A DNA stretch of 55,045 nucleotides from Streptantibioticus silvisoli (lineage in GTDB: Bacteria; Actinomycetota; Actinomycetes; Streptomycetales; Streptomycetaceae): assembly GCF_027947535.2 (NCBI RefSeq), contig NZ_JAAGKO020000056.1, forward strand, positions 1-55,045, written 5' to 3'. The notes under the pieces are model-generated. The model made no database searches, was not told the origin of the DNA, and was given only the letters and a program-made list of their open reading frames with translations. Below, in pieces: positions 1 through 55,045 of the stretch (positions are counted from its first letter, which is position 1; every line of letters begins with the position of its first letter). A program made the position numbers and the translations under genes.

Positions 1-164
1 CCGCGGCACACGGGCGCGGGGGTCGGCCGGAGCGGAGGCGGGGCGGGGGTCGGGTGGCTCGTCCGGCGCGGGGGTCGGGCGGTGCCCCCGGCCGGAGGCG
101 GGGCGGGGGTCGGCCGGAGCGGAGGCGGGGCGGGCCGATTCCCGCCGCAGTGGCCGGGGCGTCG
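1..164. repeat. G-rich direct repeats downstream of the first gene
   Basis: There is no gene here. A 24-bp G-rich sequence starting CGGCCGGAGCGGAGG occurs at 24-47 and again at 111-134, with shorter related pieces between them. It lies just 3' of the minus-strand oxidoreductase and looks like simple duplicated intergenic DNA. No terminator with a clear stem could be assigned. Confidence 0.5.
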
Positions 165-1376
165 TCAGCGCGGTTGCGGGCCGGGCGCGTGGCGGGGGGC
201 CTCGCCGAGGACCTCGAAGCGGATGCCGGCGGCCACCAGGCGGGTGATGAGCGCGGGGCCGAGCGCGGCGGCGGTGGTCAGCTGGCCGGCGACCTCGGGC
301 AGGCCGTCGTCGAAGGCCAGGCAGAGCGCGGACTCGGCCAGCATCTTGGCGGTCTCGCCGTAGCCGGGGTCACCGCCGGACACCTCGGTGACGACCCGGC
401 GCCCGCCGCCCTCGCCCACGAACCTGACCGCGAACCAGCTCCGGGCCCGCCGGTCGGCGTCCGGTCCCTGGCCCGGCGCCCGCAGTACGCCGAACGCCCG
501 CCGCAGCGGCGGGAGTTGAGCCGCGAGCGCGAGCAGGGTCATCCCGGCGGCACCGGCCGCGGCGACCGGCAGCCACTTGACCGCGGCCTGGTGGGCGTAG
601 CGGAAGTCCGGTCCGTACGCGGGCAGCGCCGCCGCGGAACGGGCCACCACCTGGCCGTCGATCGAGGGCAGCGGCAGCGTCCAGGCGCGGGCGCGCGGCG
701 ACCAGCCCGGTGCGGCCGTCACCGCGCGCACCCGGCGGCCCGGCGGGCGGGGTTCGACGGCCCGGCGGTCCCGCGCCGCGCGGTACATGGCGGCCGGCCG
801 GGAGAAGGCCAGCAGCGCGGAGGCGAGCGTCCCGCCGGACAGGGTGCCGCCGGCCCGCACGTATCCGTTCACCGACACCGGCCCGTCGCCCGGCAGTTGA
901 CCCACGGTGAACAGCACCCCGAGGTCGTGCGGCACCGAGTCGAACCCGCAGGAGTGCACGATCCGGGCACCGCTGTCCACCGCCCGGCGGTGATGGCGGA
1001 CGTACATCAGGTCGACGAACTCCGGCTCACCGGTGAGGTCCACGTAGTCCGTGCCGGCCTCGGCGCAGGCGGCCACCAGGGGTTCGCCGTGCGTCAGGTA
1101 GGGGCCGACGGTGGAGATCACCACACGGGCGCCGGCCGCCACCACGCGCAGGGCCTCGGGGTCGGCCGCGTCCGCCACCAGCAGCGGCAGCTCGGCACAC
1201 GCCGGCACGCCGGCCGCCAGCCGGTCGCGGACGGCCGCGAGCTTCGCCGCGTCCCGCCCGGCCAGCGCCCAGCGGCAACCCTGCGGGACGTTGCGCGCGA
1301 GGTACTCCGCGGTGAGGCCCCCGGTGAACCCGGTCGCCCCGAACAGCACGATGTCGTACGAACGTGCGCTTCCCAT
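165..1376 (-). CDS. saccharopine dehydrogenase-like NAD(P)-binding oxidoreductase
   Basis: The 403-residue protein opens with a Rossmann dinucleotide-binding motif (DIVLFGATGFTGGLTAEYLA, from about residue 8). It then carries the conserved middle of the saccharopine dehydrogenase/trans-acting enoyl reductase family (VVISTVGPYLTHGEPLVAAC, GTDYVDLTGE, HSCGFDSVPHDLG). Actinobacterial relatives act as enoyl or carbonyl reductases on lipids, but the substrate cannot be read from the sequence. A short hydrophobic stretch near residues 270-290 (AAAGAAGMTLLALAAQL) is usual in this subfamily. The ATG start has GGGAA just upstream and a good promoter about 35 bp away. The gene stands alone; the next gene is a response regulator on the same strand after a 290-bp gap. 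Confidence 0.85.
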   Translation of the reverse strand: MGSARSYDIVLFGATGFTGGLTAEYLARNVPQGCRWALAGRDAAKLAAVRDRLAAGVPACAELPLLVADAADPEALRVVAAGARVVISTVGPYLTHGEPLVAACAEAGTDYVDLTGEPEFVDLMYVRHHRRAVDSGARIVHSCGFDSVPHDLGVLFTVGQLPGDGPVSVNGYVRAGGTLSGGTLASALLAFSRPAAMYRAARDRRAVEPRPPGRRVRAVTAAPGWSPRARAWTLPLPSIDGQVVARSAAALPAYGPDFRYAHQAAVKWLPVAAAGAAGMTLLALAAQLPPLRRAFGVLRAPGQGPDADRRARSWFAVRFVGEGGGRRVVTEVSGGDPGYGETAKMLAESALCLAFDDGLPEVAGQLTTAAALGPALITRLVAAGIRFEVLGEAPRHAPGPQPR

Positions 1377-1409
1377 GGCTTCCCTACCGCCGGGTAATCA
1401 ACGGTGATC

Positions 1410-1438
1410 ACGCTACGGAACCGCCCACCCCGCGTCAA
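1410..1438 (-). promoter_or_regulatory. putative sigma-70 type promoter of the oxidoreductase gene
   Basis: Read on the minus strand, TTGACG (1438-1433) is followed after 17 bp by TAGCGT (1415-1410). This is the same -35/-10 pair seen upstream of several other genes in this window. It would start transcription about 25 bp before the ATG at 1376. Confidence 0.65.
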
Positions 1439-1669
1439 CGGAACGCCCGCGTCGGCGCACGACACGATTCCGCCGGTGGGGGCGGTTCCGGGGCGGGGCG
1501 GGGTCGCGGGTCGGTGTCGTGGTGGGCGGGGGCCGTCGCGGGCGGCGTGGTGGCGGACGGGCTCGTCGGCGCCCACCGCCGCACCGGTGTCCCCAGCACC
1601 CGCGGCGGTGGCGCACGCCGGGCGCCCGCGGCCTGTTGACGGGCCCGTACGGACCGGGGACGAGCGGCG

Positions 1670-2317
1670 TCAGAGGTTGTTGAGGTAGGTGAGGACGGCG
1701 AGGACGCGGCGGTTGCTGTTGCCGTCATCGGTGATGCCGAGCTTGCCGAACAGGGAGGTCGTGTATTTGCTGATGGCGCTTTCGCTGAGGAAGAGCCGCT
1801 GTCCGACGGCCTGGTTGGACAGTCCTTCCGCCATGAGGCCGAGCACGGAGTATTCGCGTTCGGTGAGCCGGTCCAGCCGCCGGTTCGGCGGCCCGCCGGC
1901 CAGCAACCTGGCGATGACGACGGGGTCCATGGCGGTCCCGCCACCGGCGACACGTTCCAGGGCGTCGATGAACTGATCGGCGTCGAAGACGCTCTCCTTG
2001 AGGAAATAGCCGATGCCGCCGGCCCCGTCGGCCAGCAGTTCGCGGGCGTACAGCTGCTCGACGTACTGGGAGAGGACGAGGACCGGCAGTCCGGGCAGTT
2101 CGCTCCGGGCGGCCAGCGCGGCGCGCAGGCCCTCGTCGGTCTGGGTCGGCGGCATACGGACGTCGACGACGGCGACGTCCGGCCGCCACGTCAGCAGCGC
2201 GTCGAGCGTCTCGGGTCCGGTGGCCGCCGTCGCCACCACCTGGTGCCCGCACGCCTCGATGAGGCGGACCATTCCGTCCCGCAGGAGGTAGAGGTCCTCG
2301 GCTACGACGATTCGCAT
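1670..2317 (-). CDS. NarL/LuxR-type response regulator
   Basis: The protein has 215 residues. An N-terminal receiver domain carries the acidic pair E7/D8 and a phospho-acceptor aspartate D52 (VAVVDVRMP). A C-terminal LuxR-type helix-turn-helix (about 150-210) includes LTEREYSVLGLMAEGLSNQA and the recognition-helix region SESAISKYTTSLFGKLGI. The ATG at 2317 lies inside the 3' end of the histidine kinase gene (16-bp overlap), so the two are translationally coupled. It is the DNA-binding output of the neighbouring kinase. Likely targets are the kinase operon itself and the divergent membrane protein gene, but this is inferred from position only. Confidence 0.92.
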   Translation of the reverse strand: MRIVVAEDLYLLRDGMVRLIEACGHQVVATAATGPETLDALLTWRPDVAVVDVRMPPTQTDEGLRAALAARSELPGLPVLVLSQYVEQLYARELLADGAGGIGYFLKESVFDADQFIDALERVAGGGTAMDPVVIARLLAGGPPNRRLDRLTEREYSVLGLMAEGLSNQAVGQRLFLSESAISKYTTSLFGKLGITDDGNSNRRVLAVLTYLNNL

Positions 2318-3561
2318 GCCACCATCATCCTCACCCGGGTCGGGCCGCCCGCCGGGCTGGTGATCTCCAAGGTGCCGTCGAAGACCGCGAGGCGGCGGCG
2401 CAGCCCCGCGAGCCCGCTGCCGGCCCGCACGGCGGCCCCGCCGCGGCCGTCGTCCTCGACATCGACGACGACGCCGGTGTCGTCCCGGGTGATGGAGATC
2501 CGCACCCGGGTCGCACGGGCGTGCTTGACCGCGTTGGCCAGCAGTTCGGCGACGGCGAAGTACAGGGCGGACTCGATCGGCGGGTCCAGGCGCAGCCGAG
2601 GGCCGGCGCTGACGGCCGCTTCGAGCGGGCTGTCCAGGGCGAGCGCGCGGACGGCGTCGACGAGCCCGCGGTCGTTCAGCACCGGCGGACTGATGCCCCG
2701 GACCAGTTCGCGCAGCTCGGTCAGCGACGCGGTGGCGCCGGCCCGTGCCTCCCGCATGAGCGTCCTGGCCCGGTCGGGGTCGGTTGCCATCAGCCTCTCC
2801 GCCGTCGCCAGCGAGAGCCCGAGCCCGACCAGGCGGGCCTGCGCCCCGTCGTGCAGGTCCCGCTCGATCCGGCGGATCTCGGCGGCCTGGGCGACCGTCG
2901 CGTCCGCGCGCTGGACGGTCAGTTCGTCCACCCGGTCGGCCAGCGCCATGGCGGGCGACGGGCGGAGGAAGCGGACGGCCACCGGTTCGACACACCGCCA
3001 GGCATACGGCGAGCCGGCGACGGCCACGGCCAGGCCCAGCACCCCGACGACGCGCGCGGCGGGCTCCGGCCGGCCGAGCCCGAGGACCGCCACGGCCGCC
3101 CCGGCCGGCGGGAAGGCGGCGACCAGGCCCGCGGTGAACGGCACGATCGCCGTGAACCTCAGGTCGCGCCGGGTGGCGGGGTCGCCCCACCGGACCCGCC
3201 ACTTCTGATCCATCAGCGCGTCGCGGCGGGTGCGTTCGTAGCCGAAGCCGTTCCACCAGTACCCGGTGGACATCCGCGTCACCGGCCCGGCCCGCCGGTA
3301 GCCGGCGGGGACGACGACGGCCGTCCACCTCGCGACGAGGAAGCGGACCGTCCGGCAGACCGGGCGGGACAGGGCGAGCGTGCCCCCGCACACCAGCACG
3401 ACCGGCGCCACCCACGACCACGGGTTGCCCGCCCCCCACCGGATCCCCAGCGCCACGGCGGCGGCCCACACCGCCGGCACCAGCATGCTGACGACGACCA
3501 CGACGCACGCCCGGACGAACCCCACCCCGGCGCGCGCCGCCCACGTTCCCAGCTGTCTCAC
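2302..3561 (-). CDS. NarL-type sensor histidine kinase
   Basis: The protein has 419 residues from the preferred GTG at 3561, which has a GGGGGAAG ribosome site six bases upstream. An in-frame ATG at 3603 would add 14 residues. The N-terminal part has hydrophobic segments (VGFVRACVVVVVSMLVPAVW, about 13-32, then several more to residue 205) with little extracellular sequence, so the sensor is membrane-embedded. The HisKA_3 dimerisation box IRRIERDLHDGAQARLVGLG contains the phospho-acceptor H237. The C-terminal HATPase domain has LLANAVKHARA (N box) and VEDDGRGG (G box). It overlaps its regulator gene. The signal sensed is unknown; small membrane-sensor kinases of this kind often respond to cell-envelope stress. 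Confidence 0.9.
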   Translation of the reverse strand: MRQLGTWAARAGVGFVRACVVVVVSMLVPAVWAAAVALGIRWGAGNPWSWVAPVVLVCGGTLALSRPVCRTVRFLVARWTAVVVPAGYRRAGPVTRMSTGYWWNGFGYERTRRDALMDQKWRVRWGDPATRRDLRFTAIVPFTAGLVAAFPPAGAAVAVLGLGRPEPAARVVGVLGLAVAVAGSPYAWRCVEPVAVRFLRPSPAMALADRVDELTVQRADATVAQAAEIRRIERDLHDGAQARLVGLGLSLATAERLMATDPDRARTLMREARAGATASLTELRELVRGISPPVLNDRGLVDAVRALALDSPLEAAVSAGPRLRLDPPIESALYFAVAELLANAVKHARATRVRISITRDDTGVVVDVEDDGRGGAAVRAGSGLAGLRRRLAVFDGTLEITSPAGGPTRVRMMVACESS

Positions 3562-3699
3562 GTCTTCTTCCCCCGCTCTCCGTTCGGTGCTCCCACTGTG
3601 CACCGCGCGCGGCCCGCCACCCCCCTGGCCGGTCGGGGAGTGGGTCTGCCCCCACCCACCCGTGCGTCCAGACCGATACCGTGCCGACCGGGCGCTTCG

Positions 3700-3705
3700 T
3701 AGCGT
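3700..3705 (+). promoter_or_regulatory. putative -10 element for leaderless expression
   Basis: TAGCGT lies 8 bp before the ATG at 3714. This matches the usual spacing for leaderless actinomycete mRNAs, and no convincing ribosome site precedes that ATG. A recognisable -35 was not found, so confidence is limited. Confidence 0.4.
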
Positions 3706-3713
3706 CGGTGGGC

Positions 3714-4154
3714 ATGGAAACCCCCGAGCACACCACGGCCGGCCCGGCCCTCCTCAACGCCCCCGGCACCCGAGCGGCCTTCGGCGCGGCGAAGAACAGC
3801 GTCAAGGTCTACGGCGCACTCGGTGCCCTCGCCCTGCTGGCGGTCGTCGCAGTGGCGGGCAGCGGTCATCCGGTGAACACATTCATGTGGGTCCGGGCGG
3901 TCCTGCTGCCCGTAGTCGCCGTGCCGATCCACCGGATGACCGTTTCCGCTTCCCGGGGATCGCGCCGGGCCTTCGAACGGGTCAGCGCCCTCGCCGTCAT
4001 CATGCCGATCGCGATCATCGGCGTCGACCTGATCCCGGGTGTCTGCCCGCCGTGGTACACCGTGACGCAGGCCGTCTGCGTGCTGCCCGTCGTCCGCGTC
4101 GCGTTCATCACCCGCCGCTCCGCACCGCGCGCCGCCTTCCCCACGTCACGCTGA
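3714..4154 (+). CDS. small integral membrane protein, unknown function
   Basis: The predicted protein has 146 residues from the ATG at 3714; a GTG at 3681 would add 11. Hydrophobic segments are visible at about 35-50 (GALGALALLAVVAVAGSG), 58-73 (WVRAVLLPVVAVPI), 94-110 (SALAVIMPIAIIGVDLIPGV) and 116-132. Four membrane helices with short polar loops are therefore likely. No family was recognised. The gene is divergent from the histidine kinase/response regulator operon with about 150 bp between them. This is a common arrangement for a membrane protein controlled by its neighbouring two-component system. The end, before a tandem repeat region, is clear. Confidence 0.65.
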   Translation: METPEHTTAGPALLNAPGTRAAFGAAKNSVKVYGALGALALLAVVAVAGSGHPVNTFMWVRAVLLPVVAVPIHRMTVSASRGSRRAFERVSALAVIMPIAIIGVDLIPGVCPPWYTVTQAVCVLPVVRVAFITRRSAPRAAFPTSR

Positions 4155-4165
4155 CCCCCTCGGCC

Positions 4166-4219
4166 CCCGCGTGCTTCCCGAACGCCTCGGCTCCCGCGTG
4201 CTTCCCGAACGCCTCGGCT
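4166..4219. repeat. 27-bp perfect tandem duplication
   Basis: Two adjacent identical 27-bp copies (4166-4192 and 4193-4219, each beginning CCCGCGTGCTTCCCGAACGC) follow the stop codon of the small membrane protein. The rest of the spacer up to 4392 holds four degenerate repeats built around GCGGCGTTACGGGCCGG. No gene is seen in 4155-4392. Confidence 0.7.
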
Positions 4220-4392
4220 CGGACTCGGACCGCGGCTGACCGTCGGCGAGGGAGGCGGCGTCTCCGGCGGCGTTACGGGCCGGCGGCGGCATCGGGCGGC
4301 GGCGTTGCGGGCCGGAGATGTCACCGGAAGGCGTTACGGGCGAGCCGGCACCGGGCTGCGGCGTTCCGGGGCGGCGGCGTCGCGGACCGCCG

Positions 4393-4944
4393 TCACTCCG
4401 GGCCCGTGCGGAAGACGTGGACCGAGCCGTTGGGGACGGTGAGCCAGGGAATCCGGTCGGCGGGGTGGCCGTTGAGCCAGGCCAGGCCGGCGCGGATGGC
4501 GTCGCCGTGGCCGACGAGGACGACATGCCGGCCCCGGTGGCGTTCCAGGCAGTCGGTGAGGACGGCGGCCATGCGGCGGTGGACATCGCGGGTGCTCTCG
4601 CCGCCGGGGGCGTGGGCGTCGGGGTCGGCGAAGTCGTAGGGGGCGGCCTCCAGGAGCTGCCGGGTCGGGAAGCCTTCGAGCTGTCCGTGCCCCTGCTCGC
4701 GCAGCCGGGCGTCGACGCGGACCGGCAGCCCGAGGCGTTCGGCGACGGGGCTCGCGGTCTGCCGGGCCCGCAGCAGGTCGCTGCTGTAGAGCGCGACCGC
4801 GGGGACGCCGTCGAGGCTGAGCGCGGCGGCCGCCGCCTGTTCGTGCCCGAGGCCGGTCAGCGGGATGCCCGGGGCCTGGCCCTGGAGGCGGCCGGCCAGG
4901 TTCCACTCGGACTGGCCGTGCCGGACGAGGTGCAACGTGGTCAC
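4393..4944 (-). CDS. histidine phosphatase, probable alpha-ribazole phosphatase
   Basis: The 183-residue protein belongs to the phosphoglycerate mutase-like superfamily. Its N-terminal LHLVRHGQSEWNLAGR holds the phospho-histidine H9. The second catalytic elements are visible as LREQGHGQLEGF and VLVGHGDAIRAGL. Salmonella CobC of this family removes phosphate from alpha-ribazole-phosphate or adenosylcobalamin-phosphate, and position as the last gene after cobU and cobS supports that role. Family membership alone would not distinguish it from a general phosphatase. The GTG start at 4944 overlaps the cobS stop codon (GTGA). An alternative GTG lies at 4950. Note that the name cobC means a different enzyme in the Pseudomonas nomenclature used elsewhere in this cluster. 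Confidence 0.8.
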   Translation of the reverse strand: MTTLHLVRHGQSEWNLAGRLQGQAPGIPLTGLGHEQAAAAALSLDGVPAVALYSSDLLRARQTASPVAERLGLPVRVDARLREQGHGQLEGFPTRQLLEAAPYDFADPDAHAPGGESTRDVHRRMAAVLTDCLERHRGRHVVLVGHGDAIRAGLAWLNGHPADRIPWLTVPNGSVHVFRTGPE

Positions 4945-5729
4945 CGCCACGCGTGCTCCCCGGCCAGGACCACCAGGACGACGGTGGTCGCGGTCTCCAC
5001 CAGTGCGCCGAAGATGTCGCCGGAGACGCCGCCGAGCCGCCGGACCGCGTGCCGGCGCAGCACGGCGGCGACCGCCAGCGCTCCGCAGACGGCGGCGGCC
5101 GTCCACCCGGCGCCGGCCGGGCCGCCGCCGGTCAGCAGCCGGCCCGCCGCGCCGAGCAGCGGCCCGGCGCAGAGCCACGCCAGGCGGGCCGCCCGTCCGG
5201 TGCCGCCGGCGACCAGGGCGCCGAACGACGAGCCGGGGGAAGCGGGTTCACCCGCCGCGGCCACCACCGCGATCCGGCCGGTGACCAGGGCGGTGAGCAC
5301 CGCGGCGAGCCCGGCCGCCGGGCCGGCCGAGGACAGCACGGCGGCCAGCGCGGTGACCCGCACCAGCAGGACCAGCAGCAGCGCCAGGACGCCGAACGGG
5401 CCGATGTCGGACCGTCGCATGATCGCGCGGGCCTGCTCGGGCGGGCGGCGGCTGCCCAGCCCGTCGGCCAGGTCGGCGAGGCCGTCGAGGTGCAGTCCCC
5501 GGGTGAGCAGCGCGACGGCCGCCTCCAGCAGCGCGGCGGCCAGCAGCGGGGAGCCGTGGCCCGGCCCGTGCCACACCAGCAGCGCGGGCAGCGCGCCGAG
5601 CACGCCGAGCACCGCGCCCACCGGCGGCATCCACAGCACGACGCGGGGCCCGGGGGCGGTGTCGCGCCGGGGCACCGGCAGCACGGTGAACAGGGACAGG
5701 GCCGCCAGCGGGCCGGCGCGGCCGGTCAC
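4941..5729 (-). CDS. cobS: adenosylcobinamide-GDP ribazoletransferase (cobalamin synthase)
   Basis: The 262-residue polytopic membrane protein joins alpha-ribazole(-phosphate) to adenosylcobinamide-GDP, the last condensation in cobalamin assembly. The family's acidic signature is clear at about residues 70-85 (TRGLHLDGLADLADGLGS), followed by RRSDIGPFG and, near the C-terminus, RLGGVSGDIFGA. Several alanine/leucine-rich helices fill the rest. The GTG start at 5729 overlaps the cobU stop, and its own stop overlaps the next start, so the three terminal genes form one coupled unit. Confidence 0.93.
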   Translation of the reverse strand: MTGRAGPLAALSLFTVLPVPRRDTAPGPRVVLWMPPVGAVLGVLGALPALLVWHGPGHGSPLLAAALLEAAVALLTRGLHLDGLADLADGLGSRRPPEQARAIMRRSDIGPFGVLALLLVLLVRVTALAAVLSSAGPAAGLAAVLTALVTGRIAVVAAAGEPASPGSSFGALVAGGTGRAARLAWLCAGPLLGAAGRLLTGGGPAGAGWTAAAVCGALAVAAVLRRHAVRRLGGVSGDIFGALVETATTVVLVVLAGEHAWR

Positions 5730-6310
5730 CGCAGCCGCTGGGGGATGCCGGCGGTGATCAGCCACACGCGGTCGCTGGCCGCCGCGACGCGGTTGTTGAG
5801 GATGCCCTGCTCGTCGCGGAACCGGCGGCCCGAGGGGGTCGCCGGGACGACGCCGGACCCGACCTCGTTGCTCACCGCGACCACCCGGCGCGGGGTGGCG
5901 GTCCAGGCGGCGACCAGGGCGTCCACCCGGTCCGCCAGCCGCCGGTCGGCGTCCGGGGCGCCGGACCAGACGCCGCAGTCGTCCATCGTCCGGGCCAGCC
6001 AGGTCGTGAGGCAGTCCAGCAGGACGGGCGGGCCGGGGCGGCCGAACTGTCCGGGCAGGTCGACGGTTTCGACGGTGTGCCAGCTGTCCGGGCGCCGCGC
6101 CCGGTGGCGTGCGACGCGCTCGCCCCACTCGGGGTCGCTGCCGTCGGGCACCGGTCCGCAGGCGAGGTAGTCGGCCGCGCCGCCGGTGAGCAGGCTCTCG
6201 GCGAACGAGGACTTGCCCGAGCGGGCGCCCCCCAGCACGAGCACCCGCCGGGCCCGCCGCGGCCGCCCCGGCACCGGGCGGGGACGCGGCCGGTGCACGA
6301 CGGGGGTCAT
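5726..6310 (-). CDS. cobU: adenosylcobinamide kinase / adenosylcobinamide-phosphate guanylyltransferase
   Basis: The 194-residue enzyme phosphorylates adenosylcobinamide and transfers GMP to it. The Walker A loop GGARSGKSS is at residues 27-35. RVARHRARRPDSWHTVE covers the region of the guanylylated histidine. LLDCLTTWLARTMDD, SNEVGSGVVP and GILNNRVAAASDRVWLITAG are the usual family motifs. An N-terminal Pro/Arg-rich extension of about 20 residues precedes the fold. The ATG at 6310 is the fourth copy of a start region that is tandemly repeated upstream (44-bp units), and it overlaps the stop of the last mini-ORF (ATGA). A GGGAG ribosome site is 7 bp upstream. Confidence 0.92.
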   Translation of the reverse strand: MTPVVHRPRPRPVPGRPRRARRVLVLGGARSGKSSFAESLLTGGAADYLACGPVPDGSDPEWGERVARHRARRPDSWHTVETVDLPGQFGRPGPPVLLDCLTTWLARTMDDCGVWSGAPDADRRLADRVDALVAAWTATPRRVVAVSNEVGSGVVPATPSGRRFRDEQGILNNRVAAASDRVWLITAGIPQRLR

Positions 6311-6354
6311 CGGCGCACTCCCGACGAACGCGGGCCATGGGCGACGGGGGTCAT
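6307..6354 (-). CDS. upstream mini-ORF 3 (15 codons), coupled to cobU
   Basis: Encodes MTPVAHGPRSSGVRR, identical to mini-ORF 2. It has GGGAG seven bases before its ATG. Its TGA (6309-6307) overlaps the cobU ATG (6310-6308), so ribosomes finishing it are placed on the cobU start. Confidence 0.5.
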   Translation of the reverse strand: MTPVAHGPRSSGVRR

Positions 6355-6398
6355 CGGCGCACTCCCGACGAACGCGGGCCATGGGCGACGGGGGTCAT
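6351..6398 (-). CDS. upstream mini-ORF 2 (15 codons) in the cobU leader
   Basis: Encodes MTPVAHGPRSSGVRR. Its ATG overlaps the preceding stop and its TGA overlaps the next ATG at 6354. A GGAG ribosome site lies about 8 bp before the start. It is nucleotide-identical to mini-ORF 3. Confidence 0.5.
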   Translation of the reverse strand: MTPVAHGPRSSGVRR

Positions 6399-6442
6399 CG
6401 GCGAACTCCTGGCGGACACGGGCCGTACGCGACGGCGGTCAT
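6395..6442 (-). CDS. upstream mini-ORF 1 (15 codons) in the cobU leader
   Basis: Encodes MTAVAYGPCPPGVRR and stops in TGA, which overlaps the ATG of the next mini-ORF at 6398. Its own ribosome site is poor. It is the most diverged of the three copies. Coding is predicted only from the repeated start/stop pattern; the peptide itself may have no function beyond passing ribosomes on to cobU. Confidence 0.45.
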   Translation of the reverse strand: MTAVAYGPCPPGVRR

Positions 6443-6681
6443 CGGGCATCGTTGACGGGGGCGAGAGGACAAGGACGGGGAGGGGACAGGGACGGGGAGG
6501 GGAGGGGAGGGGTGCGGCCGGAGTCCTCGCCGAACCCAGACGGGCACGGGCCGCAGGCAACGGCACCCGTCCGGCGCACCCCACGCCGACATGGGCAACG
6601 CACGCGCCGGCCCCCGCCGCACCCCCGCCCCACGCGACCCCACGCGGACGCGACCACCCCGCACCGCCTCGACCCCGCAGG
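6443..6681. other. spacer inside the cob locus with a G-run tract
   Basis: No gene is seen. This is the only real gap (about 240 bp) in the cobD-to-phosphatase series. 6456-6513 on the plus strand is a purine-rich tract with repeated GGGG runs that could form a G-quadruplex in DNA; the transcript would be C-rich. No terminator or promoter could be identified, so I cannot tell whether cobU-cobS is read through from bluB-cobT. Confidence 0.5.
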
Positions 6682-8394
6682 TCACCCCGTGTCCTCCTCG
6701 CGGACGCGGCCCGTCGTGCGGCGGATCTCCAGGGCGCTGAGCAGGAGTTGGGCGGCCAGGCAGGCGCCGACGCCCTCGCCGGCCCGCAGGCGCAGTTCGA
6801 GCAGTGGTTCCAGGCCCAGTTCGGTGAGGACGACGCCGTGCGCGCGTTCGCGGCTGCGCTGGCCGGCGACGAGGGCGCTTTGCGCGGCCGGTTCCAGGCG
6901 TACGGCCAGCAGCGCGGCGACGGAGGTGGCCAGGCCGTCGAGGACGACGGGGACCCGGCCGGCGGCGGCGCCGAGGACGACCCCGGTCAGCAGGGCGATG
7001 TCGGGGCCGCCGAGGGCGGCGAGCGCGGTGACCGGGTCGGCCAGGTCGGGGCCGTGGGCGGCGCGGGCCCGGCGCAGGGCGCGGTCGACGACGTCCGCCT
7101 TGTGCCGCATCATGCCGGTGTCGGCGGCGGCGCCCAGGCCGACGGCGTCGGCGGCCGGCAGGTCGAGCAGCGCGCAGCACAGGGCGGCGGCGACCGTGGT
7201 GTTGCCGATGCCGACCTCACCCAGGCAGACCAGGCCGTGGGCGGCGGCGGCCCGGCCGATCGGGATGCCGCGGGCGATCAGGTCCTGGGCGTCGACGGGG
7301 CTCAGCGCGTCGCCGTCCACCAGGTCGCCCTGCGGGCCGGTGGGCCGGGCGTCGTGGGTGACCAGGCGCAGGCCCGCGCGGCGGGCGGCGGCGGCGCCGA
7401 GCGAGTCGCCGGCCCGGGTGGCGGCCAGGACGTCGTCGGTGACGGAGTCGGGGTAGGCGGACACCTGGTGGCGGGTGACGGGGTGCCGGCCGACGGACAC
7501 CACCAGGGTGCCGGTCCGCGGCGGTTCGGCGCTGAGCGCGAGCACCCGGTTGACGGCGGCGTCGAGCCGGCCCAGCGATCCGGGTACGGCGAGCAGGTCG
7601 TCACCGGTGTCGCGGGCGGCGACGACGGCGTGCTGGTCGGGGCCGGCCAGGTGGGAGACCGGCGGTGGCGGCGCGGCGGTGGCGGGCCAGCGTTCGGCGA
7701 CGACGACGTCGTCCAGGGGCAGCCGCTGGGACCAGCCCTGCCGTTCCAGGCCGGGGGCGGGGGGCCGTTCGTCGGGCCGGCCCAGGCAGAGCCAGCCGAG
7801 GGTCTCGACGCCGTCGGGCAGGCCGAGCAGGTCGGCGAGGTCCTCGGGGCGGAACAGGGTCACCCAGCCGACGCCGAGGCCGACGGCGCGGGCGGCCAGC
7901 CAGATGTTCTGCACGGCGCAGGCGCAGCTCCACAGGTCGGTGTCGGGGAAGGTGGCCCGGCCCAGGACGCCGGTGGCCGGGGCCCGGCGGTCGCAGGCCA
8001 CGACGATGCCCACCGGTGCCTCGCGGATGCCGTCGAGCTGGAGGTCGAGCATGCGGGCGCGGCGGTCCGGCGGGAGCAGGTCGGCCTGGCGCAGCCGTTC
8101 GCGGTCGGCGAGCAGGGCGGCGCGGTCGCGGGTGGCCTGCTCGGTGACGGTGACGAACCGCCAGGGCTGGGAGTGGCCGACGGACGGTGCCCGGTGGCCG
8201 GCGGCCAGCACCTGGCGCAGTTGCCCGGGGTCGATCGGGTCGGGGCGGTAGCGGCGTACGTCGCGCCGGGCGCCGATGACCTCGTGCAGCGCGGCGACGG
8301 TGGCGTCGGGGAACGCCCAGCCGTCGGAGGCGGCGGCGCGGGCCGCGGCGGAGGTGGGGTCGCCGATGGTGGGCACCGGGCGGGGCCAGGTCAT
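6682..8394 (-). CDS. bluB-cobT: fused 5,6-dimethylbenzimidazole synthase (BluB) - nicotinate-nucleotide:DMB phosphoribosyltransferase (CobT)
   Basis: A single 570-residue open frame holds two consecutive enzymes. Residues about 1-225 are a BluB-type flavin destructase (HEVIGARRDVRRYRPDPIDP, APSVGHSQPWRFVTV, LWSCACAVQNIWLAARAVGL, GWVTLFRPEDLADLLGLP), which makes the lower base 5,6-dimethylbenzimidazole. Residues about 230-570 are CobT (CLGEVGIGNTTVAAALCCAL, LAALGGPDIALLTGVVLGAA, VVLDGLATSVAAL and the catalytic Glu region LELRLRAGEGVGACLAAQLL), which turns the base into alpha-ribazole phosphate. The linker is Pro/Ala-rich (TAAPPPPVSH). Fusion couples making and activating the base. The ATG at 8394 overlaps the preceding stop. 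Confidence 0.93.
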   Translation of the reverse strand: MTWPRPVPTIGDPTSAAARAAASDGWAFPDATVAALHEVIGARRDVRRYRPDPIDPGQLRQVLAAGHRAPSVGHSQPWRFVTVTEQATRDRAALLADRERLRQADLLPPDRRARMLDLQLDGIREAPVGIVVACDRRAPATGVLGRATFPDTDLWSCACAVQNIWLAARAVGLGVGWVTLFRPEDLADLLGLPDGVETLGWLCLGRPDERPPAPGLERQGWSQRLPLDDVVVAERWPATAAPPPPVSHLAGPDQHAVVAARDTGDDLLAVPGSLGRLDAAVNRVLALSAEPPRTGTLVVSVGRHPVTRHQVSAYPDSVTDDVLAATRAGDSLGAAAARRAGLRLVTHDARPTGPQGDLVDGDALSPVDAQDLIARGIPIGRAAAAHGLVCLGEVGIGNTTVAAALCCALLDLPAADAVGLGAAADTGMMRHKADVVDRALRRARAAHGPDLADPVTALAALGGPDIALLTGVVLGAAAGRVPVVLDGLATSVAALLAVRLEPAAQSALVAGQRSRERAHGVVLTELGLEPLLELRLRAGEGVGACLAAQLLLSALEIRRTTGRVREEDTG

Positions 8395-10151
8395 CGGGGC
8401 TCCGGGCGCAGGGCGGCAACGGCCCCGATGACGGTGATGGCCGGCGGCTGGATGGCGGCGGCCTCGGCGTCGGCGGCGATGCTGTCGAGGGTGCCGCGCA
8501 GCTGGCGCTGGTCGTGGTGGCCGGCGTCGGCGACGACGGCGGCGGGGGTGTCGCCGGGCAGGCCGGACGCGCGCAGTTTCGCGGTGATGGCGCCGAGGGT
8601 GGCGACGCCCATGAGGACGACGAGGGTGGTGCCGCCGCGGGCGAGGGCGCTCCAGTCGACGGTGCTGCCGGGGTGGTCGGGGGGCAGGTGGCCGGAGACG
8701 ACGGTGAAGCCCTGGGTGGAGCCGCGGTGGGTGACGGGGATTCCGGCGACGGCCGGGCCGGCGATGGCGCTGCTGACGCCGGGGCAGACGTCGACGGCGA
8801 TGCCGGCGGCGGCGCAGGCCTCGATCTCCTCGTAGCCGCGGCCGAAGACGAAGGGGTCGCCGCCCTTGAGCCGTACGACGCGCCGGCCGGCGCCGGCGTG
8901 TTCGACGAGCAGCCGGTTGATGGTCTCCTGCGGTGTGGCCGGCCCGCGCGGGTGCTTGGCGGCGTCGATCACGGTGACGTGCGGCGGGAGGTGGTCCAGC
9001 AGGCCGCGCGGGGCGAGGTGGTCGGTGACCACGACGTCGGCGCGCTGGAGGGCGATGAGGCCGTCGACGGTGATGCGCCCGTTCTGGCCGGGGCCGCCGC
9101 CGACCAGGGTGACGGTGCCGGCCGGCCGGACGTGCCGGGTGTCGTCGAGGGCGTCGAGCAGCAGGGCGGTGGTGTCGTCGTCGCGGACGCTGATCCGGAT
9201 CCAGCCGGGGCCGAGGCCGGGGAAGGTGTCGGCGCGGCGCACGGCGACGCCCCGGCCGCGCAGTTCGGCGTGCAGGCCGGGCCGGGCGGGGTGGCGGGTG
9301 AGCAGGAACGGGCCGACGGAGTCGGTGACCAGCTCGAAGCCGCGGTCGGTCAGCTGGGCGCGCAGTTTCTCGCGGGCCGCGGTCAGTTCGCGGGCGTGGT
9401 CGGCGGCCTGGGCGACGGCGTCCGGGGCGCAGCAGGCGACGGCGGCGGACAGGGCCGGCGCGGAGACCGACCAGCGCGGCTGGACCCGGGCGCAGGCGGC
9501 GACGGCCCCGGGGTCGCCGAGGAGGTAGCCGATGCGCAGTCCGGCCAGTCCCCAGGTCTTGGTGAGGGAACGGACCACGAGGACGCCGGTGAGGTCGGCG
9601 GCGCCGGCCAGGCTCTCGGGTTCGCCGGGCACGGCGTCCATGAACGCCTCGTCGACGAGCAGGACGCGGCCGGGCCGGCGCAGGGCGGTGAGCACCTCGC
9701 GGGGGTGCAGCGTGCCGGTGGGGTTGGTGGGGTTGCCGACGACGACCAGGGTGCAGGCGTCCGGTACGAGGTCGGCGTTCAGCGGCTGACCCGGTTCGAG
9801 GGGGATCCGGGTGATCGGCCAGCCGGCGGCGCGCAGGGCGGCCTCCGGTTCGGTGAACTGCGGGTGGACGACGGCGGCGTGACCGCGCGGCAGGCCGTGG
9901 GCGACGAGGGTGAACGCCTCCGCCGCCCCGGCGGTGACCAGCACCTCGCCGTCGGCGCGGCCGTGCCGGGCGGCGACGGCCGCGGTGGCGGCGCGCGGGT
10001 CGGGGTAGCTGTCGAGGCGGGCGCAGGCGGACAGCACGGCCGCGGTGAGCCACTGCGGCGGCGGCCCGGGGCGGACGTTGACGGCGAGGTCGAGCAGGCC
10101 GGGCCCGGTCTCGGCGTCGCCGTGGTGCAGCAGGTCGACGGCCGACGTCAT
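8391..10151 (-). CDS. cobC-cobA: fused threonine-phosphate decarboxylase-like (CobC) - uroporphyrinogen-III C-methyltransferase (CobA)
   Basis: The protein has 586 residues in one frame. Residues 1 to about 340 form a fold-type I PLP enzyme of the CobC/CobD group (LDLAVNVRPGPPPQWL, VVGNPTNPTGTLHP, LLVDEAFMDAVPGE) with the PLP lysine K198 in SLTKTWGLAGLRIGYLLG. It would supply the aminopropanol phosphate arm. Residues about 345-586 are SUMT/CobA (GTVTLVGGGPGQNGRIT, VVRLKGGDPFVFGRGYEE, CPGVSSAIAGPAVAGIPVTH), which makes precorrin-2. The fused activities act at opposite ends of the pathway, so the benefit is probably co-regulation. The start overlaps the cbiX stop (ATGA). Confidence 0.92.
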   Translation of the reverse strand: MTSAVDLLHHGDAETGPGLLDLAVNVRPGPPPQWLTAAVLSACARLDSYPDPRAATAAVAARHGRADGEVLVTAGAAEAFTLVAHGLPRGHAAVVHPQFTEPEAALRAAGWPITRIPLEPGQPLNADLVPDACTLVVVGNPTNPTGTLHPREVLTALRRPGRVLLVDEAFMDAVPGEPESLAGAADLTGVLVVRSLTKTWGLAGLRIGYLLGDPGAVAACARVQPRWSVSAPALSAAVACCAPDAVAQAADHARELTAAREKLRAQLTDRGFELVTDSVGPFLLTRHPARPGLHAELRGRGVAVRRADTFPGLGPGWIRISVRDDDTTALLLDALDDTRHVRPAGTVTLVGGGPGQNGRITVDGLIALQRADVVVTDHLAPRGLLDHLPPHVTVIDAAKHPRGPATPQETINRLLVEHAGAGRRVVRLKGGDPFVFGRGYEEIEACAAAGIAVDVCPGVSSAIAGPAVAGIPVTHRGSTQGFTVVSGHLPPDHPGSTVDWSALARGGTTLVVLMGVATLGAITAKLRASGLPGDTPAAVVADAGHHDQRQLRGTLDSIAADAEAAAIQPPAITVIGAVAALRPEPR

Positions 10152-11143
10152 CGACGCCCCAGGGAGCTGTCGGGGGTGGTGGCCTGCGGGGCGGCCGGTG
10201 CGTGGTCGTGGTGGTGGTCGTCGTGACCGTGGTGGTCGCCGTGGTCCCCGTGGTCGTGGTGGTGGTCGCCGTGGTCGTGGGCGCCGTCGGCGGGGTGGGA
10301 GTGCGGGCGCTGCGGCTGGCCGACGCGGTGGCCGAAGCCGGGCAGCGCCACCCGGTAGACGCAGGTGTCGCAGTTCATCCGGATGTCGCCGGCGATGGCT
10401 TCGGCGTAGCGCTCCTCGACGAGGTCGGCCAGTTCCTCGCAGTCGCCGATGACGTCGGCGACGGTGACGGCCAGTTCGGGGTGGTCGGCGGCGTACGCCC
10501 GGGTCTGTTCCACGACGCGGTCGGGCAGGATGCCGGAGAACAGGAAGTAGGGGGCGACGACGATGCGGCGGGCGCCGAGCCGGCGCAGCCGTTCCAGGCC
10601 GGCCGGTACGGCGGGGTCGGCGAGGCTGATGAACGCGGTCTCGACCCCGGCCCAGCCGCGGCCCTCCCACAGCAGGCGCGCGACCTTGGTGATCTCGGCG
10701 TTGGCGTCCGGGTCGGTGGAGCCGCGGCCGACGAGCAGGACGTGCACGTCGTCGCGGGGCGTTCCGTCGTCGGTGGCGTCGACGCGCGCGGCCACCAGGT
10801 CGAGCAGCACCGGGTGCGGGCCGAGCGGGCGGCCGTAGCGGTAGGTCATGCCGGGGTGGCGCACGGTCTCGCGCAGCAGGGCCGCCGGGATGTCGCCCTT
10901 GCCGTGGCCGGCCGCGACCAGCACCAGGGGCACGGCCACCATGTCGAGGTGTCCGGTGGTGGCCAGCGCGCCGGCGGCGTCGGTGACCGGCGGGTCGGAC
11001 AGTTCGATGAACCCGCCCTCGACGGCCGGGAACGCGGTGGGCGTCCGGCGCTTGAGGCGGTCGATGAACGCGGTGAACTCGGCCACTCCGGCCGTGCTGC
11101 GGGTGCCGTGGCCGACGACCAGCAGGGCCTGGGGGTCTGTCAT
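10148..11143 (-). CDS. cbiX: sirohydrochlorin cobaltochelatase CbiX, long form with Fe-S motif and His-rich tail
   Basis: The 331-residue protein has two tandem chelatase half-domains. The first starts ALLVVGHGTRSTAGVAEF and the second VHVLLVGRGSTDPDANAE. An MxCxxC motif (MNCDTC, residues 256-261) matches the Fe-S site of long CbiX proteins. The C-terminal region (about 277-318) is extraordinarily rich in His and Asp (GDHHHDHGDHGDHHGHDDHH) and is suited to storing cobalt or nickel. The enzyme inserts Co(II) into sirohydrochlorin, the early-insertion (anaerobic-type) entry to cobalamin. CobN, a late-insertion chelatase, is encoded in the same operon. The ATG at 11143 overlaps the cobH stop. 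Confidence 0.9.
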   Translation of the reverse strand: MTDPQALLVVGHGTRSTAGVAEFTAFIDRLKRRTPTAFPAVEGGFIELSDPPVTDAAGALATTGHLDMVAVPLVLVAAGHGKGDIPAALLRETVRHPGMTYRYGRPLGPHPVLLDLVAARVDATDDGTPRDDVHVLLVGRGSTDPDANAEITKVARLLWEGRGWAGVETAFISLADPAVPAGLERLRRLGARRIVVAPYFLFSGILPDRVVEQTRAYAADHPELAVTVADVIGDCEELADLVEERYAEAIAGDIRMNCDTCVYRVALPGFGHRVGQPQRPHSHPADGAHDHGDHHHDHGDHGDHHGHDDHHHDHAPAAPQATTPDSSLGRR

Positions 11144-11745
11144 CGTGACTCCTCCGTGTACAACAGGGCGTTGAGCGCGGCGGCGGCCACGGCCGACCCG
11201 CCTTTCTCGCTGACGTTGCTGACCGCGGGCAGACCGGACTCGCGCAGGGCGGCCTTGGACTCCGCGGCGCCGACGAAGCCGACGGGCAGTCCGACGACCA
11301 GGGCCGGGCGCGCGTCGATCCGCAGCAGTTCGACCAGGGCGGTCGGGGCGCAGCCGATGACCCACACGGCGCCGGGGCCGGTCTCGGCGTGGGCGAGCCG
11401 GACGGCGGCGGCCGACCGGGTGATGCCCTGTTCGCGAGCGAGCGGGGCGGCCCGCGGGTCGGTGACGCGGCACAGGACCGGGCCGGTGAGGTCGCGCCGG
11501 GTGACGCCGGCGGCGACCATCTCCACGTCGGTGACGACCGGGCAGCCGGCCCGCAGCGCGGCGTGCGCGGCCCGCAGCGCGGCCTCGTCGCAGCGCAGGT
11601 CGGTGACGTAGTCGAGGTCGGCGCTGGCGTGCACGACGCGTTCGGTGACCGCCCGGGTCAGCGGCGGCAGCGCGGACAGGTCGGCGCGCGAGTGCAGGAT
11701 CCGGTACGACTCGGCTTCGATGGGGTGGACGGCGCGGGGGCTCAT
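11140..11745 (-). CDS. cobH: precorrin-8X methylmutase
   Basis: The 201-residue enzyme moves the C-11 methyl to C-12, giving (cobalt-)hydrogenobyrinate. Family motifs are plain: HPIEAESYRILHSRADLS at the N-terminus, VHASADLDYVTDL with the catalytic histidine, and VVTDVEMVAAGV. The C-terminal half has GCAPTALVELL, LVVGLPVGFVGAAESKAAL and the glycine-rich EKGGSAVAAAALNALL. Length is normal. Its ATG start overlaps the ferredoxin stop and its stop overlaps the cbiX start. Confidence 0.94.
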   Translation of the reverse strand: MSPRAVHPIEAESYRILHSRADLSALPPLTRAVTERVVHASADLDYVTDLRCDEAALRAAHAALRAGCPVVTDVEMVAAGVTRRDLTGPVLCRVTDPRAAPLAREQGITRSAAAVRLAHAETGPGAVWVIGCAPTALVELLRIDARPALVVGLPVGFVGAAESKAALRESGLPAVSNVSEKGGSAVAAAALNALLYTEESR

Positions 11746-11969
11746 GACGGCATCTCCTCGCGGTGGCGCGGCGGTGGTCCGGCGGTGATCAGGCGGATGG
11801 CGTCGACGGGGCAGATCTCCACGCATTCGCCGCAGCCGGTGCAGCGGTCGAGGACGATCAGCCGCCGGCCGGATTGCGGGCCGGGGCGGATGGCCCGTTC
11901 GGGGCAGGTCAGCAGGCAGGCGCCGCAGCCCTGGCAGGCGCCGATGTCGGCCCGGGTCGCGGTGGTCAC
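11742..11969 (-). CDS. 2[4Fe-4S] ferredoxin embedded in the cob operon
   Basis: The 75-residue protein has two complete cluster motifs: CQGCGACLLTCP (C12, C15, C18, C22) and CTGCGECVEICP (C43, C46, C49, C53). It is soluble and cytoplasmic. Tight overlap with cbiG-cobJ and cobH suggests it gives electrons to a corrin step. Candidates are the Fe-S site of CbiX, reduction of Co(II) before adenosylation, or the missing precorrin-6A reduction. None is shown by sequence. The GTG start at 11969 is chosen for its GTGA overlap with the previous stop; a GTG at 11978 would add three residues. Confidence 0.9.
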   Translation of the reverse strand: MTTATRADIGACQGCGACLLTCPERAIRPGPQSGRRLIVLDRCTGCGECVEICPVDAIRLITAGPPPRHREEMPS

Positions 11970-13696
11970 GGCATCCACCGGTAGCCGCGCGGGGTGACCA
12001 TCCGGCCGCCGACGATCCGGCTGGTGCTGGAGCCGACGACGACCAGGCAGTACATGTCGACGCGGGAGGTGTCGGCGTCGGCCAGGGTGGTCAGCCAGGA
12101 CTGCTGGTCGGGGCGGGTGGCGTTGCGCACCACGCCGATCGGGGTGTGCGGCGGGCGGTGCTCGGCGAGCAGTTCCAGGGCGCGGTCGAGCTGCCAGTCG
12201 CGTTTGGCGCTGCGCGGGTTGTACACGACGAGCACCAGGTCGGCCTCGGCGACGGCGCGCAGCCGTCGTTCGATGGCGGGCCAGGGGGTGTGCAGGTCGG
12301 ACAGGCTCAGGTAGCAGTGGTCGTGGCCGAGCGGGGCGCCGAGCACGGACGCGGCGGCGAGCGCGGCGGTGACGCCGGGCACCCCGACGACGTCGATGCC
12401 GGCGTCGGCGGCCTCCAGGGCGGGTGAGGCCATCGCGTAGACCCCGGCGTCCCCGGAGCCGATGAGTGCCACGGCGTGGCCGTCGCGGGCGCGGGCGACG
12501 GCGGTGTGGGCGCGTTCCTCCTCCTGGCCGAGGCCGGAGGACAGGATGCGGGTGCCGGGACGCAGCAGGTGGCGGATCTGGTCGACGTACTGGTCGAGGC
12601 CGACGACGACGGAGGCGCGGCGCAGTTCGTCGCGGGCGGCGGGGGTGAGGGTCTGCGGGGAGCCGGGGCCGAGCCCGACGACGGCGAGCCGGCCGCGCGG
12701 GGCGTGCCGGGCGATGGCCACGGTGGACATCGCGGCGGCGCGTTTGGGCACCAGCAGGGTGCCGGGGGTCCGCCCGGTGCCCAGGACGGCGGCGGCCTCG
12801 GCGACGCTGGGGGTGCCGACGGCCTGGCGGACGACCTCGCTGGGGTTGGGCACGGTGACGCCGGCCAGCCGGTCGGCGGGGTGGGTGACCAGGGGCAGGC
12901 CGAGGCGGCGGGCGAGTTCGACGAGGCCGGGTTCGTCGGCCTTGACGTCGGCGGTGGCGAGGGCGGCGAGGGATTCGATCGCCAGGCCCGCGTCGCGCAG
13001 GGTGTCGCGCAGCAGGGTCTCGGCCTCGTCGGCGGGGACGCCGCGGCTGGCCCCCATGCCGGCGACCAGGGACGGCGGGCGCAGCACCACGGTCGCGTCG
13101 GCGTCGGTACGGTCGCTGATGGCGAGGTCCGGGCGGACGTCGGCGGTGCCGGCCTCCTCGGCGCCGGCCGTGACGGTGGTGACGGCGGGGCCGAGACTGG
13201 GCAGCGGCCAGGTGGCGTCGGTGGCGAGGGTGACCGGCTCGCCGTCGAGCATCCGGCGGGTCAGGCCCGCGATGTCGCCGTGCGCCGGCCAGCCGAGTTC
13301 GTCGAGCCCGGGCAGGCCGGCGGCGTCGGTGGCGGTGGTCAGGACCGGCTGGGCGCCGGTCAGGGCGGCTATCTCGCCGGCCAGCCGGTTGGCGCCGGCC
13401 GCGTGTCCGCCCAGCAGCGGTACGACGAACCGGTGGGTCTCGTCGATCACCAGCACCGCCGGGTCGGTGGCCTTGTCGCCGGCCGCGATCAGCGGGGCGA
13501 GGACCCGGACGACGGCGCCGGCCGCCATGACGGCGACCACCGCGTCGCAGCGGCCGAACGCGTCGCGCAGGGCCTGGGCGCCGCTGTCGGCCTGGATCGC
13601 CTCGACGCGTTCCGGCCAGGCCAGCCGGAGTTGTTCGGCGGTGCGGCGGCCGGCGGCGGTCACCGCGATGACGCCGATGCGGGTGGGTGTGGTCAT
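11966..13696 (-). CDS. cbiG-cobJ: fused cobalt-precorrin-5A hydrolase (CbiG) - precorrin-3B C17-methyltransferase (CobJ/CbiH)
   Basis: The protein has 576 residues. Residues 1 to about 325 are CbiG: RIGVIAVTAAGRRTAEQL, FGRCDAVVAVMAAGAVVR, VPLLGGHAAGANRLAGEIA and GMGASRGVPADEAETLLRD, an enzyme that opens the delta-lactone and releases acetaldehyde. Residues about 330-576 are CobJ/CbiH: LAVVGLGPGSPQTLTPAARD, LIGSGDAGVYAMASPALEA, VVYNPRSAKRDWQLDRAL and VGSSTSRIVGGRMVTPRGY, which methylates C17 and contracts the ring. CbiG belongs to the early-cobalt route. The ATG start overlaps the cobL stop. Confidence 0.93.
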   Translation of the reverse strand: MTTPTRIGVIAVTAAGRRTAEQLRLAWPERVEAIQADSGAQALRDAFGRCDAVVAVMAAGAVVRVLAPLIAAGDKATDPAVLVIDETHRFVVPLLGGHAAGANRLAGEIAALTGAQPVLTTATDAAGLPGLDELGWPAHGDIAGLTRRMLDGEPVTLATDATWPLPSLGPAVTTVTAGAEEAGTADVRPDLAISDRTDADATVVLRPPSLVAGMGASRGVPADEAETLLRDTLRDAGLAIESLAALATADVKADEPGLVELARRLGLPLVTHPADRLAGVTVPNPSEVVRQAVGTPSVAEAAAVLGTGRTPGTLLVPKRAAAMSTVAIARHAPRGRLAVVGLGPGSPQTLTPAARDELRRASVVVGLDQYVDQIRHLLRPGTRILSSGLGQEEERAHTAVARARDGHAVALIGSGDAGVYAMASPALEAADAGIDVVGVPGVTAALAAASVLGAPLGHDHCYLSLSDLHTPWPAIERRLRAVAEADLVLVVYNPRSAKRDWQLDRALELLAEHRPPHTPIGVVRNATRPDQQSWLTTLADADTSRVDMYCLVVVGSSTSRIVGGRMVTPRGYRWMP

Positions 13697-14889
13697 CGCT
13701 GTTCTCCCGTCAGGACGAGTACCGGATTGGTCGCCGCGAGGCGGGTGGATCCGCCGGGCAGGTCGGCGAGGCGGGCGGCCGACAGCTGGACGCCTTCGAC
13801 GTGGTAGCCGCGTTCGGTCAGCAGGCGCCGCGCGGTGACGGCGTGGTCGAGGGCGGCGAAGGCGGCCACGACGGTGGGCACCGCGCGGTCGGCGACGGCC
13901 GCCACCACGCCGGGACCGCCGCCGCCGACGAACGCGGCGTCGGCGTCGGGCAGTTGGGCCACGGCTTCGGCGGCGTCGGCGTGTTCGACGCGGACGCGGG
14001 CGCCGTGCCGTTCGGCGTTGGCGGTGATGGTGGCGCAGGCGTCGGCGTCGCGTTCGACGCACACCACGGCGGCGCCGAGCCGGTTGCACTCCACGCCGAC
14101 CGAGCCGCTGCCGGCGCCGAGGTCGAGCACCAGGCGGCCGAGCCGGGGCCGCAGCCGGGCCAAGGCCCAGGCGCGTACCTCGGCCTTGGTGATCATCGAG
14201 TCGCGGTGCGCGTAGGCGGTCTCGGGCAGCGCCCAGCCGTCCGCCGGCGGTGCGGCCGGCTGGTTGTCGCGGCGGGCGGCGCCGGCCGGCCGGCCGTCGA
14301 GGCAGACGACGGTGGTCAGCGCGGCGAAGTCGGCCGGGTCGCGGGTGGCCAGTTCCCGTGACGGCAGGCGGGTGACGCGTTCGCCGGGCAGGCCGAGGCG
14401 TTCGGCGACCACCATCTGCCGCGGCCAGCCGACGAGTTGGCGGGCGAGTTCGACCGGTCCGGCGCCGGGCCCGGTCAGCACCGCGACGGTGCCGAACGCG
14501 CGGCAGGCGTTGACGGCGGGGCCCGGGTCGCGGCCGTGGGCGGAGACGACGACCGCGTCGTCCCACGGCAGGGCCAGCCGGGCGAAGGCGGCGGCCACCG
14601 AGGAGACGGCCGGGATGACGTGCGGGTCGTGCCCGGCGGCGCGCAGGGCACGCACGATGCCGAACAGTCCCGGGTCCCCGCTGGCGACGACCACCGCCTG
14701 CGGTGCGTCGGCCAGCCGGGCCAACGCCGGTGCCAGCGGGCCGAGTTCGACGCGTTCAACGTCGTCGGGGGCCGCGGCGAGCGCGAGGTTGGCCGGGGAG
14801 CCGACGAGCAGGCCGGCGGTGTCGACGGCCGCGCGGGCGGCGTCGCCGAGCCGGGCGTCGCCGCTGACGCCCACCACGGTCGGGTTCAC
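13693..14889 (-). CDS. cobL: precorrin-6Y C5,15-methyltransferase (decarboxylating), CbiE-CbiT fusion
   Basis: The 398-residue bifunctional enzyme has residues 1 to about 195 as a CbiE-type methyltransferase (VVGVSGDARLGDAARAAV, VVVASGDPGLFGIVRAL, IPAVSSVAAAFARLALPWDD) and about 205-398 as a CbiT-type SAM methyltransferase/decarboxylase (motif I LVLDLGAGSGSVGVECNRLG, then FVGGGGPGVVAAV). It methylates C5 and C15 and removes the C12 acetate carboxyl. The GTG start at 14889 overlaps the cbiD stop (GTGA). Confidence 0.94.
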   Translation of the reverse strand: MNPTVVGVSGDARLGDAARAAVDTAGLLVGSPANLALAAAPDDVERVELGPLAPALARLADAPQAVVVASGDPGLFGIVRALRAAGHDPHVIPAVSSVAAAFARLALPWDDAVVVSAHGRDPGPAVNACRAFGTVAVLTGPGAGPVELARQLVGWPRQMVVAERLGLPGERVTRLPSRELATRDPADFAALTTVVCLDGRPAGAARRDNQPAAPPADGWALPETAYAHRDSMITKAEVRAWALARLRPRLGRLVLDLGAGSGSVGVECNRLGAAVVCVERDADACATITANAERHGARVRVEHADAAEAVAQLPDADAAFVGGGGPGVVAAVADRAVPTVVAAFAALDHAVTARRLLTERGYHVEGVQLSAARLADLPGGSTRLAATNPVLVLTGEQR

Positions 14890-16031
14890 GCCGCCCACCG
14901 CCGGCTGGAGGCGATGAGGTCGTGGCCGGTGAAGTCGACGAGGGAGACGTCCACGCGCAGCCGGTGGTCGGTGAAGCGGGCCAGGACGTCGGCGACGCGG
15001 CCGCACAGCAGTTCACCGGCGGTGGCGAGCAGGCCCTCGCGCTGCCAGATCTCGTAGGCGTGCCGTGCGCTGTTGGCGCCGGCGACCTCCTCGACGGCGG
15101 CGGCCAGCAGCCCGGCTTCGCGGCTGAGGCCGGCCAGCAGGTCGGTGTCGATGCGCGAGCGGGTGTAGTGGGTCATCAGGACGCCGGCGGCGAGTTTGGT
15201 GAGCTTGCCGGCCATGCCGACGAAGACCACGCCGGTCAGGCCCTTGTCGACCGCGACGCGCAGCGCGGCGCCGGTGAAGTCGCCGACCTCGACGAAGGCG
15301 ACCTCGGGCAGGTCGGGCCGCAGGGCGCGGGCGGCGTGCTCGGTGCGGGCGCCGGTGCACAGCACCAGGGTGGTCCCGCCCTGGGCGGCCAGCACGCTGA
15401 CGGCCTGCATGACGCTGGCCCGCCAGGAGGCGGTGGAGAACGGCCGCACGACGCCGGTGGTGCCCAGGATGCTGATGCCCCCCAGGATGCCGAGCCGGGC
15501 GTTGGTGGTCTTGCGGGCCATCTTCTCGCCCTGCGGGACGCTGATGACGGCGGTGACGCCGCGTTCCAGCAGGTCGATGACCTCGCCGACGGAGTACTCG
15601 ATCATCCGGCGCGGGGTGTCGTTGATGGCCGGGCCGCCGAGGGCCAGGCCCAGGCCGGGCTTGGTGACGGTGCCGACGCCGGTGCCGCCCTCCAGTTCCA
15701 GCCCGGCGCTGTCGCGCCAGCGCAGGGTGGCGGTCAGGTGGGCGCCGTGGGTGACGTCCGGGTCGTCGCCGGCGTCCTTGACGACGACGGCCTCGGCGCG
15801 GCGGCCGGGTTCGACGTCGCAGCGCTCCACGGGGAAGCCGACGCGGCGCCCGGAGGGCAGGGCGATCTCGACGTCGGTCTGCACCGCGCCGGTCAGCAGC
15901 GCGGTGGCCGCCGCCTTGGCCGCGGCGGCGGCGCAGGTGCCGGTGGTCCAGCCGGTGCGCAGCGCCTGGGGCCGGACCTTCGCGGTGCGCGGCAGGTCCG
16001 GTTCGCGCAGGGGTGGTTCCTCGGCGCTCAC
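14886..16031 (-). CDS. cbiD: cobalt-precorrin-5B C1-methyltransferase
   Basis: The 381-residue protein has the CbiD signature LRTGWTTGTCAAAAAKAAAT near residue 25. Further motifs are GTVTKPGLGLALGGPAIND, RLGILGGISILGTTGVVRPF and FVGMAGKLTKLAAGVLMTHY. It methylates C1 on cobalt-containing precorrin-5B and takes the place of CobF in the aerobic pathway. Together with CbiG and CbiX this puts ring construction on the early-cobalt route. The GTG at 16031 overlaps the cobM stop; CCCCCTTCAGC upstream on the other strand gives a GGGG-type ribosome site. Confidence 0.93.
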   Translation of the reverse strand: MSAEEPPLREPDLPRTAKVRPQALRTGWTTGTCAAAAAKAAATALLTGAVQTDVEIALPSGRRVGFPVERCDVEPGRRAEAVVVKDAGDDPDVTHGAHLTATLRWRDSAGLELEGGTGVGTVTKPGLGLALGGPAINDTPRRMIEYSVGEVIDLLERGVTAVISVPQGEKMARKTTNARLGILGGISILGTTGVVRPFSTASWRASVMQAVSVLAAQGGTTLVLCTGARTEHAARALRPDLPEVAFVEVGDFTGAALRVAVDKGLTGVVFVGMAGKLTKLAAGVLMTHYTRSRIDTDLLAGLSREAGLLAAAVEEVAGANSARHAYEIWQREGLLATAGELLCGRVADVLARFTDHRLRVDVSLVDFTGHDLIASSRRWAA

Positions 16032-16828
16032 CGCTCCCCCTTCAGCTGGCGGCGGGCGGCCGGGTCGGCCCGGCGGTGGCCGTGGAAGTGGCCGGGGTGG
16101 TACAGGTGCGAGCGGGTGTCGTGCTCGCCGAGCCCGGCGCCGACCAGGAACAAGGTGTGCTTCCACAGTTTGTGGCGGCGGGTCGTCTCGGTCAGCGTCT
16201 CCACGGTGCAGCGCACGACGAGTTCGTCCGGCCAGCTGACCCGGTAGCCGACGACGACCGGCGTGTTCGGCGGGTAGCCGCCGGCCAGCAGCTCGTCCTG
16301 CAGGACCCGGGAGCGGGCGGCCGACAGGAAGACCGCCATGGTGGAGCCGTGCGCGGCGAACGCGCGGATCGACTCGCGTTCCGGCATCGGCGTCTTGCCG
16401 CCCTCCAGCCGGGTCAGGACGACCGACTGGTTGACCTCGGGGACGGTCAGCTCCAGTTGCTCGGTGGCGGCCAGCGCGGTGAACGCCGAGACGCCCGGCA
16501 CCACCTCGACGGCCAGGCCGAGTTTGCGGCACTGGGTGATCTGCTCGCCGATCGCACCCCACAGCGCCGGGTCGCCGGAGTGCACCCGCGCGACGGTCAG
16601 CCCGTCGCGGGCGGCCCGCTCGTACAGCGGCAGGACGCCCTCCATGGGCAGTTGCGCGGAGTCGACGATCTCGGCGTCGGGGCGGGCGTGCTCCAGCACG
16701 TCGGGGTGCACGAGGCTGGCGGCCCACACCACGATGTCGGCGCGGGCGATGGCGCGGGCGCCGCGCAGGGTGATCAGGTCGGCGGCACCGGGGCCCGCTC
16801 CCACGAAGACGACGGTTGCGGGCGTCAC
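16028..16828 (-). CDS. cobM: precorrin-4 C11-methyltransferase
   Basis: The 266-residue tetrapyrrole methylase begins VVFVGAGPGAADLITLRGAR. It has VHSGDPALWGAIGEQITQC and VEVVPGVSAFTALAATEQLE, all typical of CobM/CbiF. The C-terminus extends about 20 residues past the usual fold and is His/Arg-rich (HLYHPGHFHGHRRADPAARR), a feature commonly seen as a loose tail. The GTG start at 16828 overlaps the cobI stop. Confidence 0.94.
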   Translation of the reverse strand: MTPATVVFVGAGPGAADLITLRGARAIARADIVVWAASLVHPDVLEHARPDAEIVDSAQLPMEGVLPLYERAARDGLTVARVHSGDPALWGAIGEQITQCRKLGLAVEVVPGVSAFTALAATEQLELTVPEVNQSVVLTRLEGGKTPMPERESIRAFAAHGSTMAVFLSAARSRVLQDELLAGGYPPNTPVVVGYRVSWPDELVVRCTVETLTETTRRHKLWKHTLFLVGAGLGEHDTRSHLYHPGHFHGHRRADPAARRQLKGER

Positions 16829-17580
16829 AGTTTGCTCCCTCGGCCGGTGCGCGCCGCGGGGGCGAGCACGGTGGTCAGGTAGGGCAGTTCGCCCTCGACG
16901 GCGTCGGCGGCGGCGAGGGCCTGGTCGGGCCGGCCGAGCCGGCTGCCGACCACGGCGGCGGTCAGCCGGCCGCGGGCGGCGAGCGCGGCGCGCAGCGCGG
17001 GCCAGCGCCGGCCGCCCTTGTAGGCGACGACCGACGCGCCGGCCAGCGGTCCGTCACCCAGCACCGTCTCCAGCAGCGCGGTGTCGGCGTTGGCCGGCAG
17101 CAGGATCAGCGGTTCGCGGCCCTCGCACAGCACGGTGCCGCTGGCGGCGGCCAGTTCCTGCATGGCGGTGATGCCCGGCACCGTGGTGACGGTCACGTCG
17201 GGGCGGGTGCCGCGGACGGTTTCGGCGAGGTAGCCGAAGGTGGAGTAGACGTTGGGGTCGCCGATGGTGGCGAACGCGATCCGCCGGGCGCCACCGGCGA
17301 AGGCGTCGGTGACCAGGGCGGCGGCCCGGTCCCAGGCGTTGCTGCGGCGGCCGGTCACCCCGTGGCGTTCGGTGAGGGCGAACGGCGCCCGCAGCAGCGG
17401 GGCGTCGGGCAGGTGGGCGCGCACGATGCGTTCGGCGTGGCCCTCCTCGTCGGCGTCGTCGCGCACCGGGACCACGACGAGGTCGGCGTCGCGCAGGACG
17501 GCCAGGCCGCGCAGCGTGAGCAGCTGCGGGTCCCCCGGTCCCACGCCGACGCCGGTCAGCACGGCGGTCTCGTCAGCCAC
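16825..17580 (-). CDS. cobI: precorrin-2 C20-methyltransferase
   Basis: The 251-residue SAM-dependent methylase opens LTGVGVGPGDPQLLTLRGL. It has IAFATIGDPNVYSTFGYLAE and VTTVPGITAMQELAAASGTV, the standard CobI/CbiL motifs. In many actinobacteria CobI is fused to CobJ; here it is free-standing and CobJ is joined to CbiG instead. The GTG start at 17580 overlaps the cobB stop by 8 bp. Confidence 0.93.
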   Translation of the reverse strand: MADETAVLTGVGVGPGDPQLLTLRGLAVLRDADLVVVPVRDDADEEGHAERIVRAHLPDAPLLRAPFALTERHGVTGRRSNAWDRAAALVTDAFAGGARRIAFATIGDPNVYSTFGYLAETVRGTRPDVTVTTVPGITAMQELAAASGTVLCEGREPLILLPANADTALLETVLGDGPLAGASVVAYKGGRRWPALRAALAARGRLTAAVVGSRLGRPDQALAAADAVEGELPYLTTVLAPAARTGRGSKL

Positions 17581-18925
17581 GGCAGGCCTCCACGAAGCGG
17601 CGGGCGGCGCCGGGGCGGCCGGCCCAGTGGGTGTGCAGGTAGGCGGCGTGCAGCCGGGGGGTGGCCCAGCCGTGCCGGCTGCCGCCGGCGGTGCCGGTGT
17701 AGCGCCAGGCCTCGGTGCCGCCGTGCGGCGGGTCGGTGACGGTGCGGTGGAACTCGTGCCCGGTCACCCGCTCCCCCGGTTTGGCGGCCGGTGACTCGGC
17801 GACGGCGACGGCCTCGCGGTACCCCAGGGTCAGCCGCGGCCCCATGGCGGCGTGCGCGTCGAGCACCCCGGCCATGGGCAGGCCGTCCAGGCTGCGGCAC
17901 AGGTACAGCAGGCCGCCGCACTCGGCGGTGACCGGTCCGTCGAAGGCGGCGATCTCGGCGCGCAGCGCGGCGTTGGCCGACAGCTGCTCGGCGTGCTCCT
18001 CGGGGAAGCCGCCGCCGAGGACCAGGCCGGCCGTGCCGTCGGGCAGCGCGGTGTCGCGCAGCGGGTCGAGGGTGACCACGTCGGCCCCGGCGGCGGTGAG
18101 CAGTTCGGTGGTCTCCGCGTAGCCGAAGCTGAACGCGGCGCCGCCCGCGACGGCGATCCGCACCCCGCCGCCGACCGCCTCGACCTCGCGGTCCGGGTCC
18201 CAGGCGGCCACCGGCAGGTCCGGCGCGGTGCGGGCCAGGTCGAGGACGGCGGCCAGGTCGACGCCATCGGCCACCAGGTCGGCCAGCGCCGCCACGACCG
18301 CCTCGGCCTCGGCGTGCCGTTCGGCGGCCGGGACGAGGCCCAGGTGCCGCGAGGGGGTCACGATGCCCTCGGTGCGCGGCAGGACGCCGAGGACGGGCAC
18401 GCCGACCTCTTCCATCGCGTCGCGCAGCAGGCTCTCGTGCCGGGGGCTGCCGACCCGGTTGAGCACCACGCCGCCGACCCGTACGGCGGGGTCGAAGCCG
18501 CGCAGGCCGTGCACGACGGCGGCGGCGGTGCGGCCCTGGGCGGCGGTGTCGAGCACCAGCAGGACGGGTGCGGCGATCAGCCGGGCGACGTGGGCGGTGG
18601 AGGCGAAGTCGCCGCGCCCGACCATGCCGTCGTGCAGTCCCATGACGCCTTCGACCACGGCGACGTCGGCCGGCTCGGGGACGGTGGCGCCGTGCAGCAG
18701 CAGCGGCGCCACCCGGTCCTCGCCGACCAGCCACGGGTCGAGGTTGCGGCCGGGGCGGCCGGTGGCCAGCGCGTGGTAGCCGGGGTCGATGTAGTCCGGG
18801 CCGACCTTGTGGCCGCTGACGCGCAGCCCGGTGCGGCGCAGCGCGGCCATCAGGCCGGTGGCCAGCATCGTCTTGCCGGCGCCGCTGGTCGCGGCGGCGA
18901 CCACCAGGCGGGCGGGACTCACCAT
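17573..18925 (-). CDS. cobB: cobyrinate / hydrogenobyrinate a,c-diamide synthase
   Basis: The 450-residue ATP- and glutamine-dependent amidotransferase acts on the a and c side chains. The N-terminal P-loop domain has LVVAAATSGAGKTMLATGL and GHKVGPDYIDPGYH. A glutamine amidotransferase domain from about residue 255 has the nucleophile in VTAECGGLLYLC and the histidine region VTGHEFHRT, then LHAAYLHTHWAG. The ATG at 18925 (or GTG at 18922, making the usual GTGA) overlaps the cobO stop. The start choice changes only one residue. Confidence 0.94.
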   Translation of the reverse strand: MVSPARLVVAAATSGAGKTMLATGLMAALRRTGLRVSGHKVGPDYIDPGYHALATGRPGRNLDPWLVGEDRVAPLLLHGATVPEPADVAVVEGVMGLHDGMVGRGDFASTAHVARLIAAPVLLVLDTAAQGRTAAAVVHGLRGFDPAVRVGGVVLNRVGSPRHESLLRDAMEEVGVPVLGVLPRTEGIVTPSRHLGLVPAAERHAEAEAVVAALADLVADGVDLAAVLDLARTAPDLPVAAWDPDREVEAVGGGVRIAVAGGAAFSFGYAETTELLTAAGADVVTLDPLRDTALPDGTAGLVLGGGFPEEHAEQLSANAALRAEIAAFDGPVTAECGGLLYLCRSLDGLPMAGVLDAHAAMGPRLTLGYREAVAVAESPAAKPGERVTGHEFHRTVTDPPHGGTEAWRYTGTAGGSRHGWATPRLHAAYLHTHWAGRPGAARRFVEACRG

Positions 18926-19533
18926 TCGATCCCCCGCTGGCCCTTCTGGCCGGTGTCCATCGGGTGCTTGACCTTCGTCATCTCGGTGACCAGGTCGGCG
19001 GCGCCGACCAGTTCCGCGGGGGCGTTGCGGCCGGTGATGACCACGTGCTGGAAGCCGGGGCGGTCGCGCAGGGTGGCGACCACCTCGGCGGTGTCGACCC
19101 AGCCCCAGGCCATCGGGTAGGTGAACTCGTCGAGGACGTACAGGCCGTGGCGTTCGGCGGCCAGGTCGCGCTGGACCTGCCGCCAGCCCTCCAGCGCGTC
19201 GGCGGCGTGGTCGGCCTGGGTGCCGGGGCGCTGGATCCACGACCAGCCCTCGCCCATCTTGTGCCAGGTGACGGGGGCGCCCTGGCCGGTCTCGCGGTGC
19301 GTCCGGTCCAGCGCGGCGAACGCGGTCTCCTCACCGACGCGCCACTTCGCGGACTTGACGAACTGGAAGACGCCGATGGGCACGCCGGCCGTCCAGCAGC
19401 GCAGCGCCAGGCCGAAGGCGGCGGTCGACTTGCCCTTCATCGTGCCGGTGTGCACGACGGTCAGCGGCCGGTTGCGGCGCTGGCGGGTGGTGAGCCCGTC
19501 GTCGGGCACCGTGGCGGGCTTGCCCTGCGGCAT
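18919..19533 (-). CDS. cobO: cob(I)yrinic acid a,c-diamide adenosyltransferase, CobO/BtuR type
   Basis: The 204-residue enzyme has the P-loop VHTGTMKGKSTAAFGLALR near residues 27-45, the motif GVFQFVKSAKWRVGEE and the Walker-B-like LYVLDEFTYPMAWGWVD. ITGRNAPAELVGAADLVTEM is characteristic of CobA/CobO. It transfers the adenosyl group of ATP to Co(I). The ATG at 19533 shares one base with the chelatase stop. Confidence 0.95.
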   Translation of the reverse strand: MPQGKPATVPDDGLTTRQRRNRPLTVVHTGTMKGKSTAAFGLALRCWTAGVPIGVFQFVKSAKWRVGEETAFAALDRTHRETGQGAPVTWHKMGEGWSWIQRPGTQADHAADALEGWRQVQRDLAAERHGLYVLDEFTYPMAWGWVDTAEVVATLRDRPGFQHVVITGRNAPAELVGAADLVTEMTKVKHPMDTGQKGQRGIEW

Positions 19534-21593
19534 CAGGCCGCCTCCCCTTCGGTGGTGAACTCGCCCAGCGGCAGGTAGTCGGCGCCCAGGTCGGCGGCCA
19601 GGCGGCGGGCCAGGCCGAGCCGGACCGGGCCGCGTTCGCAGTCGACGACGACCAGGTCGTGGCCGCGCAGTGCGGCGCCGGCCCGCACCGCGGTGGAGTT
19701 GTCGGCGCGGCCGTCGGTCATCAGCAGCACCAGGGGCCGGCGCAGCGGGTCGCGCAGCCGTTCGCCGTCGATGACGCGCCCGGCGGTGACCAGGCCGGCG
19801 GCCAGCGGGGTGCGGCCGCCGGTGGGGATGGCGGCCAGCCGGCGGGCGGCGAAGTCGACCGAACTCGTCGGCGGCAGCACCACCTCGGCGCCGGCGTCGC
19901 GGAAGGTGATCAGGCCGACCTTGTCGCGGCGCTGGTAGGCGTCGAGCAGCAGGCCCAGGACCGCGCCCTTGACCTCGCTCATCCGGGAGCGGGCGCCCAT
20001 CGAGCCGCTGGCGTCGACGACGAACAGCACCAGGTTGCCCTCGCGGCCGCGCCGTTCGGCGCGCCGCACGTCCTGGACGCGGAACCTGACCGGGCCGCTG
20101 CCGCGTCCCCGGGCGGCCTGGTGCGGGGCGGCGGCGGCCAGGGTGGCGGGCAGGTGCGGCGGTCCGGCGGGCGCGCCGGCCGGCAGCACGCCGGTGGTGC
20201 GTCCGGCGCCGGTGCGCGCCTGCGCGCGGCGGCCGGGGGTGGCGGCGGCGCGGCCGGAGCCGGTCAGCCGGCGGACCCGGCCGGCCGCCCCGACGGGTGC
20301 GGACCGCTGCGCCGCCGGGCCGTCGGACGCGGTCGGCGGTGTCGGGCCGCCGGTGCCGGACGGCCGGGCGTCGGAGGCTTCGGCCCCGGCCGGTTCGGGG
20401 TCGGCGGGGGCGCTGTCGGGCGTCGCGCCGTCGCGGGTGCCGGCGTCGGACGGGCCGGCGTCGGGGGTGGTGGTCTCGGGCCGGCCGGTGTCGCCGCCGG
20501 CGCCGTCGTCGCCCTGGCCGTCGCCCGGGCCGTCGTCGGGGCCGGCGGGGGGCGGGCCGCCGGCCGGGCCGGGGTCGGGCTCGGGGTCGTCGTCGGGGCG
20601 GTCGAGGACGTCGTCGAGCTGCTTCTCGTCCAGGCCCGGTTCGTCGAACGGGTTGCGGCGGCGCCGGTGCGGCAGGGCGAGCAGGGCGGCGGCCCGTACG
20701 TCGTCGGTGGTGACCTCGTCGCGGTCGTTCCAGGCGGCGTGGGCCAGCGCGGTGCGCGCCATGACGATGTCGGCGCGCATGCCGTCGACGTCGAAGGCGG
20801 CGCACACCTCGGCGATGCGCACCAGGGCGCCGTCGCCGAGCCGCACGTGCGGCAGGCGGTCGCGGGCGGCGGCGATCCGGGCGGCGAGGTCGTGCTGCTG
20901 CGGTGCCCAGCGGCGGGCGAAGGCGTCCGGGTCGGCGTCGGCGGCCAGCCGGCGGCGCACCACCTCCACCCGGATCTTCGGGTCGCGGCTGGCCGCCACG
21001 TCGACGGCGAGGCCGAAGCGGTCCAGGAGTTGAGGGCGCAGTTCGCCCTCCTCGGGGTTCATCGAGCCGATGAGCAGGAACCGCGCCGGGTGCGAGACGG
21101 AGACCCCGTCGCGCTCCACGTGGTTGCGGCCCATCGCGGCGGCGTCGAGCAGCACGTCGACCAGATGGTCGGCGAGGAGGTTGACCTCGTCGACGTAGAG
21201 CACGCCGCGGTGCGCGGCGGCCAGCAGGCCGGGCTGGAAGGCGGTCACGCCCTCGCCCAGCGCGCGTTCCAGGTCCAGCGAGCCGATGACCCGGTCCTCG
21301 GACGCGCCGACCGGCAGCTCCACCAGCCGCGGCCGGTGTTCGAGCCCGTCGCCGGCCGGGTGCGGCCCGTCGGGGCAGGCCGGCTCGGGGGCTTGGGGGT
21401 CGCAGCCGAACCGGCAGCCGGCCGCGGACCGCAGGGTCGGCAGCAGCTCGGCCAGACCGCGCACGGCGGTGGACTTCGCGGTGCCCTTCTCCCCCCGCAC
21501 CAGCACGCCGCCTATCTGCGGCGACACGGCGTTGAGGATCAGCGCGGTCCGCATGGGATCCGCGCCGAGCACGGCGGTGAACGGGAACGTCAT
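19533..21593 (-). CDS. magnesium/cobalt chelatase-type I-D fusion subunit (AAA+ plus VWA)
   Basis: The protein has 686 residues. The N-terminal AAA+ domain has Walker A GEKGTAKSTAVRG, Walker B LYVDEVNLL and the sensor region FLLIGSMNPEEGELRPQLLDR. A long Asp/Pro/Thr-rich linker follows (about 330-450). The C-terminal von Willebrand A domain has the MIDAS motif LFVVDASGSMG and LLMTDGRADNS. It combines ChlI/BchI and ChlD/BchD and stands beside cobN, so it is best read as the ATPase partner of the CobN chelatase, standing in for CobS and CobT of Pseudomonas. The ATG start overlaps the cobN stop. Confidence 0.9.
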   Translation of the reverse strand: MTFPFTAVLGADPMRTALILNAVSPQIGGVLVRGEKGTAKSTAVRGLAELLPTLRSAAGCRFGCDPQAPEPACPDGPHPAGDGLEHRPRLVELPVGASEDRVIGSLDLERALGEGVTAFQPGLLAAAHRGVLYVDEVNLLADHLVDVLLDAAAMGRNHVERDGVSVSHPARFLLIGSMNPEEGELRPQLLDRFGLAVDVAASRDPKIRVEVVRRRLAADADPDAFARRWAPQQHDLAARIAAARDRLPHVRLGDGALVRIAEVCAAFDVDGMRADIVMARTALAHAAWNDRDEVTTDDVRAAALLALPHRRRRNPFDEPGLDEKQLDDVLDRPDDDPEPDPGPAGGPPPAGPDDGPGDGQGDDGAGGDTGRPETTTPDAGPSDAGTRDGATPDSAPADPEPAGAEASDARPSGTGGPTPPTASDGPAAQRSAPVGAAGRVRRLTGSGRAAATPGRRAQARTGAGRTTGVLPAGAPAGPPHLPATLAAAAPHQAARGRGSGPVRFRVQDVRRAERRGREGNLVLFVVDASGSMGARSRMSEVKGAVLGLLLDAYQRRDKVGLITFRDAGAEVVLPPTSSVDFAARRLAAIPTGGRTPLAAGLVTAGRVIDGERLRDPLRRPLVLLMTDGRADNSTAVRAGAALRGHDLVVVDCERGPVRLGLARRLAADLGADYLPLGEFTTEGEAA

Positions 21594-24500
21594 GCCCGGC
21601 CCTCCAAGTCGTCCTCACCCTCCAGGTAGGCCGCCCGCAGACGGTCGAGGGTGTCGGGTTCCGGCTCCGCCCACAGACCGCGGTCGGCCGCCTCCAGCAG
21701 GCGTTCGGTGATGCCGCGCAGCGCCCAGGGGTTGGCCTCGCGCAGGAAGTCGCGCACCGGTTCGTCGAAGACGTAGGCGGAGGCGAGCTTTTCGTACATC
21801 CAGTCCTGCACGACGCCGGCGGTGGCGTCGTAGCCGAACAGGTAGTCGACGGTGGCGGCGAGTTCGAAGGCGCCCTTGTACCCGTGGCGCCGCATCGCGT
21901 TGATCCACTTGGGGTTGACCACCCGGGAGCGGAAGACGCGCTGGGTCTCCTCGGCGAGGGTGCGGGTGCGCACCGCGGACGGGACGGCGGAGTCGCCGAC
22001 GTAGGCGGCCGGCGAACGCCCGGTCAGGTGCCGGACCATGGCCACCATGCCGCCGTGGTACTGGAAGTAGTCGTCGGAGTCGACGATGTCGTGCTCGCGG
22101 GTGTCGGCGTTCTTCGCGGCCACCGCGATGCGCGCGAAGCTGCGTTCCATGTCGGCGCGGGCCGCGGTGCCGGCCACCCCGCGACCGTAGGCGTAGCCGC
22201 CCCAGACGGCGAAGACCTCGGCGAGGTCGGCGTCGGTGTGCCAGTTGCGGGCGTCGATCAGCGGCAGCAGGCCGGCTCCGTAGGCGCCCGGCTTGGAGCC
22301 GAAGACCCGCAGGGTGGCGCGGCGGCGGTCGCCGTGCTCGGCGAGGTCGGCCTCGACGTGCCGCCGCAGGTGGTTGCGGTCCGCCGGCTCCTGCAGCGCG
22401 GCGACCGCGGTGACGGCGTCGTCGATCAGGTCGATGACGTGGCTGAAGGCGTCGCGGAAGAAGCCGGAGATGCGGACGGTCACGTCGATGCGGGGCCGGC
22501 CCAGTTCGTCGAGCGGGACGATCTCGAAGCCGGTGACCCGGCGGGAGCGGTCGTCCCACACCGGGCGGCAGCCGAGCAGGGCCAGCACCTCGGCGATGTC
22601 GTCGCCCTGGGTGCGCATCGCGGAGGTGCCCCACACGGTCAGGCCCACCGACGCGGGGTACTCGCCGGTGTCGGCCAGGTGGCGGGCGATCAGCGAGTCG
22701 GCGAGCGCGACGCCGACCGACCAGGCGTTGCGCGACGGGATGGCCTTGGGGTCGACGGAGTAGAAGTTGCGGCCGGTCGGCAGGACGGAGACCACGCCGC
22801 GGGTCGGCGAGCCGGAGGGGCCCGGCGGGACGAACCGGCCGCGCAACGCGCCCACGGTACGGGTGAGTTCGTCGGTGGTGGCGGCCAGCCGGGGCACCAC
22901 CTCGGCGGCGGCGAACCGCAGCACCGCGGTGACGTCGGGGGCCGGGCGGGCCAGGATCTCGGCGCTGACCTCGTCGGCCGCGCCGTCCGCCCAGTCGCGC
23001 TCGTCCATGGCGGTCACCAGCCGGCGGGCGAGCTGTTCGAGCAGGTCGACGACGTCGGAGGCGGTGGTGGACGGCCCCTCGGCCAGCGACGTCAGCCCCG
23101 GGCAGGGCGGCGCCGGCTCGCCCGGTGCCGCCAGCAGGGCCGTCTCGTCGGCGCCGAACAGCGCGGCCAGCGCGGTGCGCAGGCCCGGGACGGCGACCGC
23201 GCCGCCGAAGATCTGCTGGGCGCGCAGGATGGACAGCACCAGGTTGACGCGTGCCTCGCCGGCCGGGGCGTCACCGAGGATGTGCAGGCCGTCGCGGATC
23301 TGCACGTCCTTGATCTCGCACAGGTAGCCGTCCAGGTGCAGCACGAAGTCGTCGAAGGAGTCCTCGTCGGGCATGCCGTCGGCGTGCAGGTCGTGGTGGA
23401 GCTGGGCGGCCTCCACCAGCTCCCAGATCTGGGCGCGCACGGTCGGCAGCTTGTCGGGGTCCAGTACGGCCACCGTGGCGTACTCGTCGAGCAGTTGCTC
23501 CAGTTTCGCCAGCTCGCCGTAGGTGTCGGCGCGGGCCATCGGCGGGATGAGGTGGTCGACGACGACGGCGTGCGCGCGGCGCTTGGCCTGGGTGCCCTCG
23601 CCCGGGTCGTTGACGATGAAGGGGTAGACCAGCGGCAGGTCGCCGAGTACCGCGTCGGGCGCGCAGGACGCGGAGTTGCCCAGGCCCTTGCCCGGCAGCC
23701 ACTCCAGCGTGCCGTGCTTGCCCAGGTGGACGACCGCGTCGGCGCCGAAGTGCCCGGCCAGCCAGCGGTAGGCGGCCAGGTAGTGGTGGCTGGGCGGCAG
23801 GTCGGGGTCGTGGTAGATGGCGATCGGGTTCTCCCCGAACCCGCGCGGCGGCTGGATCATCAGGGCCACGTTGCCCAGCAGCAGGCCGGCCAGCACGATG
23901 TCGTCGCCGTCGACGTACAAGGTGCCCGGCGGCTCGCCCCAGTGTTCGCGCATCCGCTCGCGCAGGTCGGCGGGCAGCGCGTCGAACTCGCGCCGGTAGT
24001 CCGCCAGCGACAACCGGGCCGGTGCGGAGGCGAGTTGGGCGTCGGTGAGCCATTCGGTGTCGTGCCCGCCGGCCGCGATCAGCCGGTGGATGAGCGCGGT
24101 GCCGTCGTCGGGGGCGGGGCCGCCGATGTCGACGCCGGCCGCGGCCAGCGCGGCGAGCAGCCGTACGGCGGAGGCGGGGGTGTCCAGGCCGACGGCGTTG
24201 CCGACCCGGGCGTGCTTGGTGGGGTACGACGACAGCACGATGCCCAGCCGCACGTCCTGCGGTTCGACGTGCCGCAGCCGGGCGTGCGCGTACGCGGTGG
24301 CCGCCAGCCGGGCGGTGCGTTCGGGGTCGGTGACGTAGACCGGCAGGCCGTCGTCGCCCAACTGCTTGAAGGAGAACGGTACGGCGATGATCCGGCCGTC
24401 GAACTCGGGGATGGCGACCTGCATGGCGGCGTCCATCGGCGAGATGCTGTCGGCCGCGGCCCACTCGTCGCGGCCGGTGGTCAGGCAGATGCCCTGGAGG

Positions 24501-25249
24501 ATGGGGACGTCGAGGTCGGCGAGCGCGCCGATGCTCCACGCCTCCTCCGCGCCGCCGGCCGAGGCGTCGGCGGGGACCGTTCCGCCGGCCGCCAGCACCG
24601 TGACGACGAGCGCGTCGCAGCCGGCGAGCAGTCGCAGCAGCGGCGCCTGGAGGGTGTCGAGCCCGCGCAGCGATCCGCAGAAGACCGGCACGGGCTGGCC
24701 GCCGGCGTTCTCCACGGCGGCGGCGAGGTCGTCGACGAAGGCGGTGTTGCCGGACAGTTCGTGCGCCCGGTAGTACACGATGCCCACCCGCGGGCGGCCG
24801 TTCGGCGCCGGCGGGGTTCCGCCGCCGCGCACCCCGGTGGTCGGCATCGGCACGGCCGCCTCGAAGCCGTGTCCGGTGCGGGTGACGGTGTCGGACAGGA
24901 AGGCGGCCAGCTGGGCGAGGTTGCCGGGGCCGCCCTCGGCCAGGTAGCCCAGCGCGGTGCCGGCGACACCGGCCGGCACGGTGGACAGCGCCATGAGTTC
25001 GGCGTCCGGCGCGGACTCCCCGCCCAGGACGACGGTGGGCACCCCGGAGGCGCGGACCGCGCGCAGCCCTTCGGGCCAGGTCGCCTCGCCGCCGAGCAGC
25101 CGTACGACGGCGACCTCGGCGCCGTCCAGCAGGGCCGGCAGTTCGGCGGGGTCGAGCCGCGCGGGGTTGGCGCACCGGAACGGCACCGGCCCGGTGGCCG
25201 CGCGGGCGGCGAGCAGGTCGGTGTCGGAGGTGGACAGCAGCAGGATCAT
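21590..25249 (-). CDS. cobN: cobaltochelatase large subunit
   Basis: The 1219-residue protein is the full family length. Visible motifs include IVYYRAHELSGNTAFVDDL, IPEFDGRIIAVPFSFKQLGD, LGIVLSSYPTKHARVGNAVG, VVHLGKHGTLEWLPGKGLG and FIVNDPGEGTQAKRRAHAVV. In the C-terminal third are GLTVWGTSAMRTQGDD, RISGFFRDAFSHVIDLIDDA and FGSKPGAYGAGLLPLID. In the aerobic pathway CobN inserts cobalt into hydrogenobyrinate a,c-diamide. Its coexistence with CbiX, CbiD and CbiG means either both routes operate or one chelatase has another job. The ATG at 25249 overlaps the cobQ stop. Confidence 0.95.
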   Translation of the reverse strand: MILLLSTSDTDLLAARAATGPVPFRCANPARLDPAELPALLDGAEVAVVRLLGGEATWPEGLRAVRASGVPTVVLGGESAPDAELMALSTVPAGVAGTALGYLAEGGPGNLAQLAAFLSDTVTRTGHGFEAAVPMPTTGVRGGGTPPAPNGRPRVGIVYYRAHELSGNTAFVDDLAAAVENAGGQPVPVFCGSLRGLDTLQAPLLRLLAGCDALVVTVLAAGGTVPADASAGGAEEAWSIGALADLDVPILQGICLTTGRDEWAAADSISPMDAAMQVAIPEFDGRIIAVPFSFKQLGDDGLPVYVTDPERTARLAATAYAHARLRHVEPQDVRLGIVLSSYPTKHARVGNAVGLDTPASAVRLLAALAAAGVDIGGPAPDDGTALIHRLIAAGGHDTEWLTDAQLASAPARLSLADYRREFDALPADLRERMREHWGEPPGTLYVDGDDIVLAGLLLGNVALMIQPPRGFGENPIAIYHDPDLPPSHHYLAAYRWLAGHFGADAVVHLGKHGTLEWLPGKGLGNSASCAPDAVLGDLPLVYPFIVNDPGEGTQAKRRAHAVVVDHLIPPMARADTYGELAKLEQLLDEYATVAVLDPDKLPTVRAQIWELVEAAQLHHDLHADGMPDEDSFDDFVLHLDGYLCEIKDVQIRDGLHILGDAPAGEARVNLVLSILRAQQIFGGAVAVPGLRTALAALFGADETALLAAPGEPAPPCPGLTSLAEGPSTTASDVVDLLEQLARRLVTAMDERDWADGAADEVSAEILARPAPDVTAVLRFAAAEVVPRLAATTDELTRTVGALRGRFVPPGPSGSPTRGVVSVLPTGRNFYSVDPKAIPSRNAWSVGVALADSLIARHLADTGEYPASVGLTVWGTSAMRTQGDDIAEVLALLGCRPVWDDRSRRVTGFEIVPLDELGRPRIDVTVRISGFFRDAFSHVIDLIDDAVTAVAALQEPADRNHLRRHVEADLAEHGDRRRATLRVFGSKPGAYGAGLLPLIDARNWHTDADLAEVFAVWGGYAYGRGVAGTAARADMERSFARIAVAAKNADTREHDIVDSDDYFQYHGGMVAMVRHLTGRSPAAYVGDSAVPSAVRTRTLAEETQRVFRSRVVNPKWINAMRRHGYKGAFELAATVDYLFGYDATAGVVQDWMYEKLASAYVFDEPVRDFLREANPWALRGITERLLEAADRGLWAEPEPDTLDRLRAAYLEGEDDLEGRA

Positions 25250-26754
25250 GCGGTGGCCTCTCGCGTCAGCAGGGTGCGCACGGTCGGCAGCCCGGCAGGC
25301 GGCCCCGCGGTGATCAGCCGGTCGAGCGCGCCGGTGTCGAGGTGGTCGGCGACGGCGTCGGCCAGCAGGTCCAGCTGCCGGTCGCGCAGCGCGGCGACGT
25401 CGGTGCCGGGCGCCGGGGTGAAGCGGCGTCCGGCGGCGTCCGCGACCTCGCGCAGGAAGGCGCGGCGGAACGCGTCGGTGTCGAGGCAGCCGTGCCAGGG
25501 GGTGCCCCACACGCTGCCGCGCCGCCAGCCGCCGAGGAACTCCTCGCAGGCGCCGGTGGGTTCGGCGACGCCGTGGTGGATGGCGTAGGCGGTGTCGACC
25601 GTGATGCCGCCGGCGTGGCCGGTGGGGCGGCCCAGGGTCTTGGCGGCGTCGAACCGCACCCGGGTCGGCAGCAGGGCCAGGCCCGGCACGGTACCGGTGC
25701 GCGACTCGACGTCGTCGGTGATGGTCTCGGCCAGCATCTGGTAGCCGCCGCAGACGCCGAGCACCGGGCGGCCGCGGCGGGCGCGTTCGGTGACCGCGTC
25801 GGCCAGGCCGGTGGCGCGCAGCCACTCCAGGTCGCTGACGGTGGCGCGGCTGCCGGGCAGTACGGCCAGGTCGGCGGCGGCGACCTCGGCCGGTGAGGTG
25901 GTCCATTGCACGACGACGCCGGGCTCGCAGCCGAGGGCGTCCAGGTCGGTGGCGTTGGAGGTGCGCGGCAGCCGTACGGCGGCGACGTGCAGGGGTTCCT
26001 CGCCGACCGGCGGGCCGCCGCTGAGGGTGCGCACCAGGGACAGCGAGTCCTCGCCGTCGATGACGAGGCCGGGCAGCCACGGCAGCGCGCCGAGCACCTG
26101 ACGTCCCGTCAGGTCGTGCAGCATCCGCAGGCCGGGGGCGACCAGCCGCTCGTCGCCGCGGAACTTGTTGACGACGAAGGCGGCGACCAGCGACTGGTCG
26201 CGCTCGTCGAGCAGGGCCAGGGTGCCGAACAGCGCGGCGAACACCCCGCCGCGGTCGATGTCGCCGACCACCAGGGTCGCCAGGTCGCGCTGGTCGGCGA
26301 GCCACATGTTCGCCACGTCGGTCTCGCGCAGGTTGATCTCTGCCGGGCTGCCGGCGCCCTCGCAGATCACCACGTCGTGCGCGGCGCGCAGCCGGTCGTA
26401 GCTGTCGAGGACGGCCTGGCGCAGCGTGGTCTTCAGCTCCCGGTAGTCCAGGGCGCTGACCTCGCCGAGCGGTTTGCCGTGCAGCACCACGTGGGTGTGC
26501 CGGTCGCCGCCCGGCTTGAGCAGCACCGGGTTCATGTCGGCGCTGGCCCGGGCGCCGCAGGCGTGGGCCTGCAACTGCTGGGCGCGGCCGATCTCGGCGC
26601 CGTCGTGGGTGACCGCCGAGTTGTTCGACATGTTCTGCGCCTTGAACGGCACCACGTCGACGCCGCGCCGGTGCAGCCACCGGCAGATGCCGGCCGTCAG
26701 CATGCTCTTGCCCGCGTCGGAGGAGGCTCCGGCGACCAGCAGCGACCCCTTCAC
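25246..26754 (-). CDS. cobQ: cobyric acid synthase
   Basis: The 502-residue amidotransferase adds four amides (b, d, e, g) to adenosylcobyrinate diamide. The P-loop domain has LLVAGASSDAGKSMLTAGI and VVPFKAQNMSNNSAVTHDG, then VICEGAGSPAEINLRETDVANMW in the middle. The glutaminase part has PVLGVCGGYQMLAETITDD with its cysteine and GSVWGTPWHGCLDTDAFR near the end. The GTG at 26754 forms GTGA with the cobD stop; a second GTG at 26760 is possible. Confidence 0.94.
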   Translation of the reverse strand: MKGSLLVAGASSDAGKSMLTAGICRWLHRRGVDVVPFKAQNMSNNSAVTHDGAEIGRAQQLQAHACGARASADMNPVLLKPGGDRHTHVVLHGKPLGEVSALDYRELKTTLRQAVLDSYDRLRAAHDVVICEGAGSPAEINLRETDVANMWLADQRDLATLVVGDIDRGGVFAALFGTLALLDERDQSLVAAFVVNKFRGDERLVAPGLRMLHDLTGRQVLGALPWLPGLVIDGEDSLSLVRTLSGGPPVGEEPLHVAAVRLPRTSNATDLDALGCEPGVVVQWTTSPAEVAAADLAVLPGSRATVSDLEWLRATGLADAVTERARRGRPVLGVCGGYQMLAETITDDVESRTGTVPGLALLPTRVRFDAAKTLGRPTGHAGGITVDTAYAIHHGVAEPTGACEEFLGGWRRGSVWGTPWHGCLDTDAFRRAFLREVADAAGRRFTPAPGTDVAALRDRQLDLLADAVADHLDTGALDRLITAGPPAGLPTVRTLLTREATA

Positions 26755-27686
26755 CGCCACGCTCCCGCGACCAGGGCCAGCGCGGCGAGCGCGCCGAACT
26801 GGACGGCGCGGCTGAGCCGCACGGCCTGCCGTACCGTTTCGCCACCGGGGTCCGCGCCGGCGCCCAGCCAGGGGCGTTCCTCCACCCGGCCGGCGTAGAC
26901 GGTCCGGCCGCCCAGCCGGACGCCGAGGACCCCGGCGGCGGCGGACTCGCAGACCCCGGAGTTGGGGCTGGGGTGGCGGTGGGCGCCGGTGCGCCAGGCG
27001 GCCAGTCCGGCGCGGGCGTCGCCGCCGAGCAGCGGTGCGGCCAGCAGGGTCAGGGCGCCGGTGAGCCGGGCGGGCAGCAGGTTGGCCGCGTCGTCGAGCC
27101 AGGCGGCGGCGGTGCCGAACCGGGCGTAGCGCGCGGAGCGGTGGCCGACCATGGCGTCCAGGGTGTTGACGGCGCGGTAGCCGAGCAGGCCGGGCAGGCC
27201 GGCGACCGCGCCCCAGAACAGCGGTGCCACCACGGCGTCGCAGGTGTTCTCCGCGACGGACTCCACGGTGGCCCGGGCGATGCCGGCGGCGTCCAGGTCG
27301 TGCGGGTCGCGTCCGCACAGGCTGGGCAGCAGTCGCCGGGCGGCGGCCAGGTCGCCGGCCTCGACGGTGGCGCCGATGTCGGCGGCGACCCGCCGCAGGC
27401 TGTGGCCGCCGAGCACCGTCCAGGTGGCGGCGGCGACCAGCGCGACGTGCCGTACCGGCCGGCCGGAGGTCATCTCCTCCAGCCGGCCGGCGGCGGCGAC
27501 CAGCGGCAGCAGCGCGGCGGCGGCGTACAGGGCGCCGCGGGCGTGGTCGTCGCGGTGCAGTCGCCGGTCGAGCGCGGCGGCGTACCGGCCGTAGGCGGCG
27601 ACCGGGTGGGCATGGCGGGGATCGCCGAGCAGGCCGTCCAGGGCGACACCCAGGACCAGTCCCAGCGCGGTGGCGGACCGGCGCAC
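26751..27686 (-). CDS. cobD: adenosylcobinamide-phosphate synthase (CbiB/CobD), membrane protein
   Basis: The 311-residue integral membrane enzyme attaches the aminopropanol (phosphate) arm to adenosylcobyric acid. Conserved motifs are LDGLLGDPRHAHPVAAYGR, VESVAENTCDAVVAPLFW, YRAVNTLDAMVGHRSARYAR and HPSPNSGVCESAAAGVLGVRLGG. Hydrophobic segments surround them. This is the first gene after the second riboswitch. Its GTG (27686) follows by one base the stop of a 21-codon leader ORF, and there is no other strong ribosome site, so its translation probably depends on that leader. Confidence 0.93.
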   Translation of the reverse strand: MRRSATALGLVLGVALDGLLGDPRHAHPVAAYGRYAAALDRRLHRDDHARGALYAAAALLPLVAAAGRLEEMTSGRPVRHVALVAAATWTVLGGHSLRRVAADIGATVEAGDLAAARRLLPSLCGRDPHDLDAAGIARATVESVAENTCDAVVAPLFWGAVAGLPGLLGYRAVNTLDAMVGHRSARYARFGTAAAWLDDAANLLPARLTGALTLLAAPLLGGDARAGLAAWRTGAHRHPSPNSGVCESAAAGVLGVRLGGRTVYAGRVEERPWLGAGADPGGETVRQAVRLSRAVQFGALAALALVAGAWR

Positions 27687-27687
27687 C

Positions 27688-27753
27688 TCAGCCGCTCAGC
27701 CGTCGAGTGCGCGAACTACCGTCGCGTGCGGGTGGACAGGCGAGTGCGATCAT
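27688..27753 (-). CDS. 21-codon leader ORF between B12 riboswitch and cobD
   Basis: The ATG at 27753 has a perfect GGAGG six bases upstream (27764-27760), much better than any site before cobD. It encodes MIALACPPARDG followed by SSRTRRLSG and ends TGA at 27688, one base before the cobD GTG. The ribosome site sits on the edge of an inverted repeat CCGTCGG/CCGACGG (27797-27791 and 27769-27763), which could hide it. I infer that the riboswitch controls translation of this leader and that cobD follows by coupling. No homology of the peptide is recognised. Confidence 0.6.
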   Translation of the reverse strand: MIALACPPARDGSSRTRRLSG

Positions 27754-27762
27754 CGTCAGCCT

Positions 27763-27932
27763 CCGTCGGGTATCCACGCCCTGGATGGGACCGACGGCCG
27801 AAGTATCCTGGCTCCCCGGATCGCAGCTCGCCCCACCTTCCAGCCCTGGCGGGCCGTGGTGCTGAGGTTTGCTCCCCGGTGACAGTGGCGGGACCGCGCC
27901 GGATTCTCACCGGACTTCCTTCACTGCCGTCG
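27763..27932 (-). ncRNA. cobalamin riboswitch of the cob operon, with expression-platform hairpin
   Basis: Read on the minus strand, the leader has the adenosylcobalamin-riboswitch core: GGAAGTCCGGTGAGAATCCG, then GGTCCCGCCACTGTCACC, and a B12 box GCCAGGATACTTCGGCC near 27813-27797 (the canonical box is GCCAGGAGACC, so slightly varied). Downstream a hairpin of CCGTCGG, an inner ATCCA/TGGAT stem and CCGACGG ends exactly at the GGAGG ribosome site of the leader ORF. No U-run terminator is present, so control is probably at translation. Family membership is confident; exact ends are approximate. Confidence 0.9.
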
Positions 27933-27938
27933 TGGAAC

Positions 27939-27967
27939 AGAGTGTCACAGGGTGCTCAGCAGTTCAA
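27939..27967 (-). promoter_or_regulatory. putative promoter of the cob riboswitch transcript, overlapping the NiCoT stop
   Basis: On the minus strand TTGAAC (27967-27962) is followed after 17 bp by CACTCT (27944-27939). The -35 covers the stop codon of the upstream transporter gene, and transcription would start about 27932, directly at the riboswitch. The -10 is a poor match, so some transcription may also come from the NiCoT promoter. Confidence 0.4.
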
Positions 27968-29109
27968 TGCCGCCCCACCTGCCGCGACGCGCGGTCCCAG
28001 CGGCGTTCGACACCGGCGATCCGCCAGTAGGCCAGCGCGCACGCCCACACCGCGACGAACAGGCCGACGACGAGGAAGCCGATGTTGTTGAGGTCGACGC
28101 CGGCGATCCAGCCGGTCACCGGGTCGCTGAGGCCGAGTTGGTCGTGGAGTATGCCGACCAGTTCGACGGTGCCGATGAGGAAGGCGACGGCGATCGACAA
28201 TCCGGTGATGGTCAGGTTGTAGTACACCTTGCGGACCGGGTTGGAGAACGCCCAGTGGTAGGCGAAGTTCATGAACGTGCCGTCGAGGGTGTCGAACAGG
28301 CTCATGCCCGCCGCGAAGAGCAACGGCAGGCACACGATGGCGTACCAGGGCAGTCCGGCGGCGGCCCCGGAGCCGGCCATGACCATGAGGGTGACCTCGG
28401 TGGCGGTGTCGAAGCCGATGCCGAACAGCAGGCCCACCGGGTACATCTGGCCGGGGCGCGAGACCGACCGGATCAGGCGTCCCAGGATCCGGCTCATCAG
28501 GCCGCGCCGGTCCAGGTGCTGTTGCAGCCGGCTCTCGTCGAACAGTCCGGCGCGCATGTCCCGGAAGACCCGCCAGATGCCCACCAGCGAGACCAGGTTG
28601 AGCACGGCGATCAGGTAAAGGAAGCCGCCCGAGGCCAGCGTGCTGACCAGGCCCAGGCTCTGCCGGGTGCTGGAGTTGTCGTTGGTGAGGTTGCCGGCCA
28701 GCCGCACGCCGGCCGCGATGCCGACCGCCAGCAGCACGATGACGGTGGAGTGGCCGAGGGCGAACCAGAAACCCACCGAGATGGGCCGCTTGCCGTCGGC
28801 CATCAGCTTGCGGGTGGTGTTGTCGATGGCGGCGATGTGGTCGGCGTCGAAGGCGTGCCGCATGCCCAGGGTGTAGGCGGTCACGCCGAGCCCGAGGCCG
28901 AACGCCTGGGTGCCGACCCGGTAGTGGTGCGGGACGACCACGGCGGCCAGGATGCCGAAGGCGACGATGTGCAGGGCGGCGATCACCGCCAGCAGGCCGC
29001 CGGTGCGCAACCAGTCGGCGCGTTCCCAGCGTAGGACCGGGGTGGCGGGGATCGACGCGGGCGGCTCGGACGCCATCGGCGTCCGGCCGGAGTTTTCGGG
29101 CAGGGTCAT
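27964..29109 (-). CDS. NiCoT-family nickel/cobalt transporter (probably cobalt)
   Basis: The 381-residue membrane protein has the NiCoT signature in its second membrane segment (GMRHAFDADHIAAIDNTTRK), followed by FWFALGHSTVIVLLAVGIA and LLFGIGFDTATEVTLMVMAG. About eight hydrophobic segments are visible. Members import Ni2+ and/or Co2+; control by its own B12 riboswitch and position before the cobalamin operon point to cobalt. GGAGAGG lies 10 bases before the ATG at 29109. An internal ATG 11 codons later is an alternative start. Confidence 0.93.
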   Translation of the reverse strand: MTLPENSGRTPMASEPPASIPATPVLRWERADWLRTGGLLAVIAALHIVAFGILAAVVVPHHYRVGTQAFGLGLGVTAYTLGMRHAFDADHIAAIDNTTRKLMADGKRPISVGFWFALGHSTVIVLLAVGIAAGVRLAGNLTNDNSSTRQSLGLVSTLASGGFLYLIAVLNLVSLVGIWRVFRDMRAGLFDESRLQQHLDRRGLMSRILGRLIRSVSRPGQMYPVGLLFGIGFDTATEVTLMVMAGSGAAAGLPWYAIVCLPLLFAAGMSLFDTLDGTFMNFAYHWAFSNPVRKVYYNLTITGLSIAVAFLIGTVELVGILHDQLGLSDPVTGWIAGVDLNNIGFLVVGLFVAVWACALAYWRIAGVERRWDRASRQVGRH

Positions 29110-29154
29110 GGCGGGGCAGCCTCTCCAGCACCTCGTGGATGGGTCTCGTGCGGT

Positions 29155-29331
29155 GCCGTGGCCGGTCTCCTGGCTTACGGGTGAAACGCCCCCGCACCTG
29201 GCCTTCCCAGGCGCGACGCGCCCAGTGGCCTCCCCACCCGTACGGGTGGGGGGCGGTGCGGGGACTTCCCGATCACAGTGGCGAGGGCCGCTCCGGATTT
29301 GAACCGGTCTTCCCGAACACCACGGCGCCCC
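29155..29331 (-). ncRNA. cobalamin riboswitch upstream of the NiCoT cobalt transporter
   Basis: The minus-strand leader contains GGGAAGACCGGTTCAAATCC, GGCCCTCGCCACTGTGATCG, a variable peripheral hairpin with CACCCGTACGGGTG, and a canonical B12 box GCCAGGAGACCGGCC at about 29177-29163. The core is clearer than in the second riboswitch at 27.8-27.9 kb. It should shut off cobalt import when adenosylcobalamin is plentiful. The box ends about 50 nt before the NiCoT start; no U-tract terminator is visible. Confidence 0.94.
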
Positions 29332-29332
29332 C

Positions 29333-29361
29333 ACGCTAGACGCCGACCCCCTCACCCACAA
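29333..29361 (-). promoter_or_regulatory. promoter of the NiCoT riboswitch transcript
   Basis: On the minus strand TTGTGG (29361-29356) and TAGCGT (29338-29333) are separated by 17 bp. The predicted start, about 29326, lies immediately before the riboswitch core. This is a good match to the primary actinomycete sigma factor consensus and shares its -10 with three other promoters in the window. Confidence 0.7.
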
Positions 29362-29513
29362 GGCTGCACCGCCGTCGCGCACCGGGTCCGCCCGGTCCGG
29401 GGGCGGTTCGCGGGCGTACCCCCGGCCGGCGCCGGCCGGGGCTCGCGGCGGCGGAACGCACGGTGCCGCCGGGGACGCGAGGTCTCCGGCGGCACCGCGG
29501 CGCGCGCGTGCTG

Positions 29514-32500
29514 CTACTGGGTCACGTTGACGGTGAAGGTCGACGTGGTGTTCTCGATGTCGACGTGGTTGTTGCTCTCCGTCAGGCCCTTGAAGGTCGC
29601 CGAACCGACGGCCGGACCCTGGCCGGCCTCCGGCAGCGGGTTGGCCCAGATGCCGTAGCCGGACTTGGCGTTGTAGGCGTCACCGCTCTGCTGGGCGCCG
29701 GTGATGGAGGTGTCGGTGAAGACGGTGTCCGTCACCGGGTTGAGCGCGGTGCTTCCCGAGTAGTCGGTCTGGAACATGATCCCGGAGTAGGTCGGATCGG
29801 TGATGTCGAGGTCGTTGACCCGGATGCCCTGGAACGGCTGGGTGGCCGAGAAGCACCAGACCGCGCCGAAGACCTGGCCGCCCCAGAAGTGGCCGCCGTC
29901 GCGCACCAGCGAGACGTTCTGGATCACCGTCTGCGGACTCGCCCCGAACCCCTGGAAGGGGTAGCCGAAGTTCAGCGAGCTGATGGTGAGTCCGGAGTAG
30001 GTCAGGGTGTCGGCGACGTAGATGTTCTGCACGGTGTTGCCGTCGCCGCCGTAGACCGCGACACCGGCCGCCCGCCACGGGGTGAGCGCGGTCAGGTTCT
30101 GGAAGGTGTTGCCGGTCAGGTCGGAGTTGTTGTGGTCCTGGGCGGCGAACAGCGCGAAGCTGTCGTCACCGGTGCTGCGCGCCTCGTCGTTGCTGACCAG
30201 GTTGTTCTGGCTGCCGTTGGTCAGGTTGATGCCGTCGGCGAACGTGTCGCGGATGCGCATGTTCGTCGCGGTCAGGCCGGTGACGTGGGTGCCCCAGATC
30301 GCGCAGACCTGGTGCTCGATCCAGACGTTGTCGACGGTGATGTTCGACACGTCGGTCAGGTCGAAGACCTTGCCCGGCCCGTCGATGCGCGAGGTGTAGT
30401 TGCCGAACCAGCCGAAGCCGGTGAACGACGACCCGTTGGCGCTCGACTGGATGCTGAAGCCGACGTCGGTGTCCGACTCGGTGCTGGGCGCGTTGAACTG
30501 GGTGAACCACGGTCCGGCGCCGACGACCTTGACCGCCTTGCCGGAGACCTGGAACTTGCTGCTGGTCTGGTACTGCCCGGCCGGCAGGTAGACGCCCACC
30601 AGCTTGCCGGTGGTGTCCATCCGCACCTGGTCCAGCGCGTTCTGCACGTCCTGCTGGCCGAAGCCGGCCGGGGTGACGTAGGTGGCGGGGTCGGGGTCGG
30701 CGACCGGCGCGACCTGCTCGGTGTTGATGTAGTCGATCGCGTACTGCGAGGTGTTGGCGGCGTCCTTCTGCAGCTTGATGACGCTGCCGGCCGGCACCGT
30801 CTCGTTGAGGACCGCGTTCGCCTCGTCGTAGATGTGGCGCGGCGAACCGGCGCTCGGGGTGTTGCTCGGGCTGGTCTCGTCGCCGTAGAGCCAGGAGTAC
30901 TTGGAGGTCAGGCTGATGGCCTGGAGGAACGTGCCGTTGACGTAGACGTCGAGGGTGGCGTTGGCGCCGGCGCCGTCGGAGGAGTCGGGGATGGAGAAGC
31001 GGGTCACCAGGGTGTTGGTGCTGGCCCGGGTCGTCCACTGCACGGAGGAGCCGGTGGAGTCGAGCGTGACGGCCTCCCGGCCGGACGCCTCGCCGGCCAG
31101 GTCGCCGATGGTCCGGTTCGGGCCGACCACCTGCGCGGCGCCGCCGAGTTGGCCGTCCTCCGCCTGGTAGACGTCGTAGGGCATGTTGGCGCCGCGGCCG
31201 ACGAACAGCGGGGTGTCGCTGACGTTGTTGGCCTGCTTGACGCTCAGTTCGTTGGCGTCGACCGCGATCGTGGTGTGCGCGGTGTACTTGCCGTTGACCG
31301 CCGTCCAGCTGCCCATCGCCACCGGGGAGCCGGACGCGCCGGGCGCCAGGGTGCCGGTGTAGGTGCCGGTGAGCGTCTTGACGGTGGCGCCGGTGCTGTC
31401 CTTCAGGGCCAGGGTGATGGCGTGCCCGCCGCCGGCGGTGGCGACGGTGCCCTGGTTCTTCAGGGTGACGGAGAAGTTCACCGTGTTGCCGGCCGCCGGG
31501 TTGCTCGGCGTCCAGGCCACCGGGGAGGCGATCAGGTCGGAGCTCTGCACGGGTGCGACGACCAGGTTGGACGGGTTGGTGTAGCTGTTGTTGCCGTCGT
31601 TGAGCTCGATGACGGTGTTGGCCTCGTCGACCTTGGCCGTCAGCTGGTAGGTGCCGGCCGTCTGGGTGCCGATGGCGGCGGTCACCGCGCTGGAGGCGCC
31701 CACCGCGAGGGCGCCGACCGCGGCGGTGCCGACCTTGGTGGTGCCGCGGTAGAAGTTGACGCTGCTGGCCGGGGCGGCGGCGGTGCCGATGTTCTTCACG
31801 GTCGCCGAGACGGTGACCGGGTCGGTCTCCACCGGCGCCGACGGGGTCCACGACGAGCCGGTGATCGTCAGGTCGGGGTTGGGCGCCGGGGTTCCGATGA
31901 CCTGGAACTCGGCGACCTGCCCGCCGGGGGCGCCGCTGTTGCTGGTGATGCTCAGCTCGACGTCGGAGATGCGGGCGCTGACCGGGATGCTGACGCTGTT
32001 GCCGCTGCTGGGGTTGAAGGTGTACTGCTGCGCGGCGGCCACGGTGGTGAAGCCGGTCGCGCTCTGCTCACGGCCCAGCACGGCGATGGTCTGGGTGCGG
32101 GTGGCCCAGGAGGCGTCGGGGTTGAGCTTGACGACCACCGCGCTGACGTCGGCGTTGGCGCCGAGGCTGACGGTGAGGGTGCTGGGGTAGGAGGCGCCCT
32201 CGAAGTAGGTGGTCAGGTCGTTGTCGTCGGCGTTCGCCGGCGCGTAGATGTAGGTGTTGGCCGACCCGGTGATCGGCTTGCCGGCCGCCAGGTTGGAGCC
32301 GCTGCCGCCGCTGCCGGTGCGGGTGACGGTGTTGCTGTCGGCGGACTGGTTGCCGGCCGCGTCGTGCGCCTGGACGTAGTACGAGACGGTCGCGGTGTCG
32401 GCCTGCGCGTCGGTGTACGTCAAGGTGGAGCCGCTGACCGAGGTGATCTTCGCGCCGTTGCGGAAGACGTCGTAGCCGGTGACGCCCACGTTGTCGGTGG

Positions 32501-33392
32501 AGGCGGTCCAGGTCAGCTTGATCTGGCCGGACTGCGGGGAGCTGTAGGCCAGGCTGCCGGGCGCGGTCGGCGCCTGGGTGTCACCGCTCTGGCCGGTGCG
32601 GGTGACGCTGTTGCTGTTGGCCGACTGGTTGCCGGCCGCGTCGTGCGCGCGCACGTAATAGGTGACGGTGGCACCGGCCGGCTGGGTGTCGGTGTACGTC
32701 AGGGCGCTCGCCGGGACGCTGGTGAGCAGCGTGTTGTTGGCGTAGACGTCGTAGCCGGTGACGGCGACGTTGTCGGTGGAGGCCTTCCAGGTCAGGTTGA
32801 TCTGCCCGGACTGCGGCTGGGTGTAGGCCAGGCCGCTGGGCGCGGTCGGCGGCGTGGTGTCGCCGGCCGAGGGGCCGTACACCTCGAACTCCGATATCTG
32901 GCCGGCCGGCCAGCCGGTGTTGGCGGTGATCAGCAGCCGCAGGTAACGGGTGGTGACCGAGGTGAAGTTGATGGTCACCGTGTTGTTGGTCGACGGGTCG
33001 AAGGTGTAACCGGTCGAGGTGACGATGTCGGAGTAGTTGCTGCCGTCGGTGCTGCCCTGCACCGACAACGTCTGCGTGCGGGTGGCCCAGTTGGACACCG
33101 GGAGTTTCAGGACCACCTGGTTGACGCCGACCGAGGCGCCCAGGTCGACCCCGAGCCACTGCGGGAAGGCGTTGTTGGCGCTCTCCCAGTAGGTGTTCTG
33201 GTCGCCGTCGTTGGCGTTGGAGGCCACGTAGTTCTGGCTGACGCCGCTGGAGGTCATCGTCCGGCCGGCCGCCAGGTTGGTGCCGGCGGCCGACGCCGCC
33301 AGCGGTTGCAGCACCGGCAGTGCCGATATGAGCAGTCCCAGCAGGGCCAGGACCACCGTTCTGAGCCGGGGGACCGTGCTTCTTCGTCTCAT
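29514..33392 (-). CDS. secreted GH87 alpha-1,3-glucanase (mutanase/mycodextranase type), multidomain
   Basis: The protein has 1292 residues. A Sec signal peptide (about 1-36, RTVVLALLGLLISALPVLQP) is followed by a discoidin (F5/8C) module (37-174), two fibronectin III modules (about 180-365), a second discoidin-like module (about 372-505) and two CARDB-like modules (about 510-730). A CBM6-like module (about 745-890) precedes a right-handed beta-helix catalytic region. In that region DGINLTNGS and STGDDSFALF place D1053, D1076 and D1077. The +23/+24 spacing of three aspartates matches my recollection of the catalytic set in GH87 enzymes. The enzyme should cleave alpha-1,3-glucan, as in fungal walls or mutan. 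GAGGATGAC precedes the ATG. It lies 237 bp after a GH71/99-like gene on the same strand. Confidence 0.85.
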   Translation of the reverse strand: MRRRSTVPRLRTVVLALLGLLISALPVLQPLAASAAGTNLAAGRTMTSSGVSQNYVASNANDGDQNTYWESANNAFPQWLGVDLGASVGVNQVVLKLPVSNWATRTQTLSVQGSTDGSNYSDIVTSTGYTFDPSTNNTVTINFTSVTTRYLRLLITANTGWPAGQISEFEVYGPSAGDTTPPTAPSGLAYTQPQSGQINLTWKASTDNVAVTGYDVYANNTLLTSVPASALTYTDTQPAGATVTYYVRAHDAAGNQSANSNSVTRTGQSGDTQAPTAPGSLAYSSPQSGQIKLTWTASTDNVGVTGYDVFRNGAKITSVSGSTLTYTDAQADTATVSYYVQAHDAAGNQSADSNTVTRTGSGGSGSNLAAGKPITGSANTYIYAPANADDNDLTTYFEGASYPSTLTVSLGANADVSAVVVKLNPDASWATRTQTIAVLGREQSATGFTTVAAAQQYTFNPSSGNSVSIPVSARISDVELSITSNSGAPGGQVAEFQVIGTPAPNPDLTITGSSWTPSAPVETDPVTVSATVKNIGTAAAPASSVNFYRGTTKVGTAAVGALAVGASSAVTAAIGTQTAGTYQLTAKVDEANTVIELNDGNNSYTNPSNLVVAPVQSSDLIASPVAWTPSNPAAGNTVNFSVTLKNQGTVATAGGGHAITLALKDSTGATVKTLTGTYTGTLAPGASGSPVAMGSWTAVNGKYTAHTTIAVDANELSVKQANNVSDTPLFVGRGANMPYDVYQAEDGQLGGAAQVVGPNRTIGDLAGEASGREAVTLDSTGSSVQWTTRASTNTLVTRFSIPDSSDGAGANATLDVYVNGTFLQAISLTSKYSWLYGDETSPSNTPSAGSPRHIYDEANAVLNETVPAGSVIKLQKDAANTSQYAIDYINTEQVAPVADPDPATYVTPAGFGQQDVQNALDQVRMDTTGKLVGVYLPAGQYQTSSKFQVSGKAVKVVGAGPWFTQFNAPSTESDTDVGFSIQSSANGSSFTGFGWFGNYTSRIDGPGKVFDLTDVSNITVDNVWIEHQVCAIWGTHVTGLTATNMRIRDTFADGINLTNGSQNNLVSNDEARSTGDDSFALFAAQDHNNSDLTGNTFQNLTALTPWRAAGVAVYGGDGNTVQNIYVADTLTYSGLTISSLNFGYPFQGFGASPQTVIQNVSLVRDGGHFWGGQVFGAVWCFSATQPFQGIRVNDLDITDPTYSGIMFQTDYSGSTALNPVTDTVFTDTSITGAQQSGDAYNAKSGYGIWANPLPEAGQGPAVGSATFKGLTESNNHVDIENTTSTFTVNVTQ

Positions 33393-33629
33393 GTCATCCT
33401 CGTTCGCCAACACGGCGCGGTGGGTGGGTTGCCGGGGTGCGCCGCGGCCCGCTCGGGTGCGGTGGCGGCGTTCCGGCGTGACGGGGAGGTGCGGCGGGCC
33501 GGTGCGGGCCCGGCGGGTGGCGCGGACGGCCGGACCGCGGGTGTCCGGCGCCGGGTCGGCGGACACTGGCGGCGGCCCGCGGCCGTGCCCGGGGGAGGTG
33601 GCCATGACGGGACGTCGGGCGGCGGCGGG
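33393..33629. other. spacer between the two alpha-glucan hydrolase genes
   Basis: The spacer is GC-rich with no recognised gene, promoter or operator. The two hydrolase genes have the same direction and may be cotranscribed. No strong terminator hairpin was found. Confidence 0.4.
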
Positions 33630-35324
33630 TCAGGCGGAGTAGACCTGGAGGCCGGAGAACTGCCCGGCGGGCCAGCCGGTGTTGGCGGTGACGACCACCC
33701 TGAGGTAGCGGACGTCGGCCGCCGCGGGGAACGTGACGGTGACGGTGTTGCCGGTGGCCGGGTCGAAGGTGTGGCCGGCCGCGGCGGCCAGCGTGGTGAA
33801 GGTCGATCCGTCGGTACCGCCCTGGACGGAGAAGGTCTGGGTCCGCGCGCCCCAGGCGGCCGACGGCGGCAGCGTGAGCACGATCCGCGCGGTGGCGGTG
33901 GTGGTGCCCAGGTCGACCTGGAGCCACTGCGGGAAGGCGTTGTCGGCGCTCTCCCAGTAGGTGTTGGGGTCGCCGTCGACCGCGTTGCCGCTGACGTAGC
34001 CCTGCGTGTGGCCGCTGTCGGAGGTGGGCCGGTTCAGCGCGAGGTCGGTACCGGGAGGGGTCCCGGTACCGGTCACCGGCGGGGTCGGACGGGTCGCGGT
34101 CAGGGCCAGCTGGCCCTTGAGCATCCGGCCGCCGTCGGCGGTCAGCCGCAGGTAGTAGTCCGACGAGCAGGCGGTCCCGTCCGCGTCCAGGGCGAGCAGC
34201 CCGGACCCGGTGGGGACCTGGGAGGCGTTCTCCGCGGTCTTGGCGATCTGGTTGCCCTCGCCGTACTCGTCGAACATGGAGATGTAGATGCCCTGGGCGC
34301 CGACCCGGACCATGTTGTAGAACTGCCGCCACATGAAGTCGCCGTGCGCGCGCTGGTTGGCCGAGACGTCACCGGGCAGCACGCAGGGCTGGTAGTCGAT
34401 GCCGTTGGCGTCGCAGTCCGCCTGGTCGGGGATGTTGACGTTCTGGTAGACCGAGTCGGAGTCGGCCGCGGTGCCGATGGCGCCGACCATCCACGGCGAC
34501 AGCATGTCGAACGCGTGGTAGACGCCGCTGTACCCGGCGCGTGAACCGCCGGTGCCGGTGCGCCACTCGCGCGGCACGCCGCCGATGACGTAGCAGCCCT
34601 GGCTCTTGAACCAGGTGACGACGTCCAGGCAGGTGGCCGCGTCCCAGGGGTGGTTGTCGTCGTTGAAGCCGAACCCCCAGATGCACACCACCGGTTGGCC
34701 GCTCTGCCGGGCGTAGGCGGTGGACGCGGTGTGGGCGGACATCTTCGCGGTCCAGTCGGCCTTGATCTCCGTCTGCATCGCGGTCCAGCCGGTGACGTCG
34801 TACATGACGTAGAACTTCACGTCGTTGGCCTCGGCCGAACTCCTGACCTTGGCGGCCATCGCGTCGCGGGTGGGGCCCTCGCTGCTGTTGGGGTTGAACC
34901 GCTGCAACGCCGCGGTGTCGCAGCCGTTCTGCCGCATCCACAGGAAGTGGGTGTCGACGGTCTGCTGGTCGTAGGAGGAGAACAGCGTCGCGGGCTGACC
35001 GTCGCCCAGATTCCCGTATCCGGTCCGGTAGGCGCCGGTGAACTCCCGCATGTCGGGCCACGCCTTGATGGCGTTGTTGGCCGGCGACGGTGTACGGGAC
35101 CAGTCCTGGCTCCAGTGCCACCAGCCGTCGATCGGCGCCCCGTCACCGGCGCAGGCGAACCAGCCCTGGTAGCCGACGGTGATCTTTCCCACCACGTCCC
35201 CCGCGGTGCCGGCCGCCGGGGTGGCGGTGCGCGGCGCGGCCGACGCCGAGGCGATGCCCGGCAACGCGCCGACCACCGATCCGGCCAGTACGGAGGCGAT
35301 GAACGTCCGGCGAGAAGCTCCCAT
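33630..35324 (-). CDS. secreted GH71/GH99-like glycoside hydrolase with C-terminal discoidin module
   Basis: The 564-residue protein has an N-terminal SRRTFIASVLAGSVVGALPG that looks like a Tat signal peptide, with cleavage near ASA-A at about 31. Residues about 45-410 contain KITVGYQGWFACAGDGAPID, WWHWSQDW, FNPNSSEGPTRDAMAAKV, FYVMYDVTGWTAMQTEIKAD and QGIYISMFDEYGEGNQI, typical of the GH71/GH99-like group. Residues about 430-564 form a discoidin module closely similar to that of the neighbouring GH87 enzyme (DGDPNTYWESADNAFPQWL against DGDQNTYWESANNAFPQWL). GH71 members cleave alpha-1,3-glucan and GH99 members alpha-mannan. Its neighbour favours alpha-glucan. GAGAGGGA precedes the ATG. Confidence 0.8.
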   Translation of the reverse strand: MGASRRTFIASVLAGSVVGALPGIASASAAPRTATPAAGTAGDVVGKITVGYQGWFACAGDGAPIDGWWHWSQDWSRTPSPANNAIKAWPDMREFTGAYRTGYGNLGDGQPATLFSSYDQQTVDTHFLWMRQNGCDTAALQRFNPNSSEGPTRDAMAAKVRSSAEANDVKFYVMYDVTGWTAMQTEIKADWTAKMSAHTASTAYARQSGQPVVCIWGFGFNDDNHPWDAATCLDVVTWFKSQGCYVIGGVPREWRTGTGGSRAGYSGVYHAFDMLSPWMVGAIGTAADSDSVYQNVNIPDQADCDANGIDYQPCVLPGDVSANQRAHGDFMWRQFYNMVRVGAQGIYISMFDEYGEGNQIAKTAENASQVPTGSGLLALDADGTACSSDYYLRLTADGGRMLKGQLALTATRPTPPVTGTGTPPGTDLALNRPTSDSGHTQGYVSGNAVDGDPNTYWESADNAFPQWLQVDLGTTTATARIVLTLPPSAAWGARTQTFSVQGGTDGSTFTTLAAAAGHTFDPATGNTVTVTFPAAADVRYLRVVVTANTGWPAGQFSGLQVYSA

Positions 35325-35862
35325 GCGAATCCCTCTCAAGGACCTCTTGGGGCGCGCGTCGGCGTCACCCCGGCCGGGGCCGGGGCTAGGGGCGCGGCCT
35401 CGGACAGAACGGACGGTGGCCCACCGCCGCAGAGCGTAGCTACGCCGACATCCGGGAGCAATATGTTGGACACGATACGAAAATATTTGACATCTGGTCT
35501 GCAAAGACCGGGATCTAGCCGGGTTCGCGCAGCTTCTGGGTCGCCGAATGACGATCTTTACGCAAACGGCTTGCGTACGTCTTGCGGTCGCCGTCGTACG
35601 GGGGCGCGGCGGTGCGGCGGGCGACGCGGCGGGCGCGGCTGGGCGCAGGGGCGTGCTGGGGGCGGCGGGCATGGTGAGCCCGGCGGCGGTGCGCTGGGTG
35701 CGGCGGTCGCCGCGGTGGGCGTGGCTGCGCGCGAGGGCGCGGCGGGGCGACGCGATGGGCGCGAGGATGCGGCAGGGCGACGCGGTGGGCGCGGCCCGTG
35801 GTGAGCGCGGCGGCGCGGAAAAGCCCGGACACGGGGTGGACCGCGCTGGCAGGATGCCCGGC
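35325..35862. other. 540-bp intergenic region with an AT-rich control segment
   Basis: No convincing gene is present. 35455-35510 is strikingly AT-rich for this DNA (AATATGTTGGACACGATACG, then AAAATATTTGACATC) and includes a GGTCT-GCAA-AGACC hairpin at about 35497-35510. It lies roughly 130 bp upstream of the GH71/99-like gene and probably holds its promoter and operators. 35600-35830 is GC-rich repetitive sequence with recurring GGCGACGCG(A/G)TGGGCGCG. Confidence 0.5.
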
Positions 35863-36705
35863 GTGAGTGAACCGCCGGGTGCCACCGTCCCGCCGCCTTC
35901 GGTGCTCGACGCCTTCGGGGTGCGGGGTACCCCCGTCCCGCTGGCCGGCGGACAGGGACGCAGTGTCCGGGTCGGCGGGTACGTCTTCAAGCCCGCCGAC
36001 GGCGCCGAGGAGGAGGCCGAGTGGGCGGCCGGTGTGCTCGAAGGGCTCGGGGCCGGGCGCGGCTTTCGCGTGCCGGTGCCGCTGCGCGCCGCGGACGGGC
36101 GCGGTGTCGTCGACGGCTGGACGGCCGGCGGGTTCGTGGCCGGTGAGCCGGGACCGCGGGGGCGCTGGCGTGAGGTGATCGGCGCCGGCCGGGCCTTTCA
36201 CGCCGCCCTTCGCGGAGTGCCGCGGCCCGGCTTCCTGGCCCGGCGCAGCCATCCTTGGGCGGTGGCCGACCGGGTGGCGTGGGGCGAGCAGGAGGTCGAG
36301 GTGGTCGCCGGGCTGGCCGAACCGTTCGCGGCCCTGCGGGCGCTGAGGCGTCCGGTGGAACAGCCGGCCCAGCTGGTGCACGGCGATCTCACCGGCAACG
36401 TGCTCTTCGCCGCGGGCCGGGCGCCCGCCGTCATCGACTTCTCGCCCTACTGGCGGCCCGCGATCCTGGCGGAGGCCGTCGTGGTGGTGGACGGCCTGCT
36501 GTGGTTCGGCCTGCCGCCCGGCCTGCTGACCGGCGGGGGCGATCGCCGCGACTGGCGGCAGGTGCTGATCCGCGCGCTGATCTTCCGGCTCGTCGCGCAC
36601 AGCGAACTCACCGGTCCCTCGGGGTACGTTCCGGCGGTCGAGCGGCGGCGGTTCGCGCGGGCGGCCGAGGCCGTGGTGCGCGGATCGGCCGGGCCCGGTC
36701 GGTAG
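35863..36705 (+). CDS. kinase-fold protein (aminoglycoside phosphotransferase-like, TIGR02569-type)
   Basis: The 280-residue protein contains a probable catalytic loop QLVHGDLTGNVLFAAGRAPAV followed by VIDFSPYWRPAILAEAVVVV, which matches the HGD..N and D-F-S/D motifs of the APH/ChoK kinase fold. An N-terminal part with FKPADGAEEEAEWAAGVLEGL carries the likely ATP lysine in YVFKPAD. Actinobacterial relatives are conserved proteins of unknown substrate. The GTG at 35863 is preferred because CAGGAT lies 7 bp upstream (leaderless type); the ATG at 35854 is an alternative. It is convergent with the GH78-like gene and shows no operon partner. Confidence 0.72.
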   Translation: MSEPPGATVPPPSVLDAFGVRGTPVPLAGGQGRSVRVGGYVFKPADGAEEEAEWAAGVLEGLGAGRGFRVPVPLRAADGRGVVDGWTAGGFVAGEPGPRGRWREVIGAGRAFHAALRGVPRPGFLARRSHPWAVADRVAWGEQEVEVVAGLAEPFAALRALRRPVEQPAQLVHGDLTGNVLFAAGRAPAVIDFSPYWRPAILAEAVVVVDGLLWFGLPPGLLTGGGDRRDWRQVLIRALIFRLVAHSELTGPSGYVPAVERRRFARAAEAVVRGSAGPGR

Positions 36706-36737
36706 CGGCCGGGCCCGGTCGGTAGCGGCCGGGCCAC
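36686..36737. repeat. 20-bp tandem repeat including the stop codon of the kinase-like gene
   Basis: CGGCCGGGCCCGGTCGGTAG is present twice in direct succession (36686-36705 and 36706-36725), followed by a partial third copy. The first copy ends with the TAG of the preceding gene, so duplication has left the coding frame unchanged. Confidence 0.8.
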
Positions 36738-36810
36738 GGCGGCCGGCGTGCGTTTGTGCGGGGAACGGCCCGGCGGCCCGGGTGGGCTGCCGGGCCGCCG
36801 GGAGGTGGGA

Positions 36811-39468
36811 CTACTGGACGTAGCACGCCTTGACCGTGCCGGAGTCGGGGTCGCCGAAGACGGCGTCGGAACACGCCGTGCCGCCGGAGACGCTGGCGTA
36901 GGAGTAGTGGCCGTCGGCGCCGTAGGCGACCTCGTGGGCGCCGGTGAACGAGCAGGTGCCGTTCTCCGTGGAGCAGGCGGTCCAGGTGCTGAACGTCGGC
37001 GGGGCGCCGACCAGGTAGCACTGCTTGGCGGAGTTGGGCGCCGGGTCGCCGAACACCGCGTTGGTGCACGGCGTTCCGCCGCCGCCGAGGGTGGCGTAGG
37101 CGTAGCTTCCGTTGCCGCCGTAGGCGACCGTCATCACGCCGCTGTAGGAGCACGTCGCGTTCTCGGCCGCGCAGGGTGTCCAACTACCGGCCGCCGGTGC
37201 CGCCGTCTGGGCGTAACAGGATTTGGCCACCCCGTTGTCGGGGTCGCCGAAGGCGCTGACGTCGCAGGGGGTGGCGCCGGAGGCGGACAGGTAGTTGAAC
37301 CGGCCGCCAGCGCCGAACGCCAGGACGGAGGCGCCGCTGACCGCGCAGCTGCCGTTCTCCACCGCGCACGGGGACCAGGTGCCGGGCAGCGCCTGGTAGG
37401 TGATGGGCGGCACGGTGCCGGTCGCCGGGTAACCGACGGTGTACGCACCGGGCTTGACCCCGCGGAAGTAGATGTAGTTCCCGTCCTTGTCGGCGCTGGT
37501 GATGCCGGTGGCGCCGGTGAAGGAGCTGCCGTTCCAGGCGGTGGCGCCGTTGATGGTCACCACGTGGTTCTGCCCGTAGGTGGGGACCGCGATGACGCCG
37601 GTGGAGCCGGTGTTGCCGGAGGAGTCGACCTGCATGCTGAAGTCGCCCGCGGTGCTGTGGTCGTAGGAGACGTGCAGGGTCTTGCCGGCCGCGACGGTCA
37701 GCGTGCCCTCGACGTGGGTGAGGTCGCCGGGGTGCGGGACGACCTGGTAGGTGCTGCCCGAGGGGCCGGTCGGCGAGATGCCGAGCACGTCGGTGGTCAG
37801 CGCGCCGGTCGGACCGGTGGACCAGCCGTGGGCCAGGCTGGTGTAGGCGCTGGGGTACGCGGTGAGCGTCCCGGTGTTGGAGTAGCCCTCCCAGAACGTC
37901 GATCTGGTCCCCAGCGGCGAGTTGAGCATGTAGCCCCACTCGGTCCTGATCAGGTTGAGCGCGTTGGTGTCGTCGCCGGCGGCGAAGTGCGCGTAGACCT
38001 CCATCGAGCCGGCGAACGGCGAGACGTTGTCGCTGAACTCCGGGGTCTGCGCGCCGACGGCGTTCCAGTTGCCGCGCAGGTCGGTGACGATGCTCTGCGC
38101 CTGCGCGGCGGAGGCGACGCCGTACCAGACGGCCAGCGAGTTGCCGTCCTGCGGGTGCAGGGTGCTGGACGGGTTGTCCTTGTACGCGCCCGCCGAGGCG
38201 TCCCACAGCGAGGAGTTGATCTGCGTCTTCAGCGCGGCGGCGCGGCTGGTCCAGCTGCTCGCCAGCGTGCTGTTGCCCTCCGCCTGGGCCAGGAGCGCGC
38301 CGTTGGTCAGCGACTCGTACAGAAGCGCGTTGGCCTCGATGTTCTCCCCGCCCTGGTCGCCGCGGGCCCAGTCGGCGTCGCCGGTGACGTCGAGCAGTCC
38401 GCCGCCGTCGATCTTGGCGGTGATGAAGTCGATCCCGAGCTGGTACTTCGACCAGATGCCGTCCAGCCAGCTCTTGTCGCCGGAGTACAGGTAGTAGTTG
38501 TAGGTGCCGATCAGCGTCCACATGTGGTACGTGTCGGAGCCGTAGAAGTTGAACTCCGGTCCGCCGTAAGGCAGTTCACCGGTGGACTTCTGGTTGTCGT
38601 ACATCGTGGTCAGCGAGTTGCGGGTGGCGGTGAGGTCGTCGGTGCTGACGTAGGCGGTCGGCACCGAGATGCCCATGTCGCCGGGCCAGACCGAACGGTC
38701 GCGCTTGGCGCCGTCGACCAGGACCTCGCTGCCGGTGCCGACGTCGCCGTTGTTCTCCCAGCCCGAGGCCGGCGCCGGCCAGACCCGGCCCTGGTCCGGG
38801 GCGATGGTGTCCAGCTGCACGGTGTAGGCGCCGGCCGCCCAGACCTGGTTGAGCAGGCTGTCGTTGGAGCAGAAGTAGTCGGGGTAGGCGGCGGGGTCGG
38901 CGACGCCCGGCGCGGCGGTGAAGTTCAGCGAGACGCTGTTGAGGTCGATCCAGCCGCTGGAGTTCATGAAGAGCGTCAGGTAGCGGAAGCCGCCGCGCAG
39001 CTTGTCGGTCGGCATGGTGTAGGAGCCGGCGCCGTTGACCGTGGTGGTCAGGGCGCCGTCCGCTCCGCCGCCGCCGTTGGAGGAGTCGCTGCTGTCACCG
39101 ACGAACTGAGACGATTCACTGAACGCCAGCCCCAGGCTCTGCCCGGCGCCGCTGGCCCCGGCGAAGCCGAGGGTGACGATGCCGCCGACCTCCTTGCCGA
39201 AGTCGAGGGTGACGGCCGAACCGGACCCCGTCAGGCGGGTCGTCGCCTTCGACAGCACGCCGGTCGGGTCGCTGACCGTGCCGGTGGTGGTGTAGACGGA
39301 CGCCGGCGCCAGCGTCCTGGACGTGGGGGCCACACTGGCCGCCGAGCACGAGGCGGCCGGGGTCGCCGCCGGCGCCGCGGCCGCGGTGACCATGGACGGG
39401 ATCGTCGCGGCGCCGCCGGCACCGAGAGCGAGGCAGACGGCGAGCATGGTGCGGATCACGCGTCTCAT
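36811..39468 (-). CDS. secreted GH78-like (alpha-L-rhamnosidase family) enzyme with three Cys-rich repeats
   Basis: The 885-residue protein has a Sec signal peptide (to about residue 36). A beta-sandwich region (about 40-190, with LTLFMNSSGWIDLNSVSLNF) leads into an (alpha/alpha)6 region carrying the GH78-type motif KRDRSVWPGDMGISVPTAYV and GGPEFNFYGSDTYHMWTLIG, GDADWARGDQGGENIEANAL and TFWEGYSNTGTLTAYPSAYT. From about residue 705 there are three about 56-residue repeats of pattern W-x2-C-x2-EN-x2-C, then C-x4-FGDP, then K-x-CY; four cysteines per repeat suggest disulfides. The repeats may bind substrate. The true sugar is unknown. AAGGAGG precedes the ATG (39468); GTG at 39471 is an alternative. 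Confidence 0.82.
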   Translation of the reverse strand: MRRVIRTMLAVCLALGAGGAATIPSMVTAAAAPAATPAASCSAASVAPTSRTLAPASVYTTTGTVSDPTGVLSKATTRLTGSGSAVTLDFGKEVGGIVTLGFAGASGAGQSLGLAFSESSQFVGDSSDSSNGGGGADGALTTTVNGAGSYTMPTDKLRGGFRYLTLFMNSSGWIDLNSVSLNFTAAPGVADPAAYPDYFCSNDSLLNQVWAAGAYTVQLDTIAPDQGRVWPAPASGWENNGDVGTGSEVLVDGAKRDRSVWPGDMGISVPTAYVSTDDLTATRNSLTTMYDNQKSTGELPYGGPEFNFYGSDTYHMWTLIGTYNYYLYSGDKSWLDGIWSKYQLGIDFITAKIDGGGLLDVTGDADWARGDQGGENIEANALLYESLTNGALLAQAEGNSTLASSWTSRAAALKTQINSSLWDASAGAYKDNPSSTLHPQDGNSLAVWYGVASAAQAQSIVTDLRGNWNAVGAQTPEFSDNVSPFAGSMEVYAHFAAGDDTNALNLIRTEWGYMLNSPLGTRSTFWEGYSNTGTLTAYPSAYTSLAHGWSTGPTGALTTDVLGISPTGPSGSTYQVVPHPGDLTHVEGTLTVAAGKTLHVSYDHSTAGDFSMQVDSSGNTGSTGVIAVPTYGQNHVVTINGATAWNGSSFTGATGITSADKDGNYIYFRGVKPGAYTVGYPATGTVPPITYQALPGTWSPCAVENGSCAVSGASVLAFGAGGRFNYLSASGATPCDVSAFGDPDNGVAKSCYAQTAAPAAGSWTPCAAENATCSYSGVMTVAYGGNGSYAYATLGGGGTPCTNAVFGDPAPNSAKQCYLVGAPPTFSTWTACSTENGTCSFTGAHEVAYGADGHYSYASVSGGTACSDAVFGDPDSGTVKACYVQ

Positions 39469-39670
39469 CACACTTGTCCTCCTTCACCAGGGGATTACGG
39501 TTCCACCGGACCGCCACCGGTCCCGGAAGGAGGACGCCGGACCGCCGACTGGCGCCGCCGCCGGGACCTTCGCGGGTCGGCGTGCCGAACGTGGCCGAGC
39601 TGAGAGCAGGTTGGCGCGCAGCAGCACGTGCGCGGGCGCGGCCGACGACCGGGGCGAGCACGCGTGCGGA

Positions 39671-39683
39671 TTAAAACGTTTCA
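39671..39683 (-). promoter_or_regulatory. putative LacI/GalR-family operator
   Basis: TTAAAACGTTTCA (on the minus strand TGAAACGTTTTAA) has the AAACGTTT palindromic core typical of LacI-family sites. It lies just downstream of the predicted transcription start of the GH78-like gene, a position suited to blocking transcription until a sugar inducer is present. No LacI-family gene is in this window. Confidence 0.55.
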
Positions 39684-39700
39684 TTCTCTGACCGTCGAAA

Positions 39701-39729
39701 ACGCTAAGGCGTGTGCATGTCACCGTCAA
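39701..39729 (-). promoter_or_regulatory. promoter of the GH78-like gene
   Basis: On the minus strand TTGACG (39729-39724), 17 bp, TAGCGT (39706-39701). The predicted start is near 39694. The operator-like AAACGTTT sequence follows at about +13. Confidence 0.7.
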
Positions 39730-40142
39730 GAGTCCTGGACGGATGCCGGAACGATGCCGCCCCAACCGGCGCCGCACGGGCGGCCGTTGACCGTTTCCGG
39801 GCGGCAGCGCACGCCGTACGGGCAGCGGCGCGAACGGATCGGGCAGCGGCGCGAAGGGGTGGAAAGCGGCCCGACCACCGGAGATCGCGGGGCCGGGGGG
39901 TCTCGACAGCACCGTGGATTTCAGGCCATGATCGGGCGAACATCGGCCATGTCGGCCGGTGGTGCAGCGCGTCGCCGAAGGCGTCGGCGGGCGGGGAACG
40001 GGCGCCGGTCCACCACGGGGTGAGGGGGAGGAATCCCGGGCGCTCTTGACTTGATCATGACATTTCCCCGACGGCTCCGCTCCCCCGGGCCCGCCCGGCG
40101 GGCCGCACGTCGGGCACGGACAGCGTAAGGAACGAAAACGGC
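39730..40142. other. intergenic region before the MFS/transketolase genes
   Basis: No gene is seen in about 410 bp. Repeated GCGGCGCGAACGG-like units occur at 39800-39860. Near 40047-40066 CTTGACTTGATCATGACATT holds the palindrome TGATCA and a possible -35, but no -10 at proper distance. The promoter for the MFS gene is therefore not located. AAGGAACG lies just before its ATG. Confidence 0.4.
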
Positions 40143-41381
40143 ATGGGGACCCTGCAGCACATGGCCGCCGCGGTGGTGCCGCGCAAGGGCCACGCGCGGC
40201 ACCTGGCTTTCGTCAACCTCGCCTACGCGGTGGGCAGGGGCGTCTTCCTCAGCGGAAGCGTCATCTACTTCACCACCGTCACCGGGCTGACCGCGACCCA
40301 GGTGGGCATCGGCACCTCCGCGGCGGCGCTGTCCGGCTTCGTCGCCTCGTTCCTGTTCGGCGTGCTGTCGGACCGGCTGGGCGCCAAGCGGGTGCTCGTG
40401 CTGCTGTTCGTGCTCCAGGCGGCCGGGTTCGCCCTGTACCCGGCCGTGCACGCGGTGGCGCCGTTCTACGCGCTGATCGTCGCCGTCGGCTTCATCGAGT
40501 ACGGCGTCGGACCGACCTTCGGCGCGTTCGTCGGCACGCTGATCGAGCCCGACGACCGCGTCCAGGTGCGGGCCAACCTGCGGTCGATGTTCAACATCGG
40601 CTTCAGCCTCGGCAGCGGCCTGACCGCGCTGGCCCTGCTCGGCGGCGGCACCTGGGTGCGGGCGCTGCCCTGGGGCGCCGGCGTCCTGCTGCTCGGCGCC
40701 GGGTTGCTGATCCTGCGCCTGCCGCGCGGCACCGGCGCGGTGACCGCCGGGCGGCCCCGGCGCTTCGGCGCGCTGCGCGACCTGCGGTTCGTGACCATCA
40801 CGGCGCTGTCCGCGCCGCTGGCGCTGCACGCCTCGATCATCCTGGTCGCGCTGCCGCTGTGGGCGGTGACCCGGACGCGGACCCCGCACGCGCTCATCCC
40901 GCTGCTGCTGGTGGCCAACACCGTCTTCGTCATCGTCTTCCAGGTCGCCGCCAGCCGCGGCGCGGCCACCGTCGCCGGCGCGGCCCGGCTGGCGCAGCGC
41001 TCGGGGTTCTGGCTGGCGGCGGCCTGCGGGGCGGCGGCCGTCGCCGCCTACGGCGACGCGGTCGTGGCCGCGGCCGTGCTCGGCGTGGCGATGCTGCTGT
41101 TCACCCTGTCCGAACTCCAGCAGTCCGCCTCGGGCTGGGGCCTGGCCCACGGGCTGGCACCGGAGGACGCGCAGGGCGAGTACCTCGGGACGTTCAACCT
41201 GCACATCGTCGCCCAGGGCGTCCTCGGGCCGGGCGTGGTGTCGGCCGTCACCATCTCCTTCGGGGTGTGGGGCTGGGTCGGGGTCGCCGCGGTGGTGGTC
41301 GCCGCCGGTCTGCTGATCGTGCCGGTCGCCGCGGCGGCGGAACGCCGTGCGGCGGTCACGCTGACGGGCGAACTCGTATGA
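40143..41381 (+). CDS. MFS transporter
   Basis: The 412-residue protein has about twelve hydrophobic segments. The loop between segments 2 and 3 carries GVLSDRLGAKRVL, the MFS motif A (usually GxLaDrxGrkr), and a cytoplasmic loop separates the two halves (about 195-210, RLPRGTGAVTAGRPRR). It starts with ATG after AAGGAACGAAAACGGC. It is followed after 48 bp by the first transketolase gene, so it probably belongs to the same operon. A role in exporting the product of the neighbouring peptide locus is plausible but is inferred from position only. Confidence 0.85.
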   Translation: MGTLQHMAAAVVPRKGHARHLAFVNLAYAVGRGVFLSGSVIYFTTVTGLTATQVGIGTSAAALSGFVASFLFGVLSDRLGAKRVLVLLFVLQAAGFALYPAVHAVAPFYALIVAVGFIEYGVGPTFGAFVGTLIEPDDRVQVRANLRSMFNIGFSLGSGLTALALLGGGTWVRALPWGAGVLLLGAGLLILRLPRGTGAVTAGRPRRFGALRDLRFVTITALSAPLALHASIILVALPLWAVTRTRTPHALIPLLLVANTVFVIVFQVAASRGAATVAGAARLAQRSGFWLAAACGAAAVAAYGDAVVAAAVLGVAMLLFTLSELQQSASGWGLAHGLAPEDAQGEYLGTFNLHIVAQGVLGPGVVSAVTISFGVWGWVGVAAVVVAAGLLIVPVAAAAERRAAVTLTGELV

Positions 41382-41429
41382 CGTACGGCCGGCTGTCCGG
41401 ATTCTTCGTGAGGTTGGAGCCTTCCTTCG

Positions 41430-42116
41430 ATGACTGAGCCCAGGTTCGAGGATCTGCACGGCCTGATGGCCGCGATGACCGGCGACGAGAAGCACACGAC
41501 CGCGGCGACGTCGACCCTGGACGTGCTGTGGGTGCTCTACGACCGGGTGCTGCGGGTGGACCCCTCGATGGCCGAGGACCGCGACCGGTTCTACCTGTCC
41601 AAGGGGCACGGGCCGATGGCCTACTACGCGGTGCTGGCCGCCAAGGGGTTCATCGACCCGGCCGAGTTCGAGCGGTTCGGCGCCTACCCCTCACCGCTGG
41701 GGCACCACCCGGACCGGGTCCTGGTACCGGGCGTGGAGATCTCCAGCGGATCGCTCGGGCACGGCCTGCCGCTGGCGGTCGGCACCGCGCTGGGGCTGCG
41801 CGCGCGGGGGCTGACCCGGTCGCGGATCTGGGTGCTGCTGGGCGACGGCGAGCTCGACGAGGGCTCCAACCACGAGGCGATCGCCTACGCGGCGCGGGCC
41901 GGCCTGGACCGGCTCAACGTGGTCGTCATCGACAACGACTCGGCGAGCCACGGCTGGCCCGGCGGTCTTGAGCAGCGCTTCGCCGTCGAGGGCTGGTCGA
42001 CCGCGCGGGTCGACGCCGGGGACCACGACGGGCTGGAGAAGGCCTTCGCCGCCCACACCCCGGGCCGGCCCGCCCTGGTGGTGGCCGAGGTGGAGGAACG
42101 CAGCACCAGTCACTGA
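41430..42116 (+). CDS. transketolase N-terminal (TPP-binding) subunit
   Basis: The 228-residue protein matches the first third of transketolases: RFYLSKGHGPMAYYAVLAAK, ISSGSLGHGLPLAVGTALGL, and the diphosphate/Mg2+ motif LLGDGELDEGSNHEA (GDG at 138-140), then VVVIDNDSASHG. The other half is encoded by the next gene. Split transketolases also occur in sugar metabolism and in several natural-product pathways, where they transfer two-carbon units to unusual acceptors. It lies downstream of the MFS gene and 88 bp before its partner. The substrate is unknown. Confidence 0.9.
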   Translation: MTEPRFEDLHGLMAAMTGDEKHTTAATSTLDVLWVLYDRVLRVDPSMAEDRDRFYLSKGHGPMAYYAVLAAKGFIDPAEFERFGAYPSPLGHHPDRVLVPGVEISSGSLGHGLPLAVGTALGLRARGLTRSRIWVLLGDGELDEGSNHEAIAYAARAGLDRLNVVVIDNDSASHGWPGGLEQRFAVEGWSTARVDAGDHDGLEKAFAAHTPGRPALVVAEVEERSTSH

Positions 42117-42204
42117 CGCCGCGCGGCGCAGCGCCGCCCCCGGGCCGGGACGGCGCTGTCGCGGCCCCGCCGATCACCACGTCGCGTACCGAAGGAGAAC
42201 CCCC

Positions 42205-43119
42205 ATGGCCGGGATCATGCGTGAGCGCTTCGTCGAAGTGACGACGGAACTGCTCGCCACCCATGACCGCCTGGCGCTGCTGACGGCCGACCTCAGCGCC
42301 AAGCTCTTCGCCGGCGCGCGGCAGGAGTATCCGGACCGGGTGCTCAACCTGGGCATCCGCGAGCAGTTGCTCATCGGGGTCGCCGGGGGGATGGCGCTGG
42401 CCGGGATGCGGCCGATCGCCCACAGCTTCGCGCCCTTCCTGATCGAGCGGCCCTTCGAGCAGATCAAGCTGGACCTCAACCACCAGGACGTCGGCGCGAT
42501 CCTGGTCAGCGCCGGCGCCTCCTACGACATCGCCGGCGGCGGCCGGTCCCACCAGTCGCCGGGCGACGTGGCGCTGCTGTCGACGCTGCCGGGCTGGACC
42601 GTCCACGTGCCCGGCCACGCCGACGAGGCCGAGGCGCAGCTGCGCGAGGCGGCGGCCGGCGACGGGCTGGTGTACATCCGGCTGTCGAACCAGGCCAACG
42701 AACGGGCCCACGGCCTGGCGGGCGGTGGCGGCCACGGGTTCCGGGTGCTGCGGCGGGGGTCGGCCGGCACGGTCGTCGCGGTCGGGCCGCTGGCCGACAC
42801 GGTGCTGGCGGCGACCGGGGGGCTCGACGTCACGGTGCTCTACGCCGGCACGGTCCGGCCGTTCGACGCGGCGACCCTGCGGGCGGTGCTGGCCGACCAG
42901 GACGAGGCCCGCGTGGTGCTCGTCGAGCCGTACCTGGCCGGCACCTCGGTCCCGCAGGTCGCCGCCGCGCTCAGCGACCGGCCGCACCGGGTGCTGGGAC
43001 TCGGCGTCGGCCACGAGGAGGTGCGGCACTACGGCACCCCGCGCCAGCACGCCATCGCGCACGGCCTGGGCAGCGCCGGCCTGCGGCTGAGCATCATCGA
43101 ATTCCTCGGTACCGCCTGA
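42205..43119 (+). CDS. transketolase C-terminal (pyrimidine-binding plus C-terminal) subunit
   Basis: The 304-residue protein has LLTADLSAKLFAGARQEYPD and VLNLGIREQLLIGVAGGMAL; E53 in GIREQ corresponds to the glutamate that activates TPP. AHSFAPFLIERPFEQIKLDL and GGRSHQSPGDVALLSTLPGW follow, and a C-terminal domain runs from about residue 185 (VAVGPLADTVLAATGG). GAAGGAGAA is a good ribosome site before the ATG at 42205. With the preceding gene it forms a complete two-subunit TPP enzyme. It is followed by a separate promoter for the small peptide gene. Confidence 0.9.
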   Translation: MAGIMRERFVEVTTELLATHDRLALLTADLSAKLFAGARQEYPDRVLNLGIREQLLIGVAGGMALAGMRPIAHSFAPFLIERPFEQIKLDLNHQDVGAILVSAGASYDIAGGGRSHQSPGDVALLSTLPGWTVHVPGHADEAEAQLREAAAGDGLVYIRLSNQANERAHGLAGGGGHGFRVLRRGSAGTVVAVGPLADTVLAATGGLDVTVLYAGTVRPFDAATLRAVLADQDEARVVLVEPYLAGTSVPQVAAALSDRPHRVLGLGVGHEEVRHYGTPRQHAIAHGLGSAGLRLSIIEFLGTA

Positions 43120-43130
43120 TCCCCTTTTCC

Positions 43131-43268
43131 ACCGGCGCCGGTATTCCGCCGTACGCCGCCTGCCGCCAGACCGCACACCGTCAATGATCTGAAACCCCAT
43201 CAGGTAATGCGTGCGCCCCGGAATTCACCTCCCGGCGGCGCTTTCCGGGCTGGGCCGATCCGCATTAC
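43131..43268. other. inverted repeats between transketolase and peptide genes
   Basis: The 260-bp spacer has the palindrome ACCGGCGCCGGT (43131-43142) shortly after the transketolase stop, possibly a weak terminator. GTAATGCG (43204-43211) and CGCATTAC (43261-43268) pair perfectly across 49 bp just upstream of the peptide promoter and may be a regulator site. Function is not shown. Confidence 0.4.
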
Positions 43269-43298
43269 GGCACCCCATGTGAAGGTCCACCGAATGCC

Positions 43299-43328
43299 TT
43301 GACCCCCCGTAAGAACCGCGGTTAGCGT
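43299..43328 (+). promoter_or_regulatory. promoter of the small peptide gene
   Basis: TTGACC (43299-43304) and TAGCGT (43323-43328) are 18 bp apart, a good primary-sigma promoter. It gives an RNA start near 43335 and a leader of about 45 nt. This separates the peptide/YcaO genes from the transketolase operon as a second transcription unit. Confidence 0.7.
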
Positions 43329-43380
43329 GGCGGCGTCCGCTCCGGTTCTCGCCGGTCAATTCCAGCAGAGGGAGAAGTGC

Positions 43381-43506
43381 ATGGCCATCAACGACAAGCT
43401 CCAGGCCACCAACGACGAGGCGATCATCGCCGCCGCCGACGCCGAGATCGAGGAACTGTCGGACCACTCGCGTCCGATGGTCGTCTCGGAGATCAACGAG
43501 GCCTGA
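43381..43506 (+). CDS. 41-residue peptide, candidate RiPP precursor
   Basis: The ATG is preceded by GAGGGAGAA. The peptide reads MAINDKLQATNDEAIIAAAD, then AEIEELSDHSRPMVVSEINE and a final A. The first part is acidic and helical in character, as in RiPP leader peptides. The second part has the only His (H29), Arg (R31) and Pro (P32), and a C-terminal MVVSEINEA. There is no Cys, Gly or aromatic residue. It is first in a unit with two cupin-type proteins, an S9 peptidase, YcaO and TfuA, and is separated from them by a strong hairpin, as is common for precursors. No known precursor family is recognised; core boundaries are inference. Confidence 0.75.
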   Translation: MAINDKLQATNDEAIIAAADAEIEELSDHSRPMVVSEINEA

Positions 43507-43526
43507 TCGCCTATTTCATGAGTTTG

Positions 43527-43556
43527 TTCTGGGGGCGGTTTCCGCCGCCCCCAGAA
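43527..43556 (+). terminator. strong hairpin between the peptide gene and the modification genes
   Basis: A perfect 12-bp stem, TTCTGGGGGCGG (43527-43538) with CCGCCCCCAGAA (43545-43556), has a six-base loop. It starts 20 bp after the peptide stop. No U-run follows, as usual in actinomycetes. It probably acts as a partial terminator or 3' stabiliser, so that precursor mRNA exceeds mRNA for the downstream enzymes. Confidence 0.8.
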
Positions 43557-43616
43557 TGAATTCCGATGGCCGGACAGGACCGCACCGTCCGGAACGACAC
43601 TCCCTAAGGATCGTCT

Positions 43617-44483
43617 GTGGGTACTGAGCATCCCCTTGCTCGCCTCATCGATGAGGTGGACCTGCTGGGCACCTACTGGAACAAGAAGCACGGCTTGTTC
43701 AAGCAGGCGTCCCCGACGGAGGGCCTGATCGACGAGGCCGCTATTCAGAGCATGCTCGACACGGGTCTGCTCAGATGGCCCTATTTCACCCTGCTGAAAG
43801 AGGGCCAGCAGCCGGAGATATCCGCGTTCACGAAGGCGCGGAACGTGTCCGGGCAGGCGGTCAAGGGCTTCGCGGACCCGGCGCGGATACGCAAGCACCT
43901 CGCGTCCGGCGCCACGATGAAGATGAGCCAGCTCGAGGACTGGCACCTTCCGATCCGCTCGGTGATGCGGGAGATCGAGGAGCGGCTGCCGGCCGAGCTC
44001 AAGGCGTACATCTTCTACACGCCGCGCGACAGCACGGGCATGCTCCCGCACCGGGACGGCTCGCACGTGCTGGCCGTGCAGATCGCCGGCGCGAAGGAAT
44101 GGCGGATCTACAACTCCGCCGAACAGATCGACGCCCGCTCCGGGCTGAACGTGGACGTCGACAGCCACAGCGACTCCTTCGTCATGGAGCCCGGTGACGT
44201 CCTCTACCTGCCGCACGGCGTGCCGCACGTGGCGACCGCCCGCGGCGGAACGTCGCTGCACCTGACGTTCACCATCACCGAGCCGACCCCGCTGGACCTG
44301 GTCGAGTCGCTGATGACGCTGTTCTCCGACGCCGAGGGCGAGTGGCTGGACCAGGGCCTGGGCTCGGCGCTCCAGGACGAGGCGGCGGCCGTCAACAAGG
44401 CGCTGCTGGGCTTCCTCGACCGGGTCGACACCGGGCTCCTGGTCGAGACCGCGGTGGCCACGATGCGCGACAGGACGGTGTGA
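43617..44483 (+). CDS. JmjC/cupin-4 type 2-oxoglutarate-Fe(II) oxygenase, candidate peptide hydroxylase
   Basis: The 288-residue protein resembles ribosomal-oxygenase-type JmjC proteins. The iron site is intact: H145 and D147 in LPHRDGSHVLAVQIAG and H204 in YLPHGVPHVATA, followed by LHLTFTITEPTPLDLVESLM. Known relatives hydroxylate Arg or His in ribosomal proteins. The adjacent peptide has exactly one His and one Arg, two residues apart, which makes it the obvious candidate substrate. The GTG at 43617 has AAGGA seven bases upstream. The next gene, a degenerate paralogue, begins 4 bp after its stop. Confidence 0.82.
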   Translation: MGTEHPLARLIDEVDLLGTYWNKKHGLFKQASPTEGLIDEAAIQSMLDTGLLRWPYFTLLKEGQQPEISAFTKARNVSGQAVKGFADPARIRKHLASGATMKMSQLEDWHLPIRSVMREIEERLPAELKAYIFYTPRDSTGMLPHRDGSHVLAVQIAGAKEWRIYNSAEQIDARSGLNVDVDSHSDSFVMEPGDVLYLPHGVPHVATARGGTSLHLTFTITEPTPLDLVESLMTLFSDAEGEWLDQGLGSALQDEAAAVNKALLGFLDRVDTGLLVETAVATMRDRTV

Positions 44484-44487
44484 GGCG

Positions 44488-45363
44488 ATGACCGGCGTTG
44501 ACATCTCCGGCGACCAGGACCGGGCCGGCCGCACCGGGACGCCGGCGCGGCTGGCCGACCTGGTCGGCGACCTCGAACCCTTCACGGCCGGGGTCCGGGG
44601 CCGGCTGGCGCGTTCGTACCGCTGCGAGGCCGCACCCCGGCTGCTGACCCCGGCGGACATCTGGACGCGGTTCGACTGCGGGCTGCTGGTGGCCCCCTAC
44701 TTCGGCGTGCTGCTGAACGGGGTGGCCGTACCGCTGGCGGACGTCACGGTGACCCGGGTCGTCCTCAAGCGGCGGATGGCGGCGTACGCGCGGGCGGCCG
44801 CCGTCCGGGAGCGGTTCGACACCGGCCACACGGTCCGGCTGGCCCGGCCCGACCACTGGCACCCGGGCATCAAGGACCTGGTCGCCGCGCTGCGCGACGA
44901 ACTGCGGGCCGAGGCCGGCTGCGAGGCGCTGCTCAGCCCGCCGGGCGCCGCGGGCGCGCGGGCCGGGGGCGGGGCCGGCGAGGGCGAGACGTTCCTGCTC
45001 CAGCTCGACGGGCGGGCGACGGCCGTCGTCGGTGCGGCCGGCGAGTCGTTCACGCTGCGGCCGGGCGACGTCCTCTACGTCCCCGGCGGCCGGCCGTACA
45101 CCACGACGGCCGGCGACGGCGGCTGCCTGCACCTGGCGGTCACCGTCCAGCAGCCCACCCCGCGCGACCTCGCCGAGCTGGCCCTCGCCCGCTTCCTCCA
45201 GGGCCCCCGGACCGAGGAGGTCGCGGGCACCCACCACTTCATGACCATCGACGAGAAGGTCGGCTGGCTGCGCACCGAACTCGCCGCGCACCTGGCCGCG
45301 CAGGACGACGCCGAACTGGTGGCGGAAGCGGTGAAGATCCGCCGGCGCACCGGCCAGGCCTAG
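44488..45363 (+). CDS. degenerate JmjC/cupin-like paralogue lacking the iron ligands
   Basis: The 291-residue protein is clearly related to the preceding oxygenase (FDCGLLVAPYFGVLLNG against LDTGLLRWPYFTLLKEG; LHLAVTVQQPTPRDLAELA against LHLTFTITEPTPLDLVESL). The HxD region is replaced by a Gly/Ala-rich stretch (PPGAAGARAGGGAGEGE), and the distal His by Tyr in VPGGRPYTTTA. It therefore should not bind iron. It may be a non-catalytic partner or a peptide-binding scaffold for the active oxygenase or the YcaO/TfuA pair. This is inference; no separate peptide-recognition domain gene was found in the locus. Confidence 0.75.
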   Translation: MTGVDISGDQDRAGRTGTPARLADLVGDLEPFTAGVRGRLARSYRCEAAPRLLTPADIWTRFDCGLLVAPYFGVLLNGVAVPLADVTVTRVVLKRRMAAYARAAAVRERFDTGHTVRLARPDHWHPGIKDLVAALRDELRAEAGCEALLSPPGAAGARAGGGAGEGETFLLQLDGRATAVVGAAGESFTLRPGDVLYVPGGRPYTTTAGDGGCLHLAVTVQQPTPRDLAELALARFLQGPRTEEVAGTHHFMTIDEKVGWLRTELAAHLAAQDDAELVAEAVKIRRRTGQA

Positions 45364-45367
45364 CCGC

Positions 45368-47482
45368 ATGGCCACGGTGACCGAGGACGGCGGGCCGGGC
45401 GCGGCGGCGCTGGAGGTCCTGCTCGCCCAGCCGCGGGTGCGCACGGCGCACCGGCTGGGCGACGGCCTGCTCGTCGAGGCCGACCTGCGCCGCCCCGGCC
45501 GCGCCGACCCGGTGCCCTACGTCCTGGGCTACGGACCGGCGCCGGCCACCGCCGACCGGCCGCCCGGCGACGCCGGTAGGCGCACGGCCCCGCACGGCAC
45601 CGCGACGGTGACCGCGCCCGACCGCGCCCCGGCGCAGCCGGTGTTGGAGTACGCCTACGCCGGTGCCTCGTCGGTGACCGTCACCGGTGACGGCGGCCAC
45701 CTGTTCCTGTCCGACATGCGCCCGGGCACCGGCCGGCCGCGCGGCCACACCGGGCGCGCCCTGTGGCGGCACCGGCCGGGACCGCGCCGTGCGCCCGAAC
45801 TCGTGCTGAGCGCCCCGCGCGGCCTGCTGTCCTACGCGGCGGCGTCCTCCACGGCGGTCGCCGCCGCCTGGCTGCGGTCCGGGGCACGCTCGCTCGCGGA
45901 GGACCTGCGGGCGCGGGAGGCGGCGGCACCGGACGCGCCGACCGCCACGCTGGTCGGCGGCGACCTGTGGCCGCGTTCGATGTACCACGAGGCCGGCGAG
46001 ACGGTCCGCCTGCTGTGGTCGGGACCGCCGGCGGAGAGCGAAGGGGCGGACGGGACACGGCTGTTGACGCCGCCGCTGGACCAGGACATGCGGCTGACCG
46101 GCGAACTGGCGCTGACCCCCGACGGTCTGCGGTGCGCGGCGGGCGTGGTCCGCTTCCTGCCCGGCGGCCACCGCCGGCACGGCCAACTGCTGTTCCCGGT
46201 ACGGGATCCGGCGGACGCGACGGCGGTCTGGGCACCGGACGACGACCTCACCGAGGCCGTCGCGGCGCCGGACGGGGCCTGGTTCGCGTGCACGGCGGAA
46301 CGGATCGCGGCCCCGGGGCGCGGACCGCGGCAGGAGGTCGTCCTGCTCGCCGCCGACGGCTCCCGGCTGGAGCGGGCCGCGCCCGGCCACCGCGACTGGC
46401 TGCGCCCGCGGTCGTGGGCCGCGCCCGACACCCTGCTGTGCGTCGGTGAGCGCGACGGCCGGCGGCGTCTGTGGCGGGTGCGGCCCGGTGACGGCCGCGC
46501 CGAGCCGATCGAGGTGGCCGGTTCGGTCCTGGCGGTGACCGGCGTGCCCGGCGAGGCGGTCGTCGTCCGGTCGGGCATCGACCTGCCGCCCGAGGTCGTG
46601 TCGGTCCCGCTGGCGTCGGCCGGCCGCCCCACCGGCCCGGCCGGTGCCCGCCGGCTGCTGGCACCGGCGGCGGCCGCCGCACCGACCGGACGGATGGAAC
46701 GCCTCACCTACCGGGCGCCGGACGGATCGGTGTGGAGCAGCTGGCTGTGCCTGCCGCGGACCGGCGCCGACCGGCCGCTGCCGGTGCTGGTGTGGTGCCA
46801 CGGCGGCCCGCTCAGCAGCTGGACCGACTGGTCGTGGCGCTGGAACCCGTGGCCGTTCGTCGCCGAGGGCTACGCCGTCCTCATGCCCGACCCGCCCTTG
46901 TCGGTCGGCTACGGGCAGCCGGCGGTCGAACGCGGCTGGGGGCACTGGACCTCGCAGGTCGCCGCGGTGGCGGCGGCCCAGGTCCGGTCGGCACTGGCCC
47001 GGCCGGACCTGGACGCCGGCCGGGTCGCGGCGATGGGCGGCAGCTTCGGCGGCTACCTCGCCCTGGCGCTGGGCACGCTGCTGCCCGAGGTGCGGCTGAT
47101 CGCCAGCCACGCCGGCTGGGCCGACTTCGCCGCGGTGGCCCGGGTGTGCGACCTGCACTGGCACTGGCTGCGCGAGTACGGCCCGGTGGACACCGCCCCC
47201 GGCTACGCCCGCGAGAGCCTGCGGCTGGCGGCGATCGACCCCGGGGTGCGCGTGCTGCTGTCCCACGGCTGCGAGGACACCCACGTGCCGATGGGCGAGT
47301 CGCGGGCGATTCACCGGTCGCTGGAGACCCGGGGGGTCGACGTGCGGCTCATGCTCCTGCCGGACGAGCGGCACACCATCGGCAAACCGGCCAACGTGAC
47401 CGCCTGGTACCGGTGGGTCCTGGACGCCTGCCACACCGTTCTGGGCCCCCGCTCCACGAGTAAGGAACCGTGCACACCATGA
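45368..47482 (+). CDS. S9-family (prolyl oligopeptidase-type) serine peptidase
   Basis: The 704-residue protein has a beta-propeller-like N-terminal part (about 1-440) and a C-terminal alpha/beta-hydrolase domain. The catalytic set is visible: S559 in MGGSFGGYLAL, D637 in SHGCEDTHVP and H669 in DERHTIGKP. VLVWCHGGPLSSWTDWSWRW forms the oxyanion region. No signal peptide is present, so it acts in the cytoplasm. S9 peptidases serve as leader peptidases in some RiPP pathways. The neighbouring peptide has a single proline (SRP/M), a possible cleavage site. It starts 4 bp after the degenerate cupin and overlaps the YcaO start. Confidence 0.88.
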   Translation: MATVTEDGGPGAAALEVLLAQPRVRTAHRLGDGLLVEADLRRPGRADPVPYVLGYGPAPATADRPPGDAGRRTAPHGTATVTAPDRAPAQPVLEYAYAGASSVTVTGDGGHLFLSDMRPGTGRPRGHTGRALWRHRPGPRRAPELVLSAPRGLLSYAAASSTAVAAAWLRSGARSLAEDLRAREAAAPDAPTATLVGGDLWPRSMYHEAGETVRLLWSGPPAESEGADGTRLLTPPLDQDMRLTGELALTPDGLRCAAGVVRFLPGGHRRHGQLLFPVRDPADATAVWAPDDDLTEAVAAPDGAWFACTAERIAAPGRGPRQEVVLLAADGSRLERAAPGHRDWLRPRSWAAPDTLLCVGERDGRRRLWRVRPGDGRAEPIEVAGSVLAVTGVPGEAVVVRSGIDLPPEVVSVPLASAGRPTGPAGARRLLAPAAAAAPTGRMERLTYRAPDGSVWSSWLCLPRTGADRPLPVLVWCHGGPLSSWTDWSWRWNPWPFVAEGYAVLMPDPPLSVGYGQPAVERGWGHWTSQVAAVAAAQVRSALARPDLDAGRVAAMGGSFGGYLALALGTLLPEVRLIASHAGWADFAAVARVCDLHWHWLREYGPVDTAPGYARESLRLAAIDPGVRVLLSHGCEDTHVPMGESRAIHRSLETRGVDVRLMLLPDERHTIGKPANVTAWYRWVLDACHTVLGPRSTSKEPCTP

Positions 47483-48756
47483 CGATCACTTCGCTGCGTC
47501 CGCCCTCCAGCGCCCCGCGCGAACACTGGTTCCCCCCGCCGTCGCGGACACCGGCCACCGCCAGCGGCACGTCGCTGCGCACCCGCACCCTGGAGCAGAC
47601 CGAGGCGCTGGCACGGGCCTGCCTGGACCGCTGCGGCATCACGCGGATCGCGGAGGTCACCGACCTGGACGTGCTGGGCATCCCGGTCTTCCACACCATC
47701 CGCCCCGGCGCGGCCCCCGGGCTCAACACGGTCACCAGCGGCAAGGGGATCACCGCGCAGGCGTCCCGGGTCTCCGCGCTGATGGAGGCCATCGAACGCA
47801 CCTGGTGCGAACCGCCCGCCGCGGACCTGCCCCTGCTGGCGTCGTACGCCGAACTGCGCGCGCGGGACGTGCCGGTGCTCGACCCCCGGCGTCTGGTCCT
47901 GCGCCGCGGCCACACCTGGACCCAGGACGCGCCGATCTCGTGGTGGCCGGTGCGCGAGCTGTTCAGCGACACCGAGGTGCTGATCCCCGCGCTCGCGGTC
48001 TTCACCCCCTACGCCCGCGAATGCGGCATGTTCCGCTCGAACACCATCGGCCTCGCGGTCGGCAACAGCCCCCAGGAGGCGTTGCTGCACGGCCTGCTGG
48101 AGGCGATCGAGCAGGACTGCACGGCGTTCGGCGAGACGCTGCGGCAGGGCCGGCGCATCCGGCTGGAATCGCTGCCGCCGGTGGCCGCCGAGCTGGTCGG
48201 GCGCTTCCAGCGGATGGGCGTCAGCGTGCAGGTCTTCGGCTACGCCAACGTGGTCGGCGTACCGACGGTGTTCGCCACCACCGACGACACGCACGCCGAG
48301 GACGGGATGCTCATCAACGGCGGCGCCGGCTGCCACCCCGACCCGGTCGTGGCGGTCACCCGGGCGCTGACCGAGGCGGCCCAGTCCCGGCTGGCCGTCA
48401 TCTCCGGTTCCCGCGAGGACCTCGACAGCCAGGCGTACCGGCGGCACGCGTCGTACGACGCGATGCGCGAGATGCTCGCGACCTGGAGCGCGGATCGGGA
48501 GGAGTGCGACTTCGGCGACCTGCCGGACGAGGGCACCGGAACGACGGAGGGCGACCTGCGCGAGGTCCTCGCCGGGGTGGAACGGGCCGGGCTTCCGCTG
48601 ATCTTCGCCGCCGAACTCGCCCCGGACGACCTGCCGTTCTCGGTGACGAAGGTCGTCGTTCCGGGACTGGAGGTCTACCACCACGACCCGGCGAGACTGG
48701 GTACGCGCCTGCACCGCGAGATGGTCCGGGCCGGAATGGCGAGGCCGCTGTCATGA
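47479..48756 (+). CDS. YcaO-domain protein, probable peptide-backbone thioamide synthase component
   Basis: The 425-residue protein has the YcaO core and its ATP/Mg2+ glutamates: E103 and E106 in SALMEAIERTW, and E208/E211/Q212 in HGLLEAIEQDC, plus VTRALTEAAQSRLAVISGSR. YcaO enzymes use ATP to activate backbone amides; with Cys/Ser/Thr they give azolines, and with TfuA they give thioamides. Here TfuA is the next, overlapping gene, and there is no cyclodehydratase C-protein or dehydrogenase. The C-terminus (ARPLS) lacks the PxPxP ending of azoline-forming YcaOs. The ATG at 47479 overlaps the peptidase stop (ATGA); a GTG at 47470 is less likely. Confidence 0.9.
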   Translation: MTITSLRPPSSAPREHWFPPPSRTPATASGTSLRTRTLEQTEALARACLDRCGITRIAEVTDLDVLGIPVFHTIRPGAAPGLNTVTSGKGITAQASRVSALMEAIERTWCEPPAADLPLLASYAELRARDVPVLDPRRLVLRRGHTWTQDAPISWWPVRELFSDTEVLIPALAVFTPYARECGMFRSNTIGLAVGNSPQEALLHGLLEAIEQDCTAFGETLRQGRRIRLESLPPVAAELVGRFQRMGVSVQVFGYANVVGVPTVFATTDDTHAEDGMLINGGAGCHPDPVVAVTRALTEAAQSRLAVISGSREDLDSQAYRRHASYDAMREMLATWSADREECDFGDLPDEGTGTTEGDLREVLAGVERAGLPLIFAAELAPDDLPFSVTKVVVPGLEVYHHDPARLGTRLHREMVRAGMARPLS

Positions 48757-49478
48757 CCGACTCCAGCACCCTGGCCGGCACGGCGGACGAGGCGGCCACC
48801 ACCGGGATCGTGCTGTTCACCGGCCCGTCCCTGCGCCCGGAGGACCTGACCGCGCTGAGCGCCCTGGCCGCGACGGCCGGCCGCGAACTGCGGCTGGAGG
48901 CACCGGTACGCCGGCACGATCTGCTCGACCTGGCGGAGTCCGCGCCGCACCACCACATCGTCATGCTGGACGGCGAGTTCGGCCAGCGCCTGTCGGTCAG
49001 CATCACCGAGGTGCGCGCGGTGCTGGCCGCCGGGCAGTCGCTGGCCGGCGCCTCCTCGATGGGCGCCCTGCGCGCCGTGGAGTGCCGCACCCTCGGCATG
49101 ACCGGCAGCGGCTGGGTCTTCGAGCAGTACCTGTCGGGCGCGATCGAGTCCGACGGCGACGTGGCCCTGCTCTACGATCCGCAGGACTACCTGCCGGTGA
49201 CCGTTCCGCTGGTCAACGTCCGCTGGCTGCTGGCCGAGAAGCAGCGCCAGGGGCTGCTGACGGCCGATGTCGGCGCCACCGCCCTGCGGACCGCCCACGC
49301 CGTGCACTTCCGCGACCGGCGCCCCTCGCTCCTGCTGCGCCAGTGGCGACGGGAGCTGCCCACCGCCGCGGTCGAGGTGCTGGAGCCCGAACTGGCCCCG
49401 GAACGCCGGGACTCGTGGGACCGCAAACGGCTCGACGGCATCGAGGCGGTGCGTTCGGCACTGGGCCTGGACACCTGA
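48753..49478 (+). CDS. TfuA-like protein, YcaO partner
   Basis: The 241-residue protein has the TfuA core: GIVLFTGPSLRPEDLTAL near the start, then HIVMLDGEFGQRLSVSITEV and GQSLAGASSMGALRAVECRT. GWVFEQYLSGAIESDGDVALLY and VPLVNVRWLLAEKQRQGLL follow. TfuA proteins work with YcaO in backbone thioamidation (thioviridamide-type RiPPs and methanogen methyl-coenzyme M reductase) and are thought to deliver sulfur. The start overlaps the YcaO stop (ATGA). It is the last gene of the peptide unit; a low-complexity spacer follows. Confidence 0.9.
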   Translation: MTDSSTLAGTADEAATTGIVLFTGPSLRPEDLTALSALAATAGRELRLEAPVRRHDLLDLAESAPHHHIVMLDGEFGQRLSVSITEVRAVLAAGQSLAGASSMGALRAVECRTLGMTGSGWVFEQYLSGAIESDGDVALLYDPQDYLPVTVPLVNVRWLLAEKQRQGLLTADVGATALRTAHAVHFRDRRPSLLLRQWRRELPTAAVEVLEPELAPERRDSWDRKRLDGIEAVRSALGLDT

Positions 49479-49513
49479 CGGACGGCACCCGCGCCCGCGC
49501 CCGTGCTCGCACC

Positions 49514-49570
49514 CGGCCCCGGCCCCGGCCCCGGCTCGGATCGGGTCGGGTCGGGTCGGGTCGGGTCGCC
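49514..49570. repeat. low-complexity repeats (GGCCCC and TCGGG units)
   Basis: After the TfuA gene there are three GGCCCC units followed by five perfect TCGGG units (49541-49565). This lies between convergent genes. No terminator stem is clear. Confidence 0.7.
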
Positions 49571-49625
49571 GCAACGGGAGCGGGCCGCAGGCCGTAACGG
49601 TGCGGGCCGGCGCCGGGTTCGCGGG

Positions 49626-50168
49626 TCAGCGGCCGGGTTCGCCGTCGGCCAGGTTGCGTTCCCAGAAGATCTCGTCGCGCCAGGCACCGTCCATGAAGAT
49701 GTGCGCGTGGGCGATGCCCCAGGAGGAGAAGCCGTTGTTCTTCAGCACCCGGTGCGAGGGGAGGTTGTCGGTCTGGGTGTGCGCCTCGGCGCGGCGCAGG
49801 CCGAGTTCGCCGGTCATCACCCGCAGGGTCAGGCCGACCGCGCGGGTGGCGTGGCCCTGCCCCTGGAACGGGGTCGCCACCCAGTAGCTGAGGAAGCCCT
49901 TGCGCAACGGCCCGCGGGAGATGCTGCTGACCGCGACCTGCCCGACGACCTCCCCGTCGGCCACGATGACACCGGGCCAGGCCGAGCCGGCGCTGTGCGT
50001 GGCCAGCAGCTGTTCGATGCGGCCGGCCTGGTGGGAGGGGGTGTCGAACCCCTCGGGCCGGGCCGGCTGCCACCGGGCGAACTCCTTCGCGTCGCGGGCG
50101 AAGTGGCCCGCCAGCGCGGCGGCGTCAGCCACCTCGACCAGTCGTACGGACGTGCGCGACGGCGTCAC
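49626..50168 (-). CDS. GNAT acetyltransferase, RimJ/RimL type
   Basis: The 180-residue protein has the acetyl-CoA loop SYWVATPFQGQGHATRAVGLTL in its middle. RRAEAHTQTDNLPSHRVLKNNGF follows, with the conserved Asn-x2-Ser and the C-terminal motif. RimJ/RimL-type members acetylate N-termini, amino acids, antibiotics or peptides; the substrate here cannot be told. The GTG at 50168 has AAGGAG about 9 bp upstream. It is convergent with the YcaO/TfuA unit, so a link to that pathway (for example self-protection) is possible but unsupported. Confidence 0.85.
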   Translation of the reverse strand: MTPSRTSVRLVEVADAAALAGHFARDAKEFARWQPARPEGFDTPSHQAGRIEQLLATHSAGSAWPGVIVADGEVVGQVAVSSISRGPLRKGFLSYWVATPFQGQGHATRAVGLTLRVMTGELGLRRAEAHTQTDNLPSHRVLKNNGFSSWGIAHAHIFMDGAWRDEIFWERNLADGEPGR

Positions 50169-50609
50169 GGGACATACTCCTTGCTCACGGCACCCGACTC
50201 CGGCACCGCCGGTTCCTGCGGATTTCTGCGGGTTCCTGCTGTCTTCCGCCGACTCGGCCCACTTGCGTCAACTCACGCGTAGGGTACGGGGATTCAGCGG
50301 TACGGGGGTTCAGCGGTACGGGGGTGTGGGCTGCGCGGGGGTCCTGCGCGGGCGGGGGCGAGGGTGCCGTGCGTGTGCGGGGGCGAGGGTGCCCTGCGCG
50401 GACGGGGGCGAGGCGGTGCGGACGGGGGCGGGAACGGGGCGGACGGAGCCGGGGCGGTACGGACGGAGCCGGGGCGGGCGCGGTCGGCGCGGGCACCGCT
50501 GCCGCACCCGGCGCGGCGACCGCTCCCGGCGCCGCACCGGCACCGACAGCGCACCCGAACCGGGGCCGGGCCCGCACCGGGGCCGGAGCCGTTCACCACC
50601 CCTCCGGGG
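50169..50609. other. 440-bp spacer with short direct repeats
   Basis: No gene is seen. A 16-bp unit, TTCAGCGGTACGGGGG, is tandemly repeated at 50293-50308 and 50309-50324. Further on, GGGGGCGAGGGTGCC recurs at about 50354-50368 and 50382-50396 within GC-rich simple sequence. The AAGGAG ribosome site and presumably the promoter of the acetyltransferase gene lie at its left end. Confidence 0.5.
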
Positions 50610-51602
50610 TCAGCGCCCGTAGTCGGTGGGGTGCGCGGGGGTCTTCGCCGGGTCGCGTTCGACGATCGGGCCGAGGATGTCGTCGATCCGCTTCACCACC
50701 TCGTCGGCCAGCTCGATCCCGGACGCCGCGGCGGTCTCGGCGATCTGCTCCGGCCGGCTGGCGCCCACGATCGCGCAGGACACGTTCGGGTTCCGCAGCA
50801 CCCAGGCGAGCGCCAGCTGCGGCATCGTGATGCCCAACTCGTCGGCCAGCGGCGTCAGTTCACTCACCCGCCGCAACACGTCCTCGGCCAGGGCGCCGGC
50901 CGCGAACTGGCTGCGCGCCGGACCGTCGGCCCGCGATCCGGTGGGCAGCGGCTCACCGGCCCGGTACTTGCCGGTCAACAGCCCCTGGGCCAGCGGCGAC
51001 CACACCATCTGGCCGACCCCCTCCCGCTCGCACAGCGGCCCGACCTCGGCCTCGATGACCCGCCAGACCATGTTGTACTGCGGCTGGTTGGAGATGATCC
51101 GGTCGAGCCCGAGGCGGCCGGCGATCTCCAGCGCCGCCGTGATCTGCTCGGTGGTCCACTCCGAGACGCCGACGTAGAGCACCTTGCCCTGCCGGACCAG
51201 GTCGTCGAACGCCCGCAGCGTCTCCTCCAGCGGGGTCCGGGCGTCGAACCGGTGCGCCTGGTAGACATCGATGTAGTCGGTTTTCAGCCGCTTCAGCGAC
51301 CCGTGCGCCGCCTCCATGATGTGCTTGCGCGACAGCCCCCGGTCGTTCGCCCCGGGGCCGACCGGGGAGCAGACCTTGGTGCAGATCTCGACCGATTCCC
51401 TGCGCACCCCCGACAGGACCCGGCCGAGCACCTCCTCGGCCAGCGAGCCGCCGTACACGTCAGCGGTGTCGAACGTCGTGATCCCCTGCCGCAGCGCCTC
51501 CTGGGCTACCTCGGCCGCCGACCGCTCGGTGGTACTGATCCAGCTGCCGTAGGCGATCTCGCTGACCCGCAGACCGCTCCTGCCCAGTGTCCGGTGTCTC
51601 AT
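50610..51602 (-). CDS. aldo/keto reductase
   Basis: The 330-residue TIM-barrel oxidoreductase has a complete catalytic tetrad: D45 and Y50 in FDTADVYGG, K76 in CTKV and H117 in DVYQAHRFD. The NADPH-binding C-terminal motif AIVGASRPEQIAE is present. It resembles the potassium-channel beta-subunit/YghZ-like group. The substrate is unknown. Its ATG is at 51602 and its upstream region is the long repeat-rich spacer shared with the phosphatase gene. Confidence 0.9.
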   Translation of the reverse strand: MRHRTLGRSGLRVSEIAYGSWISTTERSAAEVAQEALRQGITTFDTADVYGGSLAEEVLGRVLSGVRRESVEICTKVCSPVGPGANDRGLSRKHIMEAAHGSLKRLKTDYIDVYQAHRFDARTPLEETLRAFDDLVRQGKVLYVGVSEWTTEQITAALEIAGRLGLDRIISNQPQYNMVWRVIEAEVGPLCEREGVGQMVWSPLAQGLLTGKYRAGEPLPTGSRADGPARSQFAAGALAEDVLRRVSELTPLADELGITMPQLALAWVLRNPNVSCAIVGASRPEQIAETAAASGIELADEVVKRIDDILGPIVERDPAKTPAHPTDYGR

Positions 51603-52159
51603 GGCCAGATTCTATTGATGGCGTCCCGCCGATGGGTGACGACGGTGTATCGATGACCGCCCGCCCACGCGGTGTGTCCGACGCCGGCCTGCGGGGACGG
51701 GGTGACGGGAACGGCGGTACACGTCACGGCGGGCCGAGTCGCGGGCAGCGGTGTACGTCATGACGGACGGGGCCGGCCCCACGTCACCGGCCGGAGCGCC
51801 ACCGGTCCTCACGCCACCGCCCGCCACGTCCAGGGCGGCGGTACACGTCACGACGGACCGGGCCCGAAGCGGCGGTGTACGTCGGCCGGCCGACCGGCCG
51901 GGCCGACGTGTACGTTACGACGGACGCGGGCCCGGGACGGCGGCATACGTCACGACGGACGGACGCCGAGGCGGCGGTACACGTCACGGCGGACCGGCCG
52001 CCCAAAAGCACCCGCACACGTCACGACAACCCCGCCCCCGAGCCTTCACCCCACGTCACAACAGAACCGCCCGCCGCAGGCACCCGTACGCGTCACGGCA
52101 GACCCGCCTGACGGCGCTCGCACTGGCCGGGGGGTCGGCAGCGGTGTAGAAAGTGGGCC
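51603..52159. repeat. intergenic array of about ten degenerate repeats with palindromic core CGTCAYGACG
   Basis: A motif approximating GCGGTACACGTCACGACGGA recurs through this spacer. Its core is at about 51722, 51756, 51846, 51913, 51948, 51982, 52019, 52054 and 52091, with partial copies at 51782 and 51889. From 51913 on the spacing is 34-37 bp. The best copies contain perfect CGTC-AY-GACG inverted repeats (51756-51765, 51846-51855, 51948-51957). No ORF, promoter or known operator explains it. It separates divergent genes (aldo/keto reductase and SpoIIE phosphatase). Confidence 0.75.
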
Positions 52160-54892
52160 ATGGACCGCATCCGGGGCAGGCGACCGGCCGACAGGGTCTC
52201 AGACGATCCGGAACGGTCCGCGCGGAACCGGCCGGCCCGCGGTGGCGGCCGGCTGCGGGACCGGCGCGGGCGCTGGTTCCTGGGCGGCCGCAGCGTCGCG
52301 GGGCAGGTCTTCGTGCTCCAGGCGGTCATCGTGCTGCTCCTGGTGGCCGCGGCCGTCCTGGAGATCTTCTCGCAGGCCGGCCACGACAGTCTCACCGCCG
52401 CCCGGTCGCGTTCGGTGGCCGCCGCCCAGGCCTTCGCCAACGCGCCGGGGCTCCCGGCGGCGCTGGCCTCCCCCGATCCGACCAAGGTGCTCCAGCCGCG
52501 TGCCGAGGCGGCGCGCAAAGCGGCGGGGGTGGACTTCATCGTCGTCACCAACACCCACGGCATCCGGTACACCCACCCGAACCCCAAGCGCATCGGCCAC
52601 AAGTTCATCGGCACGATCGGCCCACCGCTGGCCGGCCGGCCGATCACCCAGACGGTCAACGGAACGCTGGGACGGCTGGTGCAGGCCGTGGTGCCGGTGC
52701 GCGGGCCCGGCGGGCGGGTGGTGGGGCTGGTCTCCGCCGGGGTGACGATCAACAAGATCAGCGGCGACACCGACCGGCAGCTGCCGTTCCTCGTCAGCGC
52801 GGCGTGCATCGCGCTGGCGCTGTCCACCGCCGGCACCGCCCTGGTCAGCAGACGGCTGCGGCGGCAGACCCGGGGGCTGGGCCCGGTCGAGATGACCCGG
52901 ATGTACGAACACCACAACGCGGTCCTGCACGCCGTCCGTGAGGGCGTGCTGATCGTCGGGGGCGACGGCTCGCTGCTGCTGGTCAATGACGAGGCCCGCC
53001 GCCTGCTGCGGCTGCCCGCCGACGTGGAGGGCCGCCCGGTGGACGCCGTCGGGCTGCCCGCCCGGGTGGGCGACCTGCTGGCGTCCCGCACGCCGGCCAC
53101 CGACGAGATGCTGAGTGTGGACGACCGCGTGCTGGTGGTCAACGTGCGCGCCACCGACCGGGACGGCGGGCCACCGGGCACCGTGGCGACGCTGCGGGAC
53201 GCCACCGAGCTGCGGTCGCTGTCCGGCCGGGCGGAGCAGGCCCGCGCCCGGCTGAGCCTGCTGCGGGACGCCACGACCGCGATCGGCACGACCCTGGACG
53301 TGCGGCGGACGGCGCGGGAGCTGGCGGAGGCGGCCACGCCGCGGTTCGCGGACTTCGTCACCGTCGACCTGGCGCAGGGGGTCACCGACGGCGAGGAGCC
53401 GCCGACCGCCCTCGACATGAACGTCACCCGGGTGGCGGTGGGCGGCTCCCCGGGTACGGCCGCCTTCTACCCGCTGGGCGCGACGACGCTCTACGGGGCG
53501 GGGACCCCGCCGGGCCGCAGTCTGGCGACCGGCCGGCCGCAGCTGGTGGCCCGGCTCGACGCCCGGAACGCCGAGCAGGCCAACGACGTCGAGCGGGCCA
53601 GGGAGATCCTGCGGACCGGGTTCCACTCGCTCATCACGGTGCCGCTGCGGGCCCGGGGCGTGATGCTGGGCATCGCCACCTTCTGGCGTTCGGGCCTGCC
53701 GGACGCCTTCAACGAGGACGACCTGCCGCTGGCGGAGGAGCTGGGCGGGCACGCGGCGCTGTGCATCGACAACGCGCGCCGCTACACCCGGGAACACACG
53801 ATGGCGGTCTCGCTCCAGCACAGCCTGCTGCCCCGCGGGTTCCCGGCGCAGGACGGCCTGGACGTGGCGTACCGGTACCTGCCGGCCAAGGCGGGCGTGG
53901 GCGGCGACTGGTTCGACGTGATCCCGCTGTCGGGCGCCCGGGTGGCGCTGGTGGTGGGCGACGTGGTGGGGCACGGGCTGCACGCGGCGGCCACCATGGG
54001 CCGGCTGCGGACGGCCGTGCACAACTTCTCCGCGCTGGACCTGCCGCCGGACGAGTTGCTGGGGCACCTGGACGAGCTGGTCAACCGGGTGGACCAGGAG
54101 GCGGCGGACGAGGGACCGGACGGCGTCTCGGGGGCCACCTGCCTGTACGCGATCTACGACCCGGCGACCGGGGTGTGCGTCATGTCCCGGGCCGGCCATC
54201 CGCCGCCCGCGCTGCTGCGGCCGGACGGCACCGTGCAGTACCCGGACGTCCCCGCCGGGCCGCCGCTGGGCGTGGCGATGCTGCCGTACGAGACGACGGA
54301 GCTGACGCTGGAGCCGGGCAGCCAGCTCGTGCTGTACACCGACGGTCTGGTGGAGTCCCGCGACCGGGACATCGACGAGGGGCTGGAGCGGCTGGCGGCG
54401 GTGCTGCGGGGGACGACCCGGACACCGGAGGAGCACTGCCGGGCGGTGCTGGACGCCCTGCTGCCCGTCCAGCAGCGCGACGACATCGCCCTGCTGGTGG
54501 CCCGTACCCGGACGCTGTCACCGGACCACATCGCCCTGTGGGACGTACCGCCGGAGCCGGAGGCCGTGGCCGGCGTACGGCACTCCGTCACCCGGCAGCT
54601 CGACACCTGGGGGTTGCAGGAGCTGGCGTTCACCACCGAGCTGATCCTCAGCGAGCTGATCACCAACGCCATCCGGTACGCCGGCGGTGACATCAAGGTG
54701 CGGCTGCTGCTGGACCGCAACCTGATCTGCGAGGTGTCCGACACCGGCAACACCTCGCCGCACCTGCGGTACGCGGCCGGTATGGACGAGGGCGGCCGCG
54801 GCCTGTTCCTGGTCGCCCAGCTGGCCGACCGGTGGGGCACCCGCCACACCCCCACCGGCAAGATCATCTGGACCGAACAGGCCCTGTCCTGA
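52160..54892 (+). CDS. membrane sensor - PAS - GAF - SpoIIE phosphatase - anti-sigma-type ATPase
   Basis: The 910-residue protein has transmembrane segments at about 49-71 and 208-230, flanking an extracellular Cache-like sensor (with FIVVTNTHGIRYTHPNPKRIG). A PAS domain (about 255-350) and a GAF domain (about 370-545) follow, then a PP2C/SpoIIE phosphatase (about 560-775: GVGGDWFDVIPLSG, VVGDVVGHGLHAAATMG, YTDGLVESRDRDI, QRDDIALLVART) and a C-terminal HATPase of the RsbW type (LILSELITNAIRYAGGD, GMDEGGRGLFLVAQ). Such proteins dephosphorylate anti-anti-sigma factors, and the fused kinase-like domain may rephosphorylate them. No sigma or STAS partner is in the window. Confidence 0.92.
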   Translation: MDRIRGRRPADRVSDDPERSARNRPARGGGRLRDRRGRWFLGGRSVAGQVFVLQAVIVLLLVAAAVLEIFSQAGHDSLTAARSRSVAAAQAFANAPGLPAALASPDPTKVLQPRAEAARKAAGVDFIVVTNTHGIRYTHPNPKRIGHKFIGTIGPPLAGRPITQTVNGTLGRLVQAVVPVRGPGGRVVGLVSAGVTINKISGDTDRQLPFLVSAACIALALSTAGTALVSRRLRRQTRGLGPVEMTRMYEHHNAVLHAVREGVLIVGGDGSLLLVNDEARRLLRLPADVEGRPVDAVGLPARVGDLLASRTPATDEMLSVDDRVLVVNVRATDRDGGPPGTVATLRDATELRSLSGRAEQARARLSLLRDATTAIGTTLDVRRTARELAEAATPRFADFVTVDLAQGVTDGEEPPTALDMNVTRVAVGGSPGTAAFYPLGATTLYGAGTPPGRSLATGRPQLVARLDARNAEQANDVERAREILRTGFHSLITVPLRARGVMLGIATFWRSGLPDAFNEDDLPLAEELGGHAALCIDNARRYTREHTMAVSLQHSLLPRGFPAQDGLDVAYRYLPAKAGVGGDWFDVIPLSGARVALVVGDVVGHGLHAAATMGRLRTAVHNFSALDLPPDELLGHLDELVNRVDQEAADEGPDGVSGATCLYAIYDPATGVCVMSRAGHPPPALLRPDGTVQYPDVPAGPPLGVAMLPYETTELTLEPGSQLVLYTDGLVESRDRDIDEGLERLAAVLRGTTRTPEEHCRAVLDALLPVQQRDDIALLVARTRTLSPDHIALWDVPPEPEAVAGVRHSVTRQLDTWGLQELAFTTELILSELITNAIRYAGGDIKVRLLLDRNLICEVSDTGNTSPHLRYAAGMDEGGRGLFLVAQLADRWGTRHTPTGKIIWTEQALS

Positions 54893-55045
54893 CCGCTTCC
54901 CCGCCCGTCCGCTCCCCGGTTCCCGGACTGTCCGCCTCCCCGACTCCCCGACTTCCCGGCGTTTCGCGGGTGTTCGGGGCCGGACGCGTGGTGGGGGGGG
55001 GCGGCGCCGGGCGCCCCCACCGCAGACCCCGACCGCACCGCACCG
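54893..55045. other. end of window, no gene seen
   Basis: Downstream of the phosphatase stop the DNA is C-rich with repeated TCCCCGACT and CCCGG units. GGGCGCCC-type short palindromes are present but no clear terminator. Confidence 0.4.

Follow-up and report, generated by a model that had tools for sequence, protein, structure and literature searches.

A probable thioamide RiPP locus of Streptantibioticus silvisoli with a JmjC pair and a split transketolase

Gene content and architecture of the locus

The window, i.e., the whole stretch of 55,045 nucleotides of Streptantibioticus silvisoli DNA that was analyzed, contains a small peptide gene followed by two JmjC genes (JmjC1 and JmjC2), an S9 peptidase, YcaO and TfuA, while an MFS transporter and both halves of a split transketolase (tktN and tktC) lie upstream (Table 1). 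Pfam matches and ORF coordinates place all of these genes where the original prediction had put them, and inspection of the codons confirmed its description of tight spacing, with gaps of 4 nt between JmjC1 and JmjC2 and between JmjC2 and the S9 peptidase, as well as overlaps of 4 nt for S9/YcaO and YcaO/TfuA. For YcaO, an alternative start is possible at a GTG 9 nt upstream. The earlier gene list was correct in the genes it named but short by a GNAT acetyltransferase and an aldo/keto reductase at 49626-51602, so that the cluster is larger than proposed.

Table 1. Features of the locus, numbered from the first nucleotide of the window.
Feature	Position	Strand	Evidence
MFS transporter, probable exporter	40143..41381	+	PF07690, 4.5e-18
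Split transketolase, N-terminal half (tktN)	41430..42116	+	PF00456, 1.3e-24
Split transketolase, C-terminal half (tktC)	42205..43119	+	PF02779, 4.9e-26
Promoter-like pair TTGACC...TTAGCGT	43299..43328	+	loose pattern
41-aa peptide, probable RiPP precursor, core around RPMVVSEINEA	43381..43506	+	homologues, C-terminal motif
Hairpin behind peptide gene, 20-pair stem	43520..43563	+	90-nt stretch, z=-5.65
JmjC1, PF08007 oxygenase	43617..44483	+	PF08007, E=1.6e-20; HRD...H intact
JmjC2, paralogue without metal ligands	44488..45363	+	PF08007, E=1.5e-5
S9 (prolyl oligopeptidase family) peptidase	45368..47482	+	E 6.6e-22; GxSxGG, D and H motifs present
YcaO	47479..48756	+	E 1.3e-74; E/ER, EQ and Q-R motifs present
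TfuA	48753..49478	+	E 1.3e-31
GNAT acetyltransferase, cluster member	49626..50168	-	PF13302, 5.3e-17
Aldo/keto reductase, in part of family	50610..51602	-	PF00248, 5.5e-71

Both added genes are located beyond TfuA. The GNAT gene was found in the window and in 5 of the 16 other family loci (56-67% identity in L004, L005, L037, and L041; 36% in L042), while the aldo/keto reductase is shared, among the relatives, only with L004 and L005 (75-76% identity). The MFS transporter is 70% identical in L004, 67% in L005, and 40% in L037, where it is encoded on the opposite strand. In L004, the MFS and tktN genes lie across the other side of the operon, indicating that both stay with the cluster despite rearrangement.

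The peptide gene had been described as having its own promoter and a strong hairpin behind it. The hairpin is well supported, with none of 200 shuffles of the 90-nt stretch being equally good, and hairpins occur at the corresponding place in related loci, with modest z-scores in L004 (-2.20) and L005 (-2.05); it has no T-run and was not among the results of the terminator scan. The evidence for the promoter is weaker: the pair TTGACC-17-TTAGCG (or -18-TAGCGT), 82 nt before the peptide ATG and with a similar pair in L004, matches a loose pattern for which no chance control was run, and a strict sigma-70 scan found no promoter before the peptide gene.

Conservation of the peptide and of the JmjC pair

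As predicted, the translation of the 41-aa peptide contains no Cys. Its absence or lack of conservation beside YcaO and TfuA had been named beforehand as a refuting outcome; instead, the same core set of genes recurs in 3 other genomes (L004, L005, and L037) with homologous peptide genes in the same place, encoding peptides with 59-66% identity. Between the window and L037, the peptide codons differ 10/5/16 times by codon position (dN 0.22, dS 0.72), while for the last 32 codons the comparison with L005 yields a weakly low dN/dS (dN 0.22, dS 0.35). The best-conserved part of the peptide is its acidic C-terminus, and the C-terminal motif was found beside JmjC genes in more distant loci as well, in one frame per locus in 16 of the 17 family loci, whereas the 27 control loci, with 7,023 frames, gave 0 matches. 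As those same 16 peptides had served to write the pattern, the matches are not counted as proof, and the control count is the sole independent part. This count left out L052, whose contig begins about 440 bases before ycaO, the loci fetched a second time (L047 and L072-L074), and every locus shorter than 5,000 bases. The peptide matched no Pfam or NCBIfam family, and its assignment to a known precursor family was rejected. Among ten other peptides, 8 had no NCBIfam match, including all six of this peptide family; the weak matches of the remaining two (FDLD lanthipeptide, 0.004; MelC1, 0.065) belong to peptides from other loci.

The fetched loci span 16-21 kb, and the absence of a gene refers to that stretch. 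In L040 and L076-L079, the peptide and the JmjC pair are present, while no match to YcaO or TfuA was found within the stretch examined. Thus, thioamidation does not appear to be essential to the wider family, in which the JmjC proteins and the core motif are kept more constantly. This wider set comprises peptide and JmjC genes with or without YcaO-TfuA, radical SAM, AAC(3), GNAT, or transketolase genes. A class-wide search of 394 genomes with YcaO returned G000 and G102, plus three matches at 35-39% identity, and no further close member. Of the latter, L070 and L071 lack a JmjC match at E<1e-8, and the third (G106, corresponding to L057) has a 29% match to JmjC1 about 2 kb beyond tfuA. With JmjC1 as the query, 316 genomes gave matches in G000 and G102 alone.

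Alignment confirmed that JmjC1 is an intact JmjC-type oxygenase in its HxD...H metal triad and that JmjC2 of the window, which had been called iron-dead, has none of the three ligands. JmjC1 matches NO66 by sequence (2.1e-12) and by fold (mean pLDDT of the predicted structure 67.7); the predicted structure of JmjC2 is poor (mean pLDDT 56.3) and supports no claim. The JmjC2 triad is not intact in any of the 5 loci with the transketolase pair, and it is intact in all 8 paired loci without it. The loss of all ligands holds exactly for the window only, as, in the alignment, the first His is retained in L037 and the Asp in L041, with a gap at this place in L005. The metal-less JmjC2 proteins form one group in the tree (support 99/95), which points to one event rather than five: the metal triad of JmjC2, kept in related loci, was lost once in the transketolase lineage. 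For this tree, JmjC1 of L039 and of L041 was trimmed to the matching region, and the placement of the long branches L041_j2 (2.69) and L037_j3 (2.79) is unsure. JmjC2 as a decaying pseudogene was ruled out, as the frame is open, with 269-292 aa, in 5/5 loci that form this single group.

A proposed pathway and its alternatives

The YcaO and TfuA genes are adjacent and a small conserved precursor gene lies nearby, two of the marks by which YcaO-TfuA RiPP loci are recognized. We consider it probable that the locus is a rare RiPP cluster in which YcaO-TfuA thioamidates, and JmjC1 hydroxylates, the conserved tail of the 41-aa precursor. The peptide would combine an acidic leader with a core at the C-terminus, around RPMVVSEINEA. 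Judging by homology, YcaO with TfuA would exchange the oxygen of a backbone amide in this core for sulfur, JmjC1 would hydroxylate a core side chain using Fe(II), 2-oxoglutarate, and O2, the S9 peptidase would trim the peptide, and the MFS protein would export the product. More speculatively, JmjC2, which has kept the JmjC sequence but not the metal site, most plausibly holds either the peptide or JmjC1; the GNAT may acetylate the product or protect the host; and for the split transketolase, aided by the aldo/keto reductase in loci that have one, the likeliest role is the addition or supply of a two-carbon ketol unit. As an argument against the proposal, the scans of the locus, which were not specific for recognition (RRE) proteins, identified none. 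The original interpretation is upheld in part, in that the evidence supports a RiPP locus of the YcaO-TfuA type that differs from thioviridamide clusters, with a precursor that is conserved and an oxygenase whose three metal ligands are all in place.

The transketolase allows for more than one reading. Both halves are present, with motifs for the cofactor and the catalytic Glu that resemble those of ordinary transketolases; the nearest solved chain to the C-terminal half is the split transketolase of Carboxydothermus. Identities reach 76-81% for tktN (L004, L005, L037, and L041) and 78-79% for tktC (L005, L037, and L041). The pair was found neither in the stretches fetched for related peptide clusters nor in the five best of 15 plasmid-collection records. 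A second split pair elsewhere in the same genome is 64% identical, and such a pair was detected in 229 of 394 related genomes (E<=1e-50); by sequence, the cluster transketolase is a dedicated paralogue of this enzyme. A serious competitor, though we hold it to be somewhat short of even, is that the cluster makes a RiPP as proposed while the transketolase produces a small metabolite, coupled later or used for supply, and leaves the peptide untouched. Its ordinary-looking motifs are in keeping with this, as is the comparison of the window with L041, in which the transketolase halves (76-78%) are more conserved than YcaO (about 52-54%), JmjC1 (44%), and JmjC2 (27%), as expected if the substrates are constant small molecules. 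However, the scanned cluster proteins include neither a ligase nor an adenylating enzyme that would serve such a coupling, and the JmjC2 metal site was lost in just the lineage with the transketolase pair. This coincidence suggests that one chemistry replaced another. Tentatively, and with rather low expectation, the transketolase could act on the peptide itself, forming a thiamine-dependent C-C bond that places a C2 ketol onto a core carbonyl, while JmjC2, formerly a second hydroxylase, would now be a peptide-presenting scaffold; our literature searches found no such ketol-adding chemistry for a RiPP.

YcaO enzymes are known to form several product types, and a product other than a thioamide, e.g., an amidine or azoline, would accord with the core Ser of the window, L004, and L005, which is Glu in L037. 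We regard this as unlikely, given the presence of TfuA, which has the stretch GASSMGALRA in common with that of L057, and the nearest NCBIfam models for both proteins, which are those of McrA-glycine thioamidation, although both fall below the cut-offs. Even less probable is a role of the peptide as a carrier or regulator: peptide carriers exist (PEARL pathways) and the acidic C-terminus is conserved best, but the cluster proteins scanned include no aminoacyl-tRNA ligase or adenylation domain, the peptide gene is the first of the JmjC operon and is followed by a hairpin, and the motif persists alongside very different enzyme sets. Least probable of all is self-resistance, with the transketolase as a second, resistant version of the enzyme that the product targets, since the paralogy of the transketolase and its presence in the cluster at 5 loci are offset by the restricted occurrence of the other copy, odd for a vital target, and by related peptide clusters that lack the pair.

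If the proposed thioamidated and hydroxylated RiPP is correct, the locus represents a rare family whose core motif is defined, in which probable thioamidation of the backbone is combined with hydroxylation by JmjC, and which is small enough for rebuilding in vitro. For genome mining, a new anchor would furthermore be JmjC genes next to that of a peptide whose tail reads P-x-hydrophobic-...-I.

Comparison with known systems

The original prediction knew of no described family with this gene combination, and our literature searches likewise found no description of YcaO and TfuA with JmjC, of TfuA thioamidation with transketolase, or of a cupin-type RiPP hydroxylase with YcaO. The available main texts of two TfuA surveys (PMC6511847 and PMC8120280) contain neither "cupin" nor "transketolase", and that of PMC8120280 does not contain "JmjC"; family members may be drawn in their supplements. 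The available part of PMC8120280 mentions a TfuA cluster that has a prolyl endopeptidase (S9). JmjC and YcaO appear together in excerpts of work on RRE domains.

The locus shares precursor, YcaO, and TfuA with the thioviridamide-type thioamitides. These have a core Cys, a flavin decarboxylase, and kinase-like proteins, whereas the present peptide has no Cys and neither kind of protein was found among the cluster proteins. The proposed assignment to a different class therefore stands, and the absence of kinase-like proteins holds for the cluster, although not for its surroundings, as an APH-family (kinase-like) gene at 35548-36705 lies 3.4 kb upstream; the DNA fetched for L004, L005, L037, L041, and L042 contains no counterpart of this gene at E<=1e-6. 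With the thiovarsolins, precursor, YcaO, TfuA, and MFS are in common, but according to the available text these have a repeating core, the heme-oxygenase-like VarO, an ATP-grasp protein, and an amidinotransferase in place of JmjC, S9, and transketolase (PMC6511847).

The std cluster of Streptomyces thermodiastaticus likewise combines a small precursor, a YcaO-TfuA pair, an iron oxygenase, and an MFS protein, and its pair with the SNKEWQE motif was shown to thioamidate Asn, as far as the available text goes (PMC13174530). L057, whose peptide ends in SNKEWQE, is a locus of this type, and YcaO and TfuA of the window are 35% and 38% identical to its proteins over the aligned parts. The std cluster differs, in the text available, by an MNIO with its partner, a peptidase-carbamoyltransferase, and the core SNKEWQE (PMC13174530), compared to JmjC, S9, transketolase, and RP...SEINEA here; the core RPMVVSEINEA and the absence of an MNIO among the cluster proteins scanned set the window apart from the std family.

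For the oxygenase, a functional parallel is BipG, a JmjC protein of biphenomycin biosynthesis that hydroxylates a RiPP precursor, a likeness by description rather than by sequence; BipG acts on Orn, and the biphenomycin cluster, as listed in the available text, has no YcaO-TfuA (PMC12707348). In sequence and fold, JmjC1 resembles the ribosomal oxygenases NO66, MINA53, and YcfD (PF08007), from which it differs by its shorter chain (288 aa compared to 373-489) and by a gene that adjoins that of a small peptide.

Gene content and closest relatives

The gene set of the original prediction, including an MFS gene and two transketolase halves (tktN and tktC) upstream on the same strand, was recovered at its positions and the cluster was extended further. 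The MFS gene probably marks its left boundary, since genes resembling those for alpha-rhamnosidase and alpha-1,3-glucanase and a series of cobalamin biosynthesis genes lie beyond it. The window also contains an APH-family phosphotransferase gene, for which the DNA fetched from five relatives showed no counterpart.

Features of the window and of related loci
Feature	Location	Strand
APH-family phosphotransferase	35548-36705	
MFS	40143-41381	+
Split transketolase, two halves	41430-42116 and 42205-43119	+
Peptide, 41 aa	43381-43506	+
JmjC1	43617-44483	+
JmjC2	44488-45363	+
S9 peptidase	45368-47482	+
YcaO	47479-48756	+
TfuA	48753-49478	+
GNAT, right of TfuA	49626-50168	-
Aldo/keto reductase, right of GNAT	50610-51602	-
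Second transketolase pair, own genome	G000:C24:43701-45396 (L082 9699-11396)	
Third JmjC and CmcI-like methyltransferase	L037 7531-9453	
Peptide, JmjC1, two YcaO and two TfuA matches	L042 6654-13319	
Locus with radical SAM-SPASM protein	L046 4263-10045	
GCG[DE]CYPDV[IM] peptide loci	L043 8344-10606; L048 8323-10344	
FDLD-type peptide locus	L058 8806-9959	

Among 394 genomes of the family, a search with JmjC1 (the PF08007 oxygenase with an intact metal triad) returned G053 and G102 at 70% and all others at 48% or less. The expected co-occurrence was found: peptides 59-66% identical to that of the window lie in the same place, beside YcaO/TfuA and both JmjC genes, in loci L004 (Streptomyces olivochromogenes A53), L005 (G053) and L037 (G102). 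L005 retains all nine genes from MFS to TfuA in unchanged order. L004 carries the genes from peptide to TfuA and, beyond GNAT and reductase genes, MFS and tktN, its fetched DNA stopping before where tktC could come. L037 has all nine except a close MFS (a neighbouring MFS is 40% identical and on the opposite strand), together with the gene for a luciferase-like protein and, beside TfuA, those for a CmcI-like methyltransferase and for a third JmjC protein of 372 aa whose C-terminus is longer. In L041 (G221), tktN and tktC (76-78%), a peptide (tail GDAPMLIENIDFA), both JmjC genes, YcaO (52-54%) and TfuA (49-50%) are present; no S9 match was seen there, and an M13 peptidase gene adjoins tktN. GNAT relatives were found in these four loci (56-67%) and in L042 (36%); the remaining 11 family loci gave no match at E<=1e-5, and the aldo/keto reductase has counterparts in L004 and L005 only.

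The peptide and its wider family

The 41-residue peptide reads MAINDKLQATNDEAIIAAADAEIEELSDHSRPMVVSEINEA. Compared with L037, its gene differs 10/5/16 times by codon position (dN 0.22, dS 0.72); the ratio is weaker against L005 over the last 32 codons (dN 0.22 to dS 0.35). The hairpin 3' of the gene was clear against shuffles in the window (z -5.65) and L037 (-4.59) and modest in L004 (-2.20) and L005 (-2.05), and a GC-rich hairpin occupies this place in 13 of 13 loci folded (12 of the peptide family plus L053), nine of them without shuffles. Of the promoter and strong hairpin originally attributed to this gene, the hairpin held up, and the promoter is only suggested.

More distantly, L038, L039 and the plasmid locus L075 combine the peptide and both JmjC genes with a distant YcaO (30-33%), an S9 peptidase and a TfuA-domain protein at least about 425 aa long (61% alike across the three); L038 and L075 additionally encode AAC(3), GNAT and M16 peptidase. 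L040 and the plasmid loci L076-L078 contain the peptide, both JmjC genes, GNAT, MFS and AAC(3), with no YcaO/TfuA match in the fetched stretches; L079, on a Mycolicibacterium plasmid, has a peptide, both JmjC genes and AAC(3). L079 and the three Streptomyces plasmid loci (L076, L077, L078) represent a compact plasmid-borne relative without YcaO-TfuA. L042 pairs the peptide and JmjC1 with two matches each to YcaO and TfuA. YcaO, TfuA, JmjC1 and a peptide ending RPGI[IL]CEIA(x), in fuller form ERPGI[IL]CEIA, occur in L046, L050 and L051, the first alongside a radical SAM-SPASM protein; this type is distinguished by a core that contains Cys.

The tail P-x-[VLTIM]-[VILM](1-2)-[SECN]-[ENQ]-I, followed by at most four residues, occurs in exactly one frame in each of 16 of the 17 family loci, L079 being the sole exception, and in 0 of 7,023 frames from 27 control loci; only the control count is independent, because the pattern was written from these very peptides.

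L043, L044, L045 and L048 encode small peptides that combine a hydrophobic stretch with the tail GCG[DE]CYPDV[IM]. In L043 and L048 two JmjC genes follow, and neither YcaO nor TfuA of the window has a match there; these are possibly another JmjC-pair peptide family. In L058-L065, a single JmjC gene (36-38% to JmjC1) lies beside a large gene and near a 43-aa peptide of the FDLD lanthipeptide type ending RP[WYFL]CI.

JmjC2 metal site and split transketolase

As originally predicted, the metal triad of the paralogue JmjC2 is not intact in the window. Each of the five loci that carry a transketolase pair (window, L004, L005, L037, L041) lacks an intact triad in JmjC2, and each of the eight loci with a JmjC pair but no transketolase pair (L038, L039, L040, L075-L079) has one. 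In a tree of 32 JmjC proteins, JmjC2 stands apart from the rest (99/96), and within it the metal-less proteins (99/95) and the remaining ones (100/97) each form a group of their own. The metal site was therefore lost in a single event in one lineage, so that the match with transketolase is consistent and not replicated. As the metal-less proteins have their full length, they are kept for something.

Transketolase relatives at E<=1e-50 occur in 229 of 394 genomes. Those outside the cluster are 59-69% identical among the matches listed, and the window's own genome has a second split pair (64%) adjoining a MerR regulator; the tktC genes of the cluster loci share 74-79% identity with one another. 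The cofactor, catalytic Glu and donor-site motifs appear ordinary. The cluster transketolase appears to be a functional enzyme that the cluster has recruited.

Proposed chemistry and relation to known systems

YcaO-TfuA would most likely thioamidate the peptide core. We propose this because YcaO shares 35% and TfuA 38% identity with their L057 counterparts. The L057 peptide has SNKEWQE at its end, the motif of the std cluster of Streptomyces thermodiastaticus, in which the YcaO-TfuA pair thioamidates an Asn (PMC13174530). JmjC1 would most likely hydroxylate a side chain, as it is NO66-like by sequence and by a middling structure model, and the JmjC protein BipG can hydroxylate a RiPP precursor (PMC12707348). 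The Pro and Ile common to the 16 matching cores would be the first candidate modification sites. Judging by their families, S9 may trim, MFS export, and GNAT acetylate or protect; speculatively, the transketolase might add or supply a C2 unit.

A literature search found neither YcaO-TfuA joined with JmjC (the one match concerns RRE domains) nor transketolase joined with a RiPP; the supplementary tables of two TfuA surveys were outside its scope. Of these surveys, PMC6511847 covers 229 TfuA proteins, with 30 peptide networks of at least four, whereas 613 gene cluster families are treated in PMC8120280; both place their tables in supplements.

The observations behind the original prediction are thus confirmed and extended, and its interpretation is partly supported. 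Its gene content groups the cluster among the YcaO-TfuA RiPP clusters, and a thioamide is predicted. Since the defining features of thioviridamide-type clusters and those of std were both tested for and found absent, it belongs to neither, in agreement with the class other than thioviridamide proposed earlier. It represents a rare family of RiPPs, apparently not described so far, with an unusual combination of enzymes and a predicted product chemistry.
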